Assembly (NCBI GenBank): GCA_001940925.1
Contig: MSGZ01000021.1
Coordinates: 26,999 to 90,998 of the forward strand
Source of the DNA: Ruminococcus sp. Phil11
GTDB lineage: Bacteria > Bacillota > Clostridia > Oscillospirales > Ruminococcaceae
Direction of reading: 5' to 3'
DNA: 64,000 nucleotides
The position numbers and the translations under genes were made by a program. Position 1 is the stretch's first letter; every line of letters begins with the position of its first letter. This document shows, piece by piece, positions 1 to 64,000 of this stretch. The notes under the pieces are model-generated. The model saw only the letters and a list, made by a program, of their open reading frames with translations. It was not told the origin of the DNA and did no database searches.

Positions 1-239
1 GCTGCCGTTCCCGGCATCCACAACGCGGATCGCGCCGACCCGCTCGCCGTCTGCAAGGATCCAATAGTAATACGTTTCCGGCTGCGCGAGCCGTTCGGCA
101 ACGCGTCCGCAGGGTTCACACGCAGGATTCAGATCATAATCCCGATAGCGTTCGAGCAGCGGCGCAAATGCGGTTTTCTGCATCTGCCAGAGTGCTTCGC
201 AGTCCGATAAACCTGCGAGCTGCAAAATCACCGGCCGCA

Positions 240-884
240 TCACCGCTTTGTTGAGGTCAGATAATGCCCGAAGGTGCGCTCATGCTCCAGCGTGGTGCTG
301 CCGTAATGGCCGCAGTAAACGGTGCAGTCGCCCTCGATCGCGCCGAGCCTTGCCAGCGACGCGCGCATATCGCGGATGCTGCCGCCCGGGAAGTCCACTC
401 TGCCGACGCCATCGCGGAAAAGCGTGTCACCGGAAAAAATGATATCCCCGTGCCGGAAACAGCAGCTTCCGGGGGAGTGCCCCGGCGTATGCAGCACGGT
501 AAAGGTCAGCTCCTCCGAGAATTTCAGCGTATCGCCCTCCGCAAACGTGCGGATCATGCTCTCGTCCGGGCACTGATACTGCGCGCCGTAGCCGAGCTGC
601 ACCGCAAGTGAATACTCCGCAGAAATCACCATGGGCTTATCCAGCGCATGCACATAGAGCAGCACGCCGGTCTCCTGCATGACATCCGCAGCCGCGCCGA
701 AATGGTCAAAATGCGCGTGCGTCAGCAGAATGGCCTGCGGCTTCAGCTCCTGCTGCCGGATCACATCCAGAATATAGGAGCCCTCCGCGCCCGGGTCAAT
801 GATGACCGCTTTTTTTTCGTCGTCGGAGACCAGAAAGCAGTTTGCCTGCAGCTCTCCGACCGGTAACTGTGTGATATTCAGCAT
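240..884 (-). CDS. MBL-fold metallo-hydrolase (glyoxalase II-like)
   Basis: THAHFDHFGA and HTPGHSPGS motifs; start taken at MLNITQLPVG inside the longer ORF. Confidence 0.9.
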   Translation of the reverse strand: MLNITQLPVGELQANCFLVSDDEKKAVIIDPGAEGSYILDVIRQQELKPQAILLTHAHFDHFGAAADVMQETGVLLYVHALDKPMVISAEYSLAVQLGYGAQYQCPDESMIRTFAEGDTLKFSEELTFTVLHTPGHSPGSCCFRHGDIIFSGDTLFRDGVGRVDFPGGSIRDMRASLARLGAIEGDCTVYCGHYGSTTLEHERTFGHYLTSTKR

Positions 885-895
885 ACATTTTCTCC

Positions 896-1882
896 TTATT
901 TGTATTCGCCGCGGCGGATCACCATATTGCATCTGCCCCATGCTTCATCCCCGAAGCGGAAAGCCTCCGGCGTCAGCGCACGTTCGGCAAAGCCCGCTTT
1001 CCGGTAGCATTTTTCTGCGGCGGTATTCGCATCAAAGACCATGAGCTGCACGGCAGATGCGTCCGTCTTTGCAAAGATCTCCCGCACGGCGGCGCGGATC
1101 ATTTTGGTACCGATGCCCTGCCCGCGCAGCTGCGGGTCAACGATCACAAATTTCAGCAGGATCTCGCCGTCCCGCGGCTCTGCGGGATAACAGAAAAAAC
1201 CGACGGCTCTGCCGGTGCTGTCCTCCGCGATATACGGCAGATCGCCGCTTTGCGCACGGATTTTCCGCAGACTGTCCGCAAAGCCCGCCGCATCCGGCGG
1301 ATAGGGAAAGCGGTCTGCGCACCACATGGCGTGGGTGCGGCGGTCGGTACTCCATGCTGCGAGCAGCGCAAAATCCTGCTCATGGCGATACGGTCTGATT
1401 GTCATGCGGTTTCCTTCCTGTTGATTTGTCAGCGGCCGCATCATGAAAACGTCTGCCTGTCCGCCTGTGTGATACGGTGCGGTGTCGGTGAAACCTGCCC
1501 TGCGGTACAGCCTGATCGCCCGCGTACTCGTAGAGAGCGAATCGAGATACATCGCCTGAAAGCCCGCTTGTTCCGCGTACCGGATTGCGGTTTCAAGCAG
1601 CATCCGCCCGTATCCGTTCCCGTGATACTTTTCCAGCAGATACAGCGATTTCAGTTCACAGCGTTCAGAATCCATTGCCCGAACGGCGGCCGTCCCGATG
1701 ATCTGCTCCGCATCGAATATGCACCAGAATGCGGCAAAATGCTCTGCAATGTGCAAATAAAAGCCATGCCTGCCGGAGAGGTCAAATGTTCTGCCGGATT
1801 CCGGCAGACACTGCGCCAGAAAATCAAGCAGGCGCGGCTCAAATTCCTTCCGGTACGGAACCGGAACAAAGCAAGATTCCAT
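896..1882 (-). CDS. Tandem GNAT-family acetyltransferase (two GNAT domains)
   Basis: Two acetyl-CoA-binding type motifs (YHGNGYGRMLLE; LRGQGIGTKMI) in one ORF. Confidence 0.8.
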   Translation of the reverse strand: MESCFVPVPYRKEFEPRLLDFLAQCLPESGRTFDLSGRHGFYLHIAEHFAAFWCIFDAEQIIGTAAVRAMDSERCELKSLYLLEKYHGNGYGRMLLETAIRYAEQAGFQAMYLDSLSTSTRAIRLYRRAGFTDTAPYHTGGQADVFMMRPLTNQQEGNRMTIRPYRHEQDFALLAAWSTDRRTHAMWCADRFPYPPDAAGFADSLRKIRAQSGDLPYIAEDSTGRAVGFFCYPAEPRDGEILLKFVIVDPQLRGQGIGTKMIRAAVREIFAKTDASAVQLMVFDANTAAEKCYRKAGFAERALTPEAFRFGDEAWGRCNMVIRRGEYK

Positions 1883-1892
1883 ATTCTGTTCC

Positions 1893-4103
1893 TCAGTACG
1901 CCGCACGTTCGGCGGAGAGGACGTCGCGGACGGTGCGGAGCCGGTTCAGCAGCGTGTCGAGCTGTTCCAGCGAGCTGACCGATACCGTCGCATTCAGCAT
2001 CGCGTTGCCGTCCTTCAGCATGTGGAAATTGAAGTTCGATACCGGCAGATGCGCCTCACCGATCACCTGCGTGATATCGTTCAGCAGGTTCAGACGGTTC
2101 AGGCAGAGCACCTCGATATTTGCCTTCATCTCTGCGGCCGGCGCGTCGGACGCCCAGTGCGCCGCGACCCAGCGGCTCATCTCCGCGGGATCGTTTTTCT
2201 GAAGTGCCTCCTGATATTTCCGGCACTGCTGCTTGTGGATCGTAATGCCGTGACCCATTGTCGTGAAGCCGACGATCTTCTCACCCTGCAGCGGCGAGCA
2301 GCACCGTGCCAGCTTGACCTCCAGATTGTCGATGCCGTCAATGATGATGCCAGTGCCGCCTCTGGTCGGCTTGCGGAGTTCGGGGAGCTGTTCGCCGGGC
2401 GTCTGCTGCTCGGCGGGCGCAAACCGCTTGAGATAATATTCCCGGATGCGCGGCATCAGCTTGGTCAGCGACAGGCCGCCGTAGCCGACCGCCGCATAGA
2501 AATCATCCAGCGTTTCGCAGTTCGGCTGCCGCAGATCCTCCCGGACAATGCTTTCGAGCTGCTCCTGCGTCATGACAATATGCATCCGCTTGCACTCGTG
2601 CTCGATGCTCGCTTTGCCCGTGACGATATTCTCCGGCCGCCGCTCCCGCTTGAACCATGAGCGAATCTTTGCGCGCGCCTCATTTGTCTTGACAATATCG
2701 AGCCAGTTGCGGTTCGGCCCCTTGTTCGGGTCCTTGCTTGTCAGGATCTCGCAGATCTCGCCGGTATTGAGCTGATAGGTCAGCGGGACGATTTTGCCGT
2801 CCACCTTGGCACCGGTCGTTCTGTGGCCGATCTGCGTATGGATATGATACGCGAAGTCGATAACCGTTGAGCCGACCGGCAGCGAAATGGAATCGCCCTT
2901 CGGCGTCATGACAACAACGTCCTCCGGCGCAATATCGTTCTTGATCGTCGCCACAAGCTCCTCGGGATCATCACTCGCCTGCTGCGTTTCGAGCACCTGA
3001 CGAATCCACGCAATGCGCGAATCCATAACAGTCTTGCCCTGAATGCTCTCCTTGTATTTCCAGTGTGCAGCAACGCCGTATTCCGCATTTGCGTGCATCT
3101 CCCATGTGCGTATCTGTACCTCGAACGGGATGCCCTCCTTGCCGAGCACCGAGGTATGCAGTGACTGATAGCCGTTCGGCTTCGGGTTCGCAATATAGTC
3201 CTTAAAACGGTTCGGAATCGGGCGGAACATATCGTGGATCAGGCCGAGCACGCTGTAGCACTCGTTGTCGGTCGTCACGATCACCCGCACCGCATATTTA
3301 TCGTAAATCTCATCAATGGATTTATGGTGGATATACACCTTTTTATATATGCCGTAGATGCTCTTGACACGCCCGTCGATCTGCGGCGGGGTGACGAAAT
3401 CCTGCGAACGGAACCGCTCCGCGATCCGCTGCTTGATGCTCTCGATGAATGCCTCGCGCTCCTCTTTCTTGTTATCGAGCAGGCTTTCGATCTCCGCGTA
3501 GGCATAGGGGTCGAGGTAGTAGAATGACAGATCCTCAAGCTCCTCCTGCACCGATGTGATGCCGAGCCGGTGCGCGATCGGCGCATAGACATTCATCGTC
3601 TCAAATGCCGTATTGTGCTGCTTGTGAACCGGGCGGTACTGCAGCGTGCGCATATTGTGCAGACGGTCGGCCAGCTTGATAATCATGACGCGGATGTCCT
3701 GCGACATGGCCAGCAGAATCTTCATGACGTTCTCTGCCTGCTGCTGCTCCTTGGAGAAGGTCGGCACCTTGGCAAGCTTTGTCACGCCGTCCACGAGCAT
3801 GGCAACGTCATGCCCGAAGCGCTTCTGCACATCCTCCCTTGTTGCGGCGGTATCCTCCACGACATCGTGGAGCAGTGCCGCGCAGAGCGTATCCGTATCC
3901 ATGCCGAGCTCCAGCAGGATATACGCGACCGCGACCGGATGCACGATATACGGCTCTCCCGAGGAGCGCACCTGCCCCTCGTGGCACTGTGCGGCGTATT
4001 CGTATGCCGCGATCAGCTTGCTGATATCGTACTGCCGGTCATCTGTCAGGATTTTTGCAATAATCATGTCTATGGTGTATGTCTCATCATGAAATTCCGG
4101 CAT
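1893..4103 (-). CDS. RelA/SpoT bifunctional (p)ppGpp synthetase/hydrolase
   Basis: HD domain (HDVVEDT), synthetase domain (GYQSLHTSV), TGS and C-terminal ACT-like region. Confidence 0.95.
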   Translation of the reverse strand: MPEFHDETYTIDMIIAKILTDDRQYDISKLIAAYEYAAQCHEGQVRSSGEPYIVHPVAVAYILLELGMDTDTLCAALLHDVVEDTAATREDVQKRFGHDVAMLVDGVTKLAKVPTFSKEQQQAENVMKILLAMSQDIRVMIIKLADRLHNMRTLQYRPVHKQHNTAFETMNVYAPIAHRLGITSVQEELEDLSFYYLDPYAYAEIESLLDNKKEEREAFIESIKQRIAERFRSQDFVTPPQIDGRVKSIYGIYKKVYIHHKSIDEIYDKYAVRVIVTTDNECYSVLGLIHDMFRPIPNRFKDYIANPKPNGYQSLHTSVLGKEGIPFEVQIRTWEMHANAEYGVAAHWKYKESIQGKTVMDSRIAWIRQVLETQQASDDPEELVATIKNDIAPEDVVVMTPKGDSISLPVGSTVIDFAYHIHTQIGHRTTGAKVDGKIVPLTYQLNTGEICEILTSKDPNKGPNRNWLDIVKTNEARAKIRSWFKRERRPENIVTGKASIEHECKRMHIVMTQEQLESIVREDLRQPNCETLDDFYAAVGYGGLSLTKLMPRIREYYLKRFAPAEQQTPGEQLPELRKPTRGGTGIIIDGIDNLEVKLARCCSPLQGEKIVGFTTMGHGITIHKQQCRKYQEALQKNDPAEMSRWVAAHWASDAPAAEMKANIEVLCLNRLNLLNDITQVIGEAHLPVSNFNFHMLKDGNAMLNATVSVSSLEQLDTLLNRLRTVRDVLSAERAAY

Positions 4104-4179
4104 AAGAACACCTCCTTTTCAGGTGCACGCACCTATTGTTTTTTCCGGAACATGCGGAACAGACGCTTACAGCCGGAAC

Positions 4180-4503
4180 TCACATAATGATCTCCGAATG
4201 ATAATACTGCTCCTGAAACCGGATCTGATTCATGATCTCTTCTTTCGTGAACGTGATGCCTTCCGGGCATACGACCCATTTTTCTTCCGCATCGTCATGC
4301 CGGTGCACGACCGCAATGATCCTGCCCGTGAACTGTTTGACCGGCGTATCCACGCCAAGAATATAGGCGTCCTGTTCCTCGCCGTCCGGTGCCATGATGC
4401 CCTCGATATATCCGTAGTTCACGGGATAATACATGTCCCTGTATTCCGGATGATAACTCCCCAGCGGTCTGTCAACCGTCACCGTCACAATTTCCCCGAT
4501 CAT
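4180..4503 (-). CDS. Inorganic pyrophosphatase-like protein
   Basis: MIGEIVTVTVDRPLGS...YPVNYGYIEGIMAPDGEEQDAYILGV motif. Confidence 0.7.
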   Translation of the reverse strand: MIGEIVTVTVDRPLGSYHPEYRDMYYPVNYGYIEGIMAPDGEEQDAYILGVDTPVKQFTGRIIAVVHRHDDAEEKWVVCPEGITFTKEEIMNQIRFQEQYYHSEIIM

Positions 4504-4513
4504 TTTCTTCTCC

Positions 4514-5305
4514 TTATGCTTCGCAATTCAGGTCCGGCAGAATCTCCGAAACTGCAAAAAGCGCAGCGGTTCCGGAAAGCTTCACGCGTCCGCCGCCGAC
4601 CGCCGCATAGAGCACGCCGCCGCGGGCAGATGCCTGATATGCAGTCAGCTCCCGTTTGCCGAGCCGCTCCGCCCAATAGGGGGCAATCAGGCAATGCGTC
4701 GAGCCGGTCACCGGATCCTCCGGTATCTTCATTTTCGGTGCAAAGACACGGGAAACGCAGTCAAAGGTGCTGCCCCTTGCCGTCACCGCAATGCAGAGCC
4801 CGTCTAATTGCATCAGCTTTTCGGGATCGGGCGTCAGCGTCCGGACAGCTTCCTCCGAATCCAGCACGAGCATCAGATCACGCGCAGCATAAGCCTGTAC
4901 CGGCTGCACACCGATCGCGGCGGTCATCGCCGGCGTGACCGGTATCTCACGGAGCGGATACGCAGGAAAGTCCATTTCAATGCGTTCGCCGGTGAATTGC
5001 ACGGTCAGCGCGCCGTGCATCGTCAGAAAGCGGAGCGATCCTGCATCCGGCCGATAAAACCGGTGCAGCACATACGCTGTGCCGAGCGTTGCGTGTCCGC
5101 AGAAGTCGATCTCACCGCCCGGCGTAAACCAGCGCAGCCGGTATGCATCGCCCTCCGGCACTGCAAACGCAGTCTCCGGGAGATTGTTCTCAACCGCGAT
5201 CTTCTGCATCAGATCATCGGGCAGCGGCGCATCCGTCACGCAGACAGCCGCCTGATTGCCCGCGAATACAGTCTCCGCAAATGCGTCAGCGATATATTGC
5301 TTCAT
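4514..5305 (-). CDS. PhzF family phenazine biosynthesis-like isomerase
   Basis: DAFAETVFAGNQAAVC, ENNLPETAF, RWFTPGGEIDFCGHATLG. Confidence 0.9.
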   Translation of the reverse strand: MKQYIADAFAETVFAGNQAAVCVTDAPLPDDLMQKIAVENNLPETAFAVPEGDAYRLRWFTPGGEIDFCGHATLGTAYVLHRFYRPDAGSLRFLTMHGALTVQFTGERIEMDFPAYPLREIPVTPAMTAAIGVQPVQAYAARDLMLVLDSEEAVRTLTPDPEKLMQLDGLCIAVTARGSTFDCVSRVFAPKMKIPEDPVTGSTHCLIAPYWAERLGKRELTAYQASARGGVLYAAVGGGRVKLSGTAALFAVSEILPDLNCEA

Positions 5306-7347
5306 GAGGCATTCCCCTGCGCCAGCGACAGAATCTTCCGGTAAGCTTCGGATTCGGTCAGCTCGCGCTTCTGCGTGACGGGCAGCTTTGAGAGCGTCTC
5401 CGTCACCGGGTCATAGCAGAGCAGCCCCAGCTCGCTGAAAATATCCGCGATCATGCGGGCGCGGCAGCGGTTCATGCCCTTGCCCTGCAAAGCCGTACAA
5501 AGCTGCTGTACGGTCATCGGCATCCGCTGCACAAGCTGATAGACCGCGATCAGATCAGGCCGGTGCGGACACATCCGCTGATAGTATGCCTGTGCGGGCA
5601 GCTGCTCGCCGCGGCAGTAGGCGTCGTATGCAGCCTGTGCCGCAATCGCCTGCTCCTGCGCCTGTTCGGAATACCGCCAGTCCTCCGCACGCAGCGAAAG
5701 CGACGGCCTGCCCTGATATTCCTTTACATCCGCCGCGATCAGGAAGTCAAGTGTCTCCCCGATGCGGATGCCGGTCTCCTCCGGCTTTAAGCGGAACAGC
5801 AGCACCTCGCACTGTGCGGTACCCTTTTTCAGCCGCAGCTTGGTATGCGCACCGCCGGAGAGCGGCTGCACCTCCGCGACCGTCATGCCGGGCAGCACGA
5901 ACAGGGGCTTGGGGTTCCCCGCGCCGAACGGCTCCATGATCTGCAGTCCCGCGACGTTTTCGGGCGTCAGTGCCTGCGGTTCGAGCGAACGCTCCGCATG
6001 AACGGTCATGACCGGCATGACGGGATTGTGCTCTGCCGCATAACGCTGGATCGCCTGCATGAAATTGTCCTTTTCCTCCGGCGAGACCGTAAAGCCGCCT
6101 GCACCGGGATGCCCGCCGTACCGCACCAGATGCGCCTCGCAGGCCTTCAGGCACTCGAACACCGAGAAATCCCCGAAGCTTCTTGCGGAGCCGCGGTAGC
6201 CGTCGTCCTCCAGCGACATCAGGAAGCAGGGCTTGCCGAAGCGCTCCATCAGCCGCGCCGCGACAATGCCGATGACCCCGTGATGCCAGTTCTCGCCGGC
6301 AAAGACCAGTACGCGCTCCGAGAGCGTTTCCGGATGCTGCCGGATCACCCCGAGGATCTCGTCGGTGATCTCCTGCTCGGTCTTTTTCCGGTCGTTATTC
6401 AGCGAATGGATCTGTGCGGCGAGCAGCTGTGCCTCGTCCGGGTCGTCCGTCAGGAACAGCTTTGCCGCAATGGATGCCGACGCAAAGCGTCCCGCCGCAT
6501 TGATGCGCGGGATCAGCTGGAACGCGGCATTCTGTGCGGAGATGACCGTGCCCTCCTCAATGCCGCAGACCGCCATAAGCGAGAGCAGTCCCATGCGCTC
6601 GGTGTTGGCAAGCAGCTGCAGGCCGCGCTGTACGATGTAGCGGTTTTCGCCGTCCAGCGGCATGACATCCGCGATCGTCGCGAGTGCCGCCAGATCGCCG
6701 AACTGTTCGAGCGCGGGCTCCCAGTCGCCGCCGTCCAGTGCCGCGATCAGCTTCAGCACCACGACGGCACCGCAGATCGTTTTATACGGTGAGGGGCAGT
6801 CCGGCCGGAACGGATCGACCACGGCCACAGCCTCCGGCAGCGTATCGCCGGGACGGTGGTGGTCGGTGATGACCAGATCCATGCCCAGCTCCCGGATGTA
6901 TTTTGCTTCCTCGACCGCGGAGATGCCGTTATCCACGGTCACAATGAGGGAAACGCCGTCCTCATGCAGTGCCTTGAGGCTTTCGCAGCGCATCCCGTAG
7001 CCCTCTCTCCGCGTCGGGATATACCATGTCACATCCGCGCCTGCGCACATCAGCCAGTCTGTCAGCATGACCGTTGCGGTCACGCCGTCGCAGTCGTAGT
7101 CGCCGTATACGCAGATGCGCTCCCCGCTGTCAACCGCCGCAAGAATGCGCTCTGCGGCGTGCTCCATGTCCGCAAGCAATAACGGGTCGGAAAGGCCGGA
7201 AACGTCCAGCAGACTGCCCGCGGCTTCCAGTGATTCGATCTCGCGGGAGACCAGCACCTCCGCGCAGAGCTGTGTTATGCCGCCCTGCTGCCGGAGCATC
7301 GCTGCCTTTTTCGCATCCGGTGTTCCGATTTCCCATCGTTTCAGCAA
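5302..7347 (-). CDS. recJ: Single-stranded-DNA-specific exonuclease RecJ
   Basis: VYGDYDCDGVTAT, VITDHHRPGDTLP (DHH), RYGGHPGAGGF (DHHA1). Confidence 0.93.
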   Translation of the reverse strand: MLKRWEIGTPDAKKAAMLRQQGGITQLCAEVLVSREIESLEAAGSLLDVSGLSDPLLLADMEHAAERILAAVDSGERICVYGDYDCDGVTATVMLTDWLMCAGADVTWYIPTRREGYGMRCESLKALHEDGVSLIVTVDNGISAVEEAKYIRELGMDLVITDHHRPGDTLPEAVAVVDPFRPDCPSPYKTICGAVVVLKLIAALDGGDWEPALEQFGDLAALATIADVMPLDGENRYIVQRGLQLLANTERMGLLSLMAVCGIEEGTVISAQNAAFQLIPRINAAGRFASASIAAKLFLTDDPDEAQLLAAQIHSLNNDRKKTEQEITDEILGVIRQHPETLSERVLVFAGENWHHGVIGIVAARLMERFGKPCFLMSLEDDGYRGSARSFGDFSVFECLKACEAHLVRYGGHPGAGGFTVSPEEKDNFMQAIQRYAAEHNPVMPVMTVHAERSLEPQALTPENVAGLQIMEPFGAGNPKPLFVLPGMTVAEVQPLSGGAHTKLRLKKGTAQCEVLLFRLKPEETGIRIGETLDFLIAADVKEYQGRPSLSLRAEDWRYSEQAQEQAIAAQAAYDAYCRGEQLPAQAYYQRMCPHRPDLIAVYQLVQRMPMTVQQLCTALQGKGMNRCRARMIADIFSELGLLCYDPVTETLSKLPVTQKRELTESEAYRKILSLAQGNAS

Positions 7348-7733
7348 ATTCTGCCACCTCCGCTGTCAGAACGGTCGATTGCCCGTTCGTGATCCTTCTC
7401 ATCTTATTAGTATACCATTTTTATGAAAAAAAAGCAAGCCCCGGCGGGCAGCGCCCGCTGGCATTTCCCTTCGGGGGCGGGTGGCGAAGCTCCCCAAATA
7501 TGCTTAGTGCACGCCGCGGAGCGGCTTCTGTCAGGTTACTGCTCCCCGATTATTGCGTGAAAAGTGAAGAACTGCGGTGTGCCTTCGGCAGATTTGAAAT
7601 ACATCGCCGCAGGCGATACCGCCGTTATTCACTATTCGTTCTTCACTTTTTTCTGTCTCTCCCATTGAATTTTCAGGTGTGATATGTTATAATGATATCA
7701 AATCCGCAGATATGCGAAAGGAGCTTCCGAATA

Positions 7734-7912
7734 TGAGCAAGCAGCAGAAAACTTTGCCGAACAACGGCAGAAACCGTCAGGAGCGCAGACAGCAGGAGCG
7801 CAAGCCCCGCACGAGTTCCTCAAACAAGCCGACATGGCTCCGCATCCTGATCGTTGCGATCATCGGCGCAATGCTGATCGGCTTCTGTCTCGCCCCGCTG
7901 TTCGGCCGCTGA
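7734..7912 (+). CDS. Short hypothetical protein with one C-terminal transmembrane segment
   Basis: Basic N-terminus plus hydrophobic C-terminus; start MSKQQKTLPNNG, just upstream of radA. Confidence 0.5.
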
Positions 7913-7922
7913 ACCGACCGGC

Positions 7923-9323
7923 ATGGCGAAGGCAAGAACACGGTATGAATGCACTGCCTGCGGTGCCGAATACCTGAAATGGAACGGGCAGTGCACGAAC
8001 TGCGGCGCGTGGAATACCATTGAAGAAGCACTGCCGGAGATCAAGCCGGCCGCAAGAACCGGCGGTTCCGGCAATGCAAGGCGCACCGCCGATCTTTCCG
8101 CGCAGATCCGCGAGCTGTCCGAGATCGGCACGAACGAGGACATCCGCTATGATACGGGGATCTCGGAGCTGAACCGCGTCCTCGGCGGCGGACTGGTCAA
8201 GGGCTCGGTCGTGCTGCTCGGCGGTGAACCGGGCATCGGAAAAAGTACGCTTTTGCTTCAGATCTGTCAGTATCTCGGCGAATCGCATTCGGTGCTGTAT
8301 GTCTCCGGCGAGGAATCCGCACGGCAGATCAAGCTGCGGGCGCAGCGGCTCGGCGTCGATACCGAAAGCCTTTATCTGCTGACTGTCAGCGATGCAGAGG
8401 CCGTCTGTGATACGATCATGGAGAGCGAGCCGGATGTCGTCATCATTGACTCGATCCAGACCATGCACATCTCCGGACTGAGCTCGGGGTCGGGTTCTGT
8501 CCCGCAGGTGCGCGAATGCACGACGCTGTTCATGCAGACCGCAAAGGCAAAGGAGATCCCGATCTTTCTGGTCGGGCATGTGACCAAGGAGGGCTCGATC
8601 GCGGGGCCGAAGGTCATGGAGCACATCGTCGATGCCGTGCTGATCTTCGAGGGCGACCGCTACCAGAGCATCCGTATTCTCCGGGCGGTCAAAAACCGCT
8701 TCGGCTCTACCAATGAGATCGGCGTTTTTGAGATGAAGGACACCGGCCTTGCGGAGGTCGATAATCCGTCGGCGATGCTGCTGGACGGCCGACCGCTCGG
8801 CGTATCGGGCACCTGCGTATGCTGCATGATGGAGGGCAGCCGCCCGATCCTCGCGGAGATCCAGGCACTGGCAGCAAAGAGCACGCTCTCTGCGCCGCGC
8901 CGCACCGCGACCGGCTTTGACTATAACCGCGTGTATATTCTGCTGGCGGTGCTCGAAAAGCGCATGGGACTGTTTTTCGGCGCGCTGGACGTTTATCTGA
9001 ATATCGTCGGCGGCTTCCGGCTTGACGAGCCCGCAGGCGATCTGGCCGTCGCGCTTGCGCTGTATTCCGCGCTTATGGACAAGCCGATCCCGGAGACGGT
9101 CATCGCATTCGGTGAGGTCGGCCTCGGCGGAGAGTTGCGCGCCGTTTCCAATGCGGCACAGCGCATCCAGGAGGCCGAACGCCTCGGCTTTACGCTCTGT
9201 ATTCTGCCGAAGCAGACGCTCCGCACGCTGCAGAAAGACCGCTTCACGATCCGGTTAGAGGGCGTATCCAATCTGCGGGAGGCGTTTGCGGTGCTGGAGA
9301 AGCAGTCCGGAAAGCAGGCATGA
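7923..9323 (+). CDS. radA: DNA repair protein RadA
   Basis: N-terminal zinc finger CTACGAEYLKWNGQCTNCGAWNT, Walker A GGEPGIGKST, KNRFGSTNEIGVFEM motif. Confidence 0.96.
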   Translation: MAKARTRYECTACGAEYLKWNGQCTNCGAWNTIEEALPEIKPAARTGGSGNARRTADLSAQIRELSEIGTNEDIRYDTGISELNRVLGGGLVKGSVVLLGGEPGIGKSTLLLQICQYLGESHSVLYVSGEESARQIKLRAQRLGVDTESLYLLTVSDAEAVCDTIMESEPDVVIIDSIQTMHISGLSSGSGSVPQVRECTTLFMQTAKAKEIPIFLVGHVTKEGSIAGPKVMEHIVDAVLIFEGDRYQSIRILRAVKNRFGSTNEIGVFEMKDTGLAEVDNPSAMLLDGRPLGVSGTCVCCMMEGSRPILAEIQALAAKSTLSAPRRTATGFDYNRVYILLAVLEKRMGLFFGALDVYLNIVGGFRLDEPAGDLAVALALYSALMDKPIPETVIAFGEVGLGGELRAVSNAAQRIQEAERLGFTLCILPKQTLRTLQKDRFTIRLEGVSNLREAFAVLEKQSGKQA

Positions 9324-9357
9324 CCGCAGCAATATTTTACATGACAGGAGAAACCGT

Positions 9358-9891
9358 ATGGCAGGCATTTTCAGCATCCGGCGGAACGATCCGCAGGAGG
9401 AACAGGTCAGTATATCGGATACCGGCACGAACGTCCTGCTGACGGTGCTGGTGCTTGCGGGCTCGGCACTTGCGGAGACCGACAGTCAGCGGCGGCTGAT
9501 CGTCTGGCTGGCGGAGCAGAAGCTCAACGAGGGCGTCTGCGCCGGGTTCAGCCTTTCGGATATGCCGTGGGACGCGGAAAGCTTTGAGGCCGACCGGCAG
9601 TTCATGGTGCGCACGGCGGATGCAGCCTCGCAGAAAACGGGCTGGCAGACGCTGAACTACTGGCCGAACGCAAAGGCACTGATGCCGATGCTCGGCTGGT
9701 TCCGCAAGGGCTTTGTCCGGCTGAAGGCCGCGGATATTGATCCGGCTAGGCTGACGCACTGGCTCAGCGAGCAGAACGAGGATGACCCCGTGCTGAACGG
9801 GTTCCCGCGCTGCAAAAAGCACAAGGCGTACTTAACGTGGAACGGATGCATTGCCTGCGGCGGGGAGCTCCCCCCGCGGGCTCCCCACTGA
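9358..9891 (+). CDS. Hypothetical protein
   Basis: ORF downstream of radA; start MAGIFSIRRND after an AGGAG-type site. Confidence 0.5.
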   Translation: MAGIFSIRRNDPQEEQVSISDTGTNVLLTVLVLAGSALAETDSQRRLIVWLAEQKLNEGVCAGFSLSDMPWDAESFEADRQFMVRTADAASQKTGWQTLNYWPNAKALMPMLGWFRKGFVRLKAADIDPARLTHWLSEQNEDDPVLNGFPRCKKHKAYLTWNGCIACGGELPPRAPH

Positions 9892-9923
9892 TACACGCGG
9901 GCTCCCCGCTGATACAAAAAAAG

Positions 9924-9957
9924 CTTGACAAGGAGAAAAAAAGCTGATATAATATAT
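9924..9957 (+). promoter_or_regulatory. Sigma-70 type promoter for the PspA-like gene
   Basis: TTGACA - 17 nt - TATAAT. Confidence 0.7.
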
Positions 9958-10025
9958 GATAACGGCGGCACGAAGCAAGTGCTGCGGTTCCGATCATTTC
10001 ATAATGAAACAGGAGGGTACATCAA

Positions 10026-10805
10026 ATGGGCATTTTCTCCAGACTGAGTGATATTCTGAAAGCGAACATCAACGATATGCTTGATAAGGCGGAGGATCCG
10101 GAAAAGCTTGTCAAACAGATCATCATTGACATGCAGAAGGAGCTGACCAAATCCACGCAGGCACTCGGCAAGGCGGTTGCCAGCGAGCGTATGGTCGAAA
10201 AGCAGTACCGTAATGCCTGTGCTGTATCTGCAAGCTGGGAATCCCGCGCCAAGGCTGCGCTGAAGGCCGGCGATGCGGAACTCGCAAAGAAGGCACTGGC
10301 CAGCAAGGTCAAGGCGGACGAGGATGTCGCCAACTACCGTGAAATGTATGAGACCATCTCCAATCAGACGGAAGCGATCCGTTCCCAGGTTGAGGTGCTC
10401 AAGTCCAAGATGCAGGAAGCAAAGTCCCGCGAGGCAATGCTGATCGCACGTTCTCAGATGGCAGATACCACGAAGGAGCTGGCACAGTCTCTGAGCGGCA
10501 TCGACACGAACAGCTCGTTCGACAAGCTCTCCAAGATGGAGGAGAAGATCACCCGCAAGGAAGCAGAGGCTGCTGCATTCAGCGAGATCCTCGGCAACGG
10601 CAAGCCCGAGGAGGTCGCGACCTTCGAGGAGCTCGAGCGCAATGCCAAGGTGGACAGCGAGCTGGAGCGTCTGATGGCAGAAATGGGCATGGCTCCGTCT
10701 GCCGGAGATACCGCTTCTGTCAATGATGAACTGGCTGCTGCGATCAGCGCACTGGAGGCGGATTCCGCTCCGGCAGAAATGCCGATGGAGGCTCCCGGTA
10801 TCTGA
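10026..10805 (+). CDS. PspA/IM30 family protein
   Basis: MGIFSRLSDILKANINDMLDKAEDPEKLVKQIIIDMQ; coiled-coil. Confidence 0.92.
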   Translation: MGIFSRLSDILKANINDMLDKAEDPEKLVKQIIIDMQKELTKSTQALGKAVASERMVEKQYRNACAVSASWESRAKAALKAGDAELAKKALASKVKADEDVANYREMYETISNQTEAIRSQVEVLKSKMQEAKSREAMLIARSQMADTTKELAQSLSGIDTNSSFDKLSKMEEKITRKEAEAAAFSEILGNGKPEEVATFEELERNAKVDSELERLMAEMGMAPSAGDTASVNDELAAAISALEADSAPAEMPMEAPGI

Positions 10806-10837
10806 GCGCGCCGCTTTGTACCATGATCTGAAACTTG

Positions 10838-10875
10838 CGGCACAGTCTCACGTTCCGTGAGGCTGTGCTTTTTTC
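10838..10875 (+). terminator. Intrinsic terminator
   Basis: gcacagtctcacgttccgtgaggctgtgctttttt hairpin plus T-tract. Confidence 0.75.
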
Positions 10876-10899
10876 CAGCAGGAAAGAGAGGTTCTCTCC

Positions 10900-11973
10900 A
10901 TGTCAAATAAACGCAGGGTCCGCTGGGACCGTGTCGCGCTTGCGGTCATTGTTCTGGTCGCCCTGATCTTTTTGCTCGGCTCCTGTGTGTCAGGCTGCTC
11001 CAAGGATGATCCGGACGACGGCCTCACAACTGCGAACAGCGAGCCGGATACCGCACCGCAGGACGAACCGGCTGTGCCCGCAACAACGCCGCCGCCTGCA
11101 AATGCCGCGGATGCTTCCATGGTCAATGTGCCGATCGTCATTCACGATTCCGATTCACTCATTCAGCTTCCGGGCGGAGAAAGCTCCGCTTCGGATTCGA
11201 CGGAGACCGAAACGGTCCCGGCACTTCCGGCAGGCTACCAGATGGTGCCGGTCAAGCTGAGTGCCATGTATGCCGGAACGCTTGTGCTCGTCAATAAGGA
11301 TAATCCGAGCAAGCTTTCCGCAGAGGAGCTCGATCTGGAACAGGTCTACTACGCGGAGGATAAACCGGATACCTACGAAATTTCCTATCCGGGACATACT
11401 TCCCTGAACCGCACGGCACTTTCACAGTTCAACCGGCTGATGAAGTCGTACTACAGCGCAACGAGCAATCAGGAGATCATGTTCAATTACGGCTATCTGG
11501 ATACCGGCAAGGAAAAGAGCAATCCGGATTCCCCGAGTGCTTACGATATCCAGCTGCATATCAAGCGCAATGACGGCGGTTATGAGTACATCTCCAATAT
11601 TGCACCGTATTCGTGGCTGTTTGAGCATATGGCGAGCTACGGCTTCGTGCTCCGTTATCCGCAGGATAAATCGGAGATCACCGGCGAGCGCGGCGGCTAT
11701 ACCGCGATCCGTTATGTCGGCACGCCCCATGCATCCTATATGGCCGAGGAAAACCTCTGTCTGGAGGAATATCTCGACCGGCTCAAGACCAGACACCGCT
11801 TCGGCGGCCCTGTTCTGGAATATGTCACAAACAAAACGAAATATCATATCTATTATGTTCCGGTGGACAGCACCTCGACCGGCGATCCGGAAATTCCGGT
11901 TCCGTCCAGCGGACAGTATGAAATTTCCGGCAACAATTCCGACGGCTTTATCGTGACCGCGATCGTCGGGTAA
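10900..11973 (+). CDS. Hypothetical exported/membrane-anchored protein
   Basis: N-terminal hydrophobic segment followed by a low-complexity linker. Confidence 0.55.
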   Translation: MSNKRRVRWDRVALAVIVLVALIFLLGSCVSGCSKDDPDDGLTTANSEPDTAPQDEPAVPATTPPPANAADASMVNVPIVIHDSDSLIQLPGGESSASDSTETETVPALPAGYQMVPVKLSAMYAGTLVLVNKDNPSKLSAEELDLEQVYYAEDKPDTYEISYPGHTSLNRTALSQFNRLMKSYYSATSNQEIMFNYGYLDTGKEKSNPDSPSAYDIQLHIKRNDGGYEYISNIAPYSWLFEHMASYGFVLRYPQDKSEITGERGGYTAIRYVGTPHASYMAEENLCLEEYLDRLKTRHRFGGPVLEYVTNKTKYHIYYVPVDSTSTGDPEIPVPSSGQYEISGNNSDGFIVTAIVG

Positions 11974-12073
11974 TATTGACAACAGGAGTGCGCAGTGTGC
12001 TCTTTCAGAATGCAGCCTGCATCCTGAAAGACTGCGCACTCCGTTTCCGTTCTCATGAGGGGAGGCGAACAGA

Positions 12074-12670
12074 ATGACAGAGAAGAATCCGAAGCAGGCG
12101 GGACTGCTTTCCCGCGCCGCGGAATGGCTGCGCAGACAGCTCCCGGGCAGGAGAGAGGCCTCCGTGGTGATCCTGCCGAAGCGGGCTTCCTGCTTTCACG
12201 GCGCACTCGCGATCTCGCTGCCGTCGGATTTCCATGCGGACAGCCGGGAGAAGGATCAGCTGCTGTTTACCGGGCAGAAATCCGGGCTGCAGATGTCCGT
12301 GATGCGGATGCCGTTCAGCAGACCGCTCCGCGAGGTCACGGCAGCCGACCTGCAGATTTCGTTCCGGAAGCTGCTGCTGCCATCCCTGACGCCGAAGCTC
12401 GAATACGGCTATCTGCGGCATTCCCCGACGCTGACCGCTGTCTGGGTGCATCCGGCCAAACGGAAAAAGCTCCGGCGCGGCAATGTGGACGTCACGCTGG
12501 AGCAGGGCGAAGAAAAAACCGTCCTGCACCTGATCCAGGTGCGAAAGACGGTGTTTCTCCTGTTATTCCGGCATGTGACCGCCGCACAGGAGGCAACGGT
12601 CAATGCCATGATCTATTCCGTTTCGGCGGATCCCGGAAAGACCGCAGACCCCGGAAAGCCGGAGCCTTAA
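12074..12670 (+). CDS. Hypothetical protein
   Basis: ORF with typical codon bias for this genome. Confidence 0.45.
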   Translation: MTEKNPKQAGLLSRAAEWLRRQLPGRREASVVILPKRASCFHGALAISLPSDFHADSREKDQLLFTGQKSGLQMSVMRMPFSRPLREVTAADLQISFRKLLLPSLTPKLEYGYLRHSPTLTAVWVHPAKRKKLRRGNVDVTLEQGEEKTVLHLIQVRKTVFLLLFRHVTAAQEATVNAMIYSVSADPGKTADPGKPEP

Positions 12671-13161
12671 TAGCCCTTTGTGATATCCTCAGAAAGGGAA
12701 TCGTCCTGCTCGATCCAGTCCTCTGTCCGGATCGTGAAGTGACGGTTCTCATCCTGCCGGATGATGACCTGTTCGATGCCGGCATTGAGGATCAGACGCT
12801 TGCACATGGAACATGGCTCCACGGCACCGTCCAGCTTGTCGGTCTTGGCATCGTGACAGGCAAGGTACAGTGTTGCACCGAGCAGGTCTGCGCGGCTGGC
12901 ACTGATGATCGCATTGGCCTCTGCGTGGACGCTCCGGCACAGCTCATACCGCTGGCCGCGCGGGACGCCCATGCGCTCGCGGTAGCAGAAATCGAGATCG
13001 CTGCAGTTCTGACGGCCGCGCGGGGCACCGTTATAGCCGGTCGAGATGATCTCGTCGTTCTTGACGACGATCGCGCCGAATTTCCGCCGCAGACATGTGC
13101 TGCGTTCGGAGACCGCTTCGGCGATATCCAGATAGTAATTGGTCTTGTCTCTGCGTTCCAT
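12667..13161 (-). CDS. dCMP/cytidine deaminase family protein (ComEB-like)
   Basis: HAEANAI and PCSMCKRLILNAGI zinc-binding motifs; start MERRDKTNYYLDIA. Confidence 0.9.
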   Translation of the reverse strand: MERRDKTNYYLDIAEAVSERSTCLRRKFGAIVVKNDEIISTGYNGAPRGRQNCSDLDFCYRERMGVPRGQRYELCRSVHAEANAIISASRADLLGATLYLACHDAKTDKLDGAVEPCSMCKRLILNAGIEQVIIRQDENRHFTIRTEDWIEQDDSLSEDITKGY

Positions 13162-13276
13162 GGGGAGCACTCCTTTTTTCGTATGATCTGCGGCGCGGAC
13201 TCCGCACCGGAATGACAACCTCATTATAACAGATATCAAAAGAAAAAGCAAGAGACAATTCAGACAGGAGACTGTT

Positions 13277-13717
13277 ATGCTGAAAATCACCATTGACCAG
13301 ATGTACGGGTATCTGGCCGATTTTTTTGAATCCTGTACATGGAGCACAGGCGCACTGACAGAGGCCGGCAACAGCCTGATCGAACGGATTGCATTTGAGC
13401 AGCGGCCTGAAACGGTAAGCGTGGTCAGAAAAAACAAAACCTATGACAGCGGCAGGGTCGTGGAGGCACTGCTTGATGTGCTCAATACGCTTGTGAACAG
13501 TCACAATGTTGCACACTGTCTGAACTTTGCGCCGCTGCTTCCGCTGATTCCGGATTTTGATCAGGAGAAAACGGATTATATTCTGTATATTCTCGCCTGT
13601 ACCGGCGACCCGCAATACGAGGCACTGATCCGAAGAGAGACAGCAAGATTTCCGGAGCTGAATCCGGAAGAATATCTTTCCGAGCTGCGCGGGCGTGCCG
13701 GCGGCAGACAGGACTGA
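13277..13717 (+). CDS. Hypothetical protein
   Basis: ORF with upstream AGGAG, preceding ksgA. Confidence 0.5.
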   Translation: MLKITIDQMYGYLADFFESCTWSTGALTEAGNSLIERIAFEQRPETVSVVRKNKTYDSGRVVEALLDVLNTLVNSHNVAHCLNFAPLLPLIPDFDQEKTDYILYILACTGDPQYEALIRRETARFPELNPEEYLSELRGRAGGRQD

Positions 13718-13732
13718 AAGGAGCTGGGCATT

Positions 13733-14587
13733 TTGCAGGAACTGACCGATATGCAGTATATCCGGACGCTGGCAAAGCGTCACAATTTTTCGTTTTCCAA
13801 GGGGCTCGGACAGAACTTCCTGATTGACCCTGAGGTCTGTCCCGCGATCGCCGAATACGGCATTCCGTCAAAAGAATGCGGCGTGCTGGAGATCGGCACG
13901 GGCTTCGGCGTGCTGACGCAGCAGCTCGCGATGCGCTCGGAGCAGGTCGTCGCGGTCGAGCTTGACCGGCGGCTCCAGCCTGTCCTTGCCGAAACCCTCG
14001 CTGAATTCGAGAATATCTCCGTCGTCTGGCAGGATATCATGAAGGTCGATCCGGCGGAATTTCTGAAGGAGCATTTCGGGGCGCGGGAGGTCGCGGTCTG
14101 CGCGAATCTGCCGTATTATATCACCTCGCCGATTCTGATGCATCTGCTGGAATCCGGCGCGAAATTCCGCAGCATCACCGTCATGGTGCAGAAGGAAGCC
14201 GCAGAGCGTCTCTGCGCGGAGATCGGCAGCAGACAGGCCGGTGCGGTCACGGCGGCGGTGCGTCTCCGCGGCGATGCGGAGCAGCTGTTCGGCGTCCCGC
14301 GGGATGCGTTCTATCCCGCGCCGAAGGTCGATTCCGCAGTCATCCGCATCACGCCCTACGACACGCCCCTCTGTACGCCGGAGCAGCTGCATCAGGTGCT
14401 GAAGATCGTGAAGGCCGGCTTTGCGCAGCGCAGAAAGACCGCGGCCAATGCGCTGGCATCCGGGCTGGGGCTTTCCAGAGAACAGGTGACGGACGCGCTC
14501 GCTGAATGCGGACAGGATGCGAATGTCCGCTTTGAGCAGCTGGATCAGGAAACGCTGCTCCGGCTCGCGAATGCGCTGAAACAATAA
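13733..14587 (+). CDS. ksgA: 16S rRNA dimethyladenosine transferase
   Basis: GQNFLID, EIGTGFGVLT, NLPYYITSPI motifs. Confidence 0.95.
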   Translation: MQELTDMQYIRTLAKRHNFSFSKGLGQNFLIDPEVCPAIAEYGIPSKECGVLEIGTGFGVLTQQLAMRSEQVVAVELDRRLQPVLAETLAEFENISVVWQDIMKVDPAEFLKEHFGAREVAVCANLPYYITSPILMHLLESGAKFRSITVMVQKEAAERLCAEIGSRQAGAVTAAVRLRGDAEQLFGVPRDAFYPAPKVDSAVIRITPYDTPLCTPEQLHQVLKIVKAGFAQRRKTAANALASGLGLSREQVTDALAECGQDANVRFEQLDQETLLRLANALKQ

Positions 14588-14921
14588 CGCACACCGTTCA
14601 GATGCCTGCCGGTAGGCGGATTTTCGGCCGCAGTACCCGCAGAAAGTCAAAAACAGCCGCGGATTCCGCCGCGAAATGGTCAGAATCTCCAAAATATGCG
14701 GAATCCCTGCCGTTACGCGAAAAAATGCTTGACAAAACTGCCGTTTTGTGGTATGATTATTTTACCTCTTTGCGGAGGTGCTTTTGTTGTGCCCGCATTC
14801 CGGCGGATGCTATCGTGCTTCGGCATCCCGCGGATGCCCCGGAAAGAGGGAGGCAAACTTTCTTCCGCAGCCTTGCCCTGCGGCGCGGCAAGCGGAAAAT
14901 TTCATACAGGAGGTGCCGACC

Positions 14922-15071
14922 ATGCGTGTCAAGATCACACTTGCTTGCACAGAGTGCAAAAACAGAAACTATGTTTCCAAGAAGAACAAGAAGAATGACC
15001 CCGACAGAATCGAAATGATGAAGCACTGCAGACACTGCAACAAGCATACGCTGCATAAGGAAACCAAGTAA
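14922..15071 (+). CDS. rpmG: 50S ribosomal protein L33
   Basis: [49 protein letters not shown]. Confidence 0.96.
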
Positions 15072-15128
15072 GAATCCCGACCGTCGTTCCGCAGCGTCCT
15101 GCTGACAGGAACAGAAAGGAACAAACCT

Positions 15129-15392
15129 ATGGCGAAGGACAAGGAGGTCGCTGCCGCCGAAAAGGAAAAGAAGGCAGCGAAGAACAAGGAATCGTCCAAG
15201 AGCGGCGGGATTTCCAAGTGGTTCAAGGATCTCAAGCTTGAGCTGAAAAAGGTCGTCTGGCCGGACAAGAAAACGGTGGTCAACAACAGCATCGTCGTTT
15301 TCGCAGCAATGCTCGCATTCGCCGCTTATACCTTCCTGCTGGACAAGGGCTTCCTTTGGCTCTTCCAGTTCGCGATCAGCGGCAAAAAGTAA
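15129..15392 (+). CDS. secE: Preprotein translocase subunit SecE
   Basis: WFKDLKLELKKVVWPDKKTVVNNS motif; between rpmG and nusG. Confidence 0.95.
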   Translation: MAKDKEVAAAEKEKKAAKNKESSKSGGISKWFKDLKLELKKVVWPDKKTVVNNSIVVFAAMLAFAAYTFLLDKGFLWLFQFAISGKK

Positions 15393-15447
15393 GATGATGC
15401 AGGGCTGCACACAGGCAGTGCGCAATATTGAGTGAAGGCAGGGAATT

Positions 15448-15990
15448 GTGATGAATGAGAATAATACCCAGAAACCAGAGTGGTATGTGATTCATACCTA
15501 TTCCGGCTACGAAAACAAGGTTGCGCAGAGCATTGTCAAAAAGGCCGAGAATCAGCAGCTCACCGACAAGATCCTTGAGGTACAGATCCCGACTGAGCAG
15601 GTGCGCGAGATCACGGATGGCAAGGAGAAGGAGATCACCAGAAAGATCTTCCCCGGCTACGTGCTCGTGCGGATGATTCACAATGACGAGGTCGCTTATC
15701 TGATCCGCTCAATCCGCGGTGTCACAGGCTTCCTCGGAGCAGAGCCCAATCACCCGATCCCGCTGACACCCAACGAGATCGCTGCAATGGGCGTCGATCT
15801 CGGCGAGACCGTCGAGATCAATCTCAGCGTCGGTGATCCCGTCCGGATCGTCGGCACTGCGATGGACGGCTTTACCGGTGTTGTCCAGAGCATCGACATC
15901 GAAGCAGGCACCTGCATGGTGCTCGTCTCCATGTTCGGTCAGGAAACACCGACCCAGTTCGCGCTCACCGATGTGGCGCGCGATAACTGA
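15448..15990 (+). CDS. nusG: Transcription termination/antitermination protein NusG
   Basis: WYVIHTYSGYENKV..., KIFPGYVLV; KOW-like C-terminus. Confidence 0.96.
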   Translation: MMNENNTQKPEWYVIHTYSGYENKVAQSIVKKAENQQLTDKILEVQIPTEQVREITDGKEKEITRKIFPGYVLVRMIHNDEVAYLIRSIRGVTGFLGAEPNHPIPLTPNEIAAMGVDLGETVEINLSVGDPVRIVGTAMDGFTGVVQSIDIEAGTCMVLVSMFGQETPTQFALTDVARDN

Positions 15991-16095
15991 GAACGCCGTC
16001 AGCATTTGCAGACAGCGGAAACCGCTGTCGTGGGAGAGATAGCCTGAAATACGGTTATCCCGCCATACACCACATTATTTGGAGGTAAAATTACC

Positions 16096-16521
16096 ATGGC
16101 ACAGAAAGTAGTTGGCTTTATTAAGCTTCAGATCGCCGCAGGCAAGGCAACTCCTGCTCCGCCTGTCGGTCCGGCGCTCGGTCAGCACGGCGTGAACATC
16201 ATGGGCTTCTGCAAGGAGTTCAATGAGCGCACCAAGAACGATGCCGGCATGATCATTCCGGTCATCATCACCGTTTATGCAGACCGTTCCTTCACCTTTA
16301 TCACGAAGACTCCGCCCGCAGCTGTTCTGATTAAGAAGGCTTGCGGTATCGAGAAGGCTTCCGGCGTTCCGAACAAGAACAAGGTCGCAACCATCACCAA
16401 GGAGCAGATCCAGAAGATCGCTGAGACCAAGATGCCTGACCTGAATGCAGCTTCCCTTGAGGCAGCTATGAGCATGATCGCAGGTACTGCCCGCTCCATG
16501 GGCGTTGTCGTCGCCGACTGA
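16096..16521 (+). CDS. rplK: 50S ribosomal protein L11
   Basis: [34 protein letters not shown]. Confidence 0.97.
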
Positions 16522-16610
16522 GTCCGGTACTCCCCGTGGGAGGATTTTTCCGTCAGCCGGAGTCCAGACTCCGGCATACCACAGATTGATGATAAAGGAG
16601 TTTTTCATAA

Positions 16611-17306
16611 ATGAAACACGGTAAGAAATATGTCGAAAGCGCAAAGGTGCTTGATAAGGCAAAGCTCTATGAGCCGAACGATGCTCTGAGCACTGTTTGC
16701 CAGCTCGCAAAGGCAAAGTTTGACGAGACCGTTGAGGCGCACATCCGCCTCGGCGTTGACTCCCGCCATGCAGATCAGCAGGTCCGCGGTGCAGTCGTTC
16801 TGCCGAACGGCACCGGTAAGACCGTCCGTGCACTCGTCTTCTGCAAAGAGGATAAGTACGAGGCGGCTAAGGCAGCAGGTGCTGACTATGTCGGCGGTCT
16901 GGATCTCGTCGAGAAGATCCAGAAGGAAAACTGGATGGATTTCGATGTCGTCATCGCTTCTCCGGATATGATGGGCGTCGTCGGCCGTCTCGGTAAGGTT
17001 CTCGGCCCGCGCGGCCTCATGCCGAACCCGAAGGCCGGTACCGTTTCTCCGGACGTTGCAAAGGCTGTTCAGGAAGCCAAGGCCGGTAAGATCGAGTACC
17101 GTCTTGACAAGTCCAACATCATTCACTGCCCGATCGGCAAGGTTTCCTTCGGTGCCGAAAAGCTCGAGGAGAACTTCAATACTCTGCTCGAAGCAGTCGT
17201 GAAGGCAAAGCCGGCAGCAGCAAAGGGTACTTACCTGCGCTCTGTTACCGTCGCTTCCACCATGGGCGTCGGTGTTCCGGTCCTCACCACCAAGTTCGGT
17301 GTGTAA
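16611..17306 (+). CDS. rplA: 50S ribosomal protein L1
   Basis: [16 protein letters not shown]..., [14 protein letters not shown]. Confidence 0.97.
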
Positions 17307-17389
17307 TTCGTGATCATAAAGCGGAAAAGGGAACGGCTGATGCCGTTTCCCTTCCGATCCGCTTTTTCTTCGCTGACACTTGACAAAAT

Positions 17390-17408
17390 CACGATTCTAT
17401 GGTATAAT
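17390..17408 (+). promoter_or_regulatory. Promoter of tRNA-Lys (elements at the ends of a 17-nt spacer)
   Basis: TTGACA (17390) and TATAAT (17403); spacer close to consensus. Confidence 0.65.
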
Positions 17409-17422
17409 ATCTAAGTTGCTAT

Positions 17423-17495
17423 GAGAAATTAGCTCAGTTGGCAGAGCATCTCCCTTTTAAGGAGAGGGTCGAGGGTTCGAGCCCCTCATTTCTCA
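17423..17495 (+). tRNA. tRNA-Lys(UUU)
   Basis: Full cloverleaf: GAGAAAT/ATTTCTC acceptor, loop CTTTTAA, GGTTCGAGCC T-arm. Confidence 0.95.
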
Positions 17496-17566
17496 CTCAT
17501 GAATATTTCGTAAATACGCTGTTTTCCTGTATCGGGAGAACAGCGTATTTTATTGTCAAATGGGCT

Positions 17567-17588
17567 TTGGACACTATTTGGACACTAC
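17567..17588 (+). repeat. Two tandem copies of the 11-mer TTGGACACTAY at the left end of element copy 1
   Basis: TTGGACACTAT TTGGACACTAC; same motif at 40659. Confidence 0.8.
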
Positions 17589-17839
17589 GCGAAAAATGGA
17601 CACCAAGCGGCGCGCTTTTTGAGCGAACAACGAGCCGGATTTTTGGAATTTTATGGATTTTCTTGCAAAAATGGCGTTTGTTGAAAACGTAGAATTTTGA
17701 TGCTGATTTTTAGGTATAATGCCAAGGCGGGCTTGCCTTGTGATTTGAGGCGGATTGTGGTATAATATAGGTGATCAGATGGTGATGATGTGGCTAATTT
17801 AGAATGATAGTATTATTCGGTGAAAAAGGGAGAAGCAAA

Positions 17840-18541
17840 ATGACTTGCTCAGATATAATAAGCAGTATCGGCATAGCGATTGAAATCGTTGTTGCGATTT
17901 TAACCTTGTTAACACTGAAAGCTGCAATCCAAGCCAACAAACAAAACCGTGAAGAAATCATACAGGCGCAAAAAGCAATTCAGACATCAATTAAAATACA
18001 GGAGCAATCTAAAAATATAGAACTGCTCAATAACCGAATAGCTGTTTTAGATAAAATCGAACAATACGAAAAACCTCATTTAAAAAATGACCTACTTCCA
18101 CATGTTGCATTTGGGATTTATGATAAAGTGTCAGAAAACGAATTGCGCATTTTGTTTAGTGATGATCGTGGAATAGTCAATGCTTTTAAGGAAATATGCG
18201 AATGTATCAGCAACGCTCATATGATTGAGAAACAGCTAAAATCTTTTTATCACGGTTTTTGCCAGAGGGACAGTATAGGACAAATCATCAATCCGGTTTG
18301 GGAACAAATCCATCAATATGAGACTCTCTCTGGACAGACGGATTCTGAGACAGCGGAATTTATTGACTATTGTAACGATCATGTCTATACTGACAGTGAA
18401 AGCATGGAAACATTTAATTACCTCGCGCTCAAACAAGCAATGAACGATAATAGCAAGAAATTTGAAGACGCGAAAACATCTTTAATAATGAAAATCAGAG
18501 TTTTTATAGATGAATCTATCAAGCCCATTGATTTTACATAA
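17840..18541 (+). CDS. Membrane-anchored coiled-coil protein of unknown function (cargo gene)
   Basis: N-terminal transmembrane segment IGIAIEIVVAILTLLTLKAAI then a long helical region; start at MTCSDIISS after AGGGAGA. Confidence 0.65.
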   Translation: MTCSDIISSIGIAIEIVVAILTLLTLKAAIQANKQNREEIIQAQKAIQTSIKIQEQSKNIELLNNRIAVLDKIEQYEKPHLKNDLLPHVAFGIYDKVSENELRILFSDDRGIVNAFKEICECISNAHMIEKQLKSFYHGFCQRDSIGQIINPVWEQIHQYETLSGQTDSETAEFIDYCNDHVYTDSESMETFNYLALKQAMNDNSKKFEDAKTSLIMKIRVFIDESIKPIDFT

Positions 18542-18555
18542 TGAATTCTAAACTG

Positions 18556-18592
18556 AAAACGGGAACCGACACACAGCCGGTTCCCGTTTCGT
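18556..18592 (+). terminator. Intrinsic terminator after the cargo gene (repeated at 41835)
   Basis: aaacgggaaccgacacacagccggttcccgttt. Confidence 0.75.
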
Positions 18593-18614
18593 TATACCCT
18601 TTTGTTGTTGGAGC

Positions 18615-20522
18615 TCATTTTCTCCGCGAAGACATCCGCGGCGGTTCCTGCCGTGCATCGGCATCGGTCTGGCCGTTCGGGACAGCACCGCTCTCTGCTT
18701 TTCGCCGCTGATCTTCCTGCCGTTCCAATACTTGCAGGAAAGAGCCGCCGAGCACCTGCTCTGCCGTCGTCAGATAACCGACCGCCTCGCGCAGTTCCGC
18801 CTCTGCCTGCCGCAGATTGTCAGTCACATTCTGCCGATATGATTTGGCTTTTTCAATCCTTTGCTCCGATTCCCGCCAGTTGCCCGCGTTAAGATACGAC
18901 TCCTTTCTGAGCATTTCGCGAGCCTCTTCCGGCGTAAAACGGGCAGACTGCTTGTTGTAAAACACAATCTGCGCACATTCCACCAAATCCTCATGATGCC
19001 GCACATAGCTGTCGAGTTCTTCCAGGCGCTCTGTCAGTTCATTGACCTCCTGCTGCTTCTTTTCTGCATCCCGCCGCATCGAATCGAGTGTCGCGCCCTG
19101 ATTGATCTTCGCATTCAGCGCGGCTAGCCTGTCCAGCTCGGCATCATTCTGCCACGTCAGAATGCCTTTCGGGTTCTTCTTGCGGACGGGGAGGTACCCG
19201 TCTGAAAAACAAACCGTGTAGCGCTGCATCATTTCGAGAACGCGGAGGTTCGGCGCGTACATATCCCTTGCCGATTGAATCATCTGCGCGAGATTTCTCT
19301 CATACGTTGCCTTGATCTCCAGCCGGTTCCGCAGCACATCTTCACTGTAAGCGCTGCCGAGCGATTTTAGCCGGATATAGTTCTTGCCGTCCGCCGGTCT
19401 GACTGCAATGTATTTGCCGAGCCTGATTTCGTAGTGTGCATCGCAGAGCCGCTGCAAAAGCTGATCGAAATCTTTCGACATCATCAGCAGTCGGTCAATG
19501 TCATCACGAAGTTTGTCACGCCGGGAGGTCGGCTGTTTCTTGTACTGCGCTTCGATTCTTCTGATCGCATCGACAAAACATTCCTGCGCCTCAAAGCCGT
19601 TCTCAGTTTCGCGGTACGGGATCTCTTCCCGATCAAGCACAGCCTGAACGAATGCCCGCTTGTCATCATCCGCATAGAAGAATGACTTATACGGCGAGTA
19701 CATCTGCTCTTTCATTGAGGCGTTGATAGATGTCAGCTGCGCGATCTGTTGTTTCATCCGGAGCGCCTCCCGGATATCTTCCGGTTCGACGCGCTGCTTC
19801 TCACGAAAGACTGCTGAGTTTCGTTTGGCGTCCTGCCAGCGTTTGTATTCCTCGACGGTAAGATGATGATGATGCGCCTGCTTGTCTTCACGCTGACAAT
19901 CATGCTGCCGGAGCAGTTGTTCCAGTTCCCGGCGCTCACGTTCTTCCCAGATCACCAACTGATTAACGCCGCTGTTCTTTGCGGTGATGCCCATCTCTTT
20001 CAATGCTGCCCGCATCGAAACGCCTTTGCTCAATCCGCGCTGTCGTCCCTCGGTATAGAACGGCACGAAGTCGATGTGCAGATGCGGTGATGCTTCATCG
20101 AGATGCATGACACTGTTGAACACATGAAGGTTTTTGTTGCGCTCCTGAAACTTCGCAGCGTACTCCGCGAGAATCTTCTGCGCGATTTCTGCGCGTGGAC
20201 TGCCGCAGGGTGTATCCTTGCAGTCACCGAGCTGCACGATCAATTCATAGAACGGTTCCTCTCTTTTGCCGGATGCGATGTGCGAATAATAGTCTTTGAT
20301 GCGTCGGCATGGCTGCTTCTGTTTTGCATTGTAATCGTCGATTGCCGCGCCGAACAGTTCCGCGTATGCCTCGTGAATATCCTGCTGCTTGAAGAAAATG
20401 TTGTTCTGCATCTGATCGCGGCGGATGTTTCTTGCAATGAAGTCGCGGTTATTGTGCGCAAGATTTGCGCCGTGGGGATTGCTTGCCTTGCCGAGTGTGA
20501 CGCTGATACTGAATCGTTCCAT
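18615..20522 (-). CDS. Mob/Pre (MobV) family plasmid mobilization relaxase
   Basis: MERFSISVTLGKASNPHGANLAHNNRDF; HLDEASPHLHIDFVPF catalytic motif. Confidence 0.88.
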   Translation of the reverse strand: MERFSISVTLGKASNPHGANLAHNNRDFIARNIRRDQMQNNIFFKQQDIHEAYAELFGAAIDDYNAKQKQPCRRIKDYYSHIASGKREEPFYELIVQLGDCKDTPCGSPRAEIAQKILAEYAAKFQERNKNLHVFNSVMHLDEASPHLHIDFVPFYTEGRQRGLSKGVSMRAALKEMGITAKNSGVNQLVIWEERERRELEQLLRQHDCQREDKQAHHHHLTVEEYKRWQDAKRNSAVFREKQRVEPEDIREALRMKQQIAQLTSINASMKEQMYSPYKSFFYADDDKRAFVQAVLDREEIPYRETENGFEAQECFVDAIRRIEAQYKKQPTSRRDKLRDDIDRLLMMSKDFDQLLQRLCDAHYEIRLGKYIAVRPADGKNYIRLKSLGSAYSEDVLRNRLEIKATYERNLAQMIQSARDMYAPNLRVLEMMQRYTVCFSDGYLPVRKKNPKGILTWQNDAELDRLAALNAKINQGATLDSMRRDAEKKQQEVNELTERLEELDSYVRHHEDLVECAQIVFYNKQSARFTPEEAREMLRKESYLNAGNWRESEQRIEKAKSYRQNVTDNLRQAEAELREAVGYLTTAEQVLGGSFLQVLERQEDQRRKAESGAVPNGQTDADARQEPPRMSSRRK

Positions 20523-20663
20523 TTGTCCTCCTTATCTCTTTTTTCAGCCGGAGAACAGCTGAAATCACGCTTTTTGTACCGTTTTGCAAACTGAATCAAT
20601 AGATTACCCAATATCAGTAATGCATGACGGGTTTCCGTCCATGAACTACTGATTTCCGGGGCC

Positions 20664-21188
20664 TCAGGTGGCCTTTGTCTGCTCCGCAGCTTGGGAATTC
20701 CCCAACCATTTGCGATACCGATGTCCGATTTCCGGATAATAGTCGTGTATATCTCTTGCGGTCAGCGCAAGGTAAAGGCCCATCAGCGAGATCATCTTCT
20801 CGGCTTCGTTGTCGAAGAAGTAGATCAGCACCTCGTCCATGTCGCCGCGTCGGATCGGTTTTCCGTATCGCGTGATTTTGTCGCGGAGTGCTTTCGCCAT
20901 GTCACCGAACGCGCACTCGCTGCCGCCGAGTACCATTGTATCAAGCATCGAGAGCAGCGCATTGGCCTGATCTCTCTCAAGGCATACTTTGATCGGACCG
21001 AGCTTGTTTTTGAATCCGGCCACTCCTGCATCACTCCTCTTCCGTTGTTTTATTGCTTGATGATGATCGTGCAGCTCTTTCTTTGAGTGCGGTGAAGCGT
21101 CTGTCCTCTCCCTGCACATGAAACGTCGCCGCACGCTCAAACATTCTGCTGACGATTCGTTTCTGTGTAAGGTCGGCGGGTGCTGCAA
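20664..21188 (-). CDS. Hypothetical element-encoded protein (start uncertain, overlaps dnaC-like gene)
   Basis: ORF between the relaxase and DnaC-like genes; the N-terminal part of the listed ORF overlaps the upstream gene, so the true start is probably near 21030. Confidence 0.5.
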   Translation of the reverse strand: MQHPPTLHRNESSAECLSVRRRFMCRERTDASPHSKKELHDHHQAIKQRKRSDAGVAGFKNKLGPIKVCLERDQANALLSMLDTMVLGGSECAFGDMAKALRDKITRYGKPIRRGDMDEVLIYFFDNEAEKMISLMGLYLALTARDIHDYYPEIGHRYRKWLGNSQAAEQTKAT

Positions 21189-21870
21189 AATCGTTCATCG
21201 AAAGATTGGTCGTGATGACGCAGGGCTTTCCGCTGCGGAGTCGTCCGTCGATCAGATTGAACTTGATCTCGTCCATGTAATCTGTCCGGTGCTCGCATCC
21301 GAAATCGTCAATCACAAGCAGGCCTGTGTGATTCATTTCCCCATAGACCGCTCCTTTGTCCGGACTGTTCCAGAGCTGCTGTTCAATCTCGGAGACTGTG
21401 ATGAACCGCGCTGTCATGCCGGCATCAATCGCTGCATTTGCAATGCACGCCGCCATGAATGACTTGCCTGTCCCGCAGTCTCCCCAGAGCAGCAGCCAAT
21501 CACGGCTGCTGTCTCCGGTCACTCTTTCAGAAAACGCTTTACAGATTTCGGTCAGTCGGGGATCTTTGCAATCGTCATCCGCAAACCTTGCACGGATCAG
21601 ATCGGAACTGCCAAAGCAAATCGTTCGCCGCTGTTCGATCTGATTCTGTCGAAGTCTCTCGCGCATTGCATCATCATCGGCTTTCATACAGTCGCAAAGG
21701 CAGTACACTGCAAAGTTTGAATCAGGGAACGGTCTACACTGCTTCGGTGAACGGCACTTCCCGCAAATCAGCAAGCCGGTTGCTTTGTCCGTGTAGTCAC
21801 AGTCCCGAACCGGAATTGCTTCTTCGGCTCTCGCGGCAAGGATGCTGAATACTTCTTTCACTGCACTCAT
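21031..21870 (-). CDS. DnaC-like AAA+ replication ATPase
   Basis: GDCGTGKSFMAACIANAAI Walker A; GLLVIDDFG Walker B. Confidence 0.85.
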   Translation of the reverse strand: MSAVKEVFSILAARAEEAIPVRDCDYTDKATGLLICGKCRSPKQCRPFPDSNFAVYCLCDCMKADDDAMRERLRQNQIEQRRTICFGSSDLIRARFADDDCKDPRLTEICKAFSERVTGDSSRDWLLLWGDCGTGKSFMAACIANAAIDAGMTARFITVSEIEQQLWNSPDKGAVYGEMNHTGLLVIDDFGCEHRTDYMDEIKFNLIDGRLRSGKPCVITTNLSMNDFAAPADLTQKRIVSRMFERAATFHVQGEDRRFTALKERAARSSSSNKTTEEE

Positions 21871-21964
21871 GTGAACACCCCTTCCAGATCATAAACCGGT
21901 TGAACCTGTGCCTCGTTTCGGGGCAGTGGTTTCTGTTCCTTCCTTGCCCAGGTTCGGATCACCG

Positions 21965-22627
21965 CGAGAAAGTTTTTATAGCGCTTGCCGCTGCTCGCCA
22001 CATATCCTTGACGCGCTCGCCGATGAACCGCTGCAATTCCAGGCTTGCATTCAGCTTGCGATCCTGACCGGCGCGCGGCTTGGTGAACTGGTTGCCTTGA
22101 AATTCAGCGATGTGGACTTTGACAATAACAAGATCAAGATCGAGCGAGCGGCCTATAAGCTGAGAGGACAGGCGCAGGCAGTCAAGCCGCCGAAGGACTA
22201 TGATGTGCGCACAGTTTCGATCACGCAGGAATGTACCGCACTGATTGCGATGGTGCAGGAGGAAAAGAAGCAGCTCGCGGCGGAACTCGGTACGGCATGG
22301 CACGAGGAAGACTGGATTCTCACGCAATGGGACGGCACGATGATGCACAAGCAGACGCCGTCTGCGAGATTTCGGAAGTTCCTGAAAAAGCATGGGCTGA
22401 AAGTGCAGAAATTCCATGCCCTGCGGCACACTTCTGCGACCTTGCTCCTTTACTCCGGTGTCAATATCCGGCAGGTGCAGTCGCGGCTCGGTCACGGCAA
22501 TATCACCACGACGCAGCGTTATCTGCACGCAATCAAGGACGCAGACGAGGAAGCGGTCAATGCACTGCAAAACCTGCTGATTACGCAGCACAAAGCGGAT
22601 GCTGAGGCAAAGCGTAAGGCGGAATAA
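21965..22627 (+). pseudogene. Tyrosine recombinase/integrase, 5'-truncated
   Basis: ILTGARLGELVALKFSDVDF, HALRHTSATLLLYSGVNIRQVQSRLGHGNITTTQRYLH (R..HxxR..H/Y); N-terminal domain missing. Confidence 0.85.
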
Positions 22628-22671
22628 TAACGAAACGGGAATCGGCGCTTATTGCCGATTCCCGTTTCTGT
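22628..22671 (+). terminator. Intrinsic terminator after integrase remnant
   Basis: acgaaacgggaatcggcgcttattgccgattcccgtttctg. Confidence 0.7.
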
Positions 22672-22789
22672 ATGGGTGTCTATGTTAACTTTTCCCTGGC
22701 ATAAAGAGGGCTATTTGCGTGCGAGCATAACACGCTCAGATATAATCGCCTAATTCTGAAATTATATAGTCATGTTTTGAGAGAAATAA

Positions 22790-22881
22790 ATGCGGAGAAT
22801 GGGGTTGTCGGCTAATACCTTCTATCGCCGTGTGCGTGAGTATGAAGCGGAACACGGGATCGCAGTGCCGACCTCAGCTTG
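22790..22881 (+). pseudogene. Possible HTH fragment of a recombinase or regulator
   Basis: MRRMGLSANTFYRRVREYEAEHGIAVPTSA, HTH-like; too short to assign. Confidence 0.3.
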
Positions 22882-22949
22882 ACAGCCCCCTCACACGAAC
22901 GGAAACTCCCCCAGAGCCGTCCGAGCCTGCGTAGCAGAAACTAACCGTC

Positions 22950-22991
22950 CGAAAAGCAAGAGGCTCAGGAAGCAATATCCTGAGCCTCTTA
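22950..22991. terminator. Intrinsic hairpin
   Basis: caagaggctcaggaagcaatatcctgagcctctta. Confidence 0.65.
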
Positions 22992-23001
22992 CTGAATAGA
23001 T

Positions 23002-23976
23002 TCAATCATTTTTCTCAATATCCTGCCAATTTGAATTATGCAGTATCTCCGCATCATCACCGACAAAGACCTTGGATGCTTCCTCATCATCGCAGAGCTG
23101 ATACAGCATCCAGGCGGTCATATACCCGTCGGAACGAACAAGCATATCCTCATGCTCCGCACCCGTTGCTCTTGCCCGAACCTTCTCAACATCATCAGAA
23201 ATGCTGTTATAATTCGTGACAACTGCTTCAAGAGGACATACGCCTGCAAAATCCTTTGTAATATCCGGAACATCGGCATCATCGGTTTTTCCTGTTCCCG
23301 AAGTCATAAAATACGGTATCGTGACCTTGCTTACATCATAATCCCAGCCCATATTATGTGCAAGGAAGGGATAAGCCGCACTGCCTGTGAATATCGTCTT
23401 ATACAGCTTTCCATTATCAAAATTCGTAACTGCACATAACGCTCCGGCACCGCCTTGTGAATATCCCATGATACCGATATTGTTTTTGTCTATCTTGCCG
23501 TACAATTCGCTGTCAGCACCGATATTCAGGATAAATTCAAGTGTTTCCGATGCTGTTTCGCCTGTGCCGGACTGCGGATCATCGTTACCAACCACAATAA
23601 ATCCCCATGAAGCGATCCTGTCAAGCACAGCCATATAATTTCTTGCCCGTGTTCCGCTTGCATTGACGGAAACGATCATCGGATAAGTTTGTTTGCTGTC
23701 TGCAAGCTCCGCAGGATAAAATACCCTGATCGTGTCTATCTTGCTGTTATCACTCTTGAATTCAGTGCAGGCGGTCTCAAAGCTGCCCCTGGCGGAATAT
23801 TTCTTTTCAAGCACTGCATCTGTCTTGAGATCATCGAAATAGTCATCATCGTACCACGGACGGCGTTCGTGTATCTTACCCTTTATGAAGAATATCACTG
23901 CAACAGAGAAAAGAATCAGCAGTATGATACCGATGATTTTCAACACCTTATGCCCCCGTTTCGTTTCAGTTTTCAT
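23002..23976 (-). CDS. Secreted/membrane alpha/beta hydrolase (chlorophyllase/DLH-like)
   Basis: N-terminal transmembrane segment; GIMGYSQGGAGAL nucleophile elbow. Confidence 0.75.
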   Translation of the reverse strand: MKTETKRGHKVLKIIGIILLILFSVAVIFFIKGKIHERRPWYDDDYFDDLKTDAVLEKKYSARGSFETACTEFKSDNSKIDTIRVFYPAELADSKQTYPMIVSVNASGTRARNYMAVLDRIASWGFIVVGNDDPQSGTGETASETLEFILNIGADSELYGKIDKNNIGIMGYSQGGAGALCAVTNFDNGKLYKTIFTGSAAYPFLAHNMGWDYDVSKVTIPYFMTSGTGKTDDADVPDITKDFAGVCPLEAVVTNYNSISDDVEKVRARATGAEHEDMLVRSDGYMTAWMLYQLCDDEEASKVFVGDDAEILHNSNWQDIEKND

Positions 23977-23989
23977 GTTTGACCTCTCC

Positions 23990-25147
23990 TCAGAATGTTT
24001 TATCGAGCAATTCCAGCCCGTAGGTCTTTACATCACCGTTCACAGCATCATATATCCACTCACCGACACTTCGGGCGTTTCCGAGCTCGTCAAATACATT
24101 TGCAGATATGATCGTATGCTGGGTATTATGGGTATTTGCATCCTCTCCGCAGCTCCAGACATAGATACCCACATCGGGGATATTCGCCTGCAAGCCGTTT
24201 ACCATTTCTTTCAGATCACGCTGGAAGTGATCGCCAAGCTCTTTTGTCTTATCCATTTTTCCGCTGTCGATATAGGACTGATACTGCATCAGCGTATCAT
24301 CACGGTAGGAGCAGTCAAAGAGTATTTTCACGCCGTTACCACGCTTTTCGCGGAGTGCGGTCAGACTGTCAAGGACAAGGTTGTTTGTGGTCAGCCTGTC
24401 TGATATTTCAGTCGGAGCTTTCCACAGATCCACAGCCGTTTCGTGCCAGCCGTTATAAAGCAGGAGCGAGCTGTCAACACAGACGGTCACATTTTCAGCA
24501 CCGGGAAAACGGTCGATCACATCGTCAGCCAGCAGGGAGGTCGCAAATCCGCCTGCCGAAAAGCCTGTTACAAGCAGCGTGTCAGGCTCTCCGATATACT
24601 GTTTGACCTGTTCCACATAAGCGGAATAATTGCTGTATCCTGTGTGATACACAGTCTTTTTACCCTCGTAAATTCCCGTGCCTGCGTGAAAATCGCCGGT
24701 CGCATAGGGGATCACGATAAAGCTCCAGTCCTTAAAGGGATTATCCTCCGCAGTGCTGCCGATACCGCCCTGTGCGACAAAGTCCTGTGCCGTCATATTG
24801 GTCGCATAGAACTCCTTGCCTCCCTCAGAGGTCTCAGGAGTGATGCTCACACCGCCGCCGAAGAAATACACAACGCCCTTGTTCTCTGTACCCTTGCGGA
24901 AGATGCCGTGCCATTCACTGCCGTCCGAGGACTTTGCGCCGTCCACTTCAACCTCATACCACTTGCCGATCTCAGGTTCACCCTTGAGCTTAGGGAATGT
25001 TTTGAGAAATGTCAGCTTCAGAAGAACAAAAATGCCTGTTGCAATCACGAAAATGATAATCCCGATGATGATAAGCACCTTTTTTAATCTGCTTTTTGGT
25101 TTTGTGATTCCCATAACATAGCCTCCTTCAATCTCATAGCTTGACAA
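23990..25147 (-). CDS. Pectinacetylesterase-like membrane-anchored hydrolase
   Basis: GVVYFFGGGVSI, VTGFSAGGFATSLLADDV; N-terminal transmembrane segment. Confidence 0.7.
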   Translation of the reverse strand: MSSYEIEGGYVMGITKPKSRLKKVLIIIGIIIFVIATGIFVLLKLTFLKTFPKLKGEPEIGKWYEVEVDGAKSSDGSEWHGIFRKGTENKGVVYFFGGGVSITPETSEGGKEFYATNMTAQDFVAQGGIGSTAEDNPFKDWSFIVIPYATGDFHAGTGIYEGKKTVYHTGYSNYSAYVEQVKQYIGEPDTLLVTGFSAGGFATSLLADDVIDRFPGAENVTVCVDSSLLLYNGWHETAVDLWKAPTEISDRLTTNNLVLDSLTALREKRGNGVKILFDCSYRDDTLMQYQSYIDSGKMDKTKELGDHFQRDLKEMVNGLQANIPDVGIYVWSCGEDANTHNTQHTIISANVFDELGNARSVGEWIYDAVNGDVKTYGLELLDKTF

Positions 25148-25260
25148 AAACGCTTTCCTATGATACTATAATATCATAAAACGGCTGCAAAGTCAATAAA
25201 ATCGGAAAAATGATACTATTTGGCGAAATAGTATCATCAGGCAGAAAGGAAGAACGGAAA

Positions 25261-25767
25261 ATGTCGGAATATGTGACCTCAGCCTACGGTGAAGCACTGT
25301 TCAGGCTGATGAAAAAGAAGAATATCGAGAAGATCACCGTGGACGAGCTGTGCGGGGAAGGCGGCATCGGCAGAGCGACCTATTTTCGCAATTTCAAATC
25401 AAAGGACGAGATCATCACCGCCTACATCATCATGAAGTGGCGTGAATATGAACGTGAACACAGACTAAAGGAGCATCAGTTGAGTGACAGCTACCGTGTC
25501 AGACGGTACTTTGATTTTTGCTATTCACTTCGGAAAAAGAACGATCTCATCATCGGACAGGGACATCACGGAGCGATCCTGTCAGCTTATGAGGTCATCA
25601 TGACCGACAGTGACACCGAGCAGTCCATTGACACCTACGAAAGCTACTACCTTGCCTATGGGCTTTTCGGCATCTTTATGAAATGGGCAAAAGGCGGTTA
25701 TGCCGAGTCTGTGCAGGAGATGACGCAGATCGTGGTGGAGAGGATATTTGCAGGAAATATGGGATAA
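25261..25767 (+). CDS. TetR/AcrR family regulator
   Basis: ALFRLMKKKNIEKITVDELCGEGGIGRATYFRNFKSKDEII. Confidence 0.85.
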   Translation: MSEYVTSAYGEALFRLMKKKNIEKITVDELCGEGGIGRATYFRNFKSKDEIITAYIIMKWREYEREHRLKEHQLSDSYRVRRYFDFCYSLRKKNDLIIGQGHHGAILSAYEVIMTDSDTEQSIDTYESYYLAYGLFGIFMKWAKGGYAESVQEMTQIVVERIFAGNMG

Positions 25768-25936
25768 ATGAAGCCCTGAGAAATGCTTATCCGTAAGCAG
25801 ATCTCAGGGCTTTTTCTGTTATTCAGTTCCAAAAGGGTATGCTGTCATTGTGGCGCGCGCCATAATGCTGATTTGAACCTCAGCGGAACGGAAAGTGAGT
25901 GTATCATTAGACTACGGGCTATTGGCAAGAAAAACA

Positions 25937-26275
25937 TTATGCTAATTGTTTTGTCTCAAAATCATACAATCTTTTCAGTGCCTTCTGCATGACTTCACAA
26001 TCACTGATCTCCGTATCTATCGTTTCCTGATAGACCTCAAAATGTCTTGCATCGACCGTAATCATTCCGTTCGGGTACATTTTCGTGAGCCTGCTGTTTT
26101 CATTGCAAGGCTTGGTCATCTGCTGATGTTCATACGCATACAAGCGCTCCATCGCCGTTTGCAGAACATAACAGTTGTGGATATAGCTGTCTATCGTTTC
26201 CTGATACACATTGAAAAACTTTGCGTCAAGCGTGACCATTCCGTTTTGATACATCTTCGTAATATTTTCGTTCAT
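25937..26275 (-). CDS. Small hypothetical protein with two internal repeats
   Basis: ITKMYQNGMVTLDAKFFNVYQETIDSYIHNCYVLQTAMERLYAYE and LTKMYPNGMITVDARHFEVYQETIDTEISDCEVMQKALKRLYDFE. Confidence 0.7.
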   Translation of the reverse strand: MNENITKMYQNGMVTLDAKFFNVYQETIDSYIHNCYVLQTAMERLYAYEHQQMTKPCNENSRLTKMYPNGMITVDARHFEVYQETIDTEISDCEVMQKALKRLYDFETKQLA

Positions 26276-26289
26276 TCCCAAGACCTCCG

Positions 26290-26892
26290 TTATTTCAATA
26301 TGCTGATAATACATTCCACAAGCGTGAGTGCCAGCAGAATGTTGATGATGCGATAATGCTTCAGATAGAATTTCTGTATCAGCGCACCCATTCCGATCCA
26401 TGTGAGCGTTGCAAAGCTGCCGAGTGTAGCGATAAACAGTTCAGCGATCACAAGTGCAGTCAGCGAGGTGTGGTAGTCTGTGATGTATCCAGTCAGAGCG
26501 GTCATACCGAACAGATAGATCTTCACATTGACGAATTGCAGCAGAAAGCCTTTCATGTAAGATGCAGATCTGCTATCATCGTCCTTTTCAGGCTTGCTGA
26601 TCGCAATATGGATCGCAAGCCACAAAATATAGGCAGCACCGATGTATTTCATCACGCCGAGGACAGACGGCAGAAATGCAGCGATGCCGAATACAAACAC
26701 TGCACAGATGAGCTGTACTACATAATATCCCGTAAAGATGCCGAAAAACAGCGGCTTGCCTTTCTTCCATCCGTAGTTCGTCACCGTGTTCAGTGCAAGG
26801 ATATTGCCCGGTCCCGGTGTAAACGCATTGATCACACAATATAAAACAAAATTACCTATCACATAAGCCGGCATATTTATGCCTCCTTCCAT
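26290..26892 (-). CDS. LysE family translocator
   Basis: FTPGPGNILALNTVTNYGWKKG motif, multiple transmembrane segments. Confidence 0.85.
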   Translation of the reverse strand: MEGGINMPAYVIGNFVLYCVINAFTPGPGNILALNTVTNYGWKKGKPLFFGIFTGYYVVQLICAVFVFGIAAFLPSVLGVMKYIGAAYILWLAIHIAISKPEKDDDSRSASYMKGFLLQFVNVKIYLFGMTALTGYITDYHTSLTALVIAELFIATLGSFATLTWIGMGALIQKFYLKHYRIINILLALTLVECIISILK

Positions 26893-26962
26893 AGTTTTAT
26901 TATACCACGGAACGCTTTGCGATAGGTAATACTTTTATACTGTGCGTTTGCATAGGTTTTGC

Positions 26963-27865
26963 CTATGTTTCCTGATACTGCCCGATCAGTTCGATAAAAC
27001 GCGCACCAAGATCTGAAAGTGTACGGTCTTTGTTGATAATATAGCCGATGTGCATTGTCTCTTTTTCTTTCAGCGGAACGGAAATGATCCTGTCACCGTG
27101 GAGATATTTCGCATAGATACCGCTGGAAATAGTGTACGCCTGCAGCCCGATCATCAGATTGACTACTGCTGCACGGTCGCTCACACGGATGCTCTTATCG
27201 ACTGTTTCATTGCTGAAAAGCTCCTCTGCGAAGTTTGAGGACTCATACGCTCCCTGTACAAAACTCAGTCTCGGATAGGGCTTCAAGTCTGCAAGCGTAA
27301 GGGCTTTCTTCGCTGCAAGCGGGTGATCTCTGTCAAGGAAGATATGGGGAGAAGCCGTAAACAGCTCTTGGAATGTCAGGTTGTAGTCCTCAAACAGCTT
27401 TTGCAGGACGCTTTCATTGGATTCGCAGAGATACAGCAGTCCTAAGTCGCTGAACCTGTTCCGCACATCTTCAATGATCTGATGCGTCTGCGTTTCGTTC
27501 ATGATGAACTCATAGCGTTCCTGCCCGTATTGCATGATGAGGTCAGCAAAGGCGTTCGCTGCAAAGGTATAATGCTGTGTGGATACGCAGAACCGCTGTT
27601 TTTCCGGCTGTCCGTTGACAAAGCGTGACTCCAGCAATTCCATTTGCTGAACGACCTGCCTTGCATAGCCGACAAACTCCATTCCCTCCGGCGTCAGTGC
27701 AACGCCTGCCCGACAGCGGTTGAAGATCGTGAGCTTCGCTTCATTTTCGACTTCCTTGATCGCACCCGACAGGCTGGGCTGGGAGATAAAGAGCTGTCTT
27801 GCGGCTTCGGTTATTGAGCCTACCTCTGCAACGGTAATGATGTATTTTAACTGCTGTACTGTCAT
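26963..27865 (-). CDS. LysR family regulator
   Basis: MTVQQLKYIITVAEVGSITEAARQLFISQPSLSGAIKEVE. Confidence 0.92.
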   Translation of the reverse strand: MTVQQLKYIITVAEVGSITEAARQLFISQPSLSGAIKEVENEAKLTIFNRCRAGVALTPEGMEFVGYARQVVQQMELLESRFVNGQPEKQRFCVSTQHYTFAANAFADLIMQYGQERYEFIMNETQTHQIIEDVRNRFSDLGLLYLCESNESVLQKLFEDYNLTFQELFTASPHIFLDRDHPLAAKKALTLADLKPYPRLSFVQGAYESSNFAEELFSNETVDKSIRVSDRAAVVNLMIGLQAYTISSGIYAKYLHGDRIISVPLKEKETMHIGYIINKDRTLSDLGARFIELIGQYQET

Positions 27866-28422
27866 TGTTCTTCACGCTTTCCGATAGAAGCACCGAGCAT
27901 ATAGGCATCTTCGCATTCAGGAATACCCTGCATATCCATATTATCGGTATGAAGCAGAGCTGCCTTGCCGAGATTTCGCCACGCAAGCCGTTTCATCATG
28001 TAATCAAAATGCTCATACAGCGGTTCAGGGTGACTTCCGCCTGCTGCGACCAACAATGCACCGCTTCTGCCTTTGCCGATCAGTTCGCTTCGTTCATACT
28101 CAGCCAACGCCCACAGCCTGTCGATCACATTTTTGAGCAGACCGCTATACGACCAGAAGAACAGCGGAGTTGCAAAAACGGTCACATCTGCCTTGCGGAA
28201 TTCTGCGTAGACAGTATCCATATCGTCACGCTGCACGCAGGGGTGTTCCTTCTCCTTGCCGCCGTTCAGACAGCCGATACAGCTATGGATATTCAGCTTA
28301 CACAGATCAATGACCATGACAGTGTGACCGACCGATTCTGCCCCCTTGCCGAATGATCTTATCATCGCAGCCGTAAACGCATTTGGTCTGGCAGAGCCGT
28401 TCAGGACGAGAATATGGGACAT
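27862..28422 (-). CDS. NADPH-dependent FMN reductase/flavodoxin-like
   Basis: VLNGSARPNAFTAAMIRSF; FATPLFFWSYSGLLKNVIDR. Confidence 0.88.
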   Translation of the reverse strand: MSHILVLNGSARPNAFTAAMIRSFGKGAESVGHTVMVIDLCKLNIHSCIGCLNGGKEKEHPCVQRDDMDTVYAEFRKADVTVFATPLFFWSYSGLLKNVIDRLWALAEYERSELIGKGRSGALLVAAGGSHPEPLYEHFDYMMKRLAWRNLGKAALLHTDNMDMQGIPECEDAYMLGASIGKREEQ

Positions 28423-28585
28423 AGCGATACCTCCTGGCGAATTGTATTATAATTATACAACCTGATAGCAGAAGTGTCAAGATTCATGTTGTAAAAGGTC
28501 TGTTTTCCGGCGAGTGCCGGAATGTGGGTATGCGGAATAATAAGAAACGGATAGCCGTCTGATGAGGACGGTTATCCGTGTTTGC

Positions 28586-28885
28586 TCATTCAATGTGGTC
28601 AAGCTGATTCTTTATAGCAGAAATAAAATCTGTTATAAACCGTTCTCTTGTCTTTTCATCAAGCTCTCCGATAGACAAATAGGGATCAAGGTCTTCCAGC
28701 TCCACTAAAAGCAGTCGCCCATCACGGGTACGGCAGGCATCTACTCGCTGAATACCGTGAGAAATATCATTCCATTCGATGAATTTCTTTGCGAAATCAG
28801 CATCTTCGGTCGAATGATCATAGCGCTTCAGTTCCCATCGTCTGGTTTTATCAGGAGCATACAGAGCGTATGTATATATCTTCAT
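28586..28885 (-). CDS. C-terminal ATP-grasp-like fragment
   Basis: IQRVDACRTRDGRLLLVELEDLDPYLSI resembles the end of ATP-grasp domains; no N-terminal domain present. Confidence 0.4.
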   Translation of the reverse strand: MKIYTYALYAPDKTRRWELKRYDHSTEDADFAKKFIEWNDISHGIQRVDACRTRDGRLLLVELEDLDPYLSIGELDEKTRERFITDFISAIKNQLDHIE

Positions 28886-29256
28886 CGCAGTATCTTCGAC
28901 CCTTTGCTTCATAATACAAGGCGGTCAGATATAGTATTCTTTTCATTATGCCCTCCATAAAGTTGATGAGTACACATTCATAATTATACCAAACCGTCCC
29001 GAAAAAGTCAATCTCTGCACACTTTTTCACGCCCTTTTAAATGCAAAATACAAGGAGACACGAGCGAGAAACTACGAACAGAGAATGAGCAGACTGCTGG
29101 ATATGATACAACGAAAAAAGACAGATACCTCGATCGGAAGTATCTGTCTTCCTTTATTATAGCCCGCTGTATAGGTCTTTCATATAAGTTCTTGTAAAAC
29201 TTCTATATTAGTACCTACTTAAAAAGTCATTTGCTTTTTTATTCGGATAAATCAAT

Positions 29257-30132
29257 TCACGAGTAGTCCTCTCTCAGCTTTTTGAGGAACAACTCCGCTA
29301 TCGGTGAAAACACCTGATACTTCTTCCAGATGATATACATATTCGTTTCAAGCGTTGGCTTGATCGGTCGGAAACAAAGTCCGCTCTTCTCGCTCGTGTC
29401 GATAAGGTGCTCAAATGTCAGCAGATATCCAAGCCCCTCTTTTACGAACACCGAGCCGTTGTAGGCAAGATTGACAGTTCCTGCAAAGTTGAGCTTGTCC
29501 ATGTTCTCACCGCACCAGCGAGGGAAATCTACACGGATAGACTGCTCGGAGCAGAACAGCGGAAGCCCGTAGAGGTCATCAAAGGTAACATATTCTTTCT
29601 CAGCAAGCGGACTGTCACGCAGCATGACAAGCCCCCATTTGTCGCTTTCGGGGATAGAGAGATAATTGTATTTTGAGAGGTTCGGCGGTTCAACGATCAC
29701 GGCAAGGTCGAGGATACCTCTGTCAAGACGTTCGGCAACGGGCTCGGTATCTCCGCTGAATATGTGAAATATGAAATTCGGGTACTGCTCCTTGAATGTT
29801 TTGATGCTCCTTGCAAGGTATTTGATAAGATAGCTCTCGGCACAGCCTATGCGTATCTCACCGCCGATGATGTTGTCAAGCTGGCTGAACTCCTCGGCTG
29901 TCTTATCGACCATAGCAAGGATATCCTCGGCACGTTTGCGCAGGAGCATACCTTCATCGTTAAGTATCATATTCTTATTGGTGCGGATAAACAGTTCATG
30001 CCCCAATTCTTCCTCAAGCTTCTTTATCTCTTTAGAAAGCGAGGGCTGCGAGATATGCAGGCGTTCGGCTGCCCTTGTCATGTTTTCCTCTCTTGCGATG
30101 GCGAGAAAGTAACGTAAGACACGTATTTCCAT
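29257..30132 (-). CDS. LysR family regulator
   Basis: MEIRVLRYFLAIAREENMTRAAERLHISQPSLSKEIKKLE. Confidence 0.93.
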   Translation of the reverse strand: MEIRVLRYFLAIAREENMTRAAERLHISQPSLSKEIKKLEEELGHELFIRTNKNMILNDEGMLLRKRAEDILAMVDKTAEEFSQLDNIIGGEIRIGCAESYLIKYLARSIKTFKEQYPNFIFHIFSGDTEPVAERLDRGILDLAVIVEPPNLSKYNYLSIPESDKWGLVMLRDSPLAEKEYVTFDDLYGLPLFCSEQSIRVDFPRWCGENMDKLNFAGTVNLAYNGSVFVKEGLGYLLTFEHLIDTSEKSGLCFRPIKPTLETNMYIIWKKYQVFSPIAELFLKKLREDYS

Positions 30133-30273
30133 AGCACACCTCCAATATTTCTATTATCATTATAACCTGTTTTGTTATTCCTGTCAAGAATAACAAGCTA
30201 TTCAAAATAGGTATTTTACATATCATAAGATCTGTGTTATACTAAAGATACCAAATAACACAGAGGTGAGAAT

Positions 30274-30510
30274 ATGGCAAATGCAGCCGACAAAATGGCG
30301 GTCATGACCGAAAATCTCAGGGATATGGGCTTGGACGATGAAAGCGTAGCGAAATGCCTGCAAATGGTCGAAAGCGGACAATATCAGGCACTTGACTGTT
30401 TTCTGAAAAGCTATCGTCAAACGCTCCTTGACAGCGTTCACAAGTATAACGACCGCATCGACTGCCTTGACTATTTCGCCTACACATTAAGAAAAAACGG
30501 AGGTATCTGA
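30274..30510 (+). CDS. Small hypothetical protein
   Basis: 78-aa ORF after an AGAGGTGAG site, divergent from the LysR gene and directly upstream of a hydrolase. Confidence 0.6.
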   Translation: MANAADKMAVMTENLRDMGLDDESVAKCLQMVESGQYQALDCFLKSYRQTLLDSVHKYNDRIDCLDYFAYTLRKNGGI

Positions 30511-30511
30511 A

Positions 30512-31510
30512 ATGAAAGATGAAATGCTTACTTTAACACAGGAATGGGACAAGACCTTCCCGAAGTCCGACAAGGTCAATCATAAGAAAGTGACATTCCA
30601 CAACCGCTACGGCATCACACTCGCTGCCGATATGTACACTCCAAAAAATGCAGGCGGAAAGCTTCCGGCAATTGCTGTAAGCGGACCGTTCGGTGCAGTC
30701 AAGGAACAGTGCAGCGGTCTTTACGCACAGACACTTGCAGAGCGTGGATTCCTGACCATTGCCTTCGATCCGTCCTTTACGGGTGAAAGCGGAGGTGTAC
30801 CTCGTTACATGGCTTCTCCCGACATCAACACAGAGGATTTTATGGCAGCGGTTGATTTCCTCTCAGTACAGGAAAATGTTGATCCCGAGCGTATCGGTAT
30901 CCTCGGTATCTGCGGCTGGGGCGGAATGGCTGTCAATACAGCGGCTCTTGATACACGTATCAAGGCGACTGTTGCATCTACCATGTACGATATGACAAGA
31001 GTGAACGCAAAGGGCTATTTCGATGCCGATGACAGCGAGGAAAAGCGGTATGCCATGAAGCAGGCACTGAATGCCCAGCGTATCAGGGATTACCAGTCCG
31101 GCGAGTATGAGCTTGGCGGCGGTGTTGTCGATCCTCTGCCCGAGGACGCACCGTATTTCGTAAAAGATTACCATTCTTACTACAAGACTGAAAGAGGTTA
31201 TCACCCCCGTTCGCTCAATTCCAACGGCGGCTGGAACAAGATCGGCTGTATGTCGTTCATCAATATGCCGATCCTGCAATACAGCAATGAGATACGCTCC
31301 GCCGTTATGATCATGCACGGCGACAAGGCACATTCTTTCTACTTCGGGAAAGATGCGTATGAGAATATGATAAACGGCAATCAGTATACCGACAACAAAC
31401 AGCTTCTTGTGATAGAGGGTGCTTCCCATACCGACCTCTATGACGGCGGTGAGAATCACGTTATTCCGTTTGACAAGCTCGAAGCGTTCTACAACGAATA
31501 TCTGAAATGA
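30512..31510 (+). CDS. Alpha/beta hydrolase
   Basis: GILGICGWGGMAVNTA nucleophile elbow; C-terminal EGASHTDLYD. Confidence 0.85.
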   Translation: MKDEMLTLTQEWDKTFPKSDKVNHKKVTFHNRYGITLAADMYTPKNAGGKLPAIAVSGPFGAVKEQCSGLYAQTLAERGFLTIAFDPSFTGESGGVPRYMASPDINTEDFMAAVDFLSVQENVDPERIGILGICGWGGMAVNTAALDTRIKATVASTMYDMTRVNAKGYFDADDSEEKRYAMKQALNAQRIRDYQSGEYELGGGVVDPLPEDAPYFVKDYHSYYKTERGYHPRSLNSNGGWNKIGCMSFINMPILQYSNEIRSAVMIMHGDKAHSFYFGKDAYENMINGNQYTDNKQLLVIEGASHTDLYDGGENHVIPFDKLEAFYNEYLK

Positions 31511-31516
31511 TCTTAT

Positions 31517-32095
31517 ATGGAGGAAACAGCGATGACAACGGCAGAATTTCTTGAATATATGAACAGCGGAAAACAGGTCACGGCGGAGAGCAATGTGCAT
31601 CAGATCATGCACAAGCTGAGTCAGGAGGCAATCCGCATTACTATAGAGATCAACAGCCGCTATCATACGCCCGATGAGATAAATGGGCTGATGTCGGATC
31701 TGATCGGTGAACCTGTTGAGGTCGGGCTGTTTCCTCCGTTCTACACTGACTGTGGGAAAAACATTCATCTCGGCAAGGGCGTGTTCATCAATGCAGGCTG
31801 TAAATTTCAGGATCAGGGCGGTATTTACATAGGTGACGGTGCGCTGATCGGTCACAATACGGTGCTTGCAACGCTGAATCACGGACTTCTCCCCGAAGAA
31901 CGTCATGATCTGATACCCAAGCCCATTCACATCGGCAGGAATGTGTGGATAGGCTCTAACTCAACAATCCTTTCGGGTGTGACGATCGGTGATAATGCAG
32001 TCATCGGTGCAGGCTCAGTCGTTACAAAAGATATTCCTGAAAATATGATAGCGGTCGGCACTCCTGCAAGGGTAGTGAGGAGCATTTATGATTAA
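31517..32095 (+). CDS. Sugar O-acetyltransferase (LbH/maltose acetyltransferase-like)
   Basis: FINAGCKFQDQGGIYIGDGALIGHNTVLATLNH; hexapeptide repeats. Confidence 0.9.
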   Translation: MEETAMTTAEFLEYMNSGKQVTAESNVHQIMHKLSQEAIRITIEINSRYHTPDEINGLMSDLIGEPVEVGLFPPFYTDCGKNIHLGKGVFINAGCKFQDQGGIYIGDGALIGHNTVLATLNHGLLPEERHDLIPKPIHIGRNVWIGSNSTILSGVTIGDNAVIGAGSVVTKDIPENMIAVGTPARVVRSIYD

Positions 32096-33644
32096 AGCAA
32101 GATTTTTAGCTGTTATTTCTACTTTCCTGATGTTGACCGGGTGCGGCAGTTACTCAGAGGACAGTTCGGCTGTGACGGTGCAAAGTGAAAACTCGTCTGT
32201 TATGATGCAAAGTGACAGCAGGGTTTCATCTGTAACCTCCGACCGACAAGAGGTCACAACCGCCGGACAACATGAAGAAAATGATGCTGATGGTATGCAG
32301 ATAACTGTAGGAGATACACAATTTCGTGTCTCATTGGAAAGCAGCGATACAGTTACAGCTTTGACGGAAATGCTGCCCCTGACACTTGATATGTCCGAAT
32401 TGAACGGCAATGAAAAGTATTATTACCTTGATACCTCTCTGCCTTCCTCGCCTGAAAAAGCCGGTTATATCAGCGAGGGTGATATAATGCTGTATGGTGA
32501 TAACTGCCTTGTGGTATTCTATAAGAGTTTCGATACTTCATACAGCTATACAAAGATCGGGAATATTTCAGATACTTCGGGGCTTGCTGATGCACTCGGG
32601 ACAGGCGATGTGACCGTAACATTTGAAATGAACGGCAGCCAAGATACCGAATACACGGTGCAGGATGTACGGAATCTCAATGATTTTCTCCTTGCGAAAC
32701 CGACAGAGGAAGATTTGCGGGGAAAGCCTTACGATCTCGACAATGACGGGGTATGGAGCGTTTTTGACCTATGCCTGCTGAAACGAAAGATATTGGAGCA
32801 GCGTAATATGACAACAGAATTTGATTATGAAAGCAAGACCGTATTGCTCAACAGCGGCTATGAAATGCCCATTCTTGGACTTGGTACATGGACACAGGAC
32901 GATGATACTGCGGAAAGCTCCGTCTACACAGCACTGAAAGACGGTTACCGGCTGATCGACACAGCGCAGTATTACGGTAATGAAACAGGTGTCGGCAAGG
33001 GCATTCAGAAAGCAATAGACGATGGCATCGTCACCCGTGAGGAGGTCTTTGTCACCACAAAGGTCATGCCGTCCAACTATGACAGAGCGTACAAATCTAT
33101 TGACGATTCGCTTGAACGGCTCGGACTTGATTACATTGACCTGATGCTGATACATCAATCGGGCAGCAATGATACCGAGGTCTACAAAGCTCTGTGTCAG
33201 GGTGTCAAGGACGGCAAGCTACGGTCGATCGGTATTTCTAACTATTATACCCTTGACGAATATGAGCGTGTCACATCCGGCGGTGAGATCAAGCCTGCGG
33301 TAGTTCAGAATGAAAATCATCCGTTTTATCAGAACACGCAGTTTCAAAAAGATATTGCCAAATACGGTACGGTGGTAGAATCATGGTATCCGTTCGGAGG
33401 CAGAGGGCATACGCAGGACTTGTTCGGTAATGAAACGATCACGGATATAGCAAAGGCACACGGCAAGACATCGGCACAAATAATACTCCGCTGGCATTTG
33501 CAGGCAGGCTATGTCACGATACCGGGTTCACAGAATCCGGATCATATACTTGAGAATTACAGCATCTTTGATTTTGAGCTGTCCGATGCAGAAATGCAGA
33601 GAATGGCAGAACTGCATACAGGACAACGATATGAAAATTGGTGA
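32088..33644 (+). CDS. Lipoprotein with cyclophilin-like domain, dockerin-like module and aldo/keto reductase domain
   Basis: Lipobox LTGCGS; dockerin-like VQDVRNLNDFLL..GKPYDLDNDGVWSVFDLCLLKRKIL; AKR motifs MPILGLGTW, YRLIDTAQYYGNE, GISNY. Confidence 0.8.
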   Translation: MIKARFLAVISTFLMLTGCGSYSEDSSAVTVQSENSSVMMQSDSRVSSVTSDRQEVTTAGQHEENDADGMQITVGDTQFRVSLESSDTVTALTEMLPLTLDMSELNGNEKYYYLDTSLPSSPEKAGYISEGDIMLYGDNCLVVFYKSFDTSYSYTKIGNISDTSGLADALGTGDVTVTFEMNGSQDTEYTVQDVRNLNDFLLAKPTEEDLRGKPYDLDNDGVWSVFDLCLLKRKILEQRNMTTEFDYESKTVLLNSGYEMPILGLGTWTQDDDTAESSVYTALKDGYRLIDTAQYYGNETGVGKGIQKAIDDGIVTREEVFVTTKVMPSNYDRAYKSIDDSLERLGLDYIDLMLIHQSGSNDTEVYKALCQGVKDGKLRSIGISNYYTLDEYERVTSGGEIKPAVVQNENHPFYQNTQFQKDIAKYGTVVESWYPFGGRGHTQDLFGNETITDIAKAHGKTSAQIILRWHLQAGYVTIPGSQNPDHILENYSIFDFELSDAEMQRMAELHTGQRYENW

Positions 33645-33657
33645 GTGAGGTATGTTT

Positions 33658-34197
33658 ATGAGCAAAAAAGTCCTTATTATTTCGTCAAGCCTGCGTAAAA
33701 ACGCAAACTCCGAGCAGCTTGCAGTTTCTTTTGCAGACGGAGCAAAAGCGGCGGGGCATGAAGTGGAATTGATCTCCCTGCGTGATAAAGAGATCAGATT
33801 CTGCATCGGCTGTTTTGCCTGTCAGAAGACTCAGCGATGCATTATGCATGACGATGCAGATGCTATCCGTGAGAAAATGCTTCATGCTGATGTGCTTATT
33901 TTTGCTACACCGATCTACTACTACGAAATGAGCGGTGCGCTGAAAACAATGCTCGACCGTGCAAATCCGCTGTTTTCCTCGGATTATCGTTTCCGTGAGG
34001 TCTATGCACTTGCAACAGCAGCAGAAGACGAGGAGGATGTTCCGCAAAAGGCATTTTCGGGTATTGAGGGCTGGGTAGACTGCTTTGAAAAGGCAAAACT
34101 CGTCGGCACTCTGTTCTGCGGTGGAGTGACTGATATTGGCGAGATAGAAGGCAATACCAGACTTAAAGATGCTTACAATATGGGGTTCCGCATTTAG
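33658..34197 (+). CDS. NADPH-dependent FMN reductase/flavodoxin family
   Basis: MSKKVLIISSSLRKNANSEQLAVSF; FATPIYYYEMSGALKTMLDR. Confidence 0.88.
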   Translation: MSKKVLIISSSLRKNANSEQLAVSFADGAKAAGHEVELISLRDKEIRFCIGCFACQKTQRCIMHDDADAIREKMLHADVLIFATPIYYYEMSGALKTMLDRANPLFSSDYRFREVYALATAAEDEEDVPQKAFSGIEGWVDCFEKAKLVGTLFCGGVTDIGEIEGNTRLKDAYNMGFRI

Positions 34198-34254
34198 TTT
34201 TGTAACTTTGAAACAGAAAGGCTATTGCACATTGACGGTGCAATAGCCTTGATT

Positions 34255-35100
34255 TTATATCCTGTCTAAAATACTATGAATATCCCCATTGATAAGAATA
34301 CTTTGCTCTGTTATCTTATCGGGCGCATACGCTTCCCCGAAATTCAGGCAGGCATAGACCGCCTTCGGGTTTGCATAGGTCATCTTCCAGAACGGATACT
34401 TTATGATGACAGGCGTGTTCATACCCACACCAAGCTCTAAGAACAGGATATGCAGTCCCTCATGGCGGCGCAGGAACTCATCATAACGTTCCGCTGCTTT
34501 GTGCCAGCCCTCGTCCTCAACAAAGGTATCATCGGCTCTGAGGTTCATGCTCATGGGTTTTCCGCAGACAGGACACTTCGGCACAAGCTCTGACGGAACA
34601 CGCATATTTTTCTGCTGCTCAAACATCACCCTGACGGTTTTCTCGTTGTCGTAGGTCTTTTGGTGACAGGGCTCACTGCACTGCCAAAGCCCGTAATCGC
34701 CCTGCGTGTAGAACAGGCGGTGCTTGTCAAATCCTGCCTTCTGGAACTGGTGATCGACATTCGTGGTGAGAACAAAATAGTCCTTGTCCTTCACAAGCTC
34801 AAACAAGCGCTTGTATGTGCCGTTGTCCACGTCCATGTAGCGGTTGATGTAGATGTAGCGTGACCAGTACGCCCACATTTCTTCGGACGTTTCAAAGGGA
34901 TAAAAACCGCCCGAATACATATCCCGAAAGCCGTATTTCTCCACGAAATCGGCAAAATACTTCTGCAAACGCTCTCCTGAATAGGTAAAGCCTGCGGCGG
35001 TGGAAAGACCTGCCCCTGCACCGATCACGATTGCATCAGCGGTCTGTATTTCGTTTTTCAGATGGTCAATTTCCGCCGAGTAATCTCTTGTAAATCTCAT
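34255..35100 (-). CDS. Sir2-family NAD-dependent protein (SirTM-like, macrodomain-linked)
   Basis: IGAGAGLSTAAGFTYSG, TTNVDHQF, zinc ligands CSEPCH / CPVC; directly downstream of a macrodomain gene. Confidence 0.85.
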   Translation of the reverse strand: MRFTRDYSAEIDHLKNEIQTADAIVIGAGAGLSTAAGFTYSGERLQKYFADFVEKYGFRDMYSGGFYPFETSEEMWAYWSRYIYINRYMDVDNGTYKRLFELVKDKDYFVLTTNVDHQFQKAGFDKHRLFYTQGDYGLWQCSEPCHQKTYDNEKTVRVMFEQQKNMRVPSELVPKCPVCGKPMSMNLRADDTFVEDEGWHKAAERYDEFLRRHEGLHILFLELGVGMNTPVIIKYPFWKMTYANPKAVYACLNFGEAYAPDKITEQSILINGDIHSILDRI

Positions 35101-35830
35101 GATCGTCCTCCTTGAACACATTGAAGATCACCTGTATATCGTGGTTCTTGCGGAACTCCCTGACGGTGCGGACAGCAATTTCCGCCGCTTTATCCTGCGG
35201 AAATCCGAATACGCCCGTTGAGATACAGCAGAAAGCGATACTCCCGATACCGTTCTGTACGGCTATTTCAAGACAGCTTTTGTAGGAGCTTTCAAGCAGA
35301 CGGCAATGCTCCTCGGTGAGCCGTCCCTGCACGATCGGTCCGACGGTGTGTATCACATAGTCGCAGGGCAGGTTGTAGGCAGGCGTTATTTTTGCCTTAC
35401 CCGTGGGTTCTTCATGCCCTTGTGTCTGCATGATCTGACCGCACTTGTAACGAAGCCGTATCCCTGCAAAGGTGTGGATACAGTTGTCGATACAAGAGTG
35501 ACACGGCTGCCAGCACCCCGTCATTCCCGAATTGGCAGCGTTGACGATCGCACCGCATCGGAGCGTGGTAATATCACCTTTCCAGAGATAAATGCCGTCC
35601 TCTATTGGCGACAGATCTGCAATATCCGTGATACCCTTGCTCTCGGTCAAGGCTGTGAGATATTCGTCCTCGGCTTGCAAATAATCCTCGTCCGCCTTGA
35701 CAGCTGGGCGGATATTTACAAGGCTGCGGTAAAGGCGAAACTTGTCAGATTCATTTTTTGGTATCTCTATCCTGCCTAAATCATCTCTCTCGGACAGCAG
35801 ATAGTCTATCAGAAAGTCGAGCTTCTCCAT
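35066..35830 (-). CDS. Macrodomain (ADP-ribosyl hydrolase) protein
   Basis: GAIVNAANSGMTGCWQPCHSCIDNCIH, IAFCCISTGVFGFP. Confidence 0.9.
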   Translation of the reverse strand: MEKLDFLIDYLLSERDDLGRIEIPKNESDKFRLYRSLVNIRPAVKADEDYLQAEDEYLTALTESKGITDIADLSPIEDGIYLWKGDITTLRCGAIVNAANSGMTGCWQPCHSCIDNCIHTFAGIRLRYKCGQIMQTQGHEEPTGKAKITPAYNLPCDYVIHTVGPIVQGRLTEEHCRLLESSYKSCLEIAVQNGIGSIAFCCISTGVFGFPQDKAAEIAVRTVREFRKNHDIQVIFNVFKEDDHEIYKRLLGGN

Positions 35831-35834
35831 ACAA

Positions 35835-36452
35835 TCATCTCCTTATGACTGCCCCCACAGGACAGACCTCTGCACAGTTTCCGCAATGCAGACAGTTTTC
35901 CTGACGGATAACAGCTTTTTCTTTCAGTTCGATACAGCTCTGCGGACAGTCGCTTAGGCACGAACCGCAACCGATACAATCATTGGTCACGAAATATCCG
36001 CTTTCCGTGATCTCTGCGCCGCCGAATGTGAAGCTGTCACGCTCGATAGGCTTCTTCGACAGGTCGAACCACTCTCCGCTGCCCTCATAGATCTGAAACA
36101 CTGTGAGCGCCTTGCGGCTTTCCTCAGTGGGATATATCTCACACATATAGGGATTGTTCTCAAACAGCAGAGGGAGCATTTCTGCACCGATCTCCCTGAC
36201 CTTGCCACGGACAGAGATCGCCGTACAGCTCATGGTATCCTCGCCTTTTTTTCCCGAAAGTGCAAGATAGCCCTTGTCCTTTAACCGCTGATAGAAGTTC
36301 TTTCCCTTTGCGGTGAGAAAGTACAGTCCGTTCTCGTCTGCATACATCATGTCGATCACACAGGTCACGGGCAGACCGTCGCTGTCCACCGTTGCAACAA
36401 CGGTAGAGTGTATCACGTCCACGATAAATCTCAGATAATCATTCGCTGTCAT
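35835..36452 (-). CDS. PNPOx-like FMN-binding domain fused to 2x[4Fe-4S] ferredoxin
   Basis: N-terminal PNPOx-like; CIGCGSCLSDCPQSC and CLHCGNCAEVCPVGA. Confidence 0.88.
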   Translation of the reverse strand: MTANDYLRFIVDVIHSTVVATVDSDGLPVTCVIDMMYADENGLYFLTAKGKNFYQRLKDKGYLALSGKKGEDTMSCTAISVRGKVREIGAEMLPLLFENNPYMCEIYPTEESRKALTVFQIYEGSGEWFDLSKKPIERDSFTFGGAEITESGYFVTNDCIGCGSCLSDCPQSCIELKEKAVIRQENCLHCGNCAEVCPVGAVIRR

Positions 36453-36502
36453 ATTGTCCTCCTATGGAAAGAGTGTGCCGATGTTTTCAGCACACTCTCA
36501 TT

Positions 36503-36940
36503 TTATTCCTCGTCAATGAACTTTCGTGTGTCAGAGACAACTTGTGCAAGAGTCGTGCTTTTCAGCTCGTTTTCAAGAGCCGCCTGCACCGCTTCAAGCC
36601 TTCCGTCCATAGCCTTGTGGATATTCCGTCCCACAGGACAATCTGCATTGGGATTTTCGTGGAAGTGGAACAGTCCCTCATCGTCTACGCAGTCAACCGC
36701 CTTGTAAATATCGTACAGCGTTATTTCGTCAAGTGCTTTTGCAAGGTGTGCGCCGCCGCTGCCCTGACGGGTCTCAACTATCCCGGCATTGCGAAGCTGT
36801 CCGAGAACATTACGGACGATCACCGCATTTACCCCCGTACTGCCCGACAGAAAATCGCTGGTCACTCTCATCTGACCGCCAAAAATGTCAATGCAGGTGA
36901 GGATATGCACCGCCGCTGTGAATTTACTTGTTATCTGCAT
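36503..36940 (-). CDS. Rrf2 family regulator
   Basis: MQITSKFTAAVHILTCID...SDFLSGSTGVNAVIVRNVLGQLRNAGIVETRQGSGG. Confidence 0.88.
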   Translation of the reverse strand: MQITSKFTAAVHILTCIDIFGGQMRVTSDFLSGSTGVNAVIVRNVLGQLRNAGIVETRQGSGGAHLAKALDEITLYDIYKAVDCVDDEGLFHFHENPNADCPVGRNIHKAMDGRLEAVQAALENELKSTTLAQVVSDTRKFIDEE

Positions 36941-36957
36941 AGATATTCATCTCTTTC

Positions 36958-37587
36958 TTACTCTCTTACCACGCTGATACGCTGCCCGATGTGACCGCCT
37001 TTTTCGATCTCGTCTACCATAGCAACAGCATAATCCGCATAGCTGATAATGCTCTCGCCCTTAGCATTGAGTGTCAGCTCCTCACCGGCGAGAATGTACT
37101 TGCCGCTGCGCTCGCCGTCAGCCTGAAAATCTCCTGCGGGACTGATGTATGTCCACTTTACGTCATTTCTCTGACGGAGTTCGCCAAGCGCCTTTGCCAT
37201 AGCAGAAGCCAGCGGCTTGAAAACTTCGGGAAAATCAGCACCGTCAGAAACACAGGCGGTATGCTCTTTGTTTACATACAAACTTCCTGCGCCGCCGACA
37301 ACGAGAAGTCTTGTGTCAGTTCCCGAAAGAATGTCGCACAGGTGAGCAAGTGAAGTGGAGTGCTGAGGAAGTGTCTCGGGTGTCCATGCTCCGAATGCAT
37401 CCACAACTGCGTCAAAGGCTGCAAGGTCTGCTGCGGTCAGGTCGAACAGGTCTTTCACGATCACGTTCTGAGCAGCGGACTTATTCTCGCCCTTGACAAC
37501 TGCGGTAACGTCAAATCCTCTGTTTACAGCCTCTTTTACGATAAGCTGACCTGCCTTGCCGTTTGCACAAACTACTGCGATTTTCAT
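36958..37587 (-). CDS. NAD(P)-binding oxidoreductase (NmrA/SDR-like)
   Basis: MKIAVVCANGKAGQLIVKEAVNRGFDVTAVV. Confidence 0.85.
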   Translation of the reverse strand: MKIAVVCANGKAGQLIVKEAVNRGFDVTAVVKGENKSAAQNVIVKDLFDLTAADLAAFDAVVDAFGAWTPETLPQHSTSLAHLCDILSGTDTRLLVVGGAGSLYVNKEHTACVSDGADFPEVFKPLASAMAKALGELRQRNDVKWTYISPAGDFQADGERSGKYILAGEELTLNAKGESIISYADYAVAMVDEIEKGGHIGQRISVVRE

Positions 37588-37949
37588 AATAAGTACCTCC
37601 TGATTATATCATGATTATGGTGTTTTGTAAAGTTGTAAACATTTCTGTTTCAACTTTCTGACATTAGTATATCATGCGATTACAGAGTTGTCAATAGATG
37701 CATTACAACTTTGGAGGACTGCATAAAATTATATTCAAGTGATGCGCATATTGCACAAATAATACTTCGTTTTATACCGATGGCAAAGTGCAAACAGTGC
37801 TGTTTCAATTGGCAACGGCTCTTTTCTGCCGATTGACCTTTTGACCGCAGTATGGTATCATTGTCCTAAAAATTACTGTATCGGGAGTGATGTGAAATGG
37901 CAGTCTACATACCAATACTGTCATGTCGTTATATCAGTACCTAAATATT

Positions 37950-37980
37950 TGGGGGTGAACACCGCGTTCATCCCTTTTTC
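37950..37980 (+). terminator. Hairpin upstream of tRNA unit 1 (conserved at 42236)
   Basis: gggggtgaacaccgcgttcatccctttttcc. Confidence 0.65.
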
Positions 37981-38049
37981 CACTTTGTTACTGTTCAATT
38001 TGAGACACAGTGAGTCTCGAATTTGAAAAAGGATATACCACCGGTTTAC

Positions 38050-38078
38050 TTGACATTTCCGGAAAGGTATGCTATAAT
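38050..38078 (+). promoter_or_regulatory. Promoter of tRNA unit 1
   Basis: TTGACA - 17 nt - TATAAT with TG extended -10. Confidence 0.85.
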
Positions 38079-38135
38079 GTGCTCAACGCAGGGCAAACAG
38101 CCCGCGAAATTCTGACTAACGAAAGGGTGAAAACA

Positions 38136-38276
38136 ATGAAAGCAATCATGAACAACGCAGTGTGCCTGTTTAGTTTTGAATACCAGCAGTTCTGCTATTT
38201 TCTCCAGCAAGAAAATGGTGCCTTTGTGCTGCACGCAAAACATACAGGTGTTTGTTCAGCTTCCCTGACAGGGTGA
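38136..38276 (+). CDS. 46-aa leader peptide, unit 1 (Phe-rich)
   Basis: MKAIMNNAVCLFSFEYQQFCYFLQQENGAFVLHAKHTGVCSASLTG; same length and partly similar to unit 2/3 leaders (MNN..EY..VLH). Confidence 0.7.
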   Translation: MKAIMNNAVCLFSFEYQQFCYFLQQENGAFVLHAKHTGVCSASLTG

Positions 38277-38321
38277 GCATAGATTGTGTTTCATTGTGAA
38301 CCATCTTCTGATAGAACAAAG

Positions 38322-38361
38322 CCGTCTGTGTGCAGTATCGAAAGCACGCAGACGGTTTTTT
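38322..38361 (+). terminator. Attenuator terminator, unit 1
   Basis: CCGTCTGTGTGC-loop-GCACGCAGACGG followed by TTTTTT. Confidence 0.85.
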
Positions 38362-38388
38362 GTATTCTGTCAGAAAGGTGGTATTTTT

Positions 38389-38619
38389 ATGTCTTCCGAT
38401 ACGCCGACGATCAACATGGCCGCGACCGGCGCAAACATCAAGGCGCTGATCAAAAACAAAGGGCTCAAGGTTGCCGATGTGCAAATCAGATGCGGCTTCA
38501 ACACGCCGCAGGCGATCTTCAAATGGATGCGCGGCGATGCGATGCCCACGATCGACAATATGGTGATTCTTGCGCATCTGCTCGATGTGACCATTGACAA
38601 GATCATCATTCTCAATTAA
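38389..38619 (+). CDS. Small XRE-like HTH protein (unit 1)
   Basis: NIKALIKNKGLKVADVQIRCGFNTPQAIFKWMRGDAMPTIDNMVILAHLLDVTIDKII. Confidence 0.85.
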   Translation: MSSDTPTINMAATGANIKALIKNKGLKVADVQIRCGFNTPQAIFKWMRGDAMPTIDNMVILAHLLDVTIDKIIILN

Positions 38620-38647
38620 AACGCTCCGCCCGATTTCGGGCGGGGAA

Positions 38648-38676
38648 TGATTCCGCTTCGTCTAACAGGCAGGACA
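38648..38676 (+). pseudogene. 5' half of a tRNA-Glu/Gln-like gene, truncated by palindromic element
   Basis: GATTCCGCTTCGTCTAACAGGCAGGACA then GCGGGCAGTGCCCGC; compare intact tRNA-Glu GGCCGCATCGTCTAATGGTCAGGACA. Confidence 0.55.
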
Positions 38677-38691
38677 GCGGGCAGTGCCCGC
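38677..38691. repeat. Palindromic REP-like core GCGGGCAGTGCCCGC
   Basis: Perfect inverted repeat; further copies at 38851, 43221 and a variant at 7444. Confidence 0.75.
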
Positions 38692-38744
38692 CTCCATTGA
38701 TCTAAAGCCCGCCGGAAAACTCTGTCGTATCAGAAATGAAATAT

Positions 38745-38820
38745 GCCTCTGTAGCTCAGTTGGTAGAGCACTGGTTTGAAGCACCAGTTGTCGCAAGTTC
38801 GATTCTTGCCGGAGGCACCA
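38745..38820 (+). tRNA. tRNA-Phe(GAA) with encoded CCA
   Basis: GCCTCTG/CGGAGGC acceptor, CTGGT-TTGAAGC-ACCAG anticodon arm, GCAAG-TTCGATT-CTTGC T-arm, ACCA. Confidence 0.92.
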
Positions 38821-38823
38821 AAT

Positions 38824-38850
38824 GATTCCGTTTCGTCTAATGGCAGGACA
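38824..38850 (+). pseudogene. Second truncated tRNA-Glu/Gln-like 5' half
   Basis: GATTCCGTTTCGTCTAATGGCAGGACA then GCGGGCAGTGCCCGC. Confidence 0.55.
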
Positions 38851-38865
38851 GCGGGCAGTGCCCGC
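38851..38865. repeat. REP-like palindrome GCGGGCAGTGCCCGC
   Basis: Identical to 38677 and 43221 copies. Confidence 0.75.
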
Positions 38866-38950
38866 GGCCAATTTCTAAAGTTCTCCGGAAGCGAAGAAAA
38901 GCAGAACAATATGGGCAGGTAAGCACCCAAAGCATATACCACCGGTTTAC

Positions 38951-38979
38951 TTGATTTATCCGCTCGTGTATGCTATAAT
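38951..38979 (+). promoter_or_regulatory. Promoter of tRNA unit 2
   Basis: TTGATT - 17 nt - TATAAT; the flanks match units 1 and 3. Confidence 0.7.
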
Positions 38980-39053
38980 GCAATCAACATCAGACAGGGG
39001 CAGCCGGAAACAGGCTGCTGCGTTGAGATCTTATTTGAAAGGAGTTGCCGAAA

Positions 39054-39194
39054 ATGACACGTTTCGCTATGAACAATCTGTACAGCCACAGTGAATATTA
39101 CCTCCTGAGCCTCTATCTGGAAGAGACTCTGATTGTGCTGCATACAGATCGTAGTGAATGTGTCGGAACCGCCGGCATGCGCATTTCAGGATAG
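39054..39194 (+). CDS. 46-aa leader peptide, unit 2 (Leu/Tyr-rich)
   Basis: MTRFAMNNLYSHSEYYLLSLYLEETLIVLHTDRSECVGTAGMRISG with upstream AAAGGAG; identical to the unit 3 ORF by eye. Confidence 0.7.
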   Translation: MTRFAMNNLYSHSEYYLLSLYLEETLIVLHTDRSECVGTAGMRISG

Positions 39195-39222
39195 CCTTTT
39201 TGTATGATATCCCTGAAACGAA

Positions 39223-39258
39223 ACACCGTCTGTATGCAGCGATACAGATGGTGTTTTT
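39223..39258 (+). terminator. Attenuator terminator, unit 2
   Basis: ACACCGTCTGTAT-gcagcg-ATACAGATGGTGT plus TTTTT. Confidence 0.85.
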
Positions 39259-39263
39259 GTTAT

Positions 39264-39336
39264 GTCCGTGTGATGGAATGGAATACATACTTGCCTCAGA
39301 CACAAGGTTTTGGGAGTTCGAATCTCCCCGCGGACA
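39264..39336 (+). tRNA. tRNA-Leu(CAG)-like, 73 nt, 5-nt variable loop
   Basis: GTCCGTG/CGCGGAC acceptor, CTTGC-CTCAGAC-ACAAG (one mismatch), gtttt variable loop, GGGAG-TTCGAAT-CTCCC. Confidence 0.75.
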
Positions 39337-39340
39337 CTTT

Positions 39341-39413
39341 GCAGGATTGATGGAACGGAATACATGACAGCCTCAAAAGCTGTATTTTAAGGGTTCAAAT
39401 CCCTTATCCTGCA
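39341..39413 (+). tRNA. tRNA-Leu(CAA)-like, 73 nt, 5-nt variable loop
   Basis: GCAGGAT/ATCCTGC, ACAGC-CTCAAAA-GCTGT, AAGGG-TTCAAAT-CCCTT. Confidence 0.8.
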
Positions 39414-39576
39414 TGATTGATAACCCAATTAACTCTCGAATTTATCTGCTTGTCTAAATGCCAATCTGCCGCGTCAGAAATCCTTGCCTTGCGTCAGCAA
39501 GGCGGTGGCTTTCTTCCTTGCATATTGACATTTATACTGCGCATCTAATATTCAAGAGTTAATTGGAACATCAATA
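39414..39576. repeat. MITE-like imperfect inverted-repeat insertion between two tRNA genes
   Basis: Ends CCAATTAACTCTCGAAT / ATTCAAGAGTTAATTGG; absent at the equivalent position of unit 3 (42801-42803). Confidence 0.7.
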
Positions 39577-39650
39577 GCTCTTGTAGCCCAAATGGCAGAG
39601 GCAGCGGATTTAAACCCCGTTAAGTATGAGTTCGACTCTCATCAGGAGCA
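39577..39650 (+). tRNA. tRNA-Leu(UAA)-like, short variable loop
   Basis: GCTCTTG/CAGGAGC, loop TTTAAAC, ATGAG-TTCGACT-CTCAT; anticodon stem imperfect in this copy. Confidence 0.7.
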
Positions 39651-39682
39651 TCAGGGATATGACAAGAAAGGAGATGTTTTCC

Positions 39683-39907
39683 ATGCCGATTATTGATGTT
39701 GCAGCGACCGGTGCGAATATCAAATCCATGATGCGCACGAAAGGTTTTAAGGTGTCTGATGTTCAGGCGCGCTGCGGATTCAATACGCCGCAGGCGATTT
39801 TCAAATGGATGCGCGGCGATTCTGTGCCGACCATCGACAATATGATTATCATTGCAGATATGTTTGGCGTAACGATTGACCAGATCGTTGTCACCAAAAG
39901 AATCTGA
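39683..39907 (+). CDS. Small XRE-like HTH protein (unit 2)
   Basis: MPIIDVAATGANIKSMMRTKGFKVSDVQARCGFNTPQAIFKWMRGDSVPTIDNMIIIADMFGVTIDQIVVTKRI. Confidence 0.85.
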   Translation: MPIIDVAATGANIKSMMRTKGFKVSDVQARCGFNTPQAIFKWMRGDSVPTIDNMIIIADMFGVTIDQIVVTKRI

Positions 39908-39926
39908 CTGCTTGAAGCAGTTAAAT

Positions 39927-39998
39927 GGCCGCATCGTCTAATGGTCAGGATGCTGGATTCTCATTCCGGCGATACGGGTTCAAGTCCCGCTGCGGTTA
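39927..39998 (+). tRNA. tRNA-Glu(CUC)
   Basis: GGCCGCA/TGCGGTT acceptor with G-U pairs, CTGGA-TTCTCAT-TCCGG, GGGTTCAAGTCCC. Confidence 0.8.
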
Positions 39999-40003
39999 TC
40001 AAT

Positions 40004-40076
40004 GTCCGTGTGGTGGAATGGCAGACACACCCGGCTAAGAACCGGCACACTGAGGGTTCGACTCCCTCCACGGATA
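40004..40076 (+). tRNA. tRNA-Leu(AAG)-like, short variable loop
   Basis: GTCCGTG/CACGGAT, loop CTAAGAA, GAGGG-TTCGACT-CCCTC. Confidence 0.78.
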
Positions 40077-40080
40077 CTAA

Positions 40081-40119
40081 TGGCGGATTCGTCTAATCGG
40101 TCAGGACAAGAGGCTTTCA
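40081..40119 (+). pseudogene. Truncated tRNA-Glu-like 5' part fused to an ATPase fragment
   Basis: TGGCGGATTCGTCTAATCGGTCAGGACAAGAGGCTTTCAA followed directly by an ORF. Confidence 0.5.
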
Positions 40120-40554
40120 ATGGACGATGATCGGTTCAAATGTTATCTTATGGATACCGGCTTGCTCATCAACCTGAGCTTCGGTGACGGCAGTTATATG
40201 GACAACGATTTTTACAGGGCAATCCTGACCGACCGCCTGCATATCAATGAGGGAATGTTCGTAGAGAATGTCATCGCGCAATGCCTCCGTACAAACGGGC
40301 ACAAGGTCATTTTCTATGTCGAGTATGACAAGCAGGGGAAAATGGCAATGGAGATTGATTTCCTGATTCGGATTGACAGGAAGATCGTTCCGATTGAAGC
40401 GAAATCCGGCAAACAGTATACAACCAAATCGCTGCTCAAGTTCAAGGAGAAGTTCACCAACAAAGTCGGCAGACAGTATGTGCTGCATGAGGGTGATCTC
40501 CGCGTCGAGGGCGAGGTTGTGTATCTGCCATATTATATGGCTGCGATCCTGTGA
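40120..40554 (+). pseudogene. C-terminal fragment of an AAA ATPase with DUF4143-like domain
   Basis: KCYLMDTGLLINLSF...NEGMFVENVIAQCLRTNGHKVIFYVEYDKQGKMAMEIDFLI...VPIEAKSGKQYTTKSLLKFKEKF; no ATPase N-terminus. Confidence 0.75.
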
Positions 40555-40658
40555 TGCGGACCTCATTTTCGCACCGGCAATATTATCACATTTGCCATTC
40601 ACAATATAATCCCTGCAATATTCTTTCATCGAAATAAGCGGAACAAATTTCAGAAATC

Positions 40659-40702
40659 TTGGACACTATTTGGACACTATTTGGACACTATTTGGACACT
40701 AC
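40659..40702 (+). repeat. Four tandem copies of the 11-mer TTGGACACTAT
   Basis: Perfect 11-bp periodicity, last copy ending AC; same motif twice at 17567. Confidence 0.9.
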
Positions 40703-40908
40703 GGAGAAATTTGGACACAAAGCTGCGCGCTTTTTGAGCGAACAACGAGCCGGATTTTTGAGATTTTTAGGAAATTCTTGCGAAAATAGCGTTTGATGAA
40801 AATAGAGAAAATTGAGTTTGCTTTTTGTGCATGATGCTAGGATGCGAATTGTGGCGGATTGTGGTATAATAAAGATAGTCCAATTCCGGTTTGCAAGGAG
40901 GTTATCAT

Positions 40909-41826
40909 ATGGCAGTACCAAAATATAGTGAATTCATGCCGTCCATTATTCGCTGCTTAGGCGATGGAGAAACATATACTCTCAGACAAGTCGTTGACTA
41001 TTGCGCAGCAGAATTTCAATTATCAGATGATGATAAAGAGGAAACTCTAGCAAGCGGTCAGAATACATTGCTGAATCGTGTTAGCTGGGCGAAAACCTAC
41101 CTGAAAAAAGCCGGATTGATTGAGAGTCCTAAACGAGCCAGCTTTTGTCTAACCGATGCAGGACGAAAAGCATTAAAGCAGGGAGCGGATTGCGTTACTT
41201 TACAATACCTGGAACAGTTTGAATCTTTCACTGCTTTTCACGGAAAGGCATCTGCGGGCAGCACTGATGGGAGCGATGTGACAGTTATTCAGACGCAAAG
41301 TCCGCAGGAGCAGATTGAGTCTGCTTTGAATGAACTGAATGAGGAACTTGCCAGCGATCTAATGACGGAGATTATGAAAATCTCTCCGTTTGAATTTGAG
41401 CACCTTGTTGTCAAACTACTGATAAAAATGGGGTACGGAAAACCAAGTGAAAATAAGGATGCTGTCACACCGAAATCCGGCGATGAGGGAATTGACGGTG
41501 TAGTCAGCGCGGACAAGTTTGGATTTGATTCCATCTATATACAGGCAAAACAATGGAAATCGGACAGCACTGTGAGCAGACCGGAGATTCAGAAGTTTTT
41601 GGGAGCACTTGCAGGACAAGGTGCATCAAAGGGTATCTTTATTACGACAGCCAAGTTTTCAAAGGAAGCCGAAGCCTATGCTGCCAAACAGCTTCATACG
41701 AAAATTGTACTGGTCGATGGGATTCAGCTTGCTAAGCTGATGATTGAATACGATCTGGGCGTGTCAACGGCGGCTACATATCAGGTTAAGCGGATTGATT
41801 CTGATTTCTTTAGCGATGATGTATAA
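40909..41826 (+). CDS. Mrr-like restriction endonuclease
   Basis: N-terminal winged helix; Mrr catalytic core FEFEHLVVKLLIKMGY...GDEGIDGVV...IYIQAKQW. Confidence 0.9.
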   Translation: MAVPKYSEFMPSIIRCLGDGETYTLRQVVDYCAAEFQLSDDDKEETLASGQNTLLNRVSWAKTYLKKAGLIESPKRASFCLTDAGRKALKQGADCVTLQYLEQFESFTAFHGKASAGSTDGSDVTVIQTQSPQEQIESALNELNEELASDLMTEIMKISPFEFEHLVVKLLIKMGYGKPSENKDAVTPKSGDEGIDGVVSADKFGFDSIYIQAKQWKSDSTVSRPEIQKFLGALAGQGASKGIFITTAKFSKEAEAYAAKQLHTKIVLVDGIQLAKLMIEYDLGVSTAATYQVKRIDSDFFSDDV

Positions 41827-41832
41827 TAAAAG

Positions 41833-41868
41833 CATGGGAACCGACACAGCGCCGGTTCCCGTTTTGTT
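41833..41868 (+). terminator. Intrinsic terminator of the cargo slot
   Basis: catgggaaccgacacagcgccggttcccgttttg; shared with 18556. Confidence 0.75.
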
Positions 41869-41914
41869 ATACCCTTTTGATTGAATTCATCTTCTCCTTG
41901 GCGTAAACTGCACT

Positions 41915-42140
41915 CTTTTCGGAGGTTCATGCCCTGCGCCACACTTCTGCGACCTTGCTCCTTTACTCCGGTGTCAATATCCGGCAGGTACAGTCGCGGC
42001 TCGGTCACGGCAATATCACCACGACGCAGCACTATCTGCACGCAATCAAGGATGCCGATGAGGAAGCGGTCAATGCTCTGCAAAACCTGCTGATTACGCA
42101 GCATAAGGCGGATGCTGAGGCAAAGCGCAAGGCGGAATAA
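41915..42140 (+). pseudogene. Integrase C-terminal fragment, near-duplicate of 22415-22627
   Basis: LRHTSATLLLYSGVNIRQVQSRLGHGNITTTQHYLHAIKDADEEAVNALQNLL. Confidence 0.88.
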
Positions 42141-42235
42141 TACAAAACACGGGAGCAGTCCGGTCTGGTCTGTTCCTGTGTTTGCTTTTTATGGGGTGAC
42201 TTAGGCTCACCTCACAGCATCAACAAAAGCACAAA

Positions 42236-42270
42236 GGGGTGAACGCCGCGTTCATCCCTTTGTCCACTTT
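42236..42270 (+). terminator. Hairpin upstream of tRNA unit 3
   Basis: ggggtgaacgccgcgttcatccctttgtcc. Confidence 0.55.
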
Positions 42271-42333
42271 GTTACTGTTCAATTTGAGACATAGTGTGTC
42301 TTAAATTAGAAAAAGAATATACCACCGGTTTAC

Positions 42334-42362
42334 TTGACATTTCCGCTCGGGTATGCTATAAT
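42334..42362 (+). promoter_or_regulatory. Promoter of tRNA unit 3
   Basis: TTGACA - 17 nt - TATAAT with TG extended -10. Confidence 0.85.
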
Positions 42363-42438
42363 GCAATCAACATCAGACATGGGCAGCCGGAAACCGGCTG
42401 CTGCGCTGAATCATCTATTATGAAAGGAGATGCCGAAA

Positions 42439-42579
42439 ATGACACGTTTCGCTATGAACAATCTGTACAGCCACAGTGAATATTACCTCCTGAGCCTCTA
42501 TCTGGAAGAGACTCTGATTGTGCTGCATACAGATCGTAGTGAATGTGTCGGAACCGCCGGCATGCGCATTTCAGGATAG
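42439..42579 (+). CDS. 46-aa leader peptide, unit 3 (Leu/Tyr-rich)
   Basis: Same peptide as unit 2; AAAGGAG upstream. Confidence 0.7.
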   Translation: MTRFAMNNLYSHSEYYLLSLYLEETLIVLHTDRSECVGTAGMRISG

Positions 42580-42607
42580 CCTTTTTGTATGATATCCCTG
42601 AAACGAA

Positions 42608-42643
42608 ACACCGTCTGTATGCAGCGATACAGGCGGTGTTTTT
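42608..42643 (+). terminator. Attenuator terminator, unit 3
   Basis: ACACCGTCTGTAT-gcagcg-ATACAGGCGGTGT plus TTTT. Confidence 0.85.
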
Positions 42644-42648
42644 ATTAT

Positions 42649-42721
42649 GTCCGTGTGATGGAATGGAATACATACTTGCCTCAGACACAAGGTTTTGGGA
42701 GTTCGAATCTCCCCGCGGACA
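42649..42721 (+). tRNA. tRNA-Leu(CAG)-like, short variable loop
   Basis: Same sequence as 39264-39336. Confidence 0.75.
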
Positions 42722-42727
42722 TTTTTA

Positions 42728-42800
42728 GCAGGATTGATGGAACGGAATACATGACAGCCTCAAAAGCTGTATTCTAAGGGTTCAAATCCCTTATCCTGCA
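42728..42800 (+). tRNA. tRNA-Leu(CAA)-like, short variable loop
   Basis: Near-identical to 39341-39413. Confidence 0.8.
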
Positions 42801-42803
42801 TTT

Positions 42804-42876
42804 GCTCTTGTAGCCCAATGGAAGAGGCAGCGGATTTAAACTCCGCGCAGTATGAGTTCGACTCTCATCAGGAGCA
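42804..42876 (+). tRNA. tRNA-Leu(UAA)-like, short variable loop
   Basis: GCTCTTG/CAGGAGC, GCGGA-TTTAAAC-TCCGC perfect stem, ATGAG-TTCGACT-CTCAT. Confidence 0.82.
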
Positions 42877-42908
42877 TCAGGGATATTACAGGAAAGGAGA
42901 TGTTTACA

Positions 42909-43133
42909 ATGCCAATTATTGATGTAGCTGCAACCGGTGCGAATATCAAATCCATGATGCGCACGAAAGGCTTTAAGGTTGCTGATGTGCAGGCAGCGTG
43001 CGGATTTAATACCCCGCAGGCGATCTTCAAATGGATGCGCGGCGATTCTGTGCCGACCATCGACAACATGATTATTATTGCAGATATGTTTGGTGTGACG
43101 ATCGATCAGATCGTTGTGATCAAAAGAATCTGA
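42909..43133 (+). CDS. Small XRE-like HTH protein (unit 3)
   Basis: MPIIDVAATGANIKSMMRTKGFKVADVQAACGFNTPQAIFKWMRGDSVPTIDNMIIIADMFGVTIDQIVVIKRI. Confidence 0.85.
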   Translation: MPIIDVAATGANIKSMMRTKGFKVADVQAACGFNTPQAIFKWMRGDSVPTIDNMIIIADMFGVTIDQIVVIKRI

Positions 43134-43151
43134 CTGCTTCGGCAGTCACAG

Positions 43152-43223
43152 GGCCGCATCGTCTAATGGTCAGGACACCGGATTCTCAATCCGGCGATAC
43201 GGGTTCAAGTCCCGCTGCGGGCG
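43152..43223 (+). tRNA. tRNA-Glu(CUC)
   Basis: GGCCGCA/TGCGGGC, CCGGA-TTCTCAA-TCCGG. Confidence 0.8.
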
Positions 43224-43235
43224 GGCAGTGCCCGC
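43221..43235. repeat. REP-like palindrome abutting tRNA-Glu 3' end
   Basis: GCGGGCAGTGCCCGC. Confidence 0.75.
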
Positions 43236-43318
43236 AGCCGATTTTATTCTCCGGCAGCGATACTTGTTATTGTAATTGGTATCGCTCCTGAGAGATGATT
43301 CATTATCTTTTATAATAT

Positions 43319-43393
43319 GTCCGTGTGATGGAATTTGGAATACATACTTGGCTAAGAACCAGGGTTTTGGGAGTTCGAGTCTCCCCACGGATA
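43319..43393 (+). tRNA. tRNA-Leu(AAG)-like, short variable loop
   Basis: GTCCGTG/CACGGAT, CTTGG-CTAAGAA-CCAGG, gtttt, GGGAG-TTCGAGT-CTCCC. Confidence 0.8.
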
Positions 43394-43401
43394 CTCAATA
43401 T

Positions 43402-43485
43402 GGGCAAGTACGCATAGCGGCGATTGCAGCGGACTGTAAATCCGTCACGTTAGATACACCGCAGGTTCGATTCCTGCCTTGCCCA
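43402..43485 (+). tRNA. tRNA-Tyr(GUA), class II with long variable arm
   Basis: GGGCAAG/CTTGCCC, loop CTGTAAA, GCAGG-TTCGATT-CCTGC. Confidence 0.92.
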
Positions 43486-43584
43486 TCGTCTGCGCCCGCC
43501 TCCAATTTTATTCTCAAAGAGCGATACTTGTCATTTTGACCGGTACCGCTCCGAAGGGAATCATTACTTTCATTATTCATTATT

Positions 43585-43620
43585 TGGCCGCATCGTCTAA
43601 TGATGAGGACACAGAATACC
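43585..43620 (+). pseudogene. Truncated tRNA-Glu 5' half running into a gene-end fragment
   Basis: TGGCCGCATCGTCTAATGATGAGGACACAGAATACC then ...LISEQMNDKKFIKFVSR*. Confidence 0.5.
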
Positions 43621-43720
43621 TGATCAGTGAGCAGATGAACGACAAGAAATTTATCAAGTTCGTATCCCGATAAATGAAAAATCGGGACGGATTTGCGCTG
43701 TCCATATTCTTTGATTAGAG

Positions 43721-44302
43721 TTACTTTGAAAGCAAATAAACCAAAATAACAATTGATACTGATAACATTAGCATTATTATAAACGCGCAAAAACAACCGG
43801 AAGATTGTTTAACATTTGTTTTCTGATGCATAGGCTGCTCGTAATAAACAGGTTTTTTCTGTCGGGAATCATGACTTGGTTCCTGCTGCATGGGCTGCTG
43901 CGAAGGGGATACTGCTCGCGGAACCTGCTGCGGTCTGTTTTCAAGTTGCCGCTTTTCTGCGCGTTCAGAAACTGCTTTTATTTCCATTTTTCTCAGCATC
44001 GCAAGCGGATCGTTGGTAGAGAACAGCCTTTTATAGAAATCATCAAGCCATTCGTAATCATCGGACGAGCAAATATCCGAATCATAGCTGACTTCGTGTG
44101 CAAGTTGATTTCTTATCCAGCGAACATGTTTAAGGTTATCATAATCACTTTTCCAGCCTTGTACGCTGCTGCTTCCCTTATAATAGCACGATTCCATTGA
44201 ACGTATGTATTCTGAAACACCTTCAGAAGAAGAATAGGCATCTTTCATAAAACGGTCTGTACGTTTATACAGATCCATAAAATCGATATTCAAATCACGC
44301 AT
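43721..44302 (-). CDS. Hypothetical protein with C-terminal transmembrane anchor
   Basis: VRWIRNQLAHEVSYDS...; C-terminal hydrophobic FIIMLMLSVSIVILVYLL. Confidence 0.6.
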   Translation of the reverse strand: MRDLNIDFMDLYKRTDRFMKDAYSSSEGVSEYIRSMESCYYKGSSSVQGWKSDYDNLKHVRWIRNQLAHEVSYDSDICSSDDYEWLDDFYKRLFSTNDPLAMLRKMEIKAVSERAEKRQLENRPQQVPRAVSPSQQPMQQEPSHDSRQKKPVYYEQPMHQKTNVKQSSGCFCAFIIMLMLSVSIVILVYLLSK

Positions 44303-44357
44303 ATTATTCTCCCCCTATTTTCGCAGCAGCTTTGAGATTCCGGTGTTTGCCGTTCCG

Positions 44358-45131
44358 TCAGCGGATTCGTTCCAGTATCAGTTTGATGTGGGTATGATCC
44401 GTGAGCGTAAAGCCGAAATCCTTGCGGATCTGCCATGCGGTGTAAGGAAGCGTGAACACATCCTTGTATACAAGCCTGTATGAACCGGGGATCCGCTTCA
44501 TCAGATCCTCCGTATAAACAGGGAAGTAGTTTTCATGAACTTCCCGTTCCCAGTTCTGCGTATATTTGTATTTCAGCAGAAAATGCACAAGCTGGCGCTG
44601 CGTCTTGATCCTGCCCCAGACATTCTCATAGCTTTCCAGCCATTCTGCGCAGCTGCTGTGCCTGACTGCGGCAAGCTGATCTGTGCGGACAGGAATATCC
44701 TCCGCCCGTGAATACATCATGTCGCGGATCGTGACATATTGAAAACCGCTCCCGAAAACTCTGTCCCAGAAGATATCAATATCCTTTTTGCTGCAATAGG
44801 AATAAACCTCATGTACCGTACTGGAAATATTGATCAGGCTCTCTGCAAACGGAATGCTGATCCGGTTCCAGTCGTCAAAGAACTGTGCGTCCGGAACATT
44901 TTTGCGTGCGGCTTCGATCATTTCGGGGCTGATATCATAGCCGATATATTCATATTCGGGAAACATCGGCTTCATAGCCTTGATCAGTTCTCCGTTTGCA
45001 CAGCCGAAATCAAGGACATACCGGAACGGTTCAAAGACCTTATCCATGAAAAACATCTTATCCAGTATGGATCGCTGCATTCTCGTCAGGTAGATATTCA
45101 GATCGGATATCCGGTTCATATCTGTATCCAT
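44358..45131 (-). CDS. SAM-dependent methyltransferase
   Basis: VLDFGCANGELIKAMKPMFPEYEYIGYDISPEMIEAARKN. Confidence 0.85.
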   Translation of the reverse strand: MDTDMNRISDLNIYLTRMQRSILDKMFFMDKVFEPFRYVLDFGCANGELIKAMKPMFPEYEYIGYDISPEMIEAARKNVPDAQFFDDWNRISIPFAESLINISSTVHEVYSYCSKKDIDIFWDRVFGSGFQYVTIRDMMYSRAEDIPVRTDQLAAVRHSSCAEWLESYENVWGRIKTQRQLVHFLLKYKYTQNWEREVHENYFPVYTEDLMKRIPGSYRLVYKDVFTLPYTAWQIRKDFGFTLTDHTHIKLILERIR

Positions 45132-45239
45132 AGCATGGTTCCTCCGTTTGATTCAAATGCCGGGCAAGTATCATAGATACAGTATAGCAGAATCATTGCG
45201 GAATGTCAATCCGTTTCAGAAACCCGTGTCCTTATTTAT

Positions 45240-45332
45240 GGTCGCATAAGCCTAACAGGCAAGGCAGCAGTTTGCTAAACTGTGAGTAGCCGTGTATTCC
45301 GCGGTGTCCGGGTTCGACTCCCGGTGTGACCG
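45240..45332 (+). tRNA. tRNA-Ser(GCU)
   Basis: GGTCGCA/TGTGACC, loop TTGCTAA, long variable arm, CCGGG-TTCGACT-CCCGG. Confidence 0.92.
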
Positions 45333-45495
45333 TTCATATAAAAGCTGAGCCGGTGTCGGATAAGCACCGGCCGTTTTTTGCCGCAAGGACGCTTTCGCCG
45401 GAGCGGGATCATCACGGCAGAGCCGGCAGCGTGCGCGCTTTTGTCGTAAGTGCCGATAAACATTCGCGCTTTCAGGAAAAGATTGTGCTGTATCG

Positions 45496-45564
45496 GTAAA
45501 CATTGTTCACGTATCTTGACAAAGAACCGATTACGTGATATTCTATGCATGTGAACAGTGTTCA
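45496..45564 (+). promoter_or_regulatory. TetR-gene promoter (TTGACA-17-TATTCT) flanked by two TGAACA-N-TGTTCA operators
   Basis: GTAAACATTGTTCAC at 45496-45510 and perfect TGAACAGTGTTCA at 45552-45564. Confidence 0.75.
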
Positions 45565-45588
45565 TTTTCGATGAAGGGAGGTTTGCGT

Positions 45589-46206
45589 ATGCCGAGAGAT
45601 AAAACCGAGGCACACGAAAAAATCATTGCAGCCGCAGTCAGAGAGTTCATGGAATTCGGCTTTGAGAATGCATCCATGCGCAGGATCGCATCCGAAGTCG
45701 GGCTGACAGTCGGCGCGCTGTACCGCCATTTCCCGAACAAAGAGGAGATGTTTGCGGCACTTGTGGAGCCGACGGTCAGCGAGCTGATGACGAAATATCA
45801 GGTGTTCGTTGAACAGGGCTATGAGGTCATGAAATGCGGCGATGTGCAGCAGCTCTGGAATGAGAGCGAAAGCGAGACCAAGTGGCTGATGTCCTTTATC
45901 TACGACCATTTTGATGCGTTCAAGCTGCTGATCTGCCGCGCGCAGGGAACACGGTTTGCGCGCTTTGTTCACGATATGGCACTGCTGGAGGAACGCTCCA
46001 CGCTGGATTATTTTGAGCGCATGAAGCAGTACAACATGACCGTCAACGAGATTTCGCAGCAGGAATTTCACATGCTGGTGACGGCGAATGTGTCCGCGCT
46101 GTTTGAGGCGGTCATCCACGGTTTCAGCCGGGAAGAAGCCATGCATTATGCAGAAACGCTGGACGCTTTCTTTTCGGCAGGCTGGAAAAAAATACTCGGC
46201 ATCTGA
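45589..46206 (+). CDS. TetR/AcrR family regulator
   Basis: MPRDKTEAHEKIIAAAVREFMEFGFENASMRRIASEVGLTVGALYRHFPNKEEMF. Confidence 0.93.
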   Translation: MPRDKTEAHEKIIAAAVREFMEFGFENASMRRIASEVGLTVGALYRHFPNKEEMFAALVEPTVSELMTKYQVFVEQGYEVMKCGDVQQLWNESESETKWLMSFIYDHFDAFKLLICRAQGTRFARFVHDMALLEERSTLDYFERMKQYNMTVNEISQQEFHMLVTANVSALFEAVIHGFSREEAMHYAETLDAFFSAGWKKILGI

Positions 46207-46226
46207 TGCCGATATTTTTTCAATTA

Positions 46227-46244
46227 GAGTTAGCTGTAGCTAAC
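46227..46244. promoter_or_regulatory. Palindromic candidate operator GAGTTAGCTGTAGCTAAC
   Basis: Similar motif GAGTTAGCATATGCTA (reverse strand) at 52813-52828. Confidence 0.5.
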
Positions 46245-46262
46245 ACGATGAGGAGGAGCATT

Positions 46263-48023
46263 ATGAAAAAAACAAAAAAACGCTCTGCGATCAGCTGGGT
46301 GATCGAATTTGCAGGGCAGAAGAAACCGAATTACATATTGAGCGTGCTGCTGGCAATGTGCAAGGTCGTGTTCGGGCTGATGCCGTATCTGTACATGGCG
46401 GATATCGTCCGGAAGCTGCTCGAAATGCACGCAGGTACGCTGGAAAAGGATATGTCCCTGCTGACTGCGAGCATCGTGAAAATGGCGGTGTTCTGGCTGC
46501 TGTGCCGCGTCTGCCACGCGGTCTCGACGACGCTTTCCCACGCCGCGACCTTTGAGGTGCTTGCCAATATCCGCCGTCAGCTCACCGAAAAGCTCTCGAA
46601 GCTGCCGCTCGGTTCGGTGCTGTCGCAGTCCAGCGGCACCTACAAAAACATCATCTGCGAGCGTGTGGATTCGATCGAAACGACGCTCGCGCACATCATT
46701 CCGGAGGTGCTGTCCAACGCCTTTGTGCCGGTCGCTCTCATCATCTACATGATGACGATCAACTGGAAGCTGACGCTGATCTCGCTGATCTGTGTGCCGG
46801 TCGGTGCGGCGTTTTTCATGCTGATGATGGTCGGCAGTCAGGAAAGCTATGAAAATACGGTCGTCAAAACGAAAAAGCTGAATGATACCGCCGTCGAATA
46901 CATCAACGGCATTGAGGTCATCAAGGCGTTCGGCAAGGCGAAAACCTCGTATGAAAAATTCGTGATCGCGGCGAAAGAGGGGGCGGACTGCTTCATTGAC
47001 TGGATGCGCCGCTGCAATCTCTGGCAGAATCTTTCCCTGCTGATCATGCCGTATTTTCTGCTCGGACTGCTGCCGTTCGGCGCGCTGTTTTACATGAAAG
47101 GCACGGTCACCGGTGCCGATCTGCTGATGCTGATCATCCTCTCGCTCGGTCTGGTCTCGCCGTTCATGACGATCGCGTCCTATTGGGACGGCATGGCAAA
47201 AATGGGCACGATCATCGGCGAAGCGACAGAGATCCTTGAACGTGAGGAGCTGATCCGCCCCGAAAAGCTGACCGAGAAAATCAACGGCACGGACATTGTG
47301 CTGCGCGATGTGCATTTCGGCTACAAGGACGAGGAGATCCTGCATGGCATTGATCTGAACATTAAGCAAGGGACGGTCAATGCGCTGGTCGGGCCGTCCG
47401 GTTCGGGCAAATCGACGATCGCAAAGCTGATCGCATCGTTCTGGGATGTGGACAGCGGCAGCATCACCTTCGGCGGCGCAGATATCCGCAAGATCCCGCT
47501 GGAACAGTACAACAGGAATATCGCCTATGTCTCGCAGGACAACTACCTCTTTGACGAAACGATCATGGATAATATCCGCATGGGCGATCTGCGTGCGACC
47601 GATGAGGATGTGATGAATGCGGCGAAAGCCTGCGGCTGCCACGATTTTATCATGCAGCTGGAGCACGGCTATCAGACCGTTGTCGGCGGTGCGGGCGGAC
47701 ATCTCTCCGGCGGTGAGCGGCAGCGTATTTCGATTGCAAGAGCGATGCTGAAAAATGCGCCGGTCATCATTCTCGATGAAGCAACGGCGTACACCGACCC
47801 CGAAAATGAAGCACTCGTGCAGTCCTCGGTCGCAAGACTGGTGCAGGGCAAAACGCTGCTTGTGATCGCGCACAGATTATCGACGATCGCATCCGCCGAC
47901 CAGATCATTCTGATCAATAACGGCACAGTTGAAGCGGCGGGCACGCAGGAGGAATTGCTCGCAGATTCGCCGCTTTACCGGCAGATGTGGGAAGCACATA
48001 CGGCAGTCAGGGAGGGTGCATGA
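46263..48023 (+). CDS. ABC transporter, fused permease/ATP-binding protein
   Basis: Walker A GPSGSGKST, LSGGERQRISIARAML, Walker B VIILDEAT. Confidence 0.95.
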   Translation: MKKTKKRSAISWVIEFAGQKKPNYILSVLLAMCKVVFGLMPYLYMADIVRKLLEMHAGTLEKDMSLLTASIVKMAVFWLLCRVCHAVSTTLSHAATFEVLANIRRQLTEKLSKLPLGSVLSQSSGTYKNIICERVDSIETTLAHIIPEVLSNAFVPVALIIYMMTINWKLTLISLICVPVGAAFFMLMMVGSQESYENTVVKTKKLNDTAVEYINGIEVIKAFGKAKTSYEKFVIAAKEGADCFIDWMRRCNLWQNLSLLIMPYFLLGLLPFGALFYMKGTVTGADLLMLIILSLGLVSPFMTIASYWDGMAKMGTIIGEATEILEREELIRPEKLTEKINGTDIVLRDVHFGYKDEEILHGIDLNIKQGTVNALVGPSGSGKSTIAKLIASFWDVDSGSITFGGADIRKIPLEQYNRNIAYVSQDNYLFDETIMDNIRMGDLRATDEDVMNAAKACGCHDFIMQLEHGYQTVVGGAGGHLSGGERQRISIARAMLKNAPVIILDEATAYTDPENEALVQSSVARLVQGKTLLVIAHRLSTIASADQIILINNGTVEAAGTQEELLADSPLYRQMWEAHTAVREGA

Positions 48024-49756
48024 TGTTTACAACATTGAAACGCTTTTTTGATTTTTGCAACGGGGAGGACCGCAAAAAGCTGTATCTGGCGATCGCGCTC
48101 GGCACGGTCAAGGCGGTCTTTGCGGCACTGCGCATTTCGGCGATCGGCGTGATCGTCATGGGCATTCTGGACGGGAATATGACGAACAAACACATCTGGG
48201 CTGCGGTTGCAATTCTCGCGGCATCGGTGCTCGGGCAGCTGCTCATCAACCTGAAAACGACGATGCTGCAGACCGAAGCGGGCTATCATTCCTGCTCGAA
48301 CAAGCGCATTGAGATCGCGGAACATCTGCGCTATCTGCCGATGGGCTATTTCAATGACAACAGCCTCGGTCATATCACCAGCGTGACAACAAACACAATG
48401 GAGGCACTCTCGGATGTGGCGACACGCGTCGTGATGCTGACGACACAGGGCATCCTGACAACATTTGTGATCACGGTGTTTGTATTCTGCTTTGACCGGC
48501 GCATCGGGCTTCTGCTGACGGCGGGCGTCGCGGTCTATGCGCTTGTCAATGCGGCGATGCAGAGAGCCACACGCAGGGGCGCACCCGCGCAGCAGAAAGC
48601 AAACCGTGATCTTGTTGCCGCAGTCATCGAGTTCATTCAGGGTATCGCGGAGGTCAAAAATTATAACCTCGTCAGCAGCCGTGCCAAGAAGCTTGAAGCG
48701 GCGATCAGGGCGAAGCAGAACGGCGACACGCACCTTGAATTTGACGTCATTCCGTACATTACCCTGCAGGAGATCGTCACGAAAATGACCGGCGTTCTGA
48801 TGTGCGCGGCATCCGTGTATTTTTACATCAACGGCAGCATGTCGCTGCTCTACTGCATCATGATGACGATCAGCTCGTTCATGATCTATGAGAGCCTTGA
48901 CATCATGGCAGGCTTTTCTGCGCTGATCCGCAGCGTTTCGGTCTGTGTTGATCAGGCAAATGAGATCCTCTCCATTCCGGAAATGGATATTGACGGCGCA
49001 GAGATCACGCCTGCAAATCATAATATCGAGCTGAAAAACATCTCATTTGCGTATGAAAACAGAACGATCATTGACGGCGTTGACCTGAAAATACCCGAGA
49101 AAACCACAACGGCGATCGTCGGGCCGTCCGGCGGCGGCAAGACCACGCTGACCAGTCTCATGGCGCGGTTCTGGGATGTGAAAAGCGGCGAGGTGCTGCT
49201 CGGCGGGAAAAATGTGAAGGACTACAGCTTTGACAGCCTGATGCGGAATTTCAGCTTTGTGTTCCAGCGGGTGTATCTGTTTGAGGACACGATCGCGAAT
49301 AATATCCGCTTCGGTGAGCCGGATGCACCGATGAAAAAGGTCATAGATGCGGCAAAAAAGGCGCGCTGCCATGACTTCATCATGAGCCTGCCGGACGGCT
49401 ATGATACCGTGATCGGCGAGGGGGGCGCAAGTCTCTCCGGCGGCGAAAAGCAGCGCATTTCCATTGCAAGAGCGATCATGAAGGATTCGCCGATCATCAT
49501 TCTGGACGAAGCGACTGCCAATGTGGACCCCGAAAATGAAGCAGAGCTGACAAAGGCAATCGAGGAGCTGACCAAAGAAAAGACGATCATCATGATCGCG
49601 CACCGCCTGAAAACGGTCGAGCACGCAGACCAGATCATCGTCATTGACGGCGGAAAGATTGTGCAGCAGGGCAGACATAAGGAGCTCATACAGCAGGACG
49701 GCATCTATCGCACATTTGTGACCGACAGACAGAAAGCGGCAAGCTGGAAGCTGTGA
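48020..49756 (+). CDS. ABC transporter, fused permease/ATP-binding protein
   Basis: Walker A GPSGGGKTT, LSGGEKQRISIARAI; start overlaps previous stop. Confidence 0.95.
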   Translation: MMFTTLKRFFDFCNGEDRKKLYLAIALGTVKAVFAALRISAIGVIVMGILDGNMTNKHIWAAVAILAASVLGQLLINLKTTMLQTEAGYHSCSNKRIEIAEHLRYLPMGYFNDNSLGHITSVTTNTMEALSDVATRVVMLTTQGILTTFVITVFVFCFDRRIGLLLTAGVAVYALVNAAMQRATRRGAPAQQKANRDLVAAVIEFIQGIAEVKNYNLVSSRAKKLEAAIRAKQNGDTHLEFDVIPYITLQEIVTKMTGVLMCAASVYFYINGSMSLLYCIMMTISSFMIYESLDIMAGFSALIRSVSVCVDQANEILSIPEMDIDGAEITPANHNIELKNISFAYENRTIIDGVDLKIPEKTTTAIVGPSGGGKTTLTSLMARFWDVKSGEVLLGGKNVKDYSFDSLMRNFSFVFQRVYLFEDTIANNIRFGEPDAPMKKVIDAAKKARCHDFIMSLPDGYDTVIGEGGASLSGGEKQRISIARAIMKDSPIIILDEATANVDPENEAELTKAIEELTKEKTIIMIAHRLKTVEHADQIIVIDGGKIVQQGRHKELIQQDGIYRTFVTDRQKAASWKL

Positions 49757-49853
49757 GACCGATCATTCATGTACAGAAAAAACGAGCTTATACATTTCTG
49801 TATAGGCTCGTTTCATTTTACCGTTTTGCGCAATTACGGCGATTCTTCCGGCT

Positions 49854-50498
49854 TTATCTGACCTTTCTCACAACACAGTGCAGACGGCAGAAGCCGCGTT
49901 TTTCAAAGGATTCCATGTGAAGTCCGGCATTTTTGCAAAGCTCTTGTATCTCATTCCTGTCATACATATGAACATCGCCTTTCCCCTTCAGATTTATGAG
50001 CGGGATCTCAATTTTATTGCAAAACCATCGTCCGAAAGCGGTAGCCATTGTCATATCGCGCAGGATCAGTCTGCCGTTCGGACGCAGAACACGGTACACG
50101 CTGTCGAAGAAGTCCTGCGGATTGGGATAATGATGAAAACTCTCGCAGCAGATCACCGCATCAAAGGAATTCGCGGCAAAGGGGAGATTCTCGCAGTCGC
50201 CGACCACAAACTTCACGCCTTTCAGGTTTTTCTTTTTTGCGACCTCGATCATTTTCGGCGTCAGGTCAATGCCGGTGTAATGCTTGTCGGGGTATTTCTG
50301 ATGCAGCAGCGTCAGCATCGGGCCGGTACCGCAGCCGCAGTCCAGCAGGTCGGTGAACAGCTCCTTTTCAAGCTCTGCCAGCACATCGGGGTAGTCCTTC
50401 TTGCACATATTGTACACGCCCGCATTCTCCGATTCGTAGCACTCGGCAGCTTTGGTAAACTCCTTTACGGACAGATCTTTGTATTCTTTGCTTGTCAT
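49854..50498 (-). CDS. SAM-dependent methyltransferase
   Basis: LLDCGCGTGPMLTLLHQKYPDKHYTGIDLTPKMIEVAKKKN. Confidence 0.9.
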   Translation of the reverse strand: MTSKEYKDLSVKEFTKAAECYESENAGVYNMCKKDYPDVLAELEKELFTDLLDCGCGTGPMLTLLHQKYPDKHYTGIDLTPKMIEVAKKKNLKGVKFVVGDCENLPFAANSFDAVICCESFHHYPNPQDFFDSVYRVLRPNGRLILRDMTMATAFGRWFCNKIEIPLINLKGKGDVHMYDRNEIQELCKNAGLHMESFEKRGFCRLHCVVRKVR

Positions 50499-50513
50499 GA
50501 TGATCTCCTCACC

Positions 50514-51032
50514 TTAGTTCCATATCAGGAATCTGAGTATCGCATAATCAATTCCCGAAAACAGCAGCGACATCATTGCTGTATACACACAGCCGATCAG
50601 AAAGCCCTTGAAATGGAAGAAATAATCCTTATAGCCCTTGCAGCCCTCTGTGCCCTTTATGACGATCCATACCGGCGTGACCGTGCATACGATCAGCCAG
50701 TCCATGACCAGAAGATCAACCACATTCCATGTCATGGCAATTATGAAAATATACTTCAACACCTGCAAAAATGAAGCCTGTTCGCTGTGAAACCGGAGCA
50801 AGCCGAATGCAAGGAGTACGCCAAATATGAACAGACCGCCGACTGCACCGAATCGTTTTGCGGCTTGTTCCTGTGCTTTTGCCGGTTTCTCAATGGTCGC
50901 CGCAGCCTGAATATCCTTCGGATAATCGTGGAGCATCGAAAACGGATAGAATTTCAGGATGAGAAACACATAAACGCTCCACATGACAGACCAGATCAGA
51001 CCGCAAATCAATGCATTATGCAACATGCTCAC
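50514..51032 (-). CDS. Multi-pass membrane protein of unknown function
   Basis: Four hydrophobic segments; between two methyltransferase genes. Confidence 0.65.
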   Translation of the reverse strand: MSMLHNALICGLIWSVMWSVYVFLILKFYPFSMLHDYPKDIQAAATIEKPAKAQEQAAKRFGAVGGLFIFGVLLAFGLLRFHSEQASFLQVLKYIFIIAMTWNVVDLLVMDWLIVCTVTPVWIVIKGTEGCKGYKDYFFHFKGFLIGCVYTAMMSLLFSGIDYAILRFLIWN

Positions 51033-51817
51033 TTCTTTCCGATCAGCAAAGACGAACCGCTCAGTCCGAGAATTTTAGCTTCGCCCTTTGACATGAACAT
51101 TCCGTTTGCCGTGTCGATCAGCTTCACTTCCTCATAGCCCTCGTCATACAGTTCCCGGATAAACTGCTGCATATCGCCGTAACGAGCCTTTGACATAATA
51201 TCGTGTATTGCGAATGTGCCGCCCTTTTTCAATACACGCAGCGTTTCACGGAGAAGCTCCTGCTTGCTGACACCCGTGATATTGTGGTAAACGTAATTGC
51301 TTGTCACTGCGTCAAAATATGCATCGGGAAAATCCAGCCTGCAGGCATCGCCCTGACGAAATTCCGTATTCTGAACACCCTCCGCATCGGAATTATCCTC
51401 GCAGAGCTGCTGGCTGAACGACGCATATTCCATGCCCCAGCGGTCAATGCCGATCATTCTGCCCTGCGGATTCCGCATTGCACAAGCGATCGTCAGCGCA
51501 CCGCTTCCGCAGCCGACATCCAGTCCGATGCCGTCCGCGGGCAGCGTGATATATTTTGCAGTACCCTCGACGATCTCTTTGGAAAGCTGACGCTCGCCGT
51601 CATAGGAGAATTTACCGTGTGCATAGAAGCTCCAAGCCGTCATTGCACCGCAGAGAAGTGTGCCTGCTCCCGCCGCTCCGGCAACTGCCTTTTTCAGATT
51701 CGGATTCATCTTTGTACACATCAGTGCTGCGGTTCCTGCACCGAGAATCATCGTGCCTGCGGTCAATGCCCTGAGCATTCCGTTGGGGACCCAGTTTTTA
51801 TAATTCGCACGCATCAT
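51029..51817 (-). CDS. Membrane-anchored SAM-dependent methyltransferase
   Basis: N-terminal hydrophobic segments; GIGLDVGCGSGALTIACAMRNPQGRMIGIDRWG. Confidence 0.85.
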   Translation of the reverse strand: MMRANYKNWVPNGMLRALTAGTMILGAGTAALMCTKMNPNLKKAVAGAAGAGTLLCGAMTAWSFYAHGKFSYDGERQLSKEIVEGTAKYITLPADGIGLDVGCGSGALTIACAMRNPQGRMIGIDRWGMEYASFSQQLCEDNSDAEGVQNTEFRQGDACRLDFPDAYFDAVTSNYVYHNITGVSKQELLRETLRVLKKGGTFAIHDIMSKARYGDMQQFIRELYDEGYEEVKLIDTANGMFMSKGEAKILGLSGSSLLIGKK

Positions 51818-51828
51818 AACACTCCTTT

Positions 51829-52083
51829 TCACTTATTTTTTCTGAAAAAGCCCTTTTTCTCATACGGTTCGCAGGTCACACTCATAACGGTATAGCCTGA
51901 ACCGTCCAGTGCGGCGGTTATCATCGCAGCCGACAGTTCGTTTTCGCTGATGATGACCGTTTCACCCTTTTTATGGGAAGATGACACCTTCTTCACTGTC
52001 ATCTTGGTGCGAATCGCATCGTTGACATGCGATTCGCACATTCCGCACATCATGCCGTCAATTCTGACTGTTGTTTGATACAC
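51829..52083 (-). CDS. Heavy-metal-associated (HMA) domain protein
   Basis: MYQTTVRIDGMMCGMCESHVNDAIR; GMMCGMC motif. Confidence 0.88.
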   Translation of the reverse strand: MYQTTVRIDGMMCGMCESHVNDAIRTKMTVKKVSSSHKKGETVIISENELSAAMITAALDGSGYTVMSVTCEPYEKKGFFRKNK

Positions 52084-52100
52084 AGCGTCTCCGCTCCTTT

Positions 52101-52757
52101 CTATGATTCCTTTTCCGCCTGCAGCGTATTGTTCCCGTCTTCCTTGCTGTACATCAGGTCATAGATCTTGCAGCCTGCCGCCGTCCGGATCTGAACAAGC
52201 TTCATGCCGAGATGCACATAGCGGTCACATTTGCCCTTCGCATCGGTATCCAGTATGCAGGGGCAGCCGTTTTTGTCTGCCGTTTTATAGGCAAATTCCA
52301 TGAGCTTCCGCATGTATCCCTGCCCCTGATACTGCTCTGTCACGATCAGCATTTCCACCTTGACATAAGGCTTTTTCTGCTTTTTCATCTGGATTTCAAG
52401 CGGCTTTTTATCGCAGCCGCTGTTTGCCTGCTTCAGAAATGAAAACAGCCTGCCCCAGCCGCCGAGTGCATTTTTCATGCGCCTTGCCATTCTGACGATG
52501 CTCCGGAATCCCGGATGATTTCCGTTTGTGTCGGTGATGAGGATATAGCCCTCGCCGTGATCGGTGCTGTAAAATGTTCCGCTTTCGATGCCTGCGATCA
52601 CAAAAGACTTCATGTATTCGGTCATAGCCGCTTTTGACGGAAAAAACGGCTTCAATCCGCCTTCTCCGGGCGCATACGGGTAATCCCAGAACGATGCGCC
52701 GATCAGTGCGGAAATCTCATCTATTTTCTCTTTGGATAGTGAACGTACCTTTTTCAT
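52101..52757 (-). CDS. GNAT-like acetyltransferase
   Basis: EMLIVTEQYQGQGYMRKLMEFAYKTADKNGCPCILDTDA. Confidence 0.75.
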   Translation of the reverse strand: MKKVRSLSKEKIDEISALIGASFWDYPYAPGEGGLKPFFPSKAAMTEYMKSFVIAGIESGTFYSTDHGEGYILITDTNGNHPGFRSIVRMARRMKNALGGWGRLFSFLKQANSGCDKKPLEIQMKKQKKPYVKVEMLIVTEQYQGQGYMRKLMEFAYKTADKNGCPCILDTDAKGKCDRYVHLGMKLVQIRTAAGCKIYDLMYSKEDGNNTLQAEKES

Positions 52758-53232
52758 CCCTTTGTCCTCCGGCCGCCTTTTGGTTAGCGTTTGCAAACCC
52801 TCATCTATATTATAGCATATGCTAACTCAAATTTCAAGATGTCAGCAGAAAAAAGCCGCCCAATTATGAACGGCTTTCTGCAGGTGCTTCTGTATGATAT
52901 ATATAGGTTTCACCTGCCGGATAATCTTGATTTCTGTTTTTTCATCATTTTTCTGTTCAGCTTTCCCGGCCTGTGCTGACGGCGCGCTTCTCATTGTGAT
53001 TCACATTACCGATAATTCGTTTATCGCTTTGGTGTGTGCCAACCGGCTTGCCAAGTGCAGCAGGTTTACCTGATGCAGAATAGGCATGTGCTTATAAGCG
53101 GGGCAGTCTCCGCGGGCGATTCCGAAAGCTCGCCGGAAGACTGTTTGCAGCATAAAATATACCGCTCGGCTTGCTTTTTGCCGCACAATATGCTATAATA
53201 ATAAAGGAAATTGACGGAAACCGGTGATAGCT

Positions 53233-54602
53233 TGAACGAACAGGAACCAAAACAGGATAAGCGCATCCGGATCCTGCGGGATGAAACGCCTGCAAAGGCG
53301 GTCGTGCGCATGGGCGTGCCGCTGATCGCGGGCATGTGCATCATGGTGCTCTATAACCTTGTGGATACGTTTTTCATCGGCCTGCTGCATGACGACTATC
53401 AGCTTGCGGCGGTGAACCTCGGGTATCCGGTCATGATGATCTCGGTCGCGGTTTCCAATATGATCGGCACGGGAACTGCCTCGCTGATCGCACGCAGTCT
53501 GGGCGCGGGCGCGCGTGAGAAAGCCGAACACGCGCTGACCTCCGGCATGGTGCTGACCGCCGTGAACGGTCTGATTGTGACACTGGCGGGACTGCTGTTC
53601 CTGCCGCAGATCGTCAGCGGGCTCGGCGCGGATGCCGATACTTTCACATATACATCGCAGTATACCGAGGTGCTGCTCGGCGGCAGTATTGTCATCATGG
53701 GCAGCTATACGCTCGGCACACTGCTTCGGAGCGAGGGCTCCGTGAAATACGCCGTTGCGGGGATGCTCTGCGGAACCGCGGCCAATGTGGTGCTTGACCC
53801 GCTGTTTATCTTCGGGTTCGGGATGCAGGTGCGCGGCGCGGCAGTCGCGACCGTGCTCGGCAATGCGGTCAGCACGGGCGTTTCGCTGCTGCTCTATGCA
53901 CGCGGGAAAACGCTGCTGCAGCCGCACTGGAAATACCGGGTGCCGACGAAGGAAGTCCTCGGCGAGATCTTTTATGTCGGTTTGCCGGCCTCACTGGAAA
54001 CGCTGCTGACCACGGCGGCTTATATTGTCAACAACAATCTTGCGGCGCATTACAGCGCGCTGCATGTGACGGCAACGGGTCTGGCGCAGAAGATCATGAC
54101 GCTCGGCACGTATGTCTATCAGGGCTTTGCGTCCGGCACGCAGCCGCTCATGGGCTATAACTACGGCGCGAAGAATTACCGCCGGATGCTTTCCGTCCTG
54201 CGGGCGGGTCTGCTGATTGTCAGCGGCACGGAGCTCTGCATCATGGCGGTCTACGCTGTGTTCGCGCCGCAGCTGATCGGCATTTTCACCGAAACGCCGG
54301 AGGTGATCCGCCTCGGCAGCCGTGCGCTCCGGACGGTCATGTGGATCCTGCCGTTTGTCGGCGCGGTCTCCATGAGCCGGATGTCGTTTCAGGCAATGGG
54401 CAAGCCGCTCAGTGCCTTTGTCATAACGCTGGTGCGGCAGCTGTTCCTTTACGTGCCGCTGCTGCTGATCCTTGACCGCTGCTTCGGCTTTTCGGGGATG
54501 CTCTGGGCGCAGCCCGTGACGGAAGCTGTCATGACGGTGTTTGCGGTCCGGCTGCTGGTCCGGACGATCCGCGGCGCGATGCGGGAAGCGGAATCTGCAT
54601 AA
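53233..54602 (+). CDS. MATE family efflux transporter (probable TTG start)
   Basis: TPAKAVVRMGVPLIAGMCIMVLYNLVDTFFIGLL; 12-TM pattern. Confidence 0.92.
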
Positions 54603-54621
54603 GAGAAGGGAGAGGGCGCAT

Positions 54622-56784
54622 TTGCTGAAGGGTGCGGCTGTCAGAGCACTGCCGCGGGATATTTTCACGGGCATCATCATTGCGCTGGTCTCGATCCCGA
54701 TCTCCATGGGCTATGCGCAGATCGCGGGGCTGCCTGCCGTCTGCGGCCTGTACGGCTCCATTTTCCCGATCCTGATCTTTTCGCTGGTATCCAGCTCGCC
54801 GCAGATGATCTTCGGTGTCGATGCGGCACCGGCGGCACTGGTCGGGGCATTCCTGACGGCGCAGGGCATTGCGCTTGGCTCTGAAGAAGCGATCCGCCTC
54901 GTGCCGGCAGTGACGCTGCTGGTCGGGCTCTGGCTGCTGCTGTTCTCGCTGCTGAAAGCGGGACGGCTCGCGGCATATATCTCCACGCCGGTCATGGGCG
55001 GCTTTATCAGCGGCATCTGCATGACGATCATTCTGATGCAGATCCCGAAGCTGCTCGGCGGCGGAAGCGGCACCGGCGAGCTGCCGGAGCTGCTGCTCCA
55101 TATCGCAGAGGTCTGCGGGAACGAGCTGAATCCGGCCTCTATGGCGGTCGGGTTTGCGGCACTCGCGATGCTGCTGGCCGGCAAAAAGCTGCTGCCCAAG
55201 CTCCCGATGGCGGTCGTTGTCATGGCGGGCGGCGCGCTGCTCGGCAGGAGCGGCTTTGCGGATGCGCACGGCATCCGGATGCTGGACGCGGTCGAACGCG
55301 GCCTGCCGCCGTTCTCCTTTCCGCACATCATGCCGGAGCAGATCTCGGAGCTGCTGACCGTCAGCCTGACGGTCGCGGCGGTCATCATGGCGGAAACGCT
55401 GCTGGCATCCGGCAGCTTTGCAAATAAAAACGGCTATCCGATCGAGGATAACCGCGAGATCCTGACCTACGGGCTGTGCAATCTCGCAGCGAGCGTGACC
55501 GGGTGCTGTCCCGTGAACGGCTCTGTCTCCCGCACGGCCATGGGGGAGCAGTACGGCGGAAGATCGCAGGTGATGTCGCTGGCGGCGGCAGTCACCATGA
55601 TGCTGATTTTGCTGTTCTGCACCGGCTTTATCGCATATCTCCCCGTGCCGGTGCTGACCGCGATCGTGATCGCGGCTTTGCTCGGCGCAGTCGAATTTGA
55701 CCTTGCACACCGGCTGTTCCGGCAGGATAAGCAGGAGCTGCTGATCTTCCTCGGCGCGTTCTTCGGCGTATTGCTGCTCGGAACGGTCGCTGGCGTTGTG
55801 ACCGGCGTGCTGCTGTCGTTCGTCTCGCTGATTTTGCGGACGGCAAACCCCAAGCGTTCGTTCCTCGGCGTCATTCCGGGGCATGAGGGCTTTCACAGTC
55901 TGGAGCGCAATACCAATGCAGTGCCGGTCAGCGGCGTGATCCTGTACCGCTTTTCGAGCAACCTGCATTTTGCGAATGTGCGGCTGTTCATCAGCGATCT
56001 GGAGCAGGCGGTCACGCCGGATACCCGGTGCATCGTCGTCGATTCCGGCGCGGTCTGCAATCTGGATATCACCGCGGCGGACAGACTGGAGGCGTTCCGC
56101 AAATCGCTGAATGCGCGCGGCATCGCACTGTACTTCGCCTCGCATATCGGCTCGCTGAACGACCGGTTCCGCGCACTCGGGCTTGCTGGGTGGGTCGAAA
56201 ACGGTTATGTCCGCCGGACGATCCCGGCTGCACTGAAAAACGCGGGCTATGAGCCGCCCTATGTCACGGACGGCGGCGAAACGGCATCCGCGGTGCGCGA
56301 CCCCGCCCGTCTGGAATTTGAATGGGCGTTCGGCTCCCGTGCGGAGGCGGAAATGGAGCAGTACATCGAAGCACTGCTCCGGAACATCGACACAAATGCT
56401 TCTCCGGAGGAGCAGCTCTCCGGCATTCTGCGGGCGCGGGGCGTCTGGCGGGATGTCAGCGATTCCGATCAGGAGGAGCTGCTGACGCATCTGCAGACGC
56501 ATATCCCGGAGCTTTCCGGGAAGCTGCATCTCAGCGAAAGCGAGATCGAGGAAGCAATCGAGGCGCGGCGCATGAAGCTCGCGCTCCGGCTGACAGAAAA
56601 TAACCCGAAGGCAGCAGAGGCGATCCGTCTTTACAATCAGAATTATGAGACCTCGCTGCGGGAGCAGGATCCCGCGCTGTACGACCGTCTGATGCAGTAC
56701 CGCGCACAGTCGCTTGCGCATTTGGCTCAGACGCATCCGGAGTATGCGGAGATCATCCGCGCATTCTATAAGGAGCAAGCATGA
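54622..56784 (+). CDS. SulP family anion transporter with STAS domain and C-terminal extension (probable TTG start)
   Basis: RDIFTGIIIALVSIPISMGYAQIAGLPAVCGLYGSI; STAS-like CIVVDSGAVCNLDITAADRLEAF. Confidence 0.9.
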   Translation: MLKGAAVRALPRDIFTGIIIALVSIPISMGYAQIAGLPAVCGLYGSIFPILIFSLVSSSPQMIFGVDAAPAALVGAFLTAQGIALGSEEAIRLVPAVTLLVGLWLLLFSLLKAGRLAAYISTPVMGGFISGICMTIILMQIPKLLGGGSGTGELPELLLHIAEVCGNELNPASMAVGFAALAMLLAGKKLLPKLPMAVVVMAGGALLGRSGFADAHGIRMLDAVERGLPPFSFPHIMPEQISELLTVSLTVAAVIMAETLLASGSFANKNGYPIEDNREILTYGLCNLAASVTGCCPVNGSVSRTAMGEQYGGRSQVMSLAAAVTMMLILLFCTGFIAYLPVPVLTAIVIAALLGAVEFDLAHRLFRQDKQELLIFLGAFFGVLLLGTVAGVVTGVLLSFVSLILRTANPKRSFLGVIPGHEGFHSLERNTNAVPVSGVILYRFSSNLHFANVRLFISDLEQAVTPDTRCIVVDSGAVCNLDITAADRLEAFRKSLNARGIALYFASHIGSLNDRFRALGLAGWVENGYVRRTIPAALKNAGYEPPYVTDGGETASAVRDPARLEFEWAFGSRAEAEMEQYIEALLRNIDTNASPEEQLSGILRARGVWRDVSDSDQEELLTHLQTHIPELSGKLHLSESEIEEAIEARRMKLALRLTENNPKAAEAIRLYNQNYETSLREQDPALYDRLMQYRAQSLAHLAQTHPEYAEIIRAFYKEQA

Positions 56785-57413
56785 ATCCGTTGTATTTGTA
56801 TCCGGCCGAGACGAATCTGCTCAAAAGCGGAAAGCGCGGCGAAGCCTACCGGGAAGCATGGAAAAAGCTGGCGGATGTCACAAATAAGTATGCCGGTCAG
56901 ATGTGGGGCGGCAAGCCTGCAAAGCTGCATACGCTTGCGCAGGTGCTGGCTGCCGTCAGCATTGTGCTGGCCGCGATGTATGTGGTGATCGAGATTTTGC
57001 TTCGTGTGCTGCCGTCCGCGCAGTGGAATGCGGGCGGCGATACCGGAATGCATATCGTATTCATTCTGGTGATCGCGGTGCCGGCCGTGCTGTGCTGTGC
57101 CGCGCGCGAGTATGTCAAGGACCGCATCCTGAAGCATTTTCTGAACGAATACGAACCCGTCTGTGAAAGCTACGGCGAGGAGACGCTCCGGCAGATCGGA
57201 GAGGTGCTCCGGAAGGAACGGGCCGCACCGGTCGGCAATTATGTCTGCCTGCGCTGCCGCAGGAGCAGCCGCTATGACGAAACGCTCCACAGCCGGGACG
57301 AAATGCTCTGCCCGTTCTGCAAGGGCAATACGCTGGTCGGCCGGCTCGACGGGTATCTGCTCGATGCCTGCTGCAATTATCAGGCGGAGCTGGATGCGCG
57401 GACGGAACGGTGA
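56781..57413 (+). CDS. Membrane protein with C-terminal zinc-ribbon-like CxxC pairs
   Basis: CLRCRRSS...LCPFCKG; one hydrophobic helix pair. Confidence 0.55.
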   Translation: MNPLYLYPAETNLLKSGKRGEAYREAWKKLADVTNKYAGQMWGGKPAKLHTLAQVLAAVSIVLAAMYVVIEILLRVLPSAQWNAGGDTGMHIVFILVIAVPAVLCCAAREYVKDRILKHFLNEYEPVCESYGEETLRQIGEVLRKERAAPVGNYVCLRCRRSSRYDETLHSRDEMLCPFCKGNTLVGRLDGYLLDACCNYQAELDARTER

Positions 57414-57618
57414 CTGCCTCCGGAGGTGCGGTAAAGCCGCAAAATGACGGGGTCAGGCCGCAAAATAGCGCATTCGTGCTGCGAAATCCGTGCGCTTTTT
57501 GTCAAAAGCGGAGAATTTTCCAAAACGCTTGACTTTTTGACAGACTTCATATATAATGATATGTGCGCGTACTGTCTGTGCGTGCACATATTCTATTTTA
57601 TAAAGAAGGAGGAAAATC

Positions 57619-58041
57619 ATGCCAACTTTTAATCAGCTCGTTCGCAAGGGCAGAAAAAGTCTGACGGAGAAGTCTACGGCTCCGGCACTTCAGAAGGGCT
57701 ACAACGCACAGAAGAAGTCCCAGATCGACCTCAGCTCTCCGCAGAAGCGCGGTGTCTGCACTGCCGTCAAGACTGCCACCCCGAAGAAGCCGAACTCTGC
57801 AATGCGTAAGATCGCGAGAGTGCGTCTGACCAACGGATATGAGGTCACTGCCTACATTCCGGGTATCGGCCACAATCTGCAGGAGCACAGTGTCGTGCTG
57901 ATCCGCGGCGGCCGTGTCAAGGACCTGCCTGGTGTGCGTTATCACATCATCCGCGGTACACTCGACGCGCAGGGCGTGAACGGCCGTATGCAGGCCCGTT
58001 CCAAGTACGGCGCAAAGCGTCCGAAGGCAGGCAAGAAGTAA
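57619..58041 (+). CDS. rpsL: 30S ribosomal protein S12
   Basis: [13 protein letters not shown]...[58 protein letters not shown]. Confidence 0.98.
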
Positions 58042-58240
58042 GATTCACCTGCAAACCAACGTATTCGCATTTACCCACAAGGCTCTTGTGGATTTGATAG
58101 ATAGCATTTTCATACCTGTTATGAGGCGGACTTCCCGCTTTGCTGTCTCTTTATCTGCAACGGCGCCTACACCACGCCCCGCGTAAACGGGCACGGGTGA
58201 GTACCTGTGAATTCATCTTTTATGAAGGAGGGAAGCGAGT

Positions 58241-58711
58241 ATGCCAAGAAGAGGCAATATCGCAAAGCGTGACGTTCTGGCTGACCCGATGTACGGTTCC
58301 AAGCTTGTTACACGTCTCATCAACAACATCATGCTCGACGGTAAGAAGGGTGTCGCACAGAAGATCGTGTACGATGCATTCGAGATCGTCAAGACGAAGA
58401 CCGACCGCGATCCGCTTGAGGTATTTGAGCAGGCAATGGAAAACATCATGCCTGTGCTGGAGGTCAAGGCACGCCGTATGGGCGGTGCGACCTATCAGGT
58501 GCCGATGGAGGTTCGTCCGGACCGCCGTCAGACCCTCGGCCTGCGCTGGATCACCAAGTATTCCAGACTGCGCAGCGAGAAGACCATGAAGGAGCGCCTT
58601 GCAGGCGAGATCATGGATGCTGTCAACGGCACCGGCGGTTCTGTCAAGAAGCGTGAAGATACGCATAAGATGGCAGAGGCAAACAAGGCGTTTGCACACT
58701 ATCGCTGGTGA
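58241..58711 (+). CDS. rpsG: 30S ribosomal protein S7
   Basis: [37 protein letters not shown]. Confidence 0.98.
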
Positions 58712-58796
58712 TTTTTCTGCCCTGTGCAGAAAGATCATCCGTATTGTTCCGGCATAAGGCTGTGCCGGAGGGCGTAAAATTTTAGGAGGAACTCTA

Positions 58797-60890
<2,094 letters not shown>

Positions 60891-61120
60891 TCCCGTTATT
60901 TCTGCTGCATAACGCCCCTGATCCCGGGAAACCGGGGTCAGGACGGCGTAATTTGCCAAAAATGTACCGAAATCTGAGAAAATCTCGCGAAGTTGGATTT
61001 TTTTTCTAAAAACGCTTGCATTTTTCACGGAAATCTGGTACAATATAGGATGTCAGGTCTTTGTCGTATCCAGATGATGACCGAACCCTATTCAAAATCT
61101 ATTTTTAGGAGGAGATTCCA

Positions 61121-62323
61121 ATGGCAAAGGAACATTTTGAACGTACAAAACCCCATGTCAACATTGGTACCATCGGCCACGTTGACCACGGCAAGACCAC
61201 TCTGACTGCTGCGATCACCAAGACGCTGGCAATGAAGGGTCAGGCAAAGTTTGAGGACTATTCCATGATCGACAAGGCTCCGGAGGAGCGCGCACGTGGA
61301 ATCACAATCAACACTGCACACGTTGAGTATGAGACCGACAAGCGTCACTACGCTCACGTTGACTGCCCCGGTCACGCTGACTATATCAAGAACATGATCA
61401 CCGGTGCTGCACAGATGGACGGCGCGATCCTCGTCGTTGCTGCTTCTGACGGCCCGATGGCTCAGACCAAGGAGCACATCCTGCTCGCACGTCAGGTCGG
61501 CGTGCCGGCAATCGTCGTGTTCATGAACAAGACGGACCTCGTTGACGATGAAGAGCTGATCGACCTCGTCGAGATGGATATCCGCGACACCCTGAGCTCC
61601 TATGAGTTCCCCGGCGATGAGATTCCGATCATCAAGGGTTCTGCTTTCCAGGCTCTCGATTCCAAGTCCACCGATATCAATGATCCGGTCTATGCACCGA
61701 TCCTCGAGCTGATGGATGCTGTTGATTCTTACATTCCGACTCCGGACCGTAAGGCAGATCAGCCGTTCCTGATGCCGGTTGAGGACACCATGACCATTTC
61801 CGGCCGTGGTACCGTTGCAACCGGTCGTGTTGAGCGTGGCCAGATCAAGGTCGGCGAGACTGTCGAGATCGTCGGTCTGAAGGACGAGAAGACCTCCACC
61901 GTCGTTACCGGTCTGGAGATGTTCCGCAAGACGCTGGATTATGCTGAGGCTGGCGATAACATCGGCGCACTGCTCCGCGGTATCGCACGTAAGGACATCG
62001 AAAGAGGTCAGGTTCTCTGCAAGCCGGGTTCCATTCATCCGCACACCAAGTTCAAGGGCCAGGTGTACGTTCTGAAGAAGGAAGAGGGCGGCCGTCATAA
62101 GCCGTTCTTCACCAACTATCGTCCGCAGTTCTACTTCCGTACAACTGACGTTACCGGTATCATCACGCTGCCGGACGGCGTTCAGATGTGCAACCCCGGC
62201 GACAACATCGAGATCGATGTCGAGCTGATCACTCCGATCGCTATTGAGCAGGGTCTGCGTTTTGCTATCCGTGAGGGTGGTAAGACCGTCGGCTCCGGCG
62301 TTGTTACTGCGATCAACGAGTAA
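61121..62323 (+). CDS. tuf: Elongation factor Tu
   Basis: [33 protein letters not shown]. Confidence 0.98.
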
Positions 62324-62338
62324 TTTTTACCGATACAA

Positions 62339-62371
62339 AAACCGGATTCCTTCGGGAGTCCGGTTTTTTGT
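62339..62371 (+). terminator. Intrinsic terminator after tuf
   Basis: accggattccttcgggagtccggttttttg. Confidence 0.85.
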
Positions 62372-62501
62372 TTGTATGGAGCGATTGTCTGACGGAATAT
62401 GCGCAAAAAAAGGACGCCGGCCTGTTACGGTCAGCGTCCCTTTTGTTCTTCTGATATGCTTCGGTATTGGGAGAAGCAATGCCGCAGAAGCCGCGTTCAG
62501 C

Positions 62502-63362
62502 TTAGCCGAGGAACTGCTCCCATGTGGTGTCTTTCTTGCCGGCGACAACCTTTTCCGTGTAATACTTCAGGATGACCTGCGCATCATCGACACTGACCTT
62601 GCCGTCCTTGACGACGTCAGAAGCCATGATCTGTGCCTTGGTGAGCTTGGGGTCATTGCCCGCGATGCCTTCGGTGTAAGCGATCAGCGTTGTCTGTGCA
62701 TCCTGAACATCGACAAATCCGTCGAGGTTCGAGTCGCCGATCAGGTAAACCGCAACATCCAGCGGCACCAGCTTGACATCCTTGTCCAGCACAAGCTGGT
62801 TTGCGCCGCCGTAAGCGAAGAAGTCCTCCTCCTTCTGGCCGGCGACATTGATCGTTTCCTCGGTGCTGATGTAGCACTTGTAGTCACCCGGCTTGGTGTC
62901 CTTCGGAACGGTGATATCAAAGTTCACGAACGAGCTGGTCGCGTCGCTGATCTTTGCGGGCTCGTCACTGACAAAGCCCTTGGAATACCAGAGCACGACA
63001 TTGGAAGCACCGGTCGCCTCGGAATACTGCATGTATTCTGCGTCTGCGTGCTCCTCAAAGAGACGGTGCAGCGGCTCGCCCTGCTTGTCCTTCTTGTCAG
63101 GATTGCGCGTGAAATCGCCGTTTTTGATGACGATCGGGTCGTCGCTCTTGAGGATCAGGCGCAGGGACGTCAGACCGGTGTAGTTGTCAATGAATACGTC
63201 GCCCTTCAGCACAGCGTCCTCCGTCATGTTATCGAGGCAGACTGCGCTTTCTTTTGCGTCAATGCGGAATGTCATGGGCTCATCCGCTGCGGAAGCGGAC
63301 ACCGCCGCCGACGCGAAAAGCATTGCTGCCGCTGCTGCGGCAAAAATCTTGTGTTGTTTCAT
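62502..63362 (-). CDS. Secreted cohesin-like/dockerin protein
   Basis: Signal peptide MKQHKIFAAAAAAMLFASAAVSASA; dockerin half-repeats DSNLDGFVDVQDAQ and DVVKDGKVSVDDAQVILKYYTEKVVAGK. Confidence 0.82.
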   Translation of the reverse strand: MKQHKIFAAAAAAMLFASAAVSASAADEPMTFRIDAKESAVCLDNMTEDAVLKGDVFIDNYTGLTSLRLILKSDDPIVIKNGDFTRNPDKKDKQGEPLHRLFEEHADAEYMQYSEATGASNVVLWYSKGFVSDEPAKISDATSSFVNFDITVPKDTKPGDYKCYISTEETINVAGQKEEDFFAYGGANQLVLDKDVKLVPLDVAVYLIGDSNLDGFVDVQDAQTTLIAYTEGIAGNDPKLTKAQIMASDVVKDGKVSVDDAQVILKYYTEKVVAGKKDTTWEQFLG

Positions 63363-63444
63363 AGTAGAAACCTCCTGCTGCAATTTTGCTTATTTTTTTC
63401 TGAGGGCTTATAGCAGCATACTCCATAGAGGATTTCAGAGGATC

Positions 63445-64000
63445 TTACGCCTGCCCGGAGATGCGCGAGAGCAGCCGCATCACATCGAGCATTGTCAGGC
63501 ATCCGTCTTCGTCCAGATCGGCAGCGTAGAGCCGCCTTGATGAGGGCATCTGCGGCGCGGGGAGCGGGTCCTCCGTGATATACCGCAGAAGGAATACAGC
63601 ATCCGCCATATCCAGCTTCCCGTTGCCGTTCAGATCCGGAGGAGCTGACGGCGGCTGGTATGCGGTTGTTGTTGCAGCGGGCGACGTCGATGTTTCAGAC
63701 GCCGGGGTCGTCGTCACAACCCATGTTGTTGTGATCGGCGACGTTGTAGTGACCGGTACTGTTGTGGTGACCGGTACCGTTGTGGTGACCGGTACCGTTG
63801 TCGTGACCGGTTTTGTTGTGGTAATCGGTACTGTTGTAGTAATCGGTACTGTTGTGGTGACCGGTCTTGTTGTGGTGACCGGTCTTGTTGTAGTAATCGG
63901 TACTGTTGTTGTGGTTGTGACAGGCGTCGTCGTGGTGGACGTTGTCGTTGTGGACGTTGTCGTTGTGGACGTTGTTGTCGTTGTGGTGGACGTCGTCGTT
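63445..64000 (-). CDS. Dockerin-terminated secreted protein with Thr-rich linker, 5' end beyond window
   Basis: DLNGNGKLDMADAVFLLRYI and DLDEDGCLTMLDVMRLLSRI; upstream (PVTTTVPVTTT)n on the minus strand to the window edge. Confidence 0.8.
   Translation of the reverse strand, partial: TTTSTTTTTTSTTTTSTTTTSTTTTPVTTTTTVPITTTRPVTTTRPVTTTVPITTTVPITTTKPVTTTVPVTTTVPVTTTVPVTTTSPITTTWVVTTTPASETSTSPAATTTAYQPPSAPPDLNGNGKLDMADAVFLLRYITEDPLPAPQMPSSRRLYAADLDEDGCLTMLDVMRLLSRISGQA
63740..64000. repeat. Tandem repeat encoding Thr-rich linker
   Basis: Repeated gt(g/a)(a)ccggtactgttgtggtga units. Confidence 0.9.

Follow-up and report, generated by a model that had tools for sequence, protein, structure and literature searches.

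Organization of the three units

Three units were located at 38.0-38.9, 38.9-40.1, and 42.3-43.5 kb of the window, that is, of the whole 64,000-nucleotide stretch of Ruminococcus sp. Phil11 DNA analyzed here. They share their promoter element, and each combines a leader ORF of 46 codons with an antiterminator/terminator switch, a gene for an XRE/HTH_3 protein of 74-76 residues, and tRNA genes. The first, unit 1, spans about 38.0-38.9 kb and has the following features.

38032-38078, + strand: promoter (-35 TTGACA at 38050-38055, 17 nt, -10 TATAAT at 38073-38078)
38136-38276, + strand: leader ORF MKAIMNNAVCLFSFEYQQFCYFLQQENGAFVLHAKHTGVCSASLTG (sequence; homologous leaders exist)
38158-38186, + strand: arm 1 (protector), pairing with arm 2 inside the ORF, codons 8-17 (fold without the terminator)
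38229-38237, + strand: arm 2, antiterminator 5' strand, CTGCACGCA (sequence, pairing, covariation, and folding)
38318-38360, + strand: intrinsic terminator (sequence and folding)
38389-38619, + strand: XRE/HTH_3 protein, 76 aa (HTH_3, PF01381, E 5.8e-8)
about 38648-38690, + strand: truncated tRNA-Gln remnant, 5' part (position resembles the intact Gln(CTG) of L013/L014/L018)
38745-38820, + strand: tRNA-Phe(GAA), array copy (tRNA prediction)
about 38822-38865, + strand: second truncated tRNA-Gln remnant (comparison with relatives)

The leader ORF runs from the ATG at 38136 to the TGA at 38274-38276 and includes five Phe codons (positions 12, 14, 19, 22, and 30) and four Gln codons. An earlier note on this DNA had reported the promoter, the 46-codon ORF, the five Phe codons, the terminator, and two complementary segments for unit 1, and all of them are present where it placed them. 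It had also described a 12-bp terminator with T6; the T6 is found at 38355-38360, but the computed stem is 15 bp long (-24.7 kcal/mol). The 5' arm of this terminator, arm 3, includes TGTGTGCAG (38327-38335). tRNA-Phe is the sole intact tRNA of unit 1 and is flanked on either side by the truncated tRNA-Gln genes, where relatives have intact Gln(CTG) and Gln(TTG); unit 1 once had tRNA-Gln genes as well. The number of Phe codons is modest, as the earlier note had cautioned, because the same leader also carries Gln codons; these codons, together with the two tRNA-Gln genes that are truncated here and intact in relatives, answer that reservation. A GGGCAGTGCCCGC palindrome occurs at 38679, 38853, and 43223 of the window, where tRNA genes end or are truncated, and may be a deletion or insertion scar. 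The anticodon loop of the array tRNA-Phe (38745-38820) reads TTGAAGC (G37), whereas the canonical tRNA-Phe (L144) has CTGAAAA (A37); the usual i6A37-type modification site would thus be lost.

Units 2 and 3 are arranged as follows.

38933-38980, + strand: unit 2 promoter with the shared near-palindrome (sequence, shared element)
39054-39194, + strand: unit 2 leader ORF MTRFAMNNLYSHSEYYLLSLYLEETLIVLHTDRSECVGTAGMRISG (sequence)
39138-39148, + strand: unit 2 arm 2, CTGCATACAGA (folding)
39222-39259, + strand: unit 2 terminator, with arm 3 TCTGTATGCAG at 39229-39239 (folding)
39264-39650, + strand: unit 2 tRNA-Leu(CAG), Leu(CAA), and Leu(TAA) (tRNA prediction)
39683-39907, + strand: unit 2 XRE protein (ORF and domain match)
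39926-40077, + strand: unit 2 tRNA-Glu(CTC) and tRNA-Leu(AAG) (tRNA prediction)
42316-42363, + strand: unit 3 promoter with the shared near-palindrome (sequence, shared element)
42439-42579, + strand: unit 3 leader ORF, peptide identical to that of unit 2 (sequence)
42523-42533, + strand: unit 3 arm 2 (folding)
42605-42645, + strand: unit 3 terminator, with arm 3 TCTGTATGCAG from 42614 (folding)
42648-42878, + strand: unit 3 tRNA-Leu(CAG), Leu(CAA), and Leu(TAA) (tRNA prediction)
42909-43133, + strand: unit 3 XRE protein (ORF)
43152-43487, + strand: unit 3 tRNA-Glu(CTC), Leu(AAG), and Tyr(GTA) (tRNA prediction)

The tRNA sets of units 2 and 3 are alike (Leu CAG/CAA/TAA/AAG and Glu CTC), with tRNA-Tyr in unit 3 only. 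Their tRNA-Leu genes are 73-76 nt long, compared with 82-89 nt for the other tRNA-Leu genes of the genome. The array tRNA-Leu (39264-40077 and 42648-43394) have a class I shape without the long variable arm, unlike canonical tRNA-Leu. Because separate canonical Phe, Leu, Glu(TTC), and Tyr tRNAs are encoded elsewhere in the genome, the array tRNAs are redundant as well as divergent. Between units 2 and 3 lie a complete Mrr-type (type IV) restriction enzyme gene (40903-41826) and a DUF4143 fragment (40120-40554). Just upstream of unit 3, at about 41933-42141, is a C-terminal fragment resembling a tyrosine recombinase (HTFATLLYSGVNIRQVQSRLGHGNITTTQHYLH), which suggests past mobility.

The element ATACCACCGGTTTACTTGA is common to all three units, with three zero-mismatch matches in the window and none expected by chance, and the only zero-mismatch sites of the unit promoter near-palindrome genome-wide are those of the three units. 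In unit 1, the near-palindrome TATACCACCGGTTTAC overlaps the promoter; the conserved near-palindrome, with the site TATAC-N5-GTWTA, overlaps the -35 box and is a candidate operator for the XRE protein.

Folding and covariation of the leader RNA

The RNA structure calculation that the earlier note had proposed for unit 1 gave a fold far better than shuffled sequences (z = -5.4), and the leader of unit 2 gave a similar value (z = -5.1). Folding and covariation together define three mutually exclusive helices: a protector (1:2), an antiterminator (2:3), and the terminator (3:4). Arm 2 sits at the Val-Leu-His codons of the leader ORFs and pairs with arm 1 inside the ORF, at codons 8-17 in unit 1 and 4-11 in units 2 and 3. 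The alternative pairing of arm 2 with arm 3 has a computed energy of -17.7 kcal/mol in unit 1 and -22.6 kcal/mol in units 2 and 3. The antiterminator that the earlier note had thought possible, between CTGCACGCA and TGTGTGCAG, was borne out as a 12-bp 2:3 pairing that exceeds those of codon-shuffled ORFs (p = 0.015, z = 2.7) and covaries among homologues.

When the ribosome was modeled as a barrier, a stall at any tested core codon from 9 to 25 freed arm 2, and the probability of 2:3 pairing before arm 4 is made was 0.98-1.0, while at later stall codons the ribosome covered arm 2. The concern that the last Phe codon lies too near the pairing segment is therefore correct for that codon, at which a stalled ribosome would mask the segment; with stalls at codons 12-25 the segment stays accessible. 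When the RNA could also pair across the ribosome, the switch was flipped by early stalls only; in this calculation the start of unit 2 had been set one codon late, and unit 3, which has the same leader and was given the correct start, showed the same picture. As in trp/phe-type attenuators, a translatable short ORF with a Shine-Dalgarno sequence lies upstream of an intrinsic terminator, and in the barrier folding model a ribosome that stalls at the control codons releases the antiterminator strand. The ribosome-stalling layout ahead of a tRNA gene, which had been proposed for unit 1, is thus supported by the 1:2, 2:3, and 3:4 helices, with the regulation itself being predicted from the model.

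Among 44 distinct arm pairs, 90.3% of the cells of the antiterminator pair. Both sides had changed in 22 cells, compared with 8.4 in shuffles, a value reached by 0/500 shuffles, and sliding the partner strands abolished most of the pairing. These compensatory changes indicate selection on the pairing. Homologous units lacking both the ORF and the pairing had been named as a finding that would speak against the proposal; the leader ORF and the covarying pairing in fact recur in most of the homologous units examined. In some divergent units the 2:3 pairing is weak, or the terminator was not found by our script. Three copies in the window and dozens of homologues rule out a chance repeat as the origin of the unit layout. 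A search of the window against Rfam gave no T-box match (Stem I, specifier loop, T-box antiterminator) at the gathering score, and no other Rfam family matched the leader, so that a known RNA family was rejected there. The protector stem, the homologous leaders, the former tRNA-Gln genes, the correspondence between leaders and tRNAs, and the RNA-repair context described below go beyond the earlier note.

Distribution of homologous units

With the XRE protein as the query, homologous units turned up in 10 of the 30 genomes searched for the genus, in 25 of 398 for the family, and in 8 other genomes of 391 for the class. Across 84,980 species genomes, 149 stretches were obtained and, among the matches listed, most came from ruminal Ruminococcus and Lachnospiraceae; a few viral contigs also carry such units. 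The XRE gene is present in nearly every bacterial unit. A search for further viral contigs with the leader alignment recovered just the same two. Six Lachnospiraceae units (L071, L073, L076, L081, L085, and L087) have the leader and XRE without tRNA genes, and no degenerate tRNAs were detected in them even at E 0.1.

Leader residues and the tRNAs of the same unit

Leader ORFs were chosen by promoter, ribosome-binding site, terminator, and complementarity, and residue content was not used. In 58 units, all array isotypes (186/186) have a codon in their own leader, whereas shuffling gave a mean of 0.848 and a maximum of 0.909. Many leaders are homologous and the units are not fully independent; the test of the leader core was carried out with the 58 units collapsed to 43, 27, 24, or 23 clusters. 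At 24 clusters, cognate residues made up 0.51 of the core, compared with 0.32 when tRNA sets were shuffled among all units and 0.44 when they were shuffled within leader families, and 0/20000 permutations reached the observed value in every setting. Each of the ten amino acids tested was commoner in the leader core when the matching tRNA was present. Non-cognate residues account for about half of the core. The within-family shuffling rejects family bias alone as the cause of leader composition.

Individual leaders illustrate the correspondence. SEHYEESFYHESEE is the leader of R. flavefaciens units whose tRNAs are Glu, His, Tyr, and Ser, and LYSGITLSLSLSLELEE is that of units encoding Leu, Tyr, Glu, and Ser tRNAs. 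The leader YQWCFTFGFCFVQQ belongs to L092 (tRNAs Gln, Cys, Phe, Gln, Trp), QQFQFRFFRQWQ to L088 (Trp, Phe, Gln), and DFDDYQCDFSFSFAWQDDSS to unit 2 of L025 (Asp, Gln, Cys, Gln, Trp, Ser). As in known attenuators, the control codons are enriched for the residues of the regulated genes, the regulated genes here being the tRNAs themselves. Comparison of the units shows that, judged by composition, the residues of a leader list the tRNAs of its own unit.

Dissimilar leaders and a 253-kb viral contig

The contig IMGVR_UViG_3300028591_000074 (L168; 253,527 bp) encodes 26 tRNAs for all 20 amino acids and contains three units. The leader MKIYETINFTMIVDHPATRGFSFVCKFDAPVDPDAIATGRTG... precedes Ala, Val, Arg, Gly, Arg, Thr, Asp, Pro, and Met tRNAs; MMYQSISNQIKNIRNQFCYKNWFNC... 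precedes Phe, Ile, Lys, Lys, Trp, Gln, Cys, Asn, and Arg tRNAs; and MTTFRSLYLHSELSESLYSS... precedes Leu, Glu, His, Ser, and Tyr tRNAs. Every array isotype is found in the leader of its own unit, and the match holds even though two of the three units have no adjoining XRE gene. A terminase search (PF03237) on this contig gave no match; its phage nature rests on the IMG/VR classification and on matches to a phage-type RNA ligase and Thg1.

The same rule is followed by other leaders without obvious similarity. Unit B of L186/L189 has the leader INKQFNNKQFMQFCKNQKCF and tRNAs Gln, Cys, Phe, Lys, Lys, Gln, and Asn (read in L186 and L197), unit 1 of L086 has IQNKLQFWCINKNW and tRNAs Phe, Ile, Gln, Lys, Trp, Gln, Cys, Asn, and Lys, and the gut scaffold MT835533 has YKFHSDYKHESHYDCSF and tRNAs Phe, Lys, Glu, and Asp; the leader of L227 obeys the rule. 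In a matrix of 13 leaders, 0/100,000 permutations scored as high as the true assignment; these leaders were hand-chosen, with a few of the tRNA sets filled in by eye, which makes the 58-unit core test the fairer one.

RNA-repair genes beside several units

An RNA ligase gene (PF09414 and PF21189) lies directly downstream of XRE in L015, L091, and L099 and after the tRNAs in L082, L093, L107, and L108; it is otherwise rare (4/61 relatives). RtcB adjoins units in L231, L228, L229, and L114; L231 has two RlaP genes as well, and on the 253-kb viral contig a kinase-phosphatase-ligase protein, RlaP, and Thg1 adjoin the array. Viral relatives of the kinase-phosphatase-ligase protein have few or no tRNAs in the stretches examined. 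A DUF2828/DUF7788 protein with a vWA-like region is encoded beside the RtcB-array cluster (L231, 5333-6868) and on the viral contig (L181, 501-aa ORF).

Phage tRNAs counter anticodon nucleases (PMC10264068, PMC11555353), and the repair operon rtcBA responds to tRNA fragments via the protein sensor RtcR (PMC7790460). Because several units adjoin RNA-repair genes, we favor tRNA cleavage as the trigger, and anticodon nucleases are the likely natural source of it.

Proposed mechanism and alternative explanations

The folding model and the comparison of leaders make it highly probable that the units act as ribosome-mediated transcription attenuators, each controlling a reserve tRNA set and sensing a shortage of any of several charged tRNAs. 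RNA polymerase would start at the strong sigma-70-type promoter, probably under repression by the unit's own XRE protein, and a ribosome would translate the leader ORF, whose central 15-25 codons are largely for residues with tRNAs in that unit. With the matching charged tRNAs plentiful, the ribosome would run through, arm 2 would be covered or re-paired with arm 1, the 3:4 helix would form, and transcription would end. If any matching tRNA were scarce, the ribosome would stall in the core on arm 1 and, as the folding suggests, arm 2 would pair with arm 3 while arm 4 is still to be transcribed; this would block the terminator, and the polymerase would enter the reserve tRNA genes and, in relatives, the RNA ligase gene. 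The restored tRNA supply may then close the loop by negative feedback. More broadly, the units probably represent a mobile, self-correcting class of tRNA-damage response, present in Clostridia of the rumen and gut as well as on viral contigs, in which multi-amino-acid leaders would act as OR-gates releasing reserve tRNAs and RNA-repair enzymes.

Classical trp/phe-type attenuators respond to charged-tRNA levels. The same attenuator might accordingly serve in amino-acid starvation, the signal being a poor supply of the amino acid or an inhibited synthetase, with the added tRNAs raising decoding capacity, and the leader alone cannot distinguish an uncharged from a cleaved tRNA. However, the cargo consists of tRNA and RNA-repair genes rather than genes for biosynthesis or synthetases, an extra tRNA is useless if its amino acid is missing, and up to nine amino acids per leader fit tRNA loss better than one starved pathway, so we regard starvation control as unlikely.

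Somewhat less probable still is that the XRE protein is the real regulator, with the leader serving either as a terminator that is minor or constitutive or as a sensor of any slowing of translation, for instance by antibiotics. The conserved near-palindrome over the -35 box, the XRE gene in nearly every bacterial unit, and the six units that retain leader and XRE without tRNAs are all consistent with it; yet it leaves the match between leader residues and tRNA identity unexplained, and the two viral units that lack an adjoining XRE obey the rule. That the arrays are decaying mobile-element debris and the match is shared ancestry only is very improbable: leaders do group in a few homologous families, and truncated tRNAs and restriction-gene and integrase-like fragments are present nearby, but the match persists when the units are collapsed to 23 clusters or shuffled within families and extends to dissimilar leaders, and the compensatory antiterminator changes indicate selection.

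Relation to known systems

Like the attenuators of the trp/phe/his type (including pheM-pheST of E. coli), the proposed attenuator has a short ORF with control codons and 1:2, 2:3, and 3:4 helices, and a stall at the control codons is predicted to give readthrough. It differs in that its control codons represent as many as nine amino acids, not just one or a few from a single pathway, that its cargo is tRNA and RNA-repair genes rather than biosynthetic or synthetase genes, and that a small XRE gene is part of the unit. T-box leaders in Firmicutes likewise control transcription termination by sensing charged tRNA; in the units described here, by contrast, the predicted sensor is a translated ORF, and loss of the tRNA itself could be sensed.

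By analogy with the reserve tRNAs of phages, which are extra tRNAs of divergent sequence that replace cut host tRNAs (PMC10264068; PMC11555353), the arrays, as redundant and divergent copies of canonically encoded tRNAs, may have a similar role. One of these two papers describes a very strong promoter driving the phage tRNA, and neither mentions leader peptides or attenuation; for the units described here, in contrast, production on demand is predicted, and most of them are in bacterial genomes. The RtcR-controlled rtcBA operon (PMC7790460) is also an RNA-repair response to tRNA damage, and RtcB adjoins some units. RtcR, however, senses tRNA fragments through a protein CARF domain, whereas in our model a stalled ribosome would sense the loss of function and replacement tRNAs would be made. 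No earlier description of such tRNA-sensing attenuators was found in the open-access full-text literature.

The presence of redundant tRNA arrays in phages and some bacteria has long called for an explanation. The leaders may be read as a written record of what induces an array, namely, loss of the very tRNAs that it encodes. If this is true, leader residues would predict both cargo and inducer by a simple rule, tRNA loss would be sensed without a dedicated protein, and leader-peptide attenuation, reserve tRNAs, and RNA repair would be linked in gut and rumen bacteria and their viruses. The units would also offer natural multi-input sensors of tRNA shortage that are usable as reporters.

Composition of the tRNA arrays

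The bacterial arrays tallied in the 58 units encode only Leu, Glu, Tyr, His, Ser, Gln, Phe, Cys, Trp, and Asp tRNAs; a few others encode Lys, Asn, and Ile tRNAs. No tallied bacterial unit has a tRNA for Ala, Gly, Val, Pro, Thr, or Met, and Arg appears once, as a doubtful call; just these seven amino acids, plus Asp, are those of a third unit on the viral contig L168. In the Eubacterium ruminantium array (L086, 1681-2250), several tRNAs carry hairpin insertions (CTCGGTCGGTGCT...AGCACCC) at their 3' ends.

Follow-up and report, generated by a model that had tools for sequence, protein, structure and literature searches.

Leader peptides that match downstream tRNA genes point to ribosome-mediated attenuation of chromosomal tRNA arrays in Ruminococcus

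What controls the tRNA genes clustered in this stretch of Ruminococcus DNA, and to what signal would they answer? Ribosome-mediated attenuation is well established in the E. coli trp, his, leu, thr, ilv, pheA and pheST operons; to our knowledge, the cases described concern the making or use of amino acids and not tRNA genes. An earlier note had read positions 39054-39258 as a leader-peptide attenuator ahead of tRNA-Leu genes, and this is still the best supported reading, strengthened by comparative data. In the window, that is, the whole 64-kb stretch that was analysed, we found three attenuator units (unit 1, 38034-38852; unit 2, 38935-40119; unit 3, 42318-43487). Very probably, all three are ribosome-mediated transcription attenuators that control tRNA genes, together with an HTH regulator, through the decodability of those tRNAs' codons. 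Unit 2, to which the region first noted belongs, comprises:

38935-38950, plus strand: candidate operator TATACCACCGGTTTAC
38951-38979, plus strand: promoter TTGATT-17-TATAAT with TGn extended -10
39054-39194, plus strand: leader peptide with Leu/Tyr/Ser/Glu/His, control codons at about 39081-39125
39056-39167, plus strand: predicted 1:2 hairpin whose loop contains the control codons, -39.8 kcal/mol
39137-39149, plus strand: segment 2, the antiterminator 5' strand
39228-39240, plus strand: segment 3, the antiterminator 3' strand, inside the terminator 5' arm
39220-39258, plus strand: intrinsic terminator (3:4), -22.6 kcal/mol
39264-39337, plus strand: tRNA-Leu(CAG), short variable arm, A37
39340-39414, plus strand: tRNA-Leu(CAA), short variable arm
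39577-39650, plus strand: tRNA-Leu(UAA), short variable arm
39683-39907, plus strand: XRE-type HTH protein, 74 aa
39926-40000, plus strand: tRNA-Glu(CTC)
40004-40077, plus strand: tRNA-Leu(AAG), short variable arm
40081-40119, plus strand: tRNA-Glu(TTC), 5' half only, ending at the anticodon

The architecture of unit 2 is of the trp type, with a 46-codon leader peptide, a 1:2 hairpin, a 2:3 antiterminator and a 3:4 terminator. The 11-bp pairing described previously, between CTGCATACAGA (39138-39148) and TCTGTATGCAG (39229-39239), was recovered at exactly these positions, and the full helix is 13 bp long, one of its pairs being G-U (GCTGCATACAGAT/GTCTGTATGCAGC, 39137-39149 with 39228-39240). 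The leader ORF (translation MTRFAMNNLYSHSEYYLLSLYLEETLIVLHTDRSECVGTAGMRISG) is preceded by the ribosome-binding site AAAGGAG, and we obtained the same count of 7 Leu codons (only CTG and CTC) and 4 Tyr codons in 46. The control codons end approximately 12-15 nt 5' of segment 2 (39123-39125 versus 39138). Downstream, the tRNA-Leu genes with anticodons CAG, CAA, UAA and AAG were found as reported, along with a tRNA-Glu(CTC) gene and the XRE-type HTH gene, which the earlier note did not list. A Watson-Crick run of at least 11 between the leader and the terminator 5' half was rare after shuffling of codon order (P=0.001) and after random synonymous recoding (P=0.033), and the leader folds more stably than its dinucleotide shuffles (z=-5.5). 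Stronger than these shuffling tests, as an argument that the pairing did not arise by chance, is the comparative evidence given below.

Computed folding of unit 2 is consistent with three mutually exclusive states. The 5' end of the leader base-pairs around segment 2 and loops out the control codons (1:2, -39.8 kcal/mol); when the 5' part was masked and segment 4 was absent, mimicking a stalled ribosome, the 2:3 pairing formed (-39.7 kcal/mol); and the 3:4 terminator amounts to -22.6 kcal/mol. Unit 1 behaved in the same way. In the full-length stalled state the minimum-energy fold is still the terminator; therefore, the switch must be kinetic, with 2:3 forming before segment 4 during transcription, as is likewise the case in known attenuators. 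Among relatives, leader 2 of the Lachnospiraceae NE2001 array (L182b) folds into all three states, and the 2:3 and terminator structures were found for leader 1 of that array (L182a) and for the type C leader L160. In 60 of 67 distinct leaders, segment 2 pairs with upstream leader RNA at a mean probability above 0.5, and the remaining 7 have a weak 1:2 pairing. Compared with dinucleotide shuffles, the complementarity was weak for several single units and gave a combined Fisher value of 1e-6 over 21 units that are not independent of one another. Computed structures and covariation together indicate mutually exclusive 1:2, 2:3 and 3:4 pairings with an intrinsic terminator.

Ribosome stalling and read-through themselves we infer as follows. 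A strong promoter would start transcription of the leader; if the leader is translated smoothly, or is not translated, segments 1 and 2 would re-pair, segment 3 would be free, and the 3:4 terminator would end transcription. Stalling at the control codons (in unit 2, about 39081-39125) would let the ribosome disrupt segment 1 without covering segment 2, and uncovered segment 2 would pair with segment 3, allowing the polymerase to enter the tRNA genes. If the leading edge of the ribosome lies ~14 nt ahead of the A site, a pause at any one of residues 10-24 in the unit 2 leader would open segment 1 and hold the ribosome just before segment 2. The new tRNAs would relieve the stall, so that the circuit would form a homeostatic loop.

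The other two units of the window, and a tRNA gene further downstream, are as follows:

38034-38049, plus strand: unit 1 candidate operator TATACCACCGGTTTAC, abutting the -35 box on its upstream side
38050-38078, plus strand: unit 1 promoter TTGACA-17-TATAAT with TGn extended -10
38136-38276, plus strand: unit 1 leader peptide, rich in Phe/Gln/Cys/Tyr
38226-38237, plus strand: unit 1 segment 2, the antiterminator 5' strand
38327-38338, plus strand: unit 1 segment 3, inside the terminator 5' arm
38318-38362, plus strand: unit 1 intrinsic terminator, -25.6 kcal/mol
38389-38619, plus strand: unit 1 XRE-type HTH protein, 76 aa
38651-38678, plus strand: unit 1 tRNA-Gln(CTG) remnant, its anticodon stem cut by GGGCAGTGCCCGC (by comparison with the tRNA-Gln of L099/L105)
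38745-38820, plus strand: unit 1 tRNA-Phe(GAA)
38825-38852, plus strand: unit 1 tRNA-Gln(TTG) remnant, also cut by the GGGCAGTGCCCGC element
42318-42333, plus strand: unit 3 candidate operator
42334-42362, plus strand: unit 3 promoter TTGACA-17-TATAAT
42439-42579, plus strand: unit 3 leader peptide, identical in sequence to that of unit 2
42605-42643, plus strand: unit 3 terminator
42648-42878, plus strand: unit 3 tRNA-Leu(CAG), (CAA) and (UAA)
42909-43133, plus strand: unit 3 XRE-type HTH protein
43152-43487, plus strand: unit 3 tRNA-Glu(CTC), tRNA-Leu(AAG) and tRNA-Tyr(GTA)
45239-45333, plus strand: tRNA-Ser(GCT), 95 nt, of the type of the array-ending tRNA-Ser of relatives

Unit 3 is a copy of unit 2 with tRNA-Tyr added, and the tRNA-Ser(GCT) gene is probably its displaced tail; genes for a DUF6548 protein and a methyltransferase (43721-44302 and 44358-45131, minus strand) separate the two. 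Several other elements lie in and between the units. The GGGCAGTGCCCGC palindrome occurs with similar flanks at 38679-38691, 38853-38865 and 43223-43235; it interrupts two tRNA-Gln genes at one identical position of the anticodon stem, the third copy follows the unit 3 tRNA-Glu, and the element resembles a small mobile repeat exploiting the anticodon stems of tRNAs. The ~160 bp between the unit 2 tRNA-Leu(CAA) and tRNA-Leu(UAA) genes (39415-39576) carry 26-nt inverted repeats that are 85% complementary, are MITE-like, and have no counterpart at that position in unit 3. Within 40081-40554 the truncated tRNA-Glu(TTC) is followed by a fragment of a DUF4143-type protein, adjoined by an 11-bp tandem repeat TTGGACACTAT (40659-40701), and a gene for an Mrr-type (type IV) restriction enzyme (40891-41826) lies between units 2 and 3.

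Relatives of the HTH protein were found at 99 places in GTDB species genomes, of which 80 were kept; the hosts include Ruminococcus albus, R. flavefaciens, many Ruminococcus MAGs, Lachnospiraceae and Eubacterium ruminantium. Most of these loci contain a tRNA array. Many genomes of Ruminococcus and some of Lachnospiraceae carry homologous units, and the attenuator system is patchy in its distribution among relatives. Several loci end at contig edges and thus some arrays are incomplete; in addition, ARAGORN may overlook degenerate tRNAs. A leader scan that was blind to the HTH gene, and that required a terminator, an antiterminator and an ORF with a ribosome-binding site, found such a leader at ~65 places in related loci (most of the loci) and very few unrelated matches. 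Paralogous HTH proteins of another type (L151-L154, L156 and L157) had no such leader, and a search of ten genomes for the type C leader returned no copy beyond the known one. Across 32 distinct combinations of segments 2 and 3, 87.5% of positions were paired compared to 83.7 +/- 0.7% with permuted partners, and the 2:3 pairing covaries, with a T-A/C-G exchange at position 5 and a C-G pair at position 6 in L098. The pN/pS of 0.11 in the largest leader cluster indicates that the peptide itself is under coding selection.

The codons of these leaders match the tRNAs that they precede, in three sets: Leu/Tyr/His/Glu/Ser, Phe/Gln/Cys/Trp/Asp, and Lys/Met/Gln/Phe/Asn/Ile/Arg. Over 27 leader clusters, the tRNAs of the same unit decode 50% of the control residues (27 +/- 3% permuted) and 99% of tRNA amino acids are present in the leader (67 +/- 5.5% permuted; p<5e-5), the match holding within type A (p=0.007 and 0.039) and type B (p=0.0003 and 0.0007); permuting clusters reduces shared ancestry without fully removing it, even within types, and does not amount to a full phylogenetic test. 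In type A, 4-7 Leu codons were present in 27 of 27 units with tRNA-Leu and 1-2 in 25 of 26 units without it. Serine codons follow the anticodon, being mainly AGY with tRNA-Ser(GCT) and TCA/TCG where tRNA-Ser(TGA) occurs. Individual leaders show the same correspondence: in R. flavefaciens, the leaders (YLYSEHYEESFYHESEE) are followed by tRNAs for Tyr, Glu, His and Ser and by none for Leu; tRNA-Leu comes after leaders such as SLSLSLELEE; tRNAs for Trp, Gln and Phe come after the leaders of L098 and L100, which contain W, Q and F (L100 also has Cys codons and tRNA-Cys); the D-rich leaders of L036 and L155 precede tRNA-Asp; and the L160 leader (Q, K, F, M) has tRNAs for Phe, Gln, Met and Lys downstream. 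The earlier proposal of Leu and Tyr as control codons therefore stands, but not for these two alone, since Ser (AGY), His and Glu codons also match tRNAs of this unit type. Likewise, tRNA-Leu was rightly named as a target, but the HTH gene is on the same transcript and related units add Tyr, His, Glu and Ser(GCT) tRNAs.

In locus L182 of Lachnospiraceae NE2001, 25 tRNAs lie on the reverse strand under three leaders in series. Leader 1 is followed by tRNAs for Ala, Arg, Gly, Thr, Asp, Pro and Met; leader 2, whose control residues are MMRQFKQIQNIQFWCNIKNWII, is followed by those for Phe, Ile, Gln, Trp, Cys, Asn, Ile, Arg, Met, Lys and Lys, and 22 of its 22 control residues match its own tRNA set; after leader 3 come tRNAs for Leu, Glu, His, Ser and Tyr. 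An ORF with a ribosome-binding site, a pN/pS of 0.11 and codons that match the regulated tRNAs suggest the control-codon leader of a trp/his/leu-type attenuator. Our reading of the three units in the window thus draws on their sequence, architecture and conservation, on 2:3 covariation and coding selection, and on the match between codons and tRNAs.

The array tRNAs are themselves unusual. In genome G000, ordinary tRNAs exist elsewhere for most array anticodons (Leu CAG/UAA/GAG/UAG, Phe, Tyr, Glu and Ser GCT), and the ordinary tRNA-Leu are class II molecules of 83-88 nt. The array tRNA-Leu that we listed are 73-84 nt with short variable arms, array Leu(CAG/TAG) and Pro(TGG) carry A37 where G37 is canonical, array tRNA-Phe mostly carry G37 where the ordinary ones have A37, and the anticodon loops of array Glu and Gln often end in AA, not AC. 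Differences in the anticodon loop from the host's own isoacceptors, as would be expected of a nuclease-resistant spare set, were both present and consistent. In the window, the tRNA-Leu genes at 39264-39414, 39577-39650 and 40004-40077 lack a long variable arm, and one has the anticodon AAG; A34 is rare in bacteria. Short-variable-arm tRNA-Leu and changes at position 37 are relevant to the specificity of synthetases and of tRNA modification.

Changes in the anticodon loop of phage tRNAs have been proposed to confer resistance to anticodon nucleases (PMC10264068). Because of this analogy, and because a second set exists, we favour tRNA loss rather than amino-acid starvation as the signal: functional tRNA might be lost, for example to anticodon nucleases, and the array may be a divergent spare set. 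More broadly, and tentatively, the system may be an inducible emergency supply in which stalling attenuators sense tRNA loss (by anticodon nucleases, phage or toxin) and release a divergent, cleavage-resistant second set of tRNAs; in some Lachnospiraceae, three in series appear to cover most amino acids, and the HTH protein would add control at a shared operator. The same loop could instead be a homeostat of codon supply, in which the codon demand of normal growth, and not damage, drives tRNA expression with growth rate. The loop is indeed formally homeostatic and the array tRNAs read ordinary codons, but ordinary tRNAs for most of these anticodons are already in the genome, simple dosage does not explain divergent tRNAs in which position 37 is consistently changed, and relatives have the system only patchily; we regard this explanation as unlikely.

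Besides the tRNAs, most units encode an HTH protein of the XRE/Cro-C1 type (Pfam HTH_3), for which no sequence relative was found in the PDB at E<=0.01. All three promoters of the window are TTGACA-like with 17-bp spacing and TGnTATAAT, and TATACCACCGGTTTAC lies immediately 5' of each. The palindrome TATACCnnnGGTTTAC beside the -35 box is the candidate operator; the pattern TATACNNNNNGTWTACTT occurs three times in the whole 3.7 Mb genome, once per unit, and a variant (TAGCnTACAAAGCTAC-like) occurs in the second units of L036 and L040 and in L100. We infer from this placement that the palindrome is probably the operator of the HTH protein encoded with most units, and that the protein would act there. 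A wider regulon was considered and rejected, as the few matches to the operator pattern outside the units in 399 order-level and 394 class-level genomes were chance-like.

An HTH gene on the same transcript raises the alternative of classical amino-acid starvation sensing, in which the HTH regulator is the true target and the tRNA genes are merely co-transcribed. The HTH gene lies directly 3' of the terminator in unit 1 and several relatives, and five units (L083, L086, L097, L109 and L110) have a leader and an HTH gene without a tRNA nearby, so that tRNAs are not the sole target. Hidden or masked tRNAs do not account for the tRNA-less loci, which had no runs of N and where cmscan found tRNAs in 1 of 13. 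These five units retain both leader and operator, and thus their HTH proteins may act on units elsewhere in those genomes. Against the HTH gene as the target, the codons of a leader go with the tRNAs of its unit and not with the HTH gene, and units 2 and 3 place three tRNA-Leu genes before it. Furthermore, NE2001 has operator, leaders and large tRNA arrays with no HTH gene identified in the L182 array, its HTH copy lying elsewhere in the genome behind a leader of its own. Starvation sensing directed at the HTH gene is thus doubtful in our view.

Two further explanations have very little probability. Unusual tRNA-Leu with short variable arms could supply a non-ribosomal user of aminoacyl-tRNA (cell wall, lipid or peptide modification), making the array a biosynthetic accessory, but such a user would hardly need four Leu anticodons and many other amino acids matched to the leader, and around the units of the window we noticed no aminoacyl-tRNA ligase. 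A decaying tRNA cargo of mobile elements or phages, its hairpins due to chance, would fit the truncated tRNA remnants and insertions in the window, and tRNA arrays are known from phages and mobile elements, but the conserved operator, the coding selection on the leader and the codon match across genera argue against it, as do 2.9 million viral contigs that held no real HTH relatives (only three weak, partial matches), a result on which we also rejected a phage or prophage origin.

The attenuators described here share with those of E. coli amino-acid and synthetase operons a leader peptide with control codons immediately 5' of segment 2, the 1:2, 2:3 and 3:4 hairpins and an intrinsic terminator. 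They differ in that the regulated genes are tRNAs and an HTH gene instead of genes for biosynthesis, transport or a synthetase, which makes them a variant and not a plain member of that class; that a single leader can contain codons for as many as 9 amino acids, in agreement with its tRNA set; that units can stand in series; and that the hosts found here are Ruminococcus and Lachnospiraceae. T-box riboswitches, too, read the charging of tRNA in Firmicutes and use a terminator to govern transcription, whereas here a translating ribosome would be the sensor and tRNA the output; a T-box or other known riboswitch was excluded by an Rfam scan (gathering thresholds and E<=5) that was credible for the tRNA family only. 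The tRNA array units of Firmicutes, mycobacteria and phages (PMC5966550, PMC6409571) are similarly dense chromosomal clusters of extra tRNAs, but here each array stands behind leader-peptide attenuators matched to its tRNAs, and we found no leader-peptide regulation of arrays in the abstracts of these two reports or in the other literature searched. Phage tRNAs that evade anticodon nucleases (PMC10264068, PMC11555353) likewise form a second set, in the former report with anticodon-loop changes relative to host tRNAs, whereas the present set is chromosomal, apparently inducible by shortage, and only putatively resistant. Our search, largely confined to the open-access literature, turned up no description of leader-peptide attenuators acting on tRNA genes. 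As far as we could find, then, the mechanism is known, and what is new is tRNA genes as its target, with several amino acids per leader in matched combination.

The leader codons name the tRNAs that they would control, making the circuit self-documenting and giving a prediction for each unit, in which a change of codon should change the signal. These rumen bacteria appear to make spare tRNAs only when their ribosomes are short of them. If the reading of the arrays as a spare set is true, it would show how bacteria can survive tRNA cleavage without importing phage tRNAs, and would provide a rationale for the chromosomal tRNA arrays of these Firmicutes.
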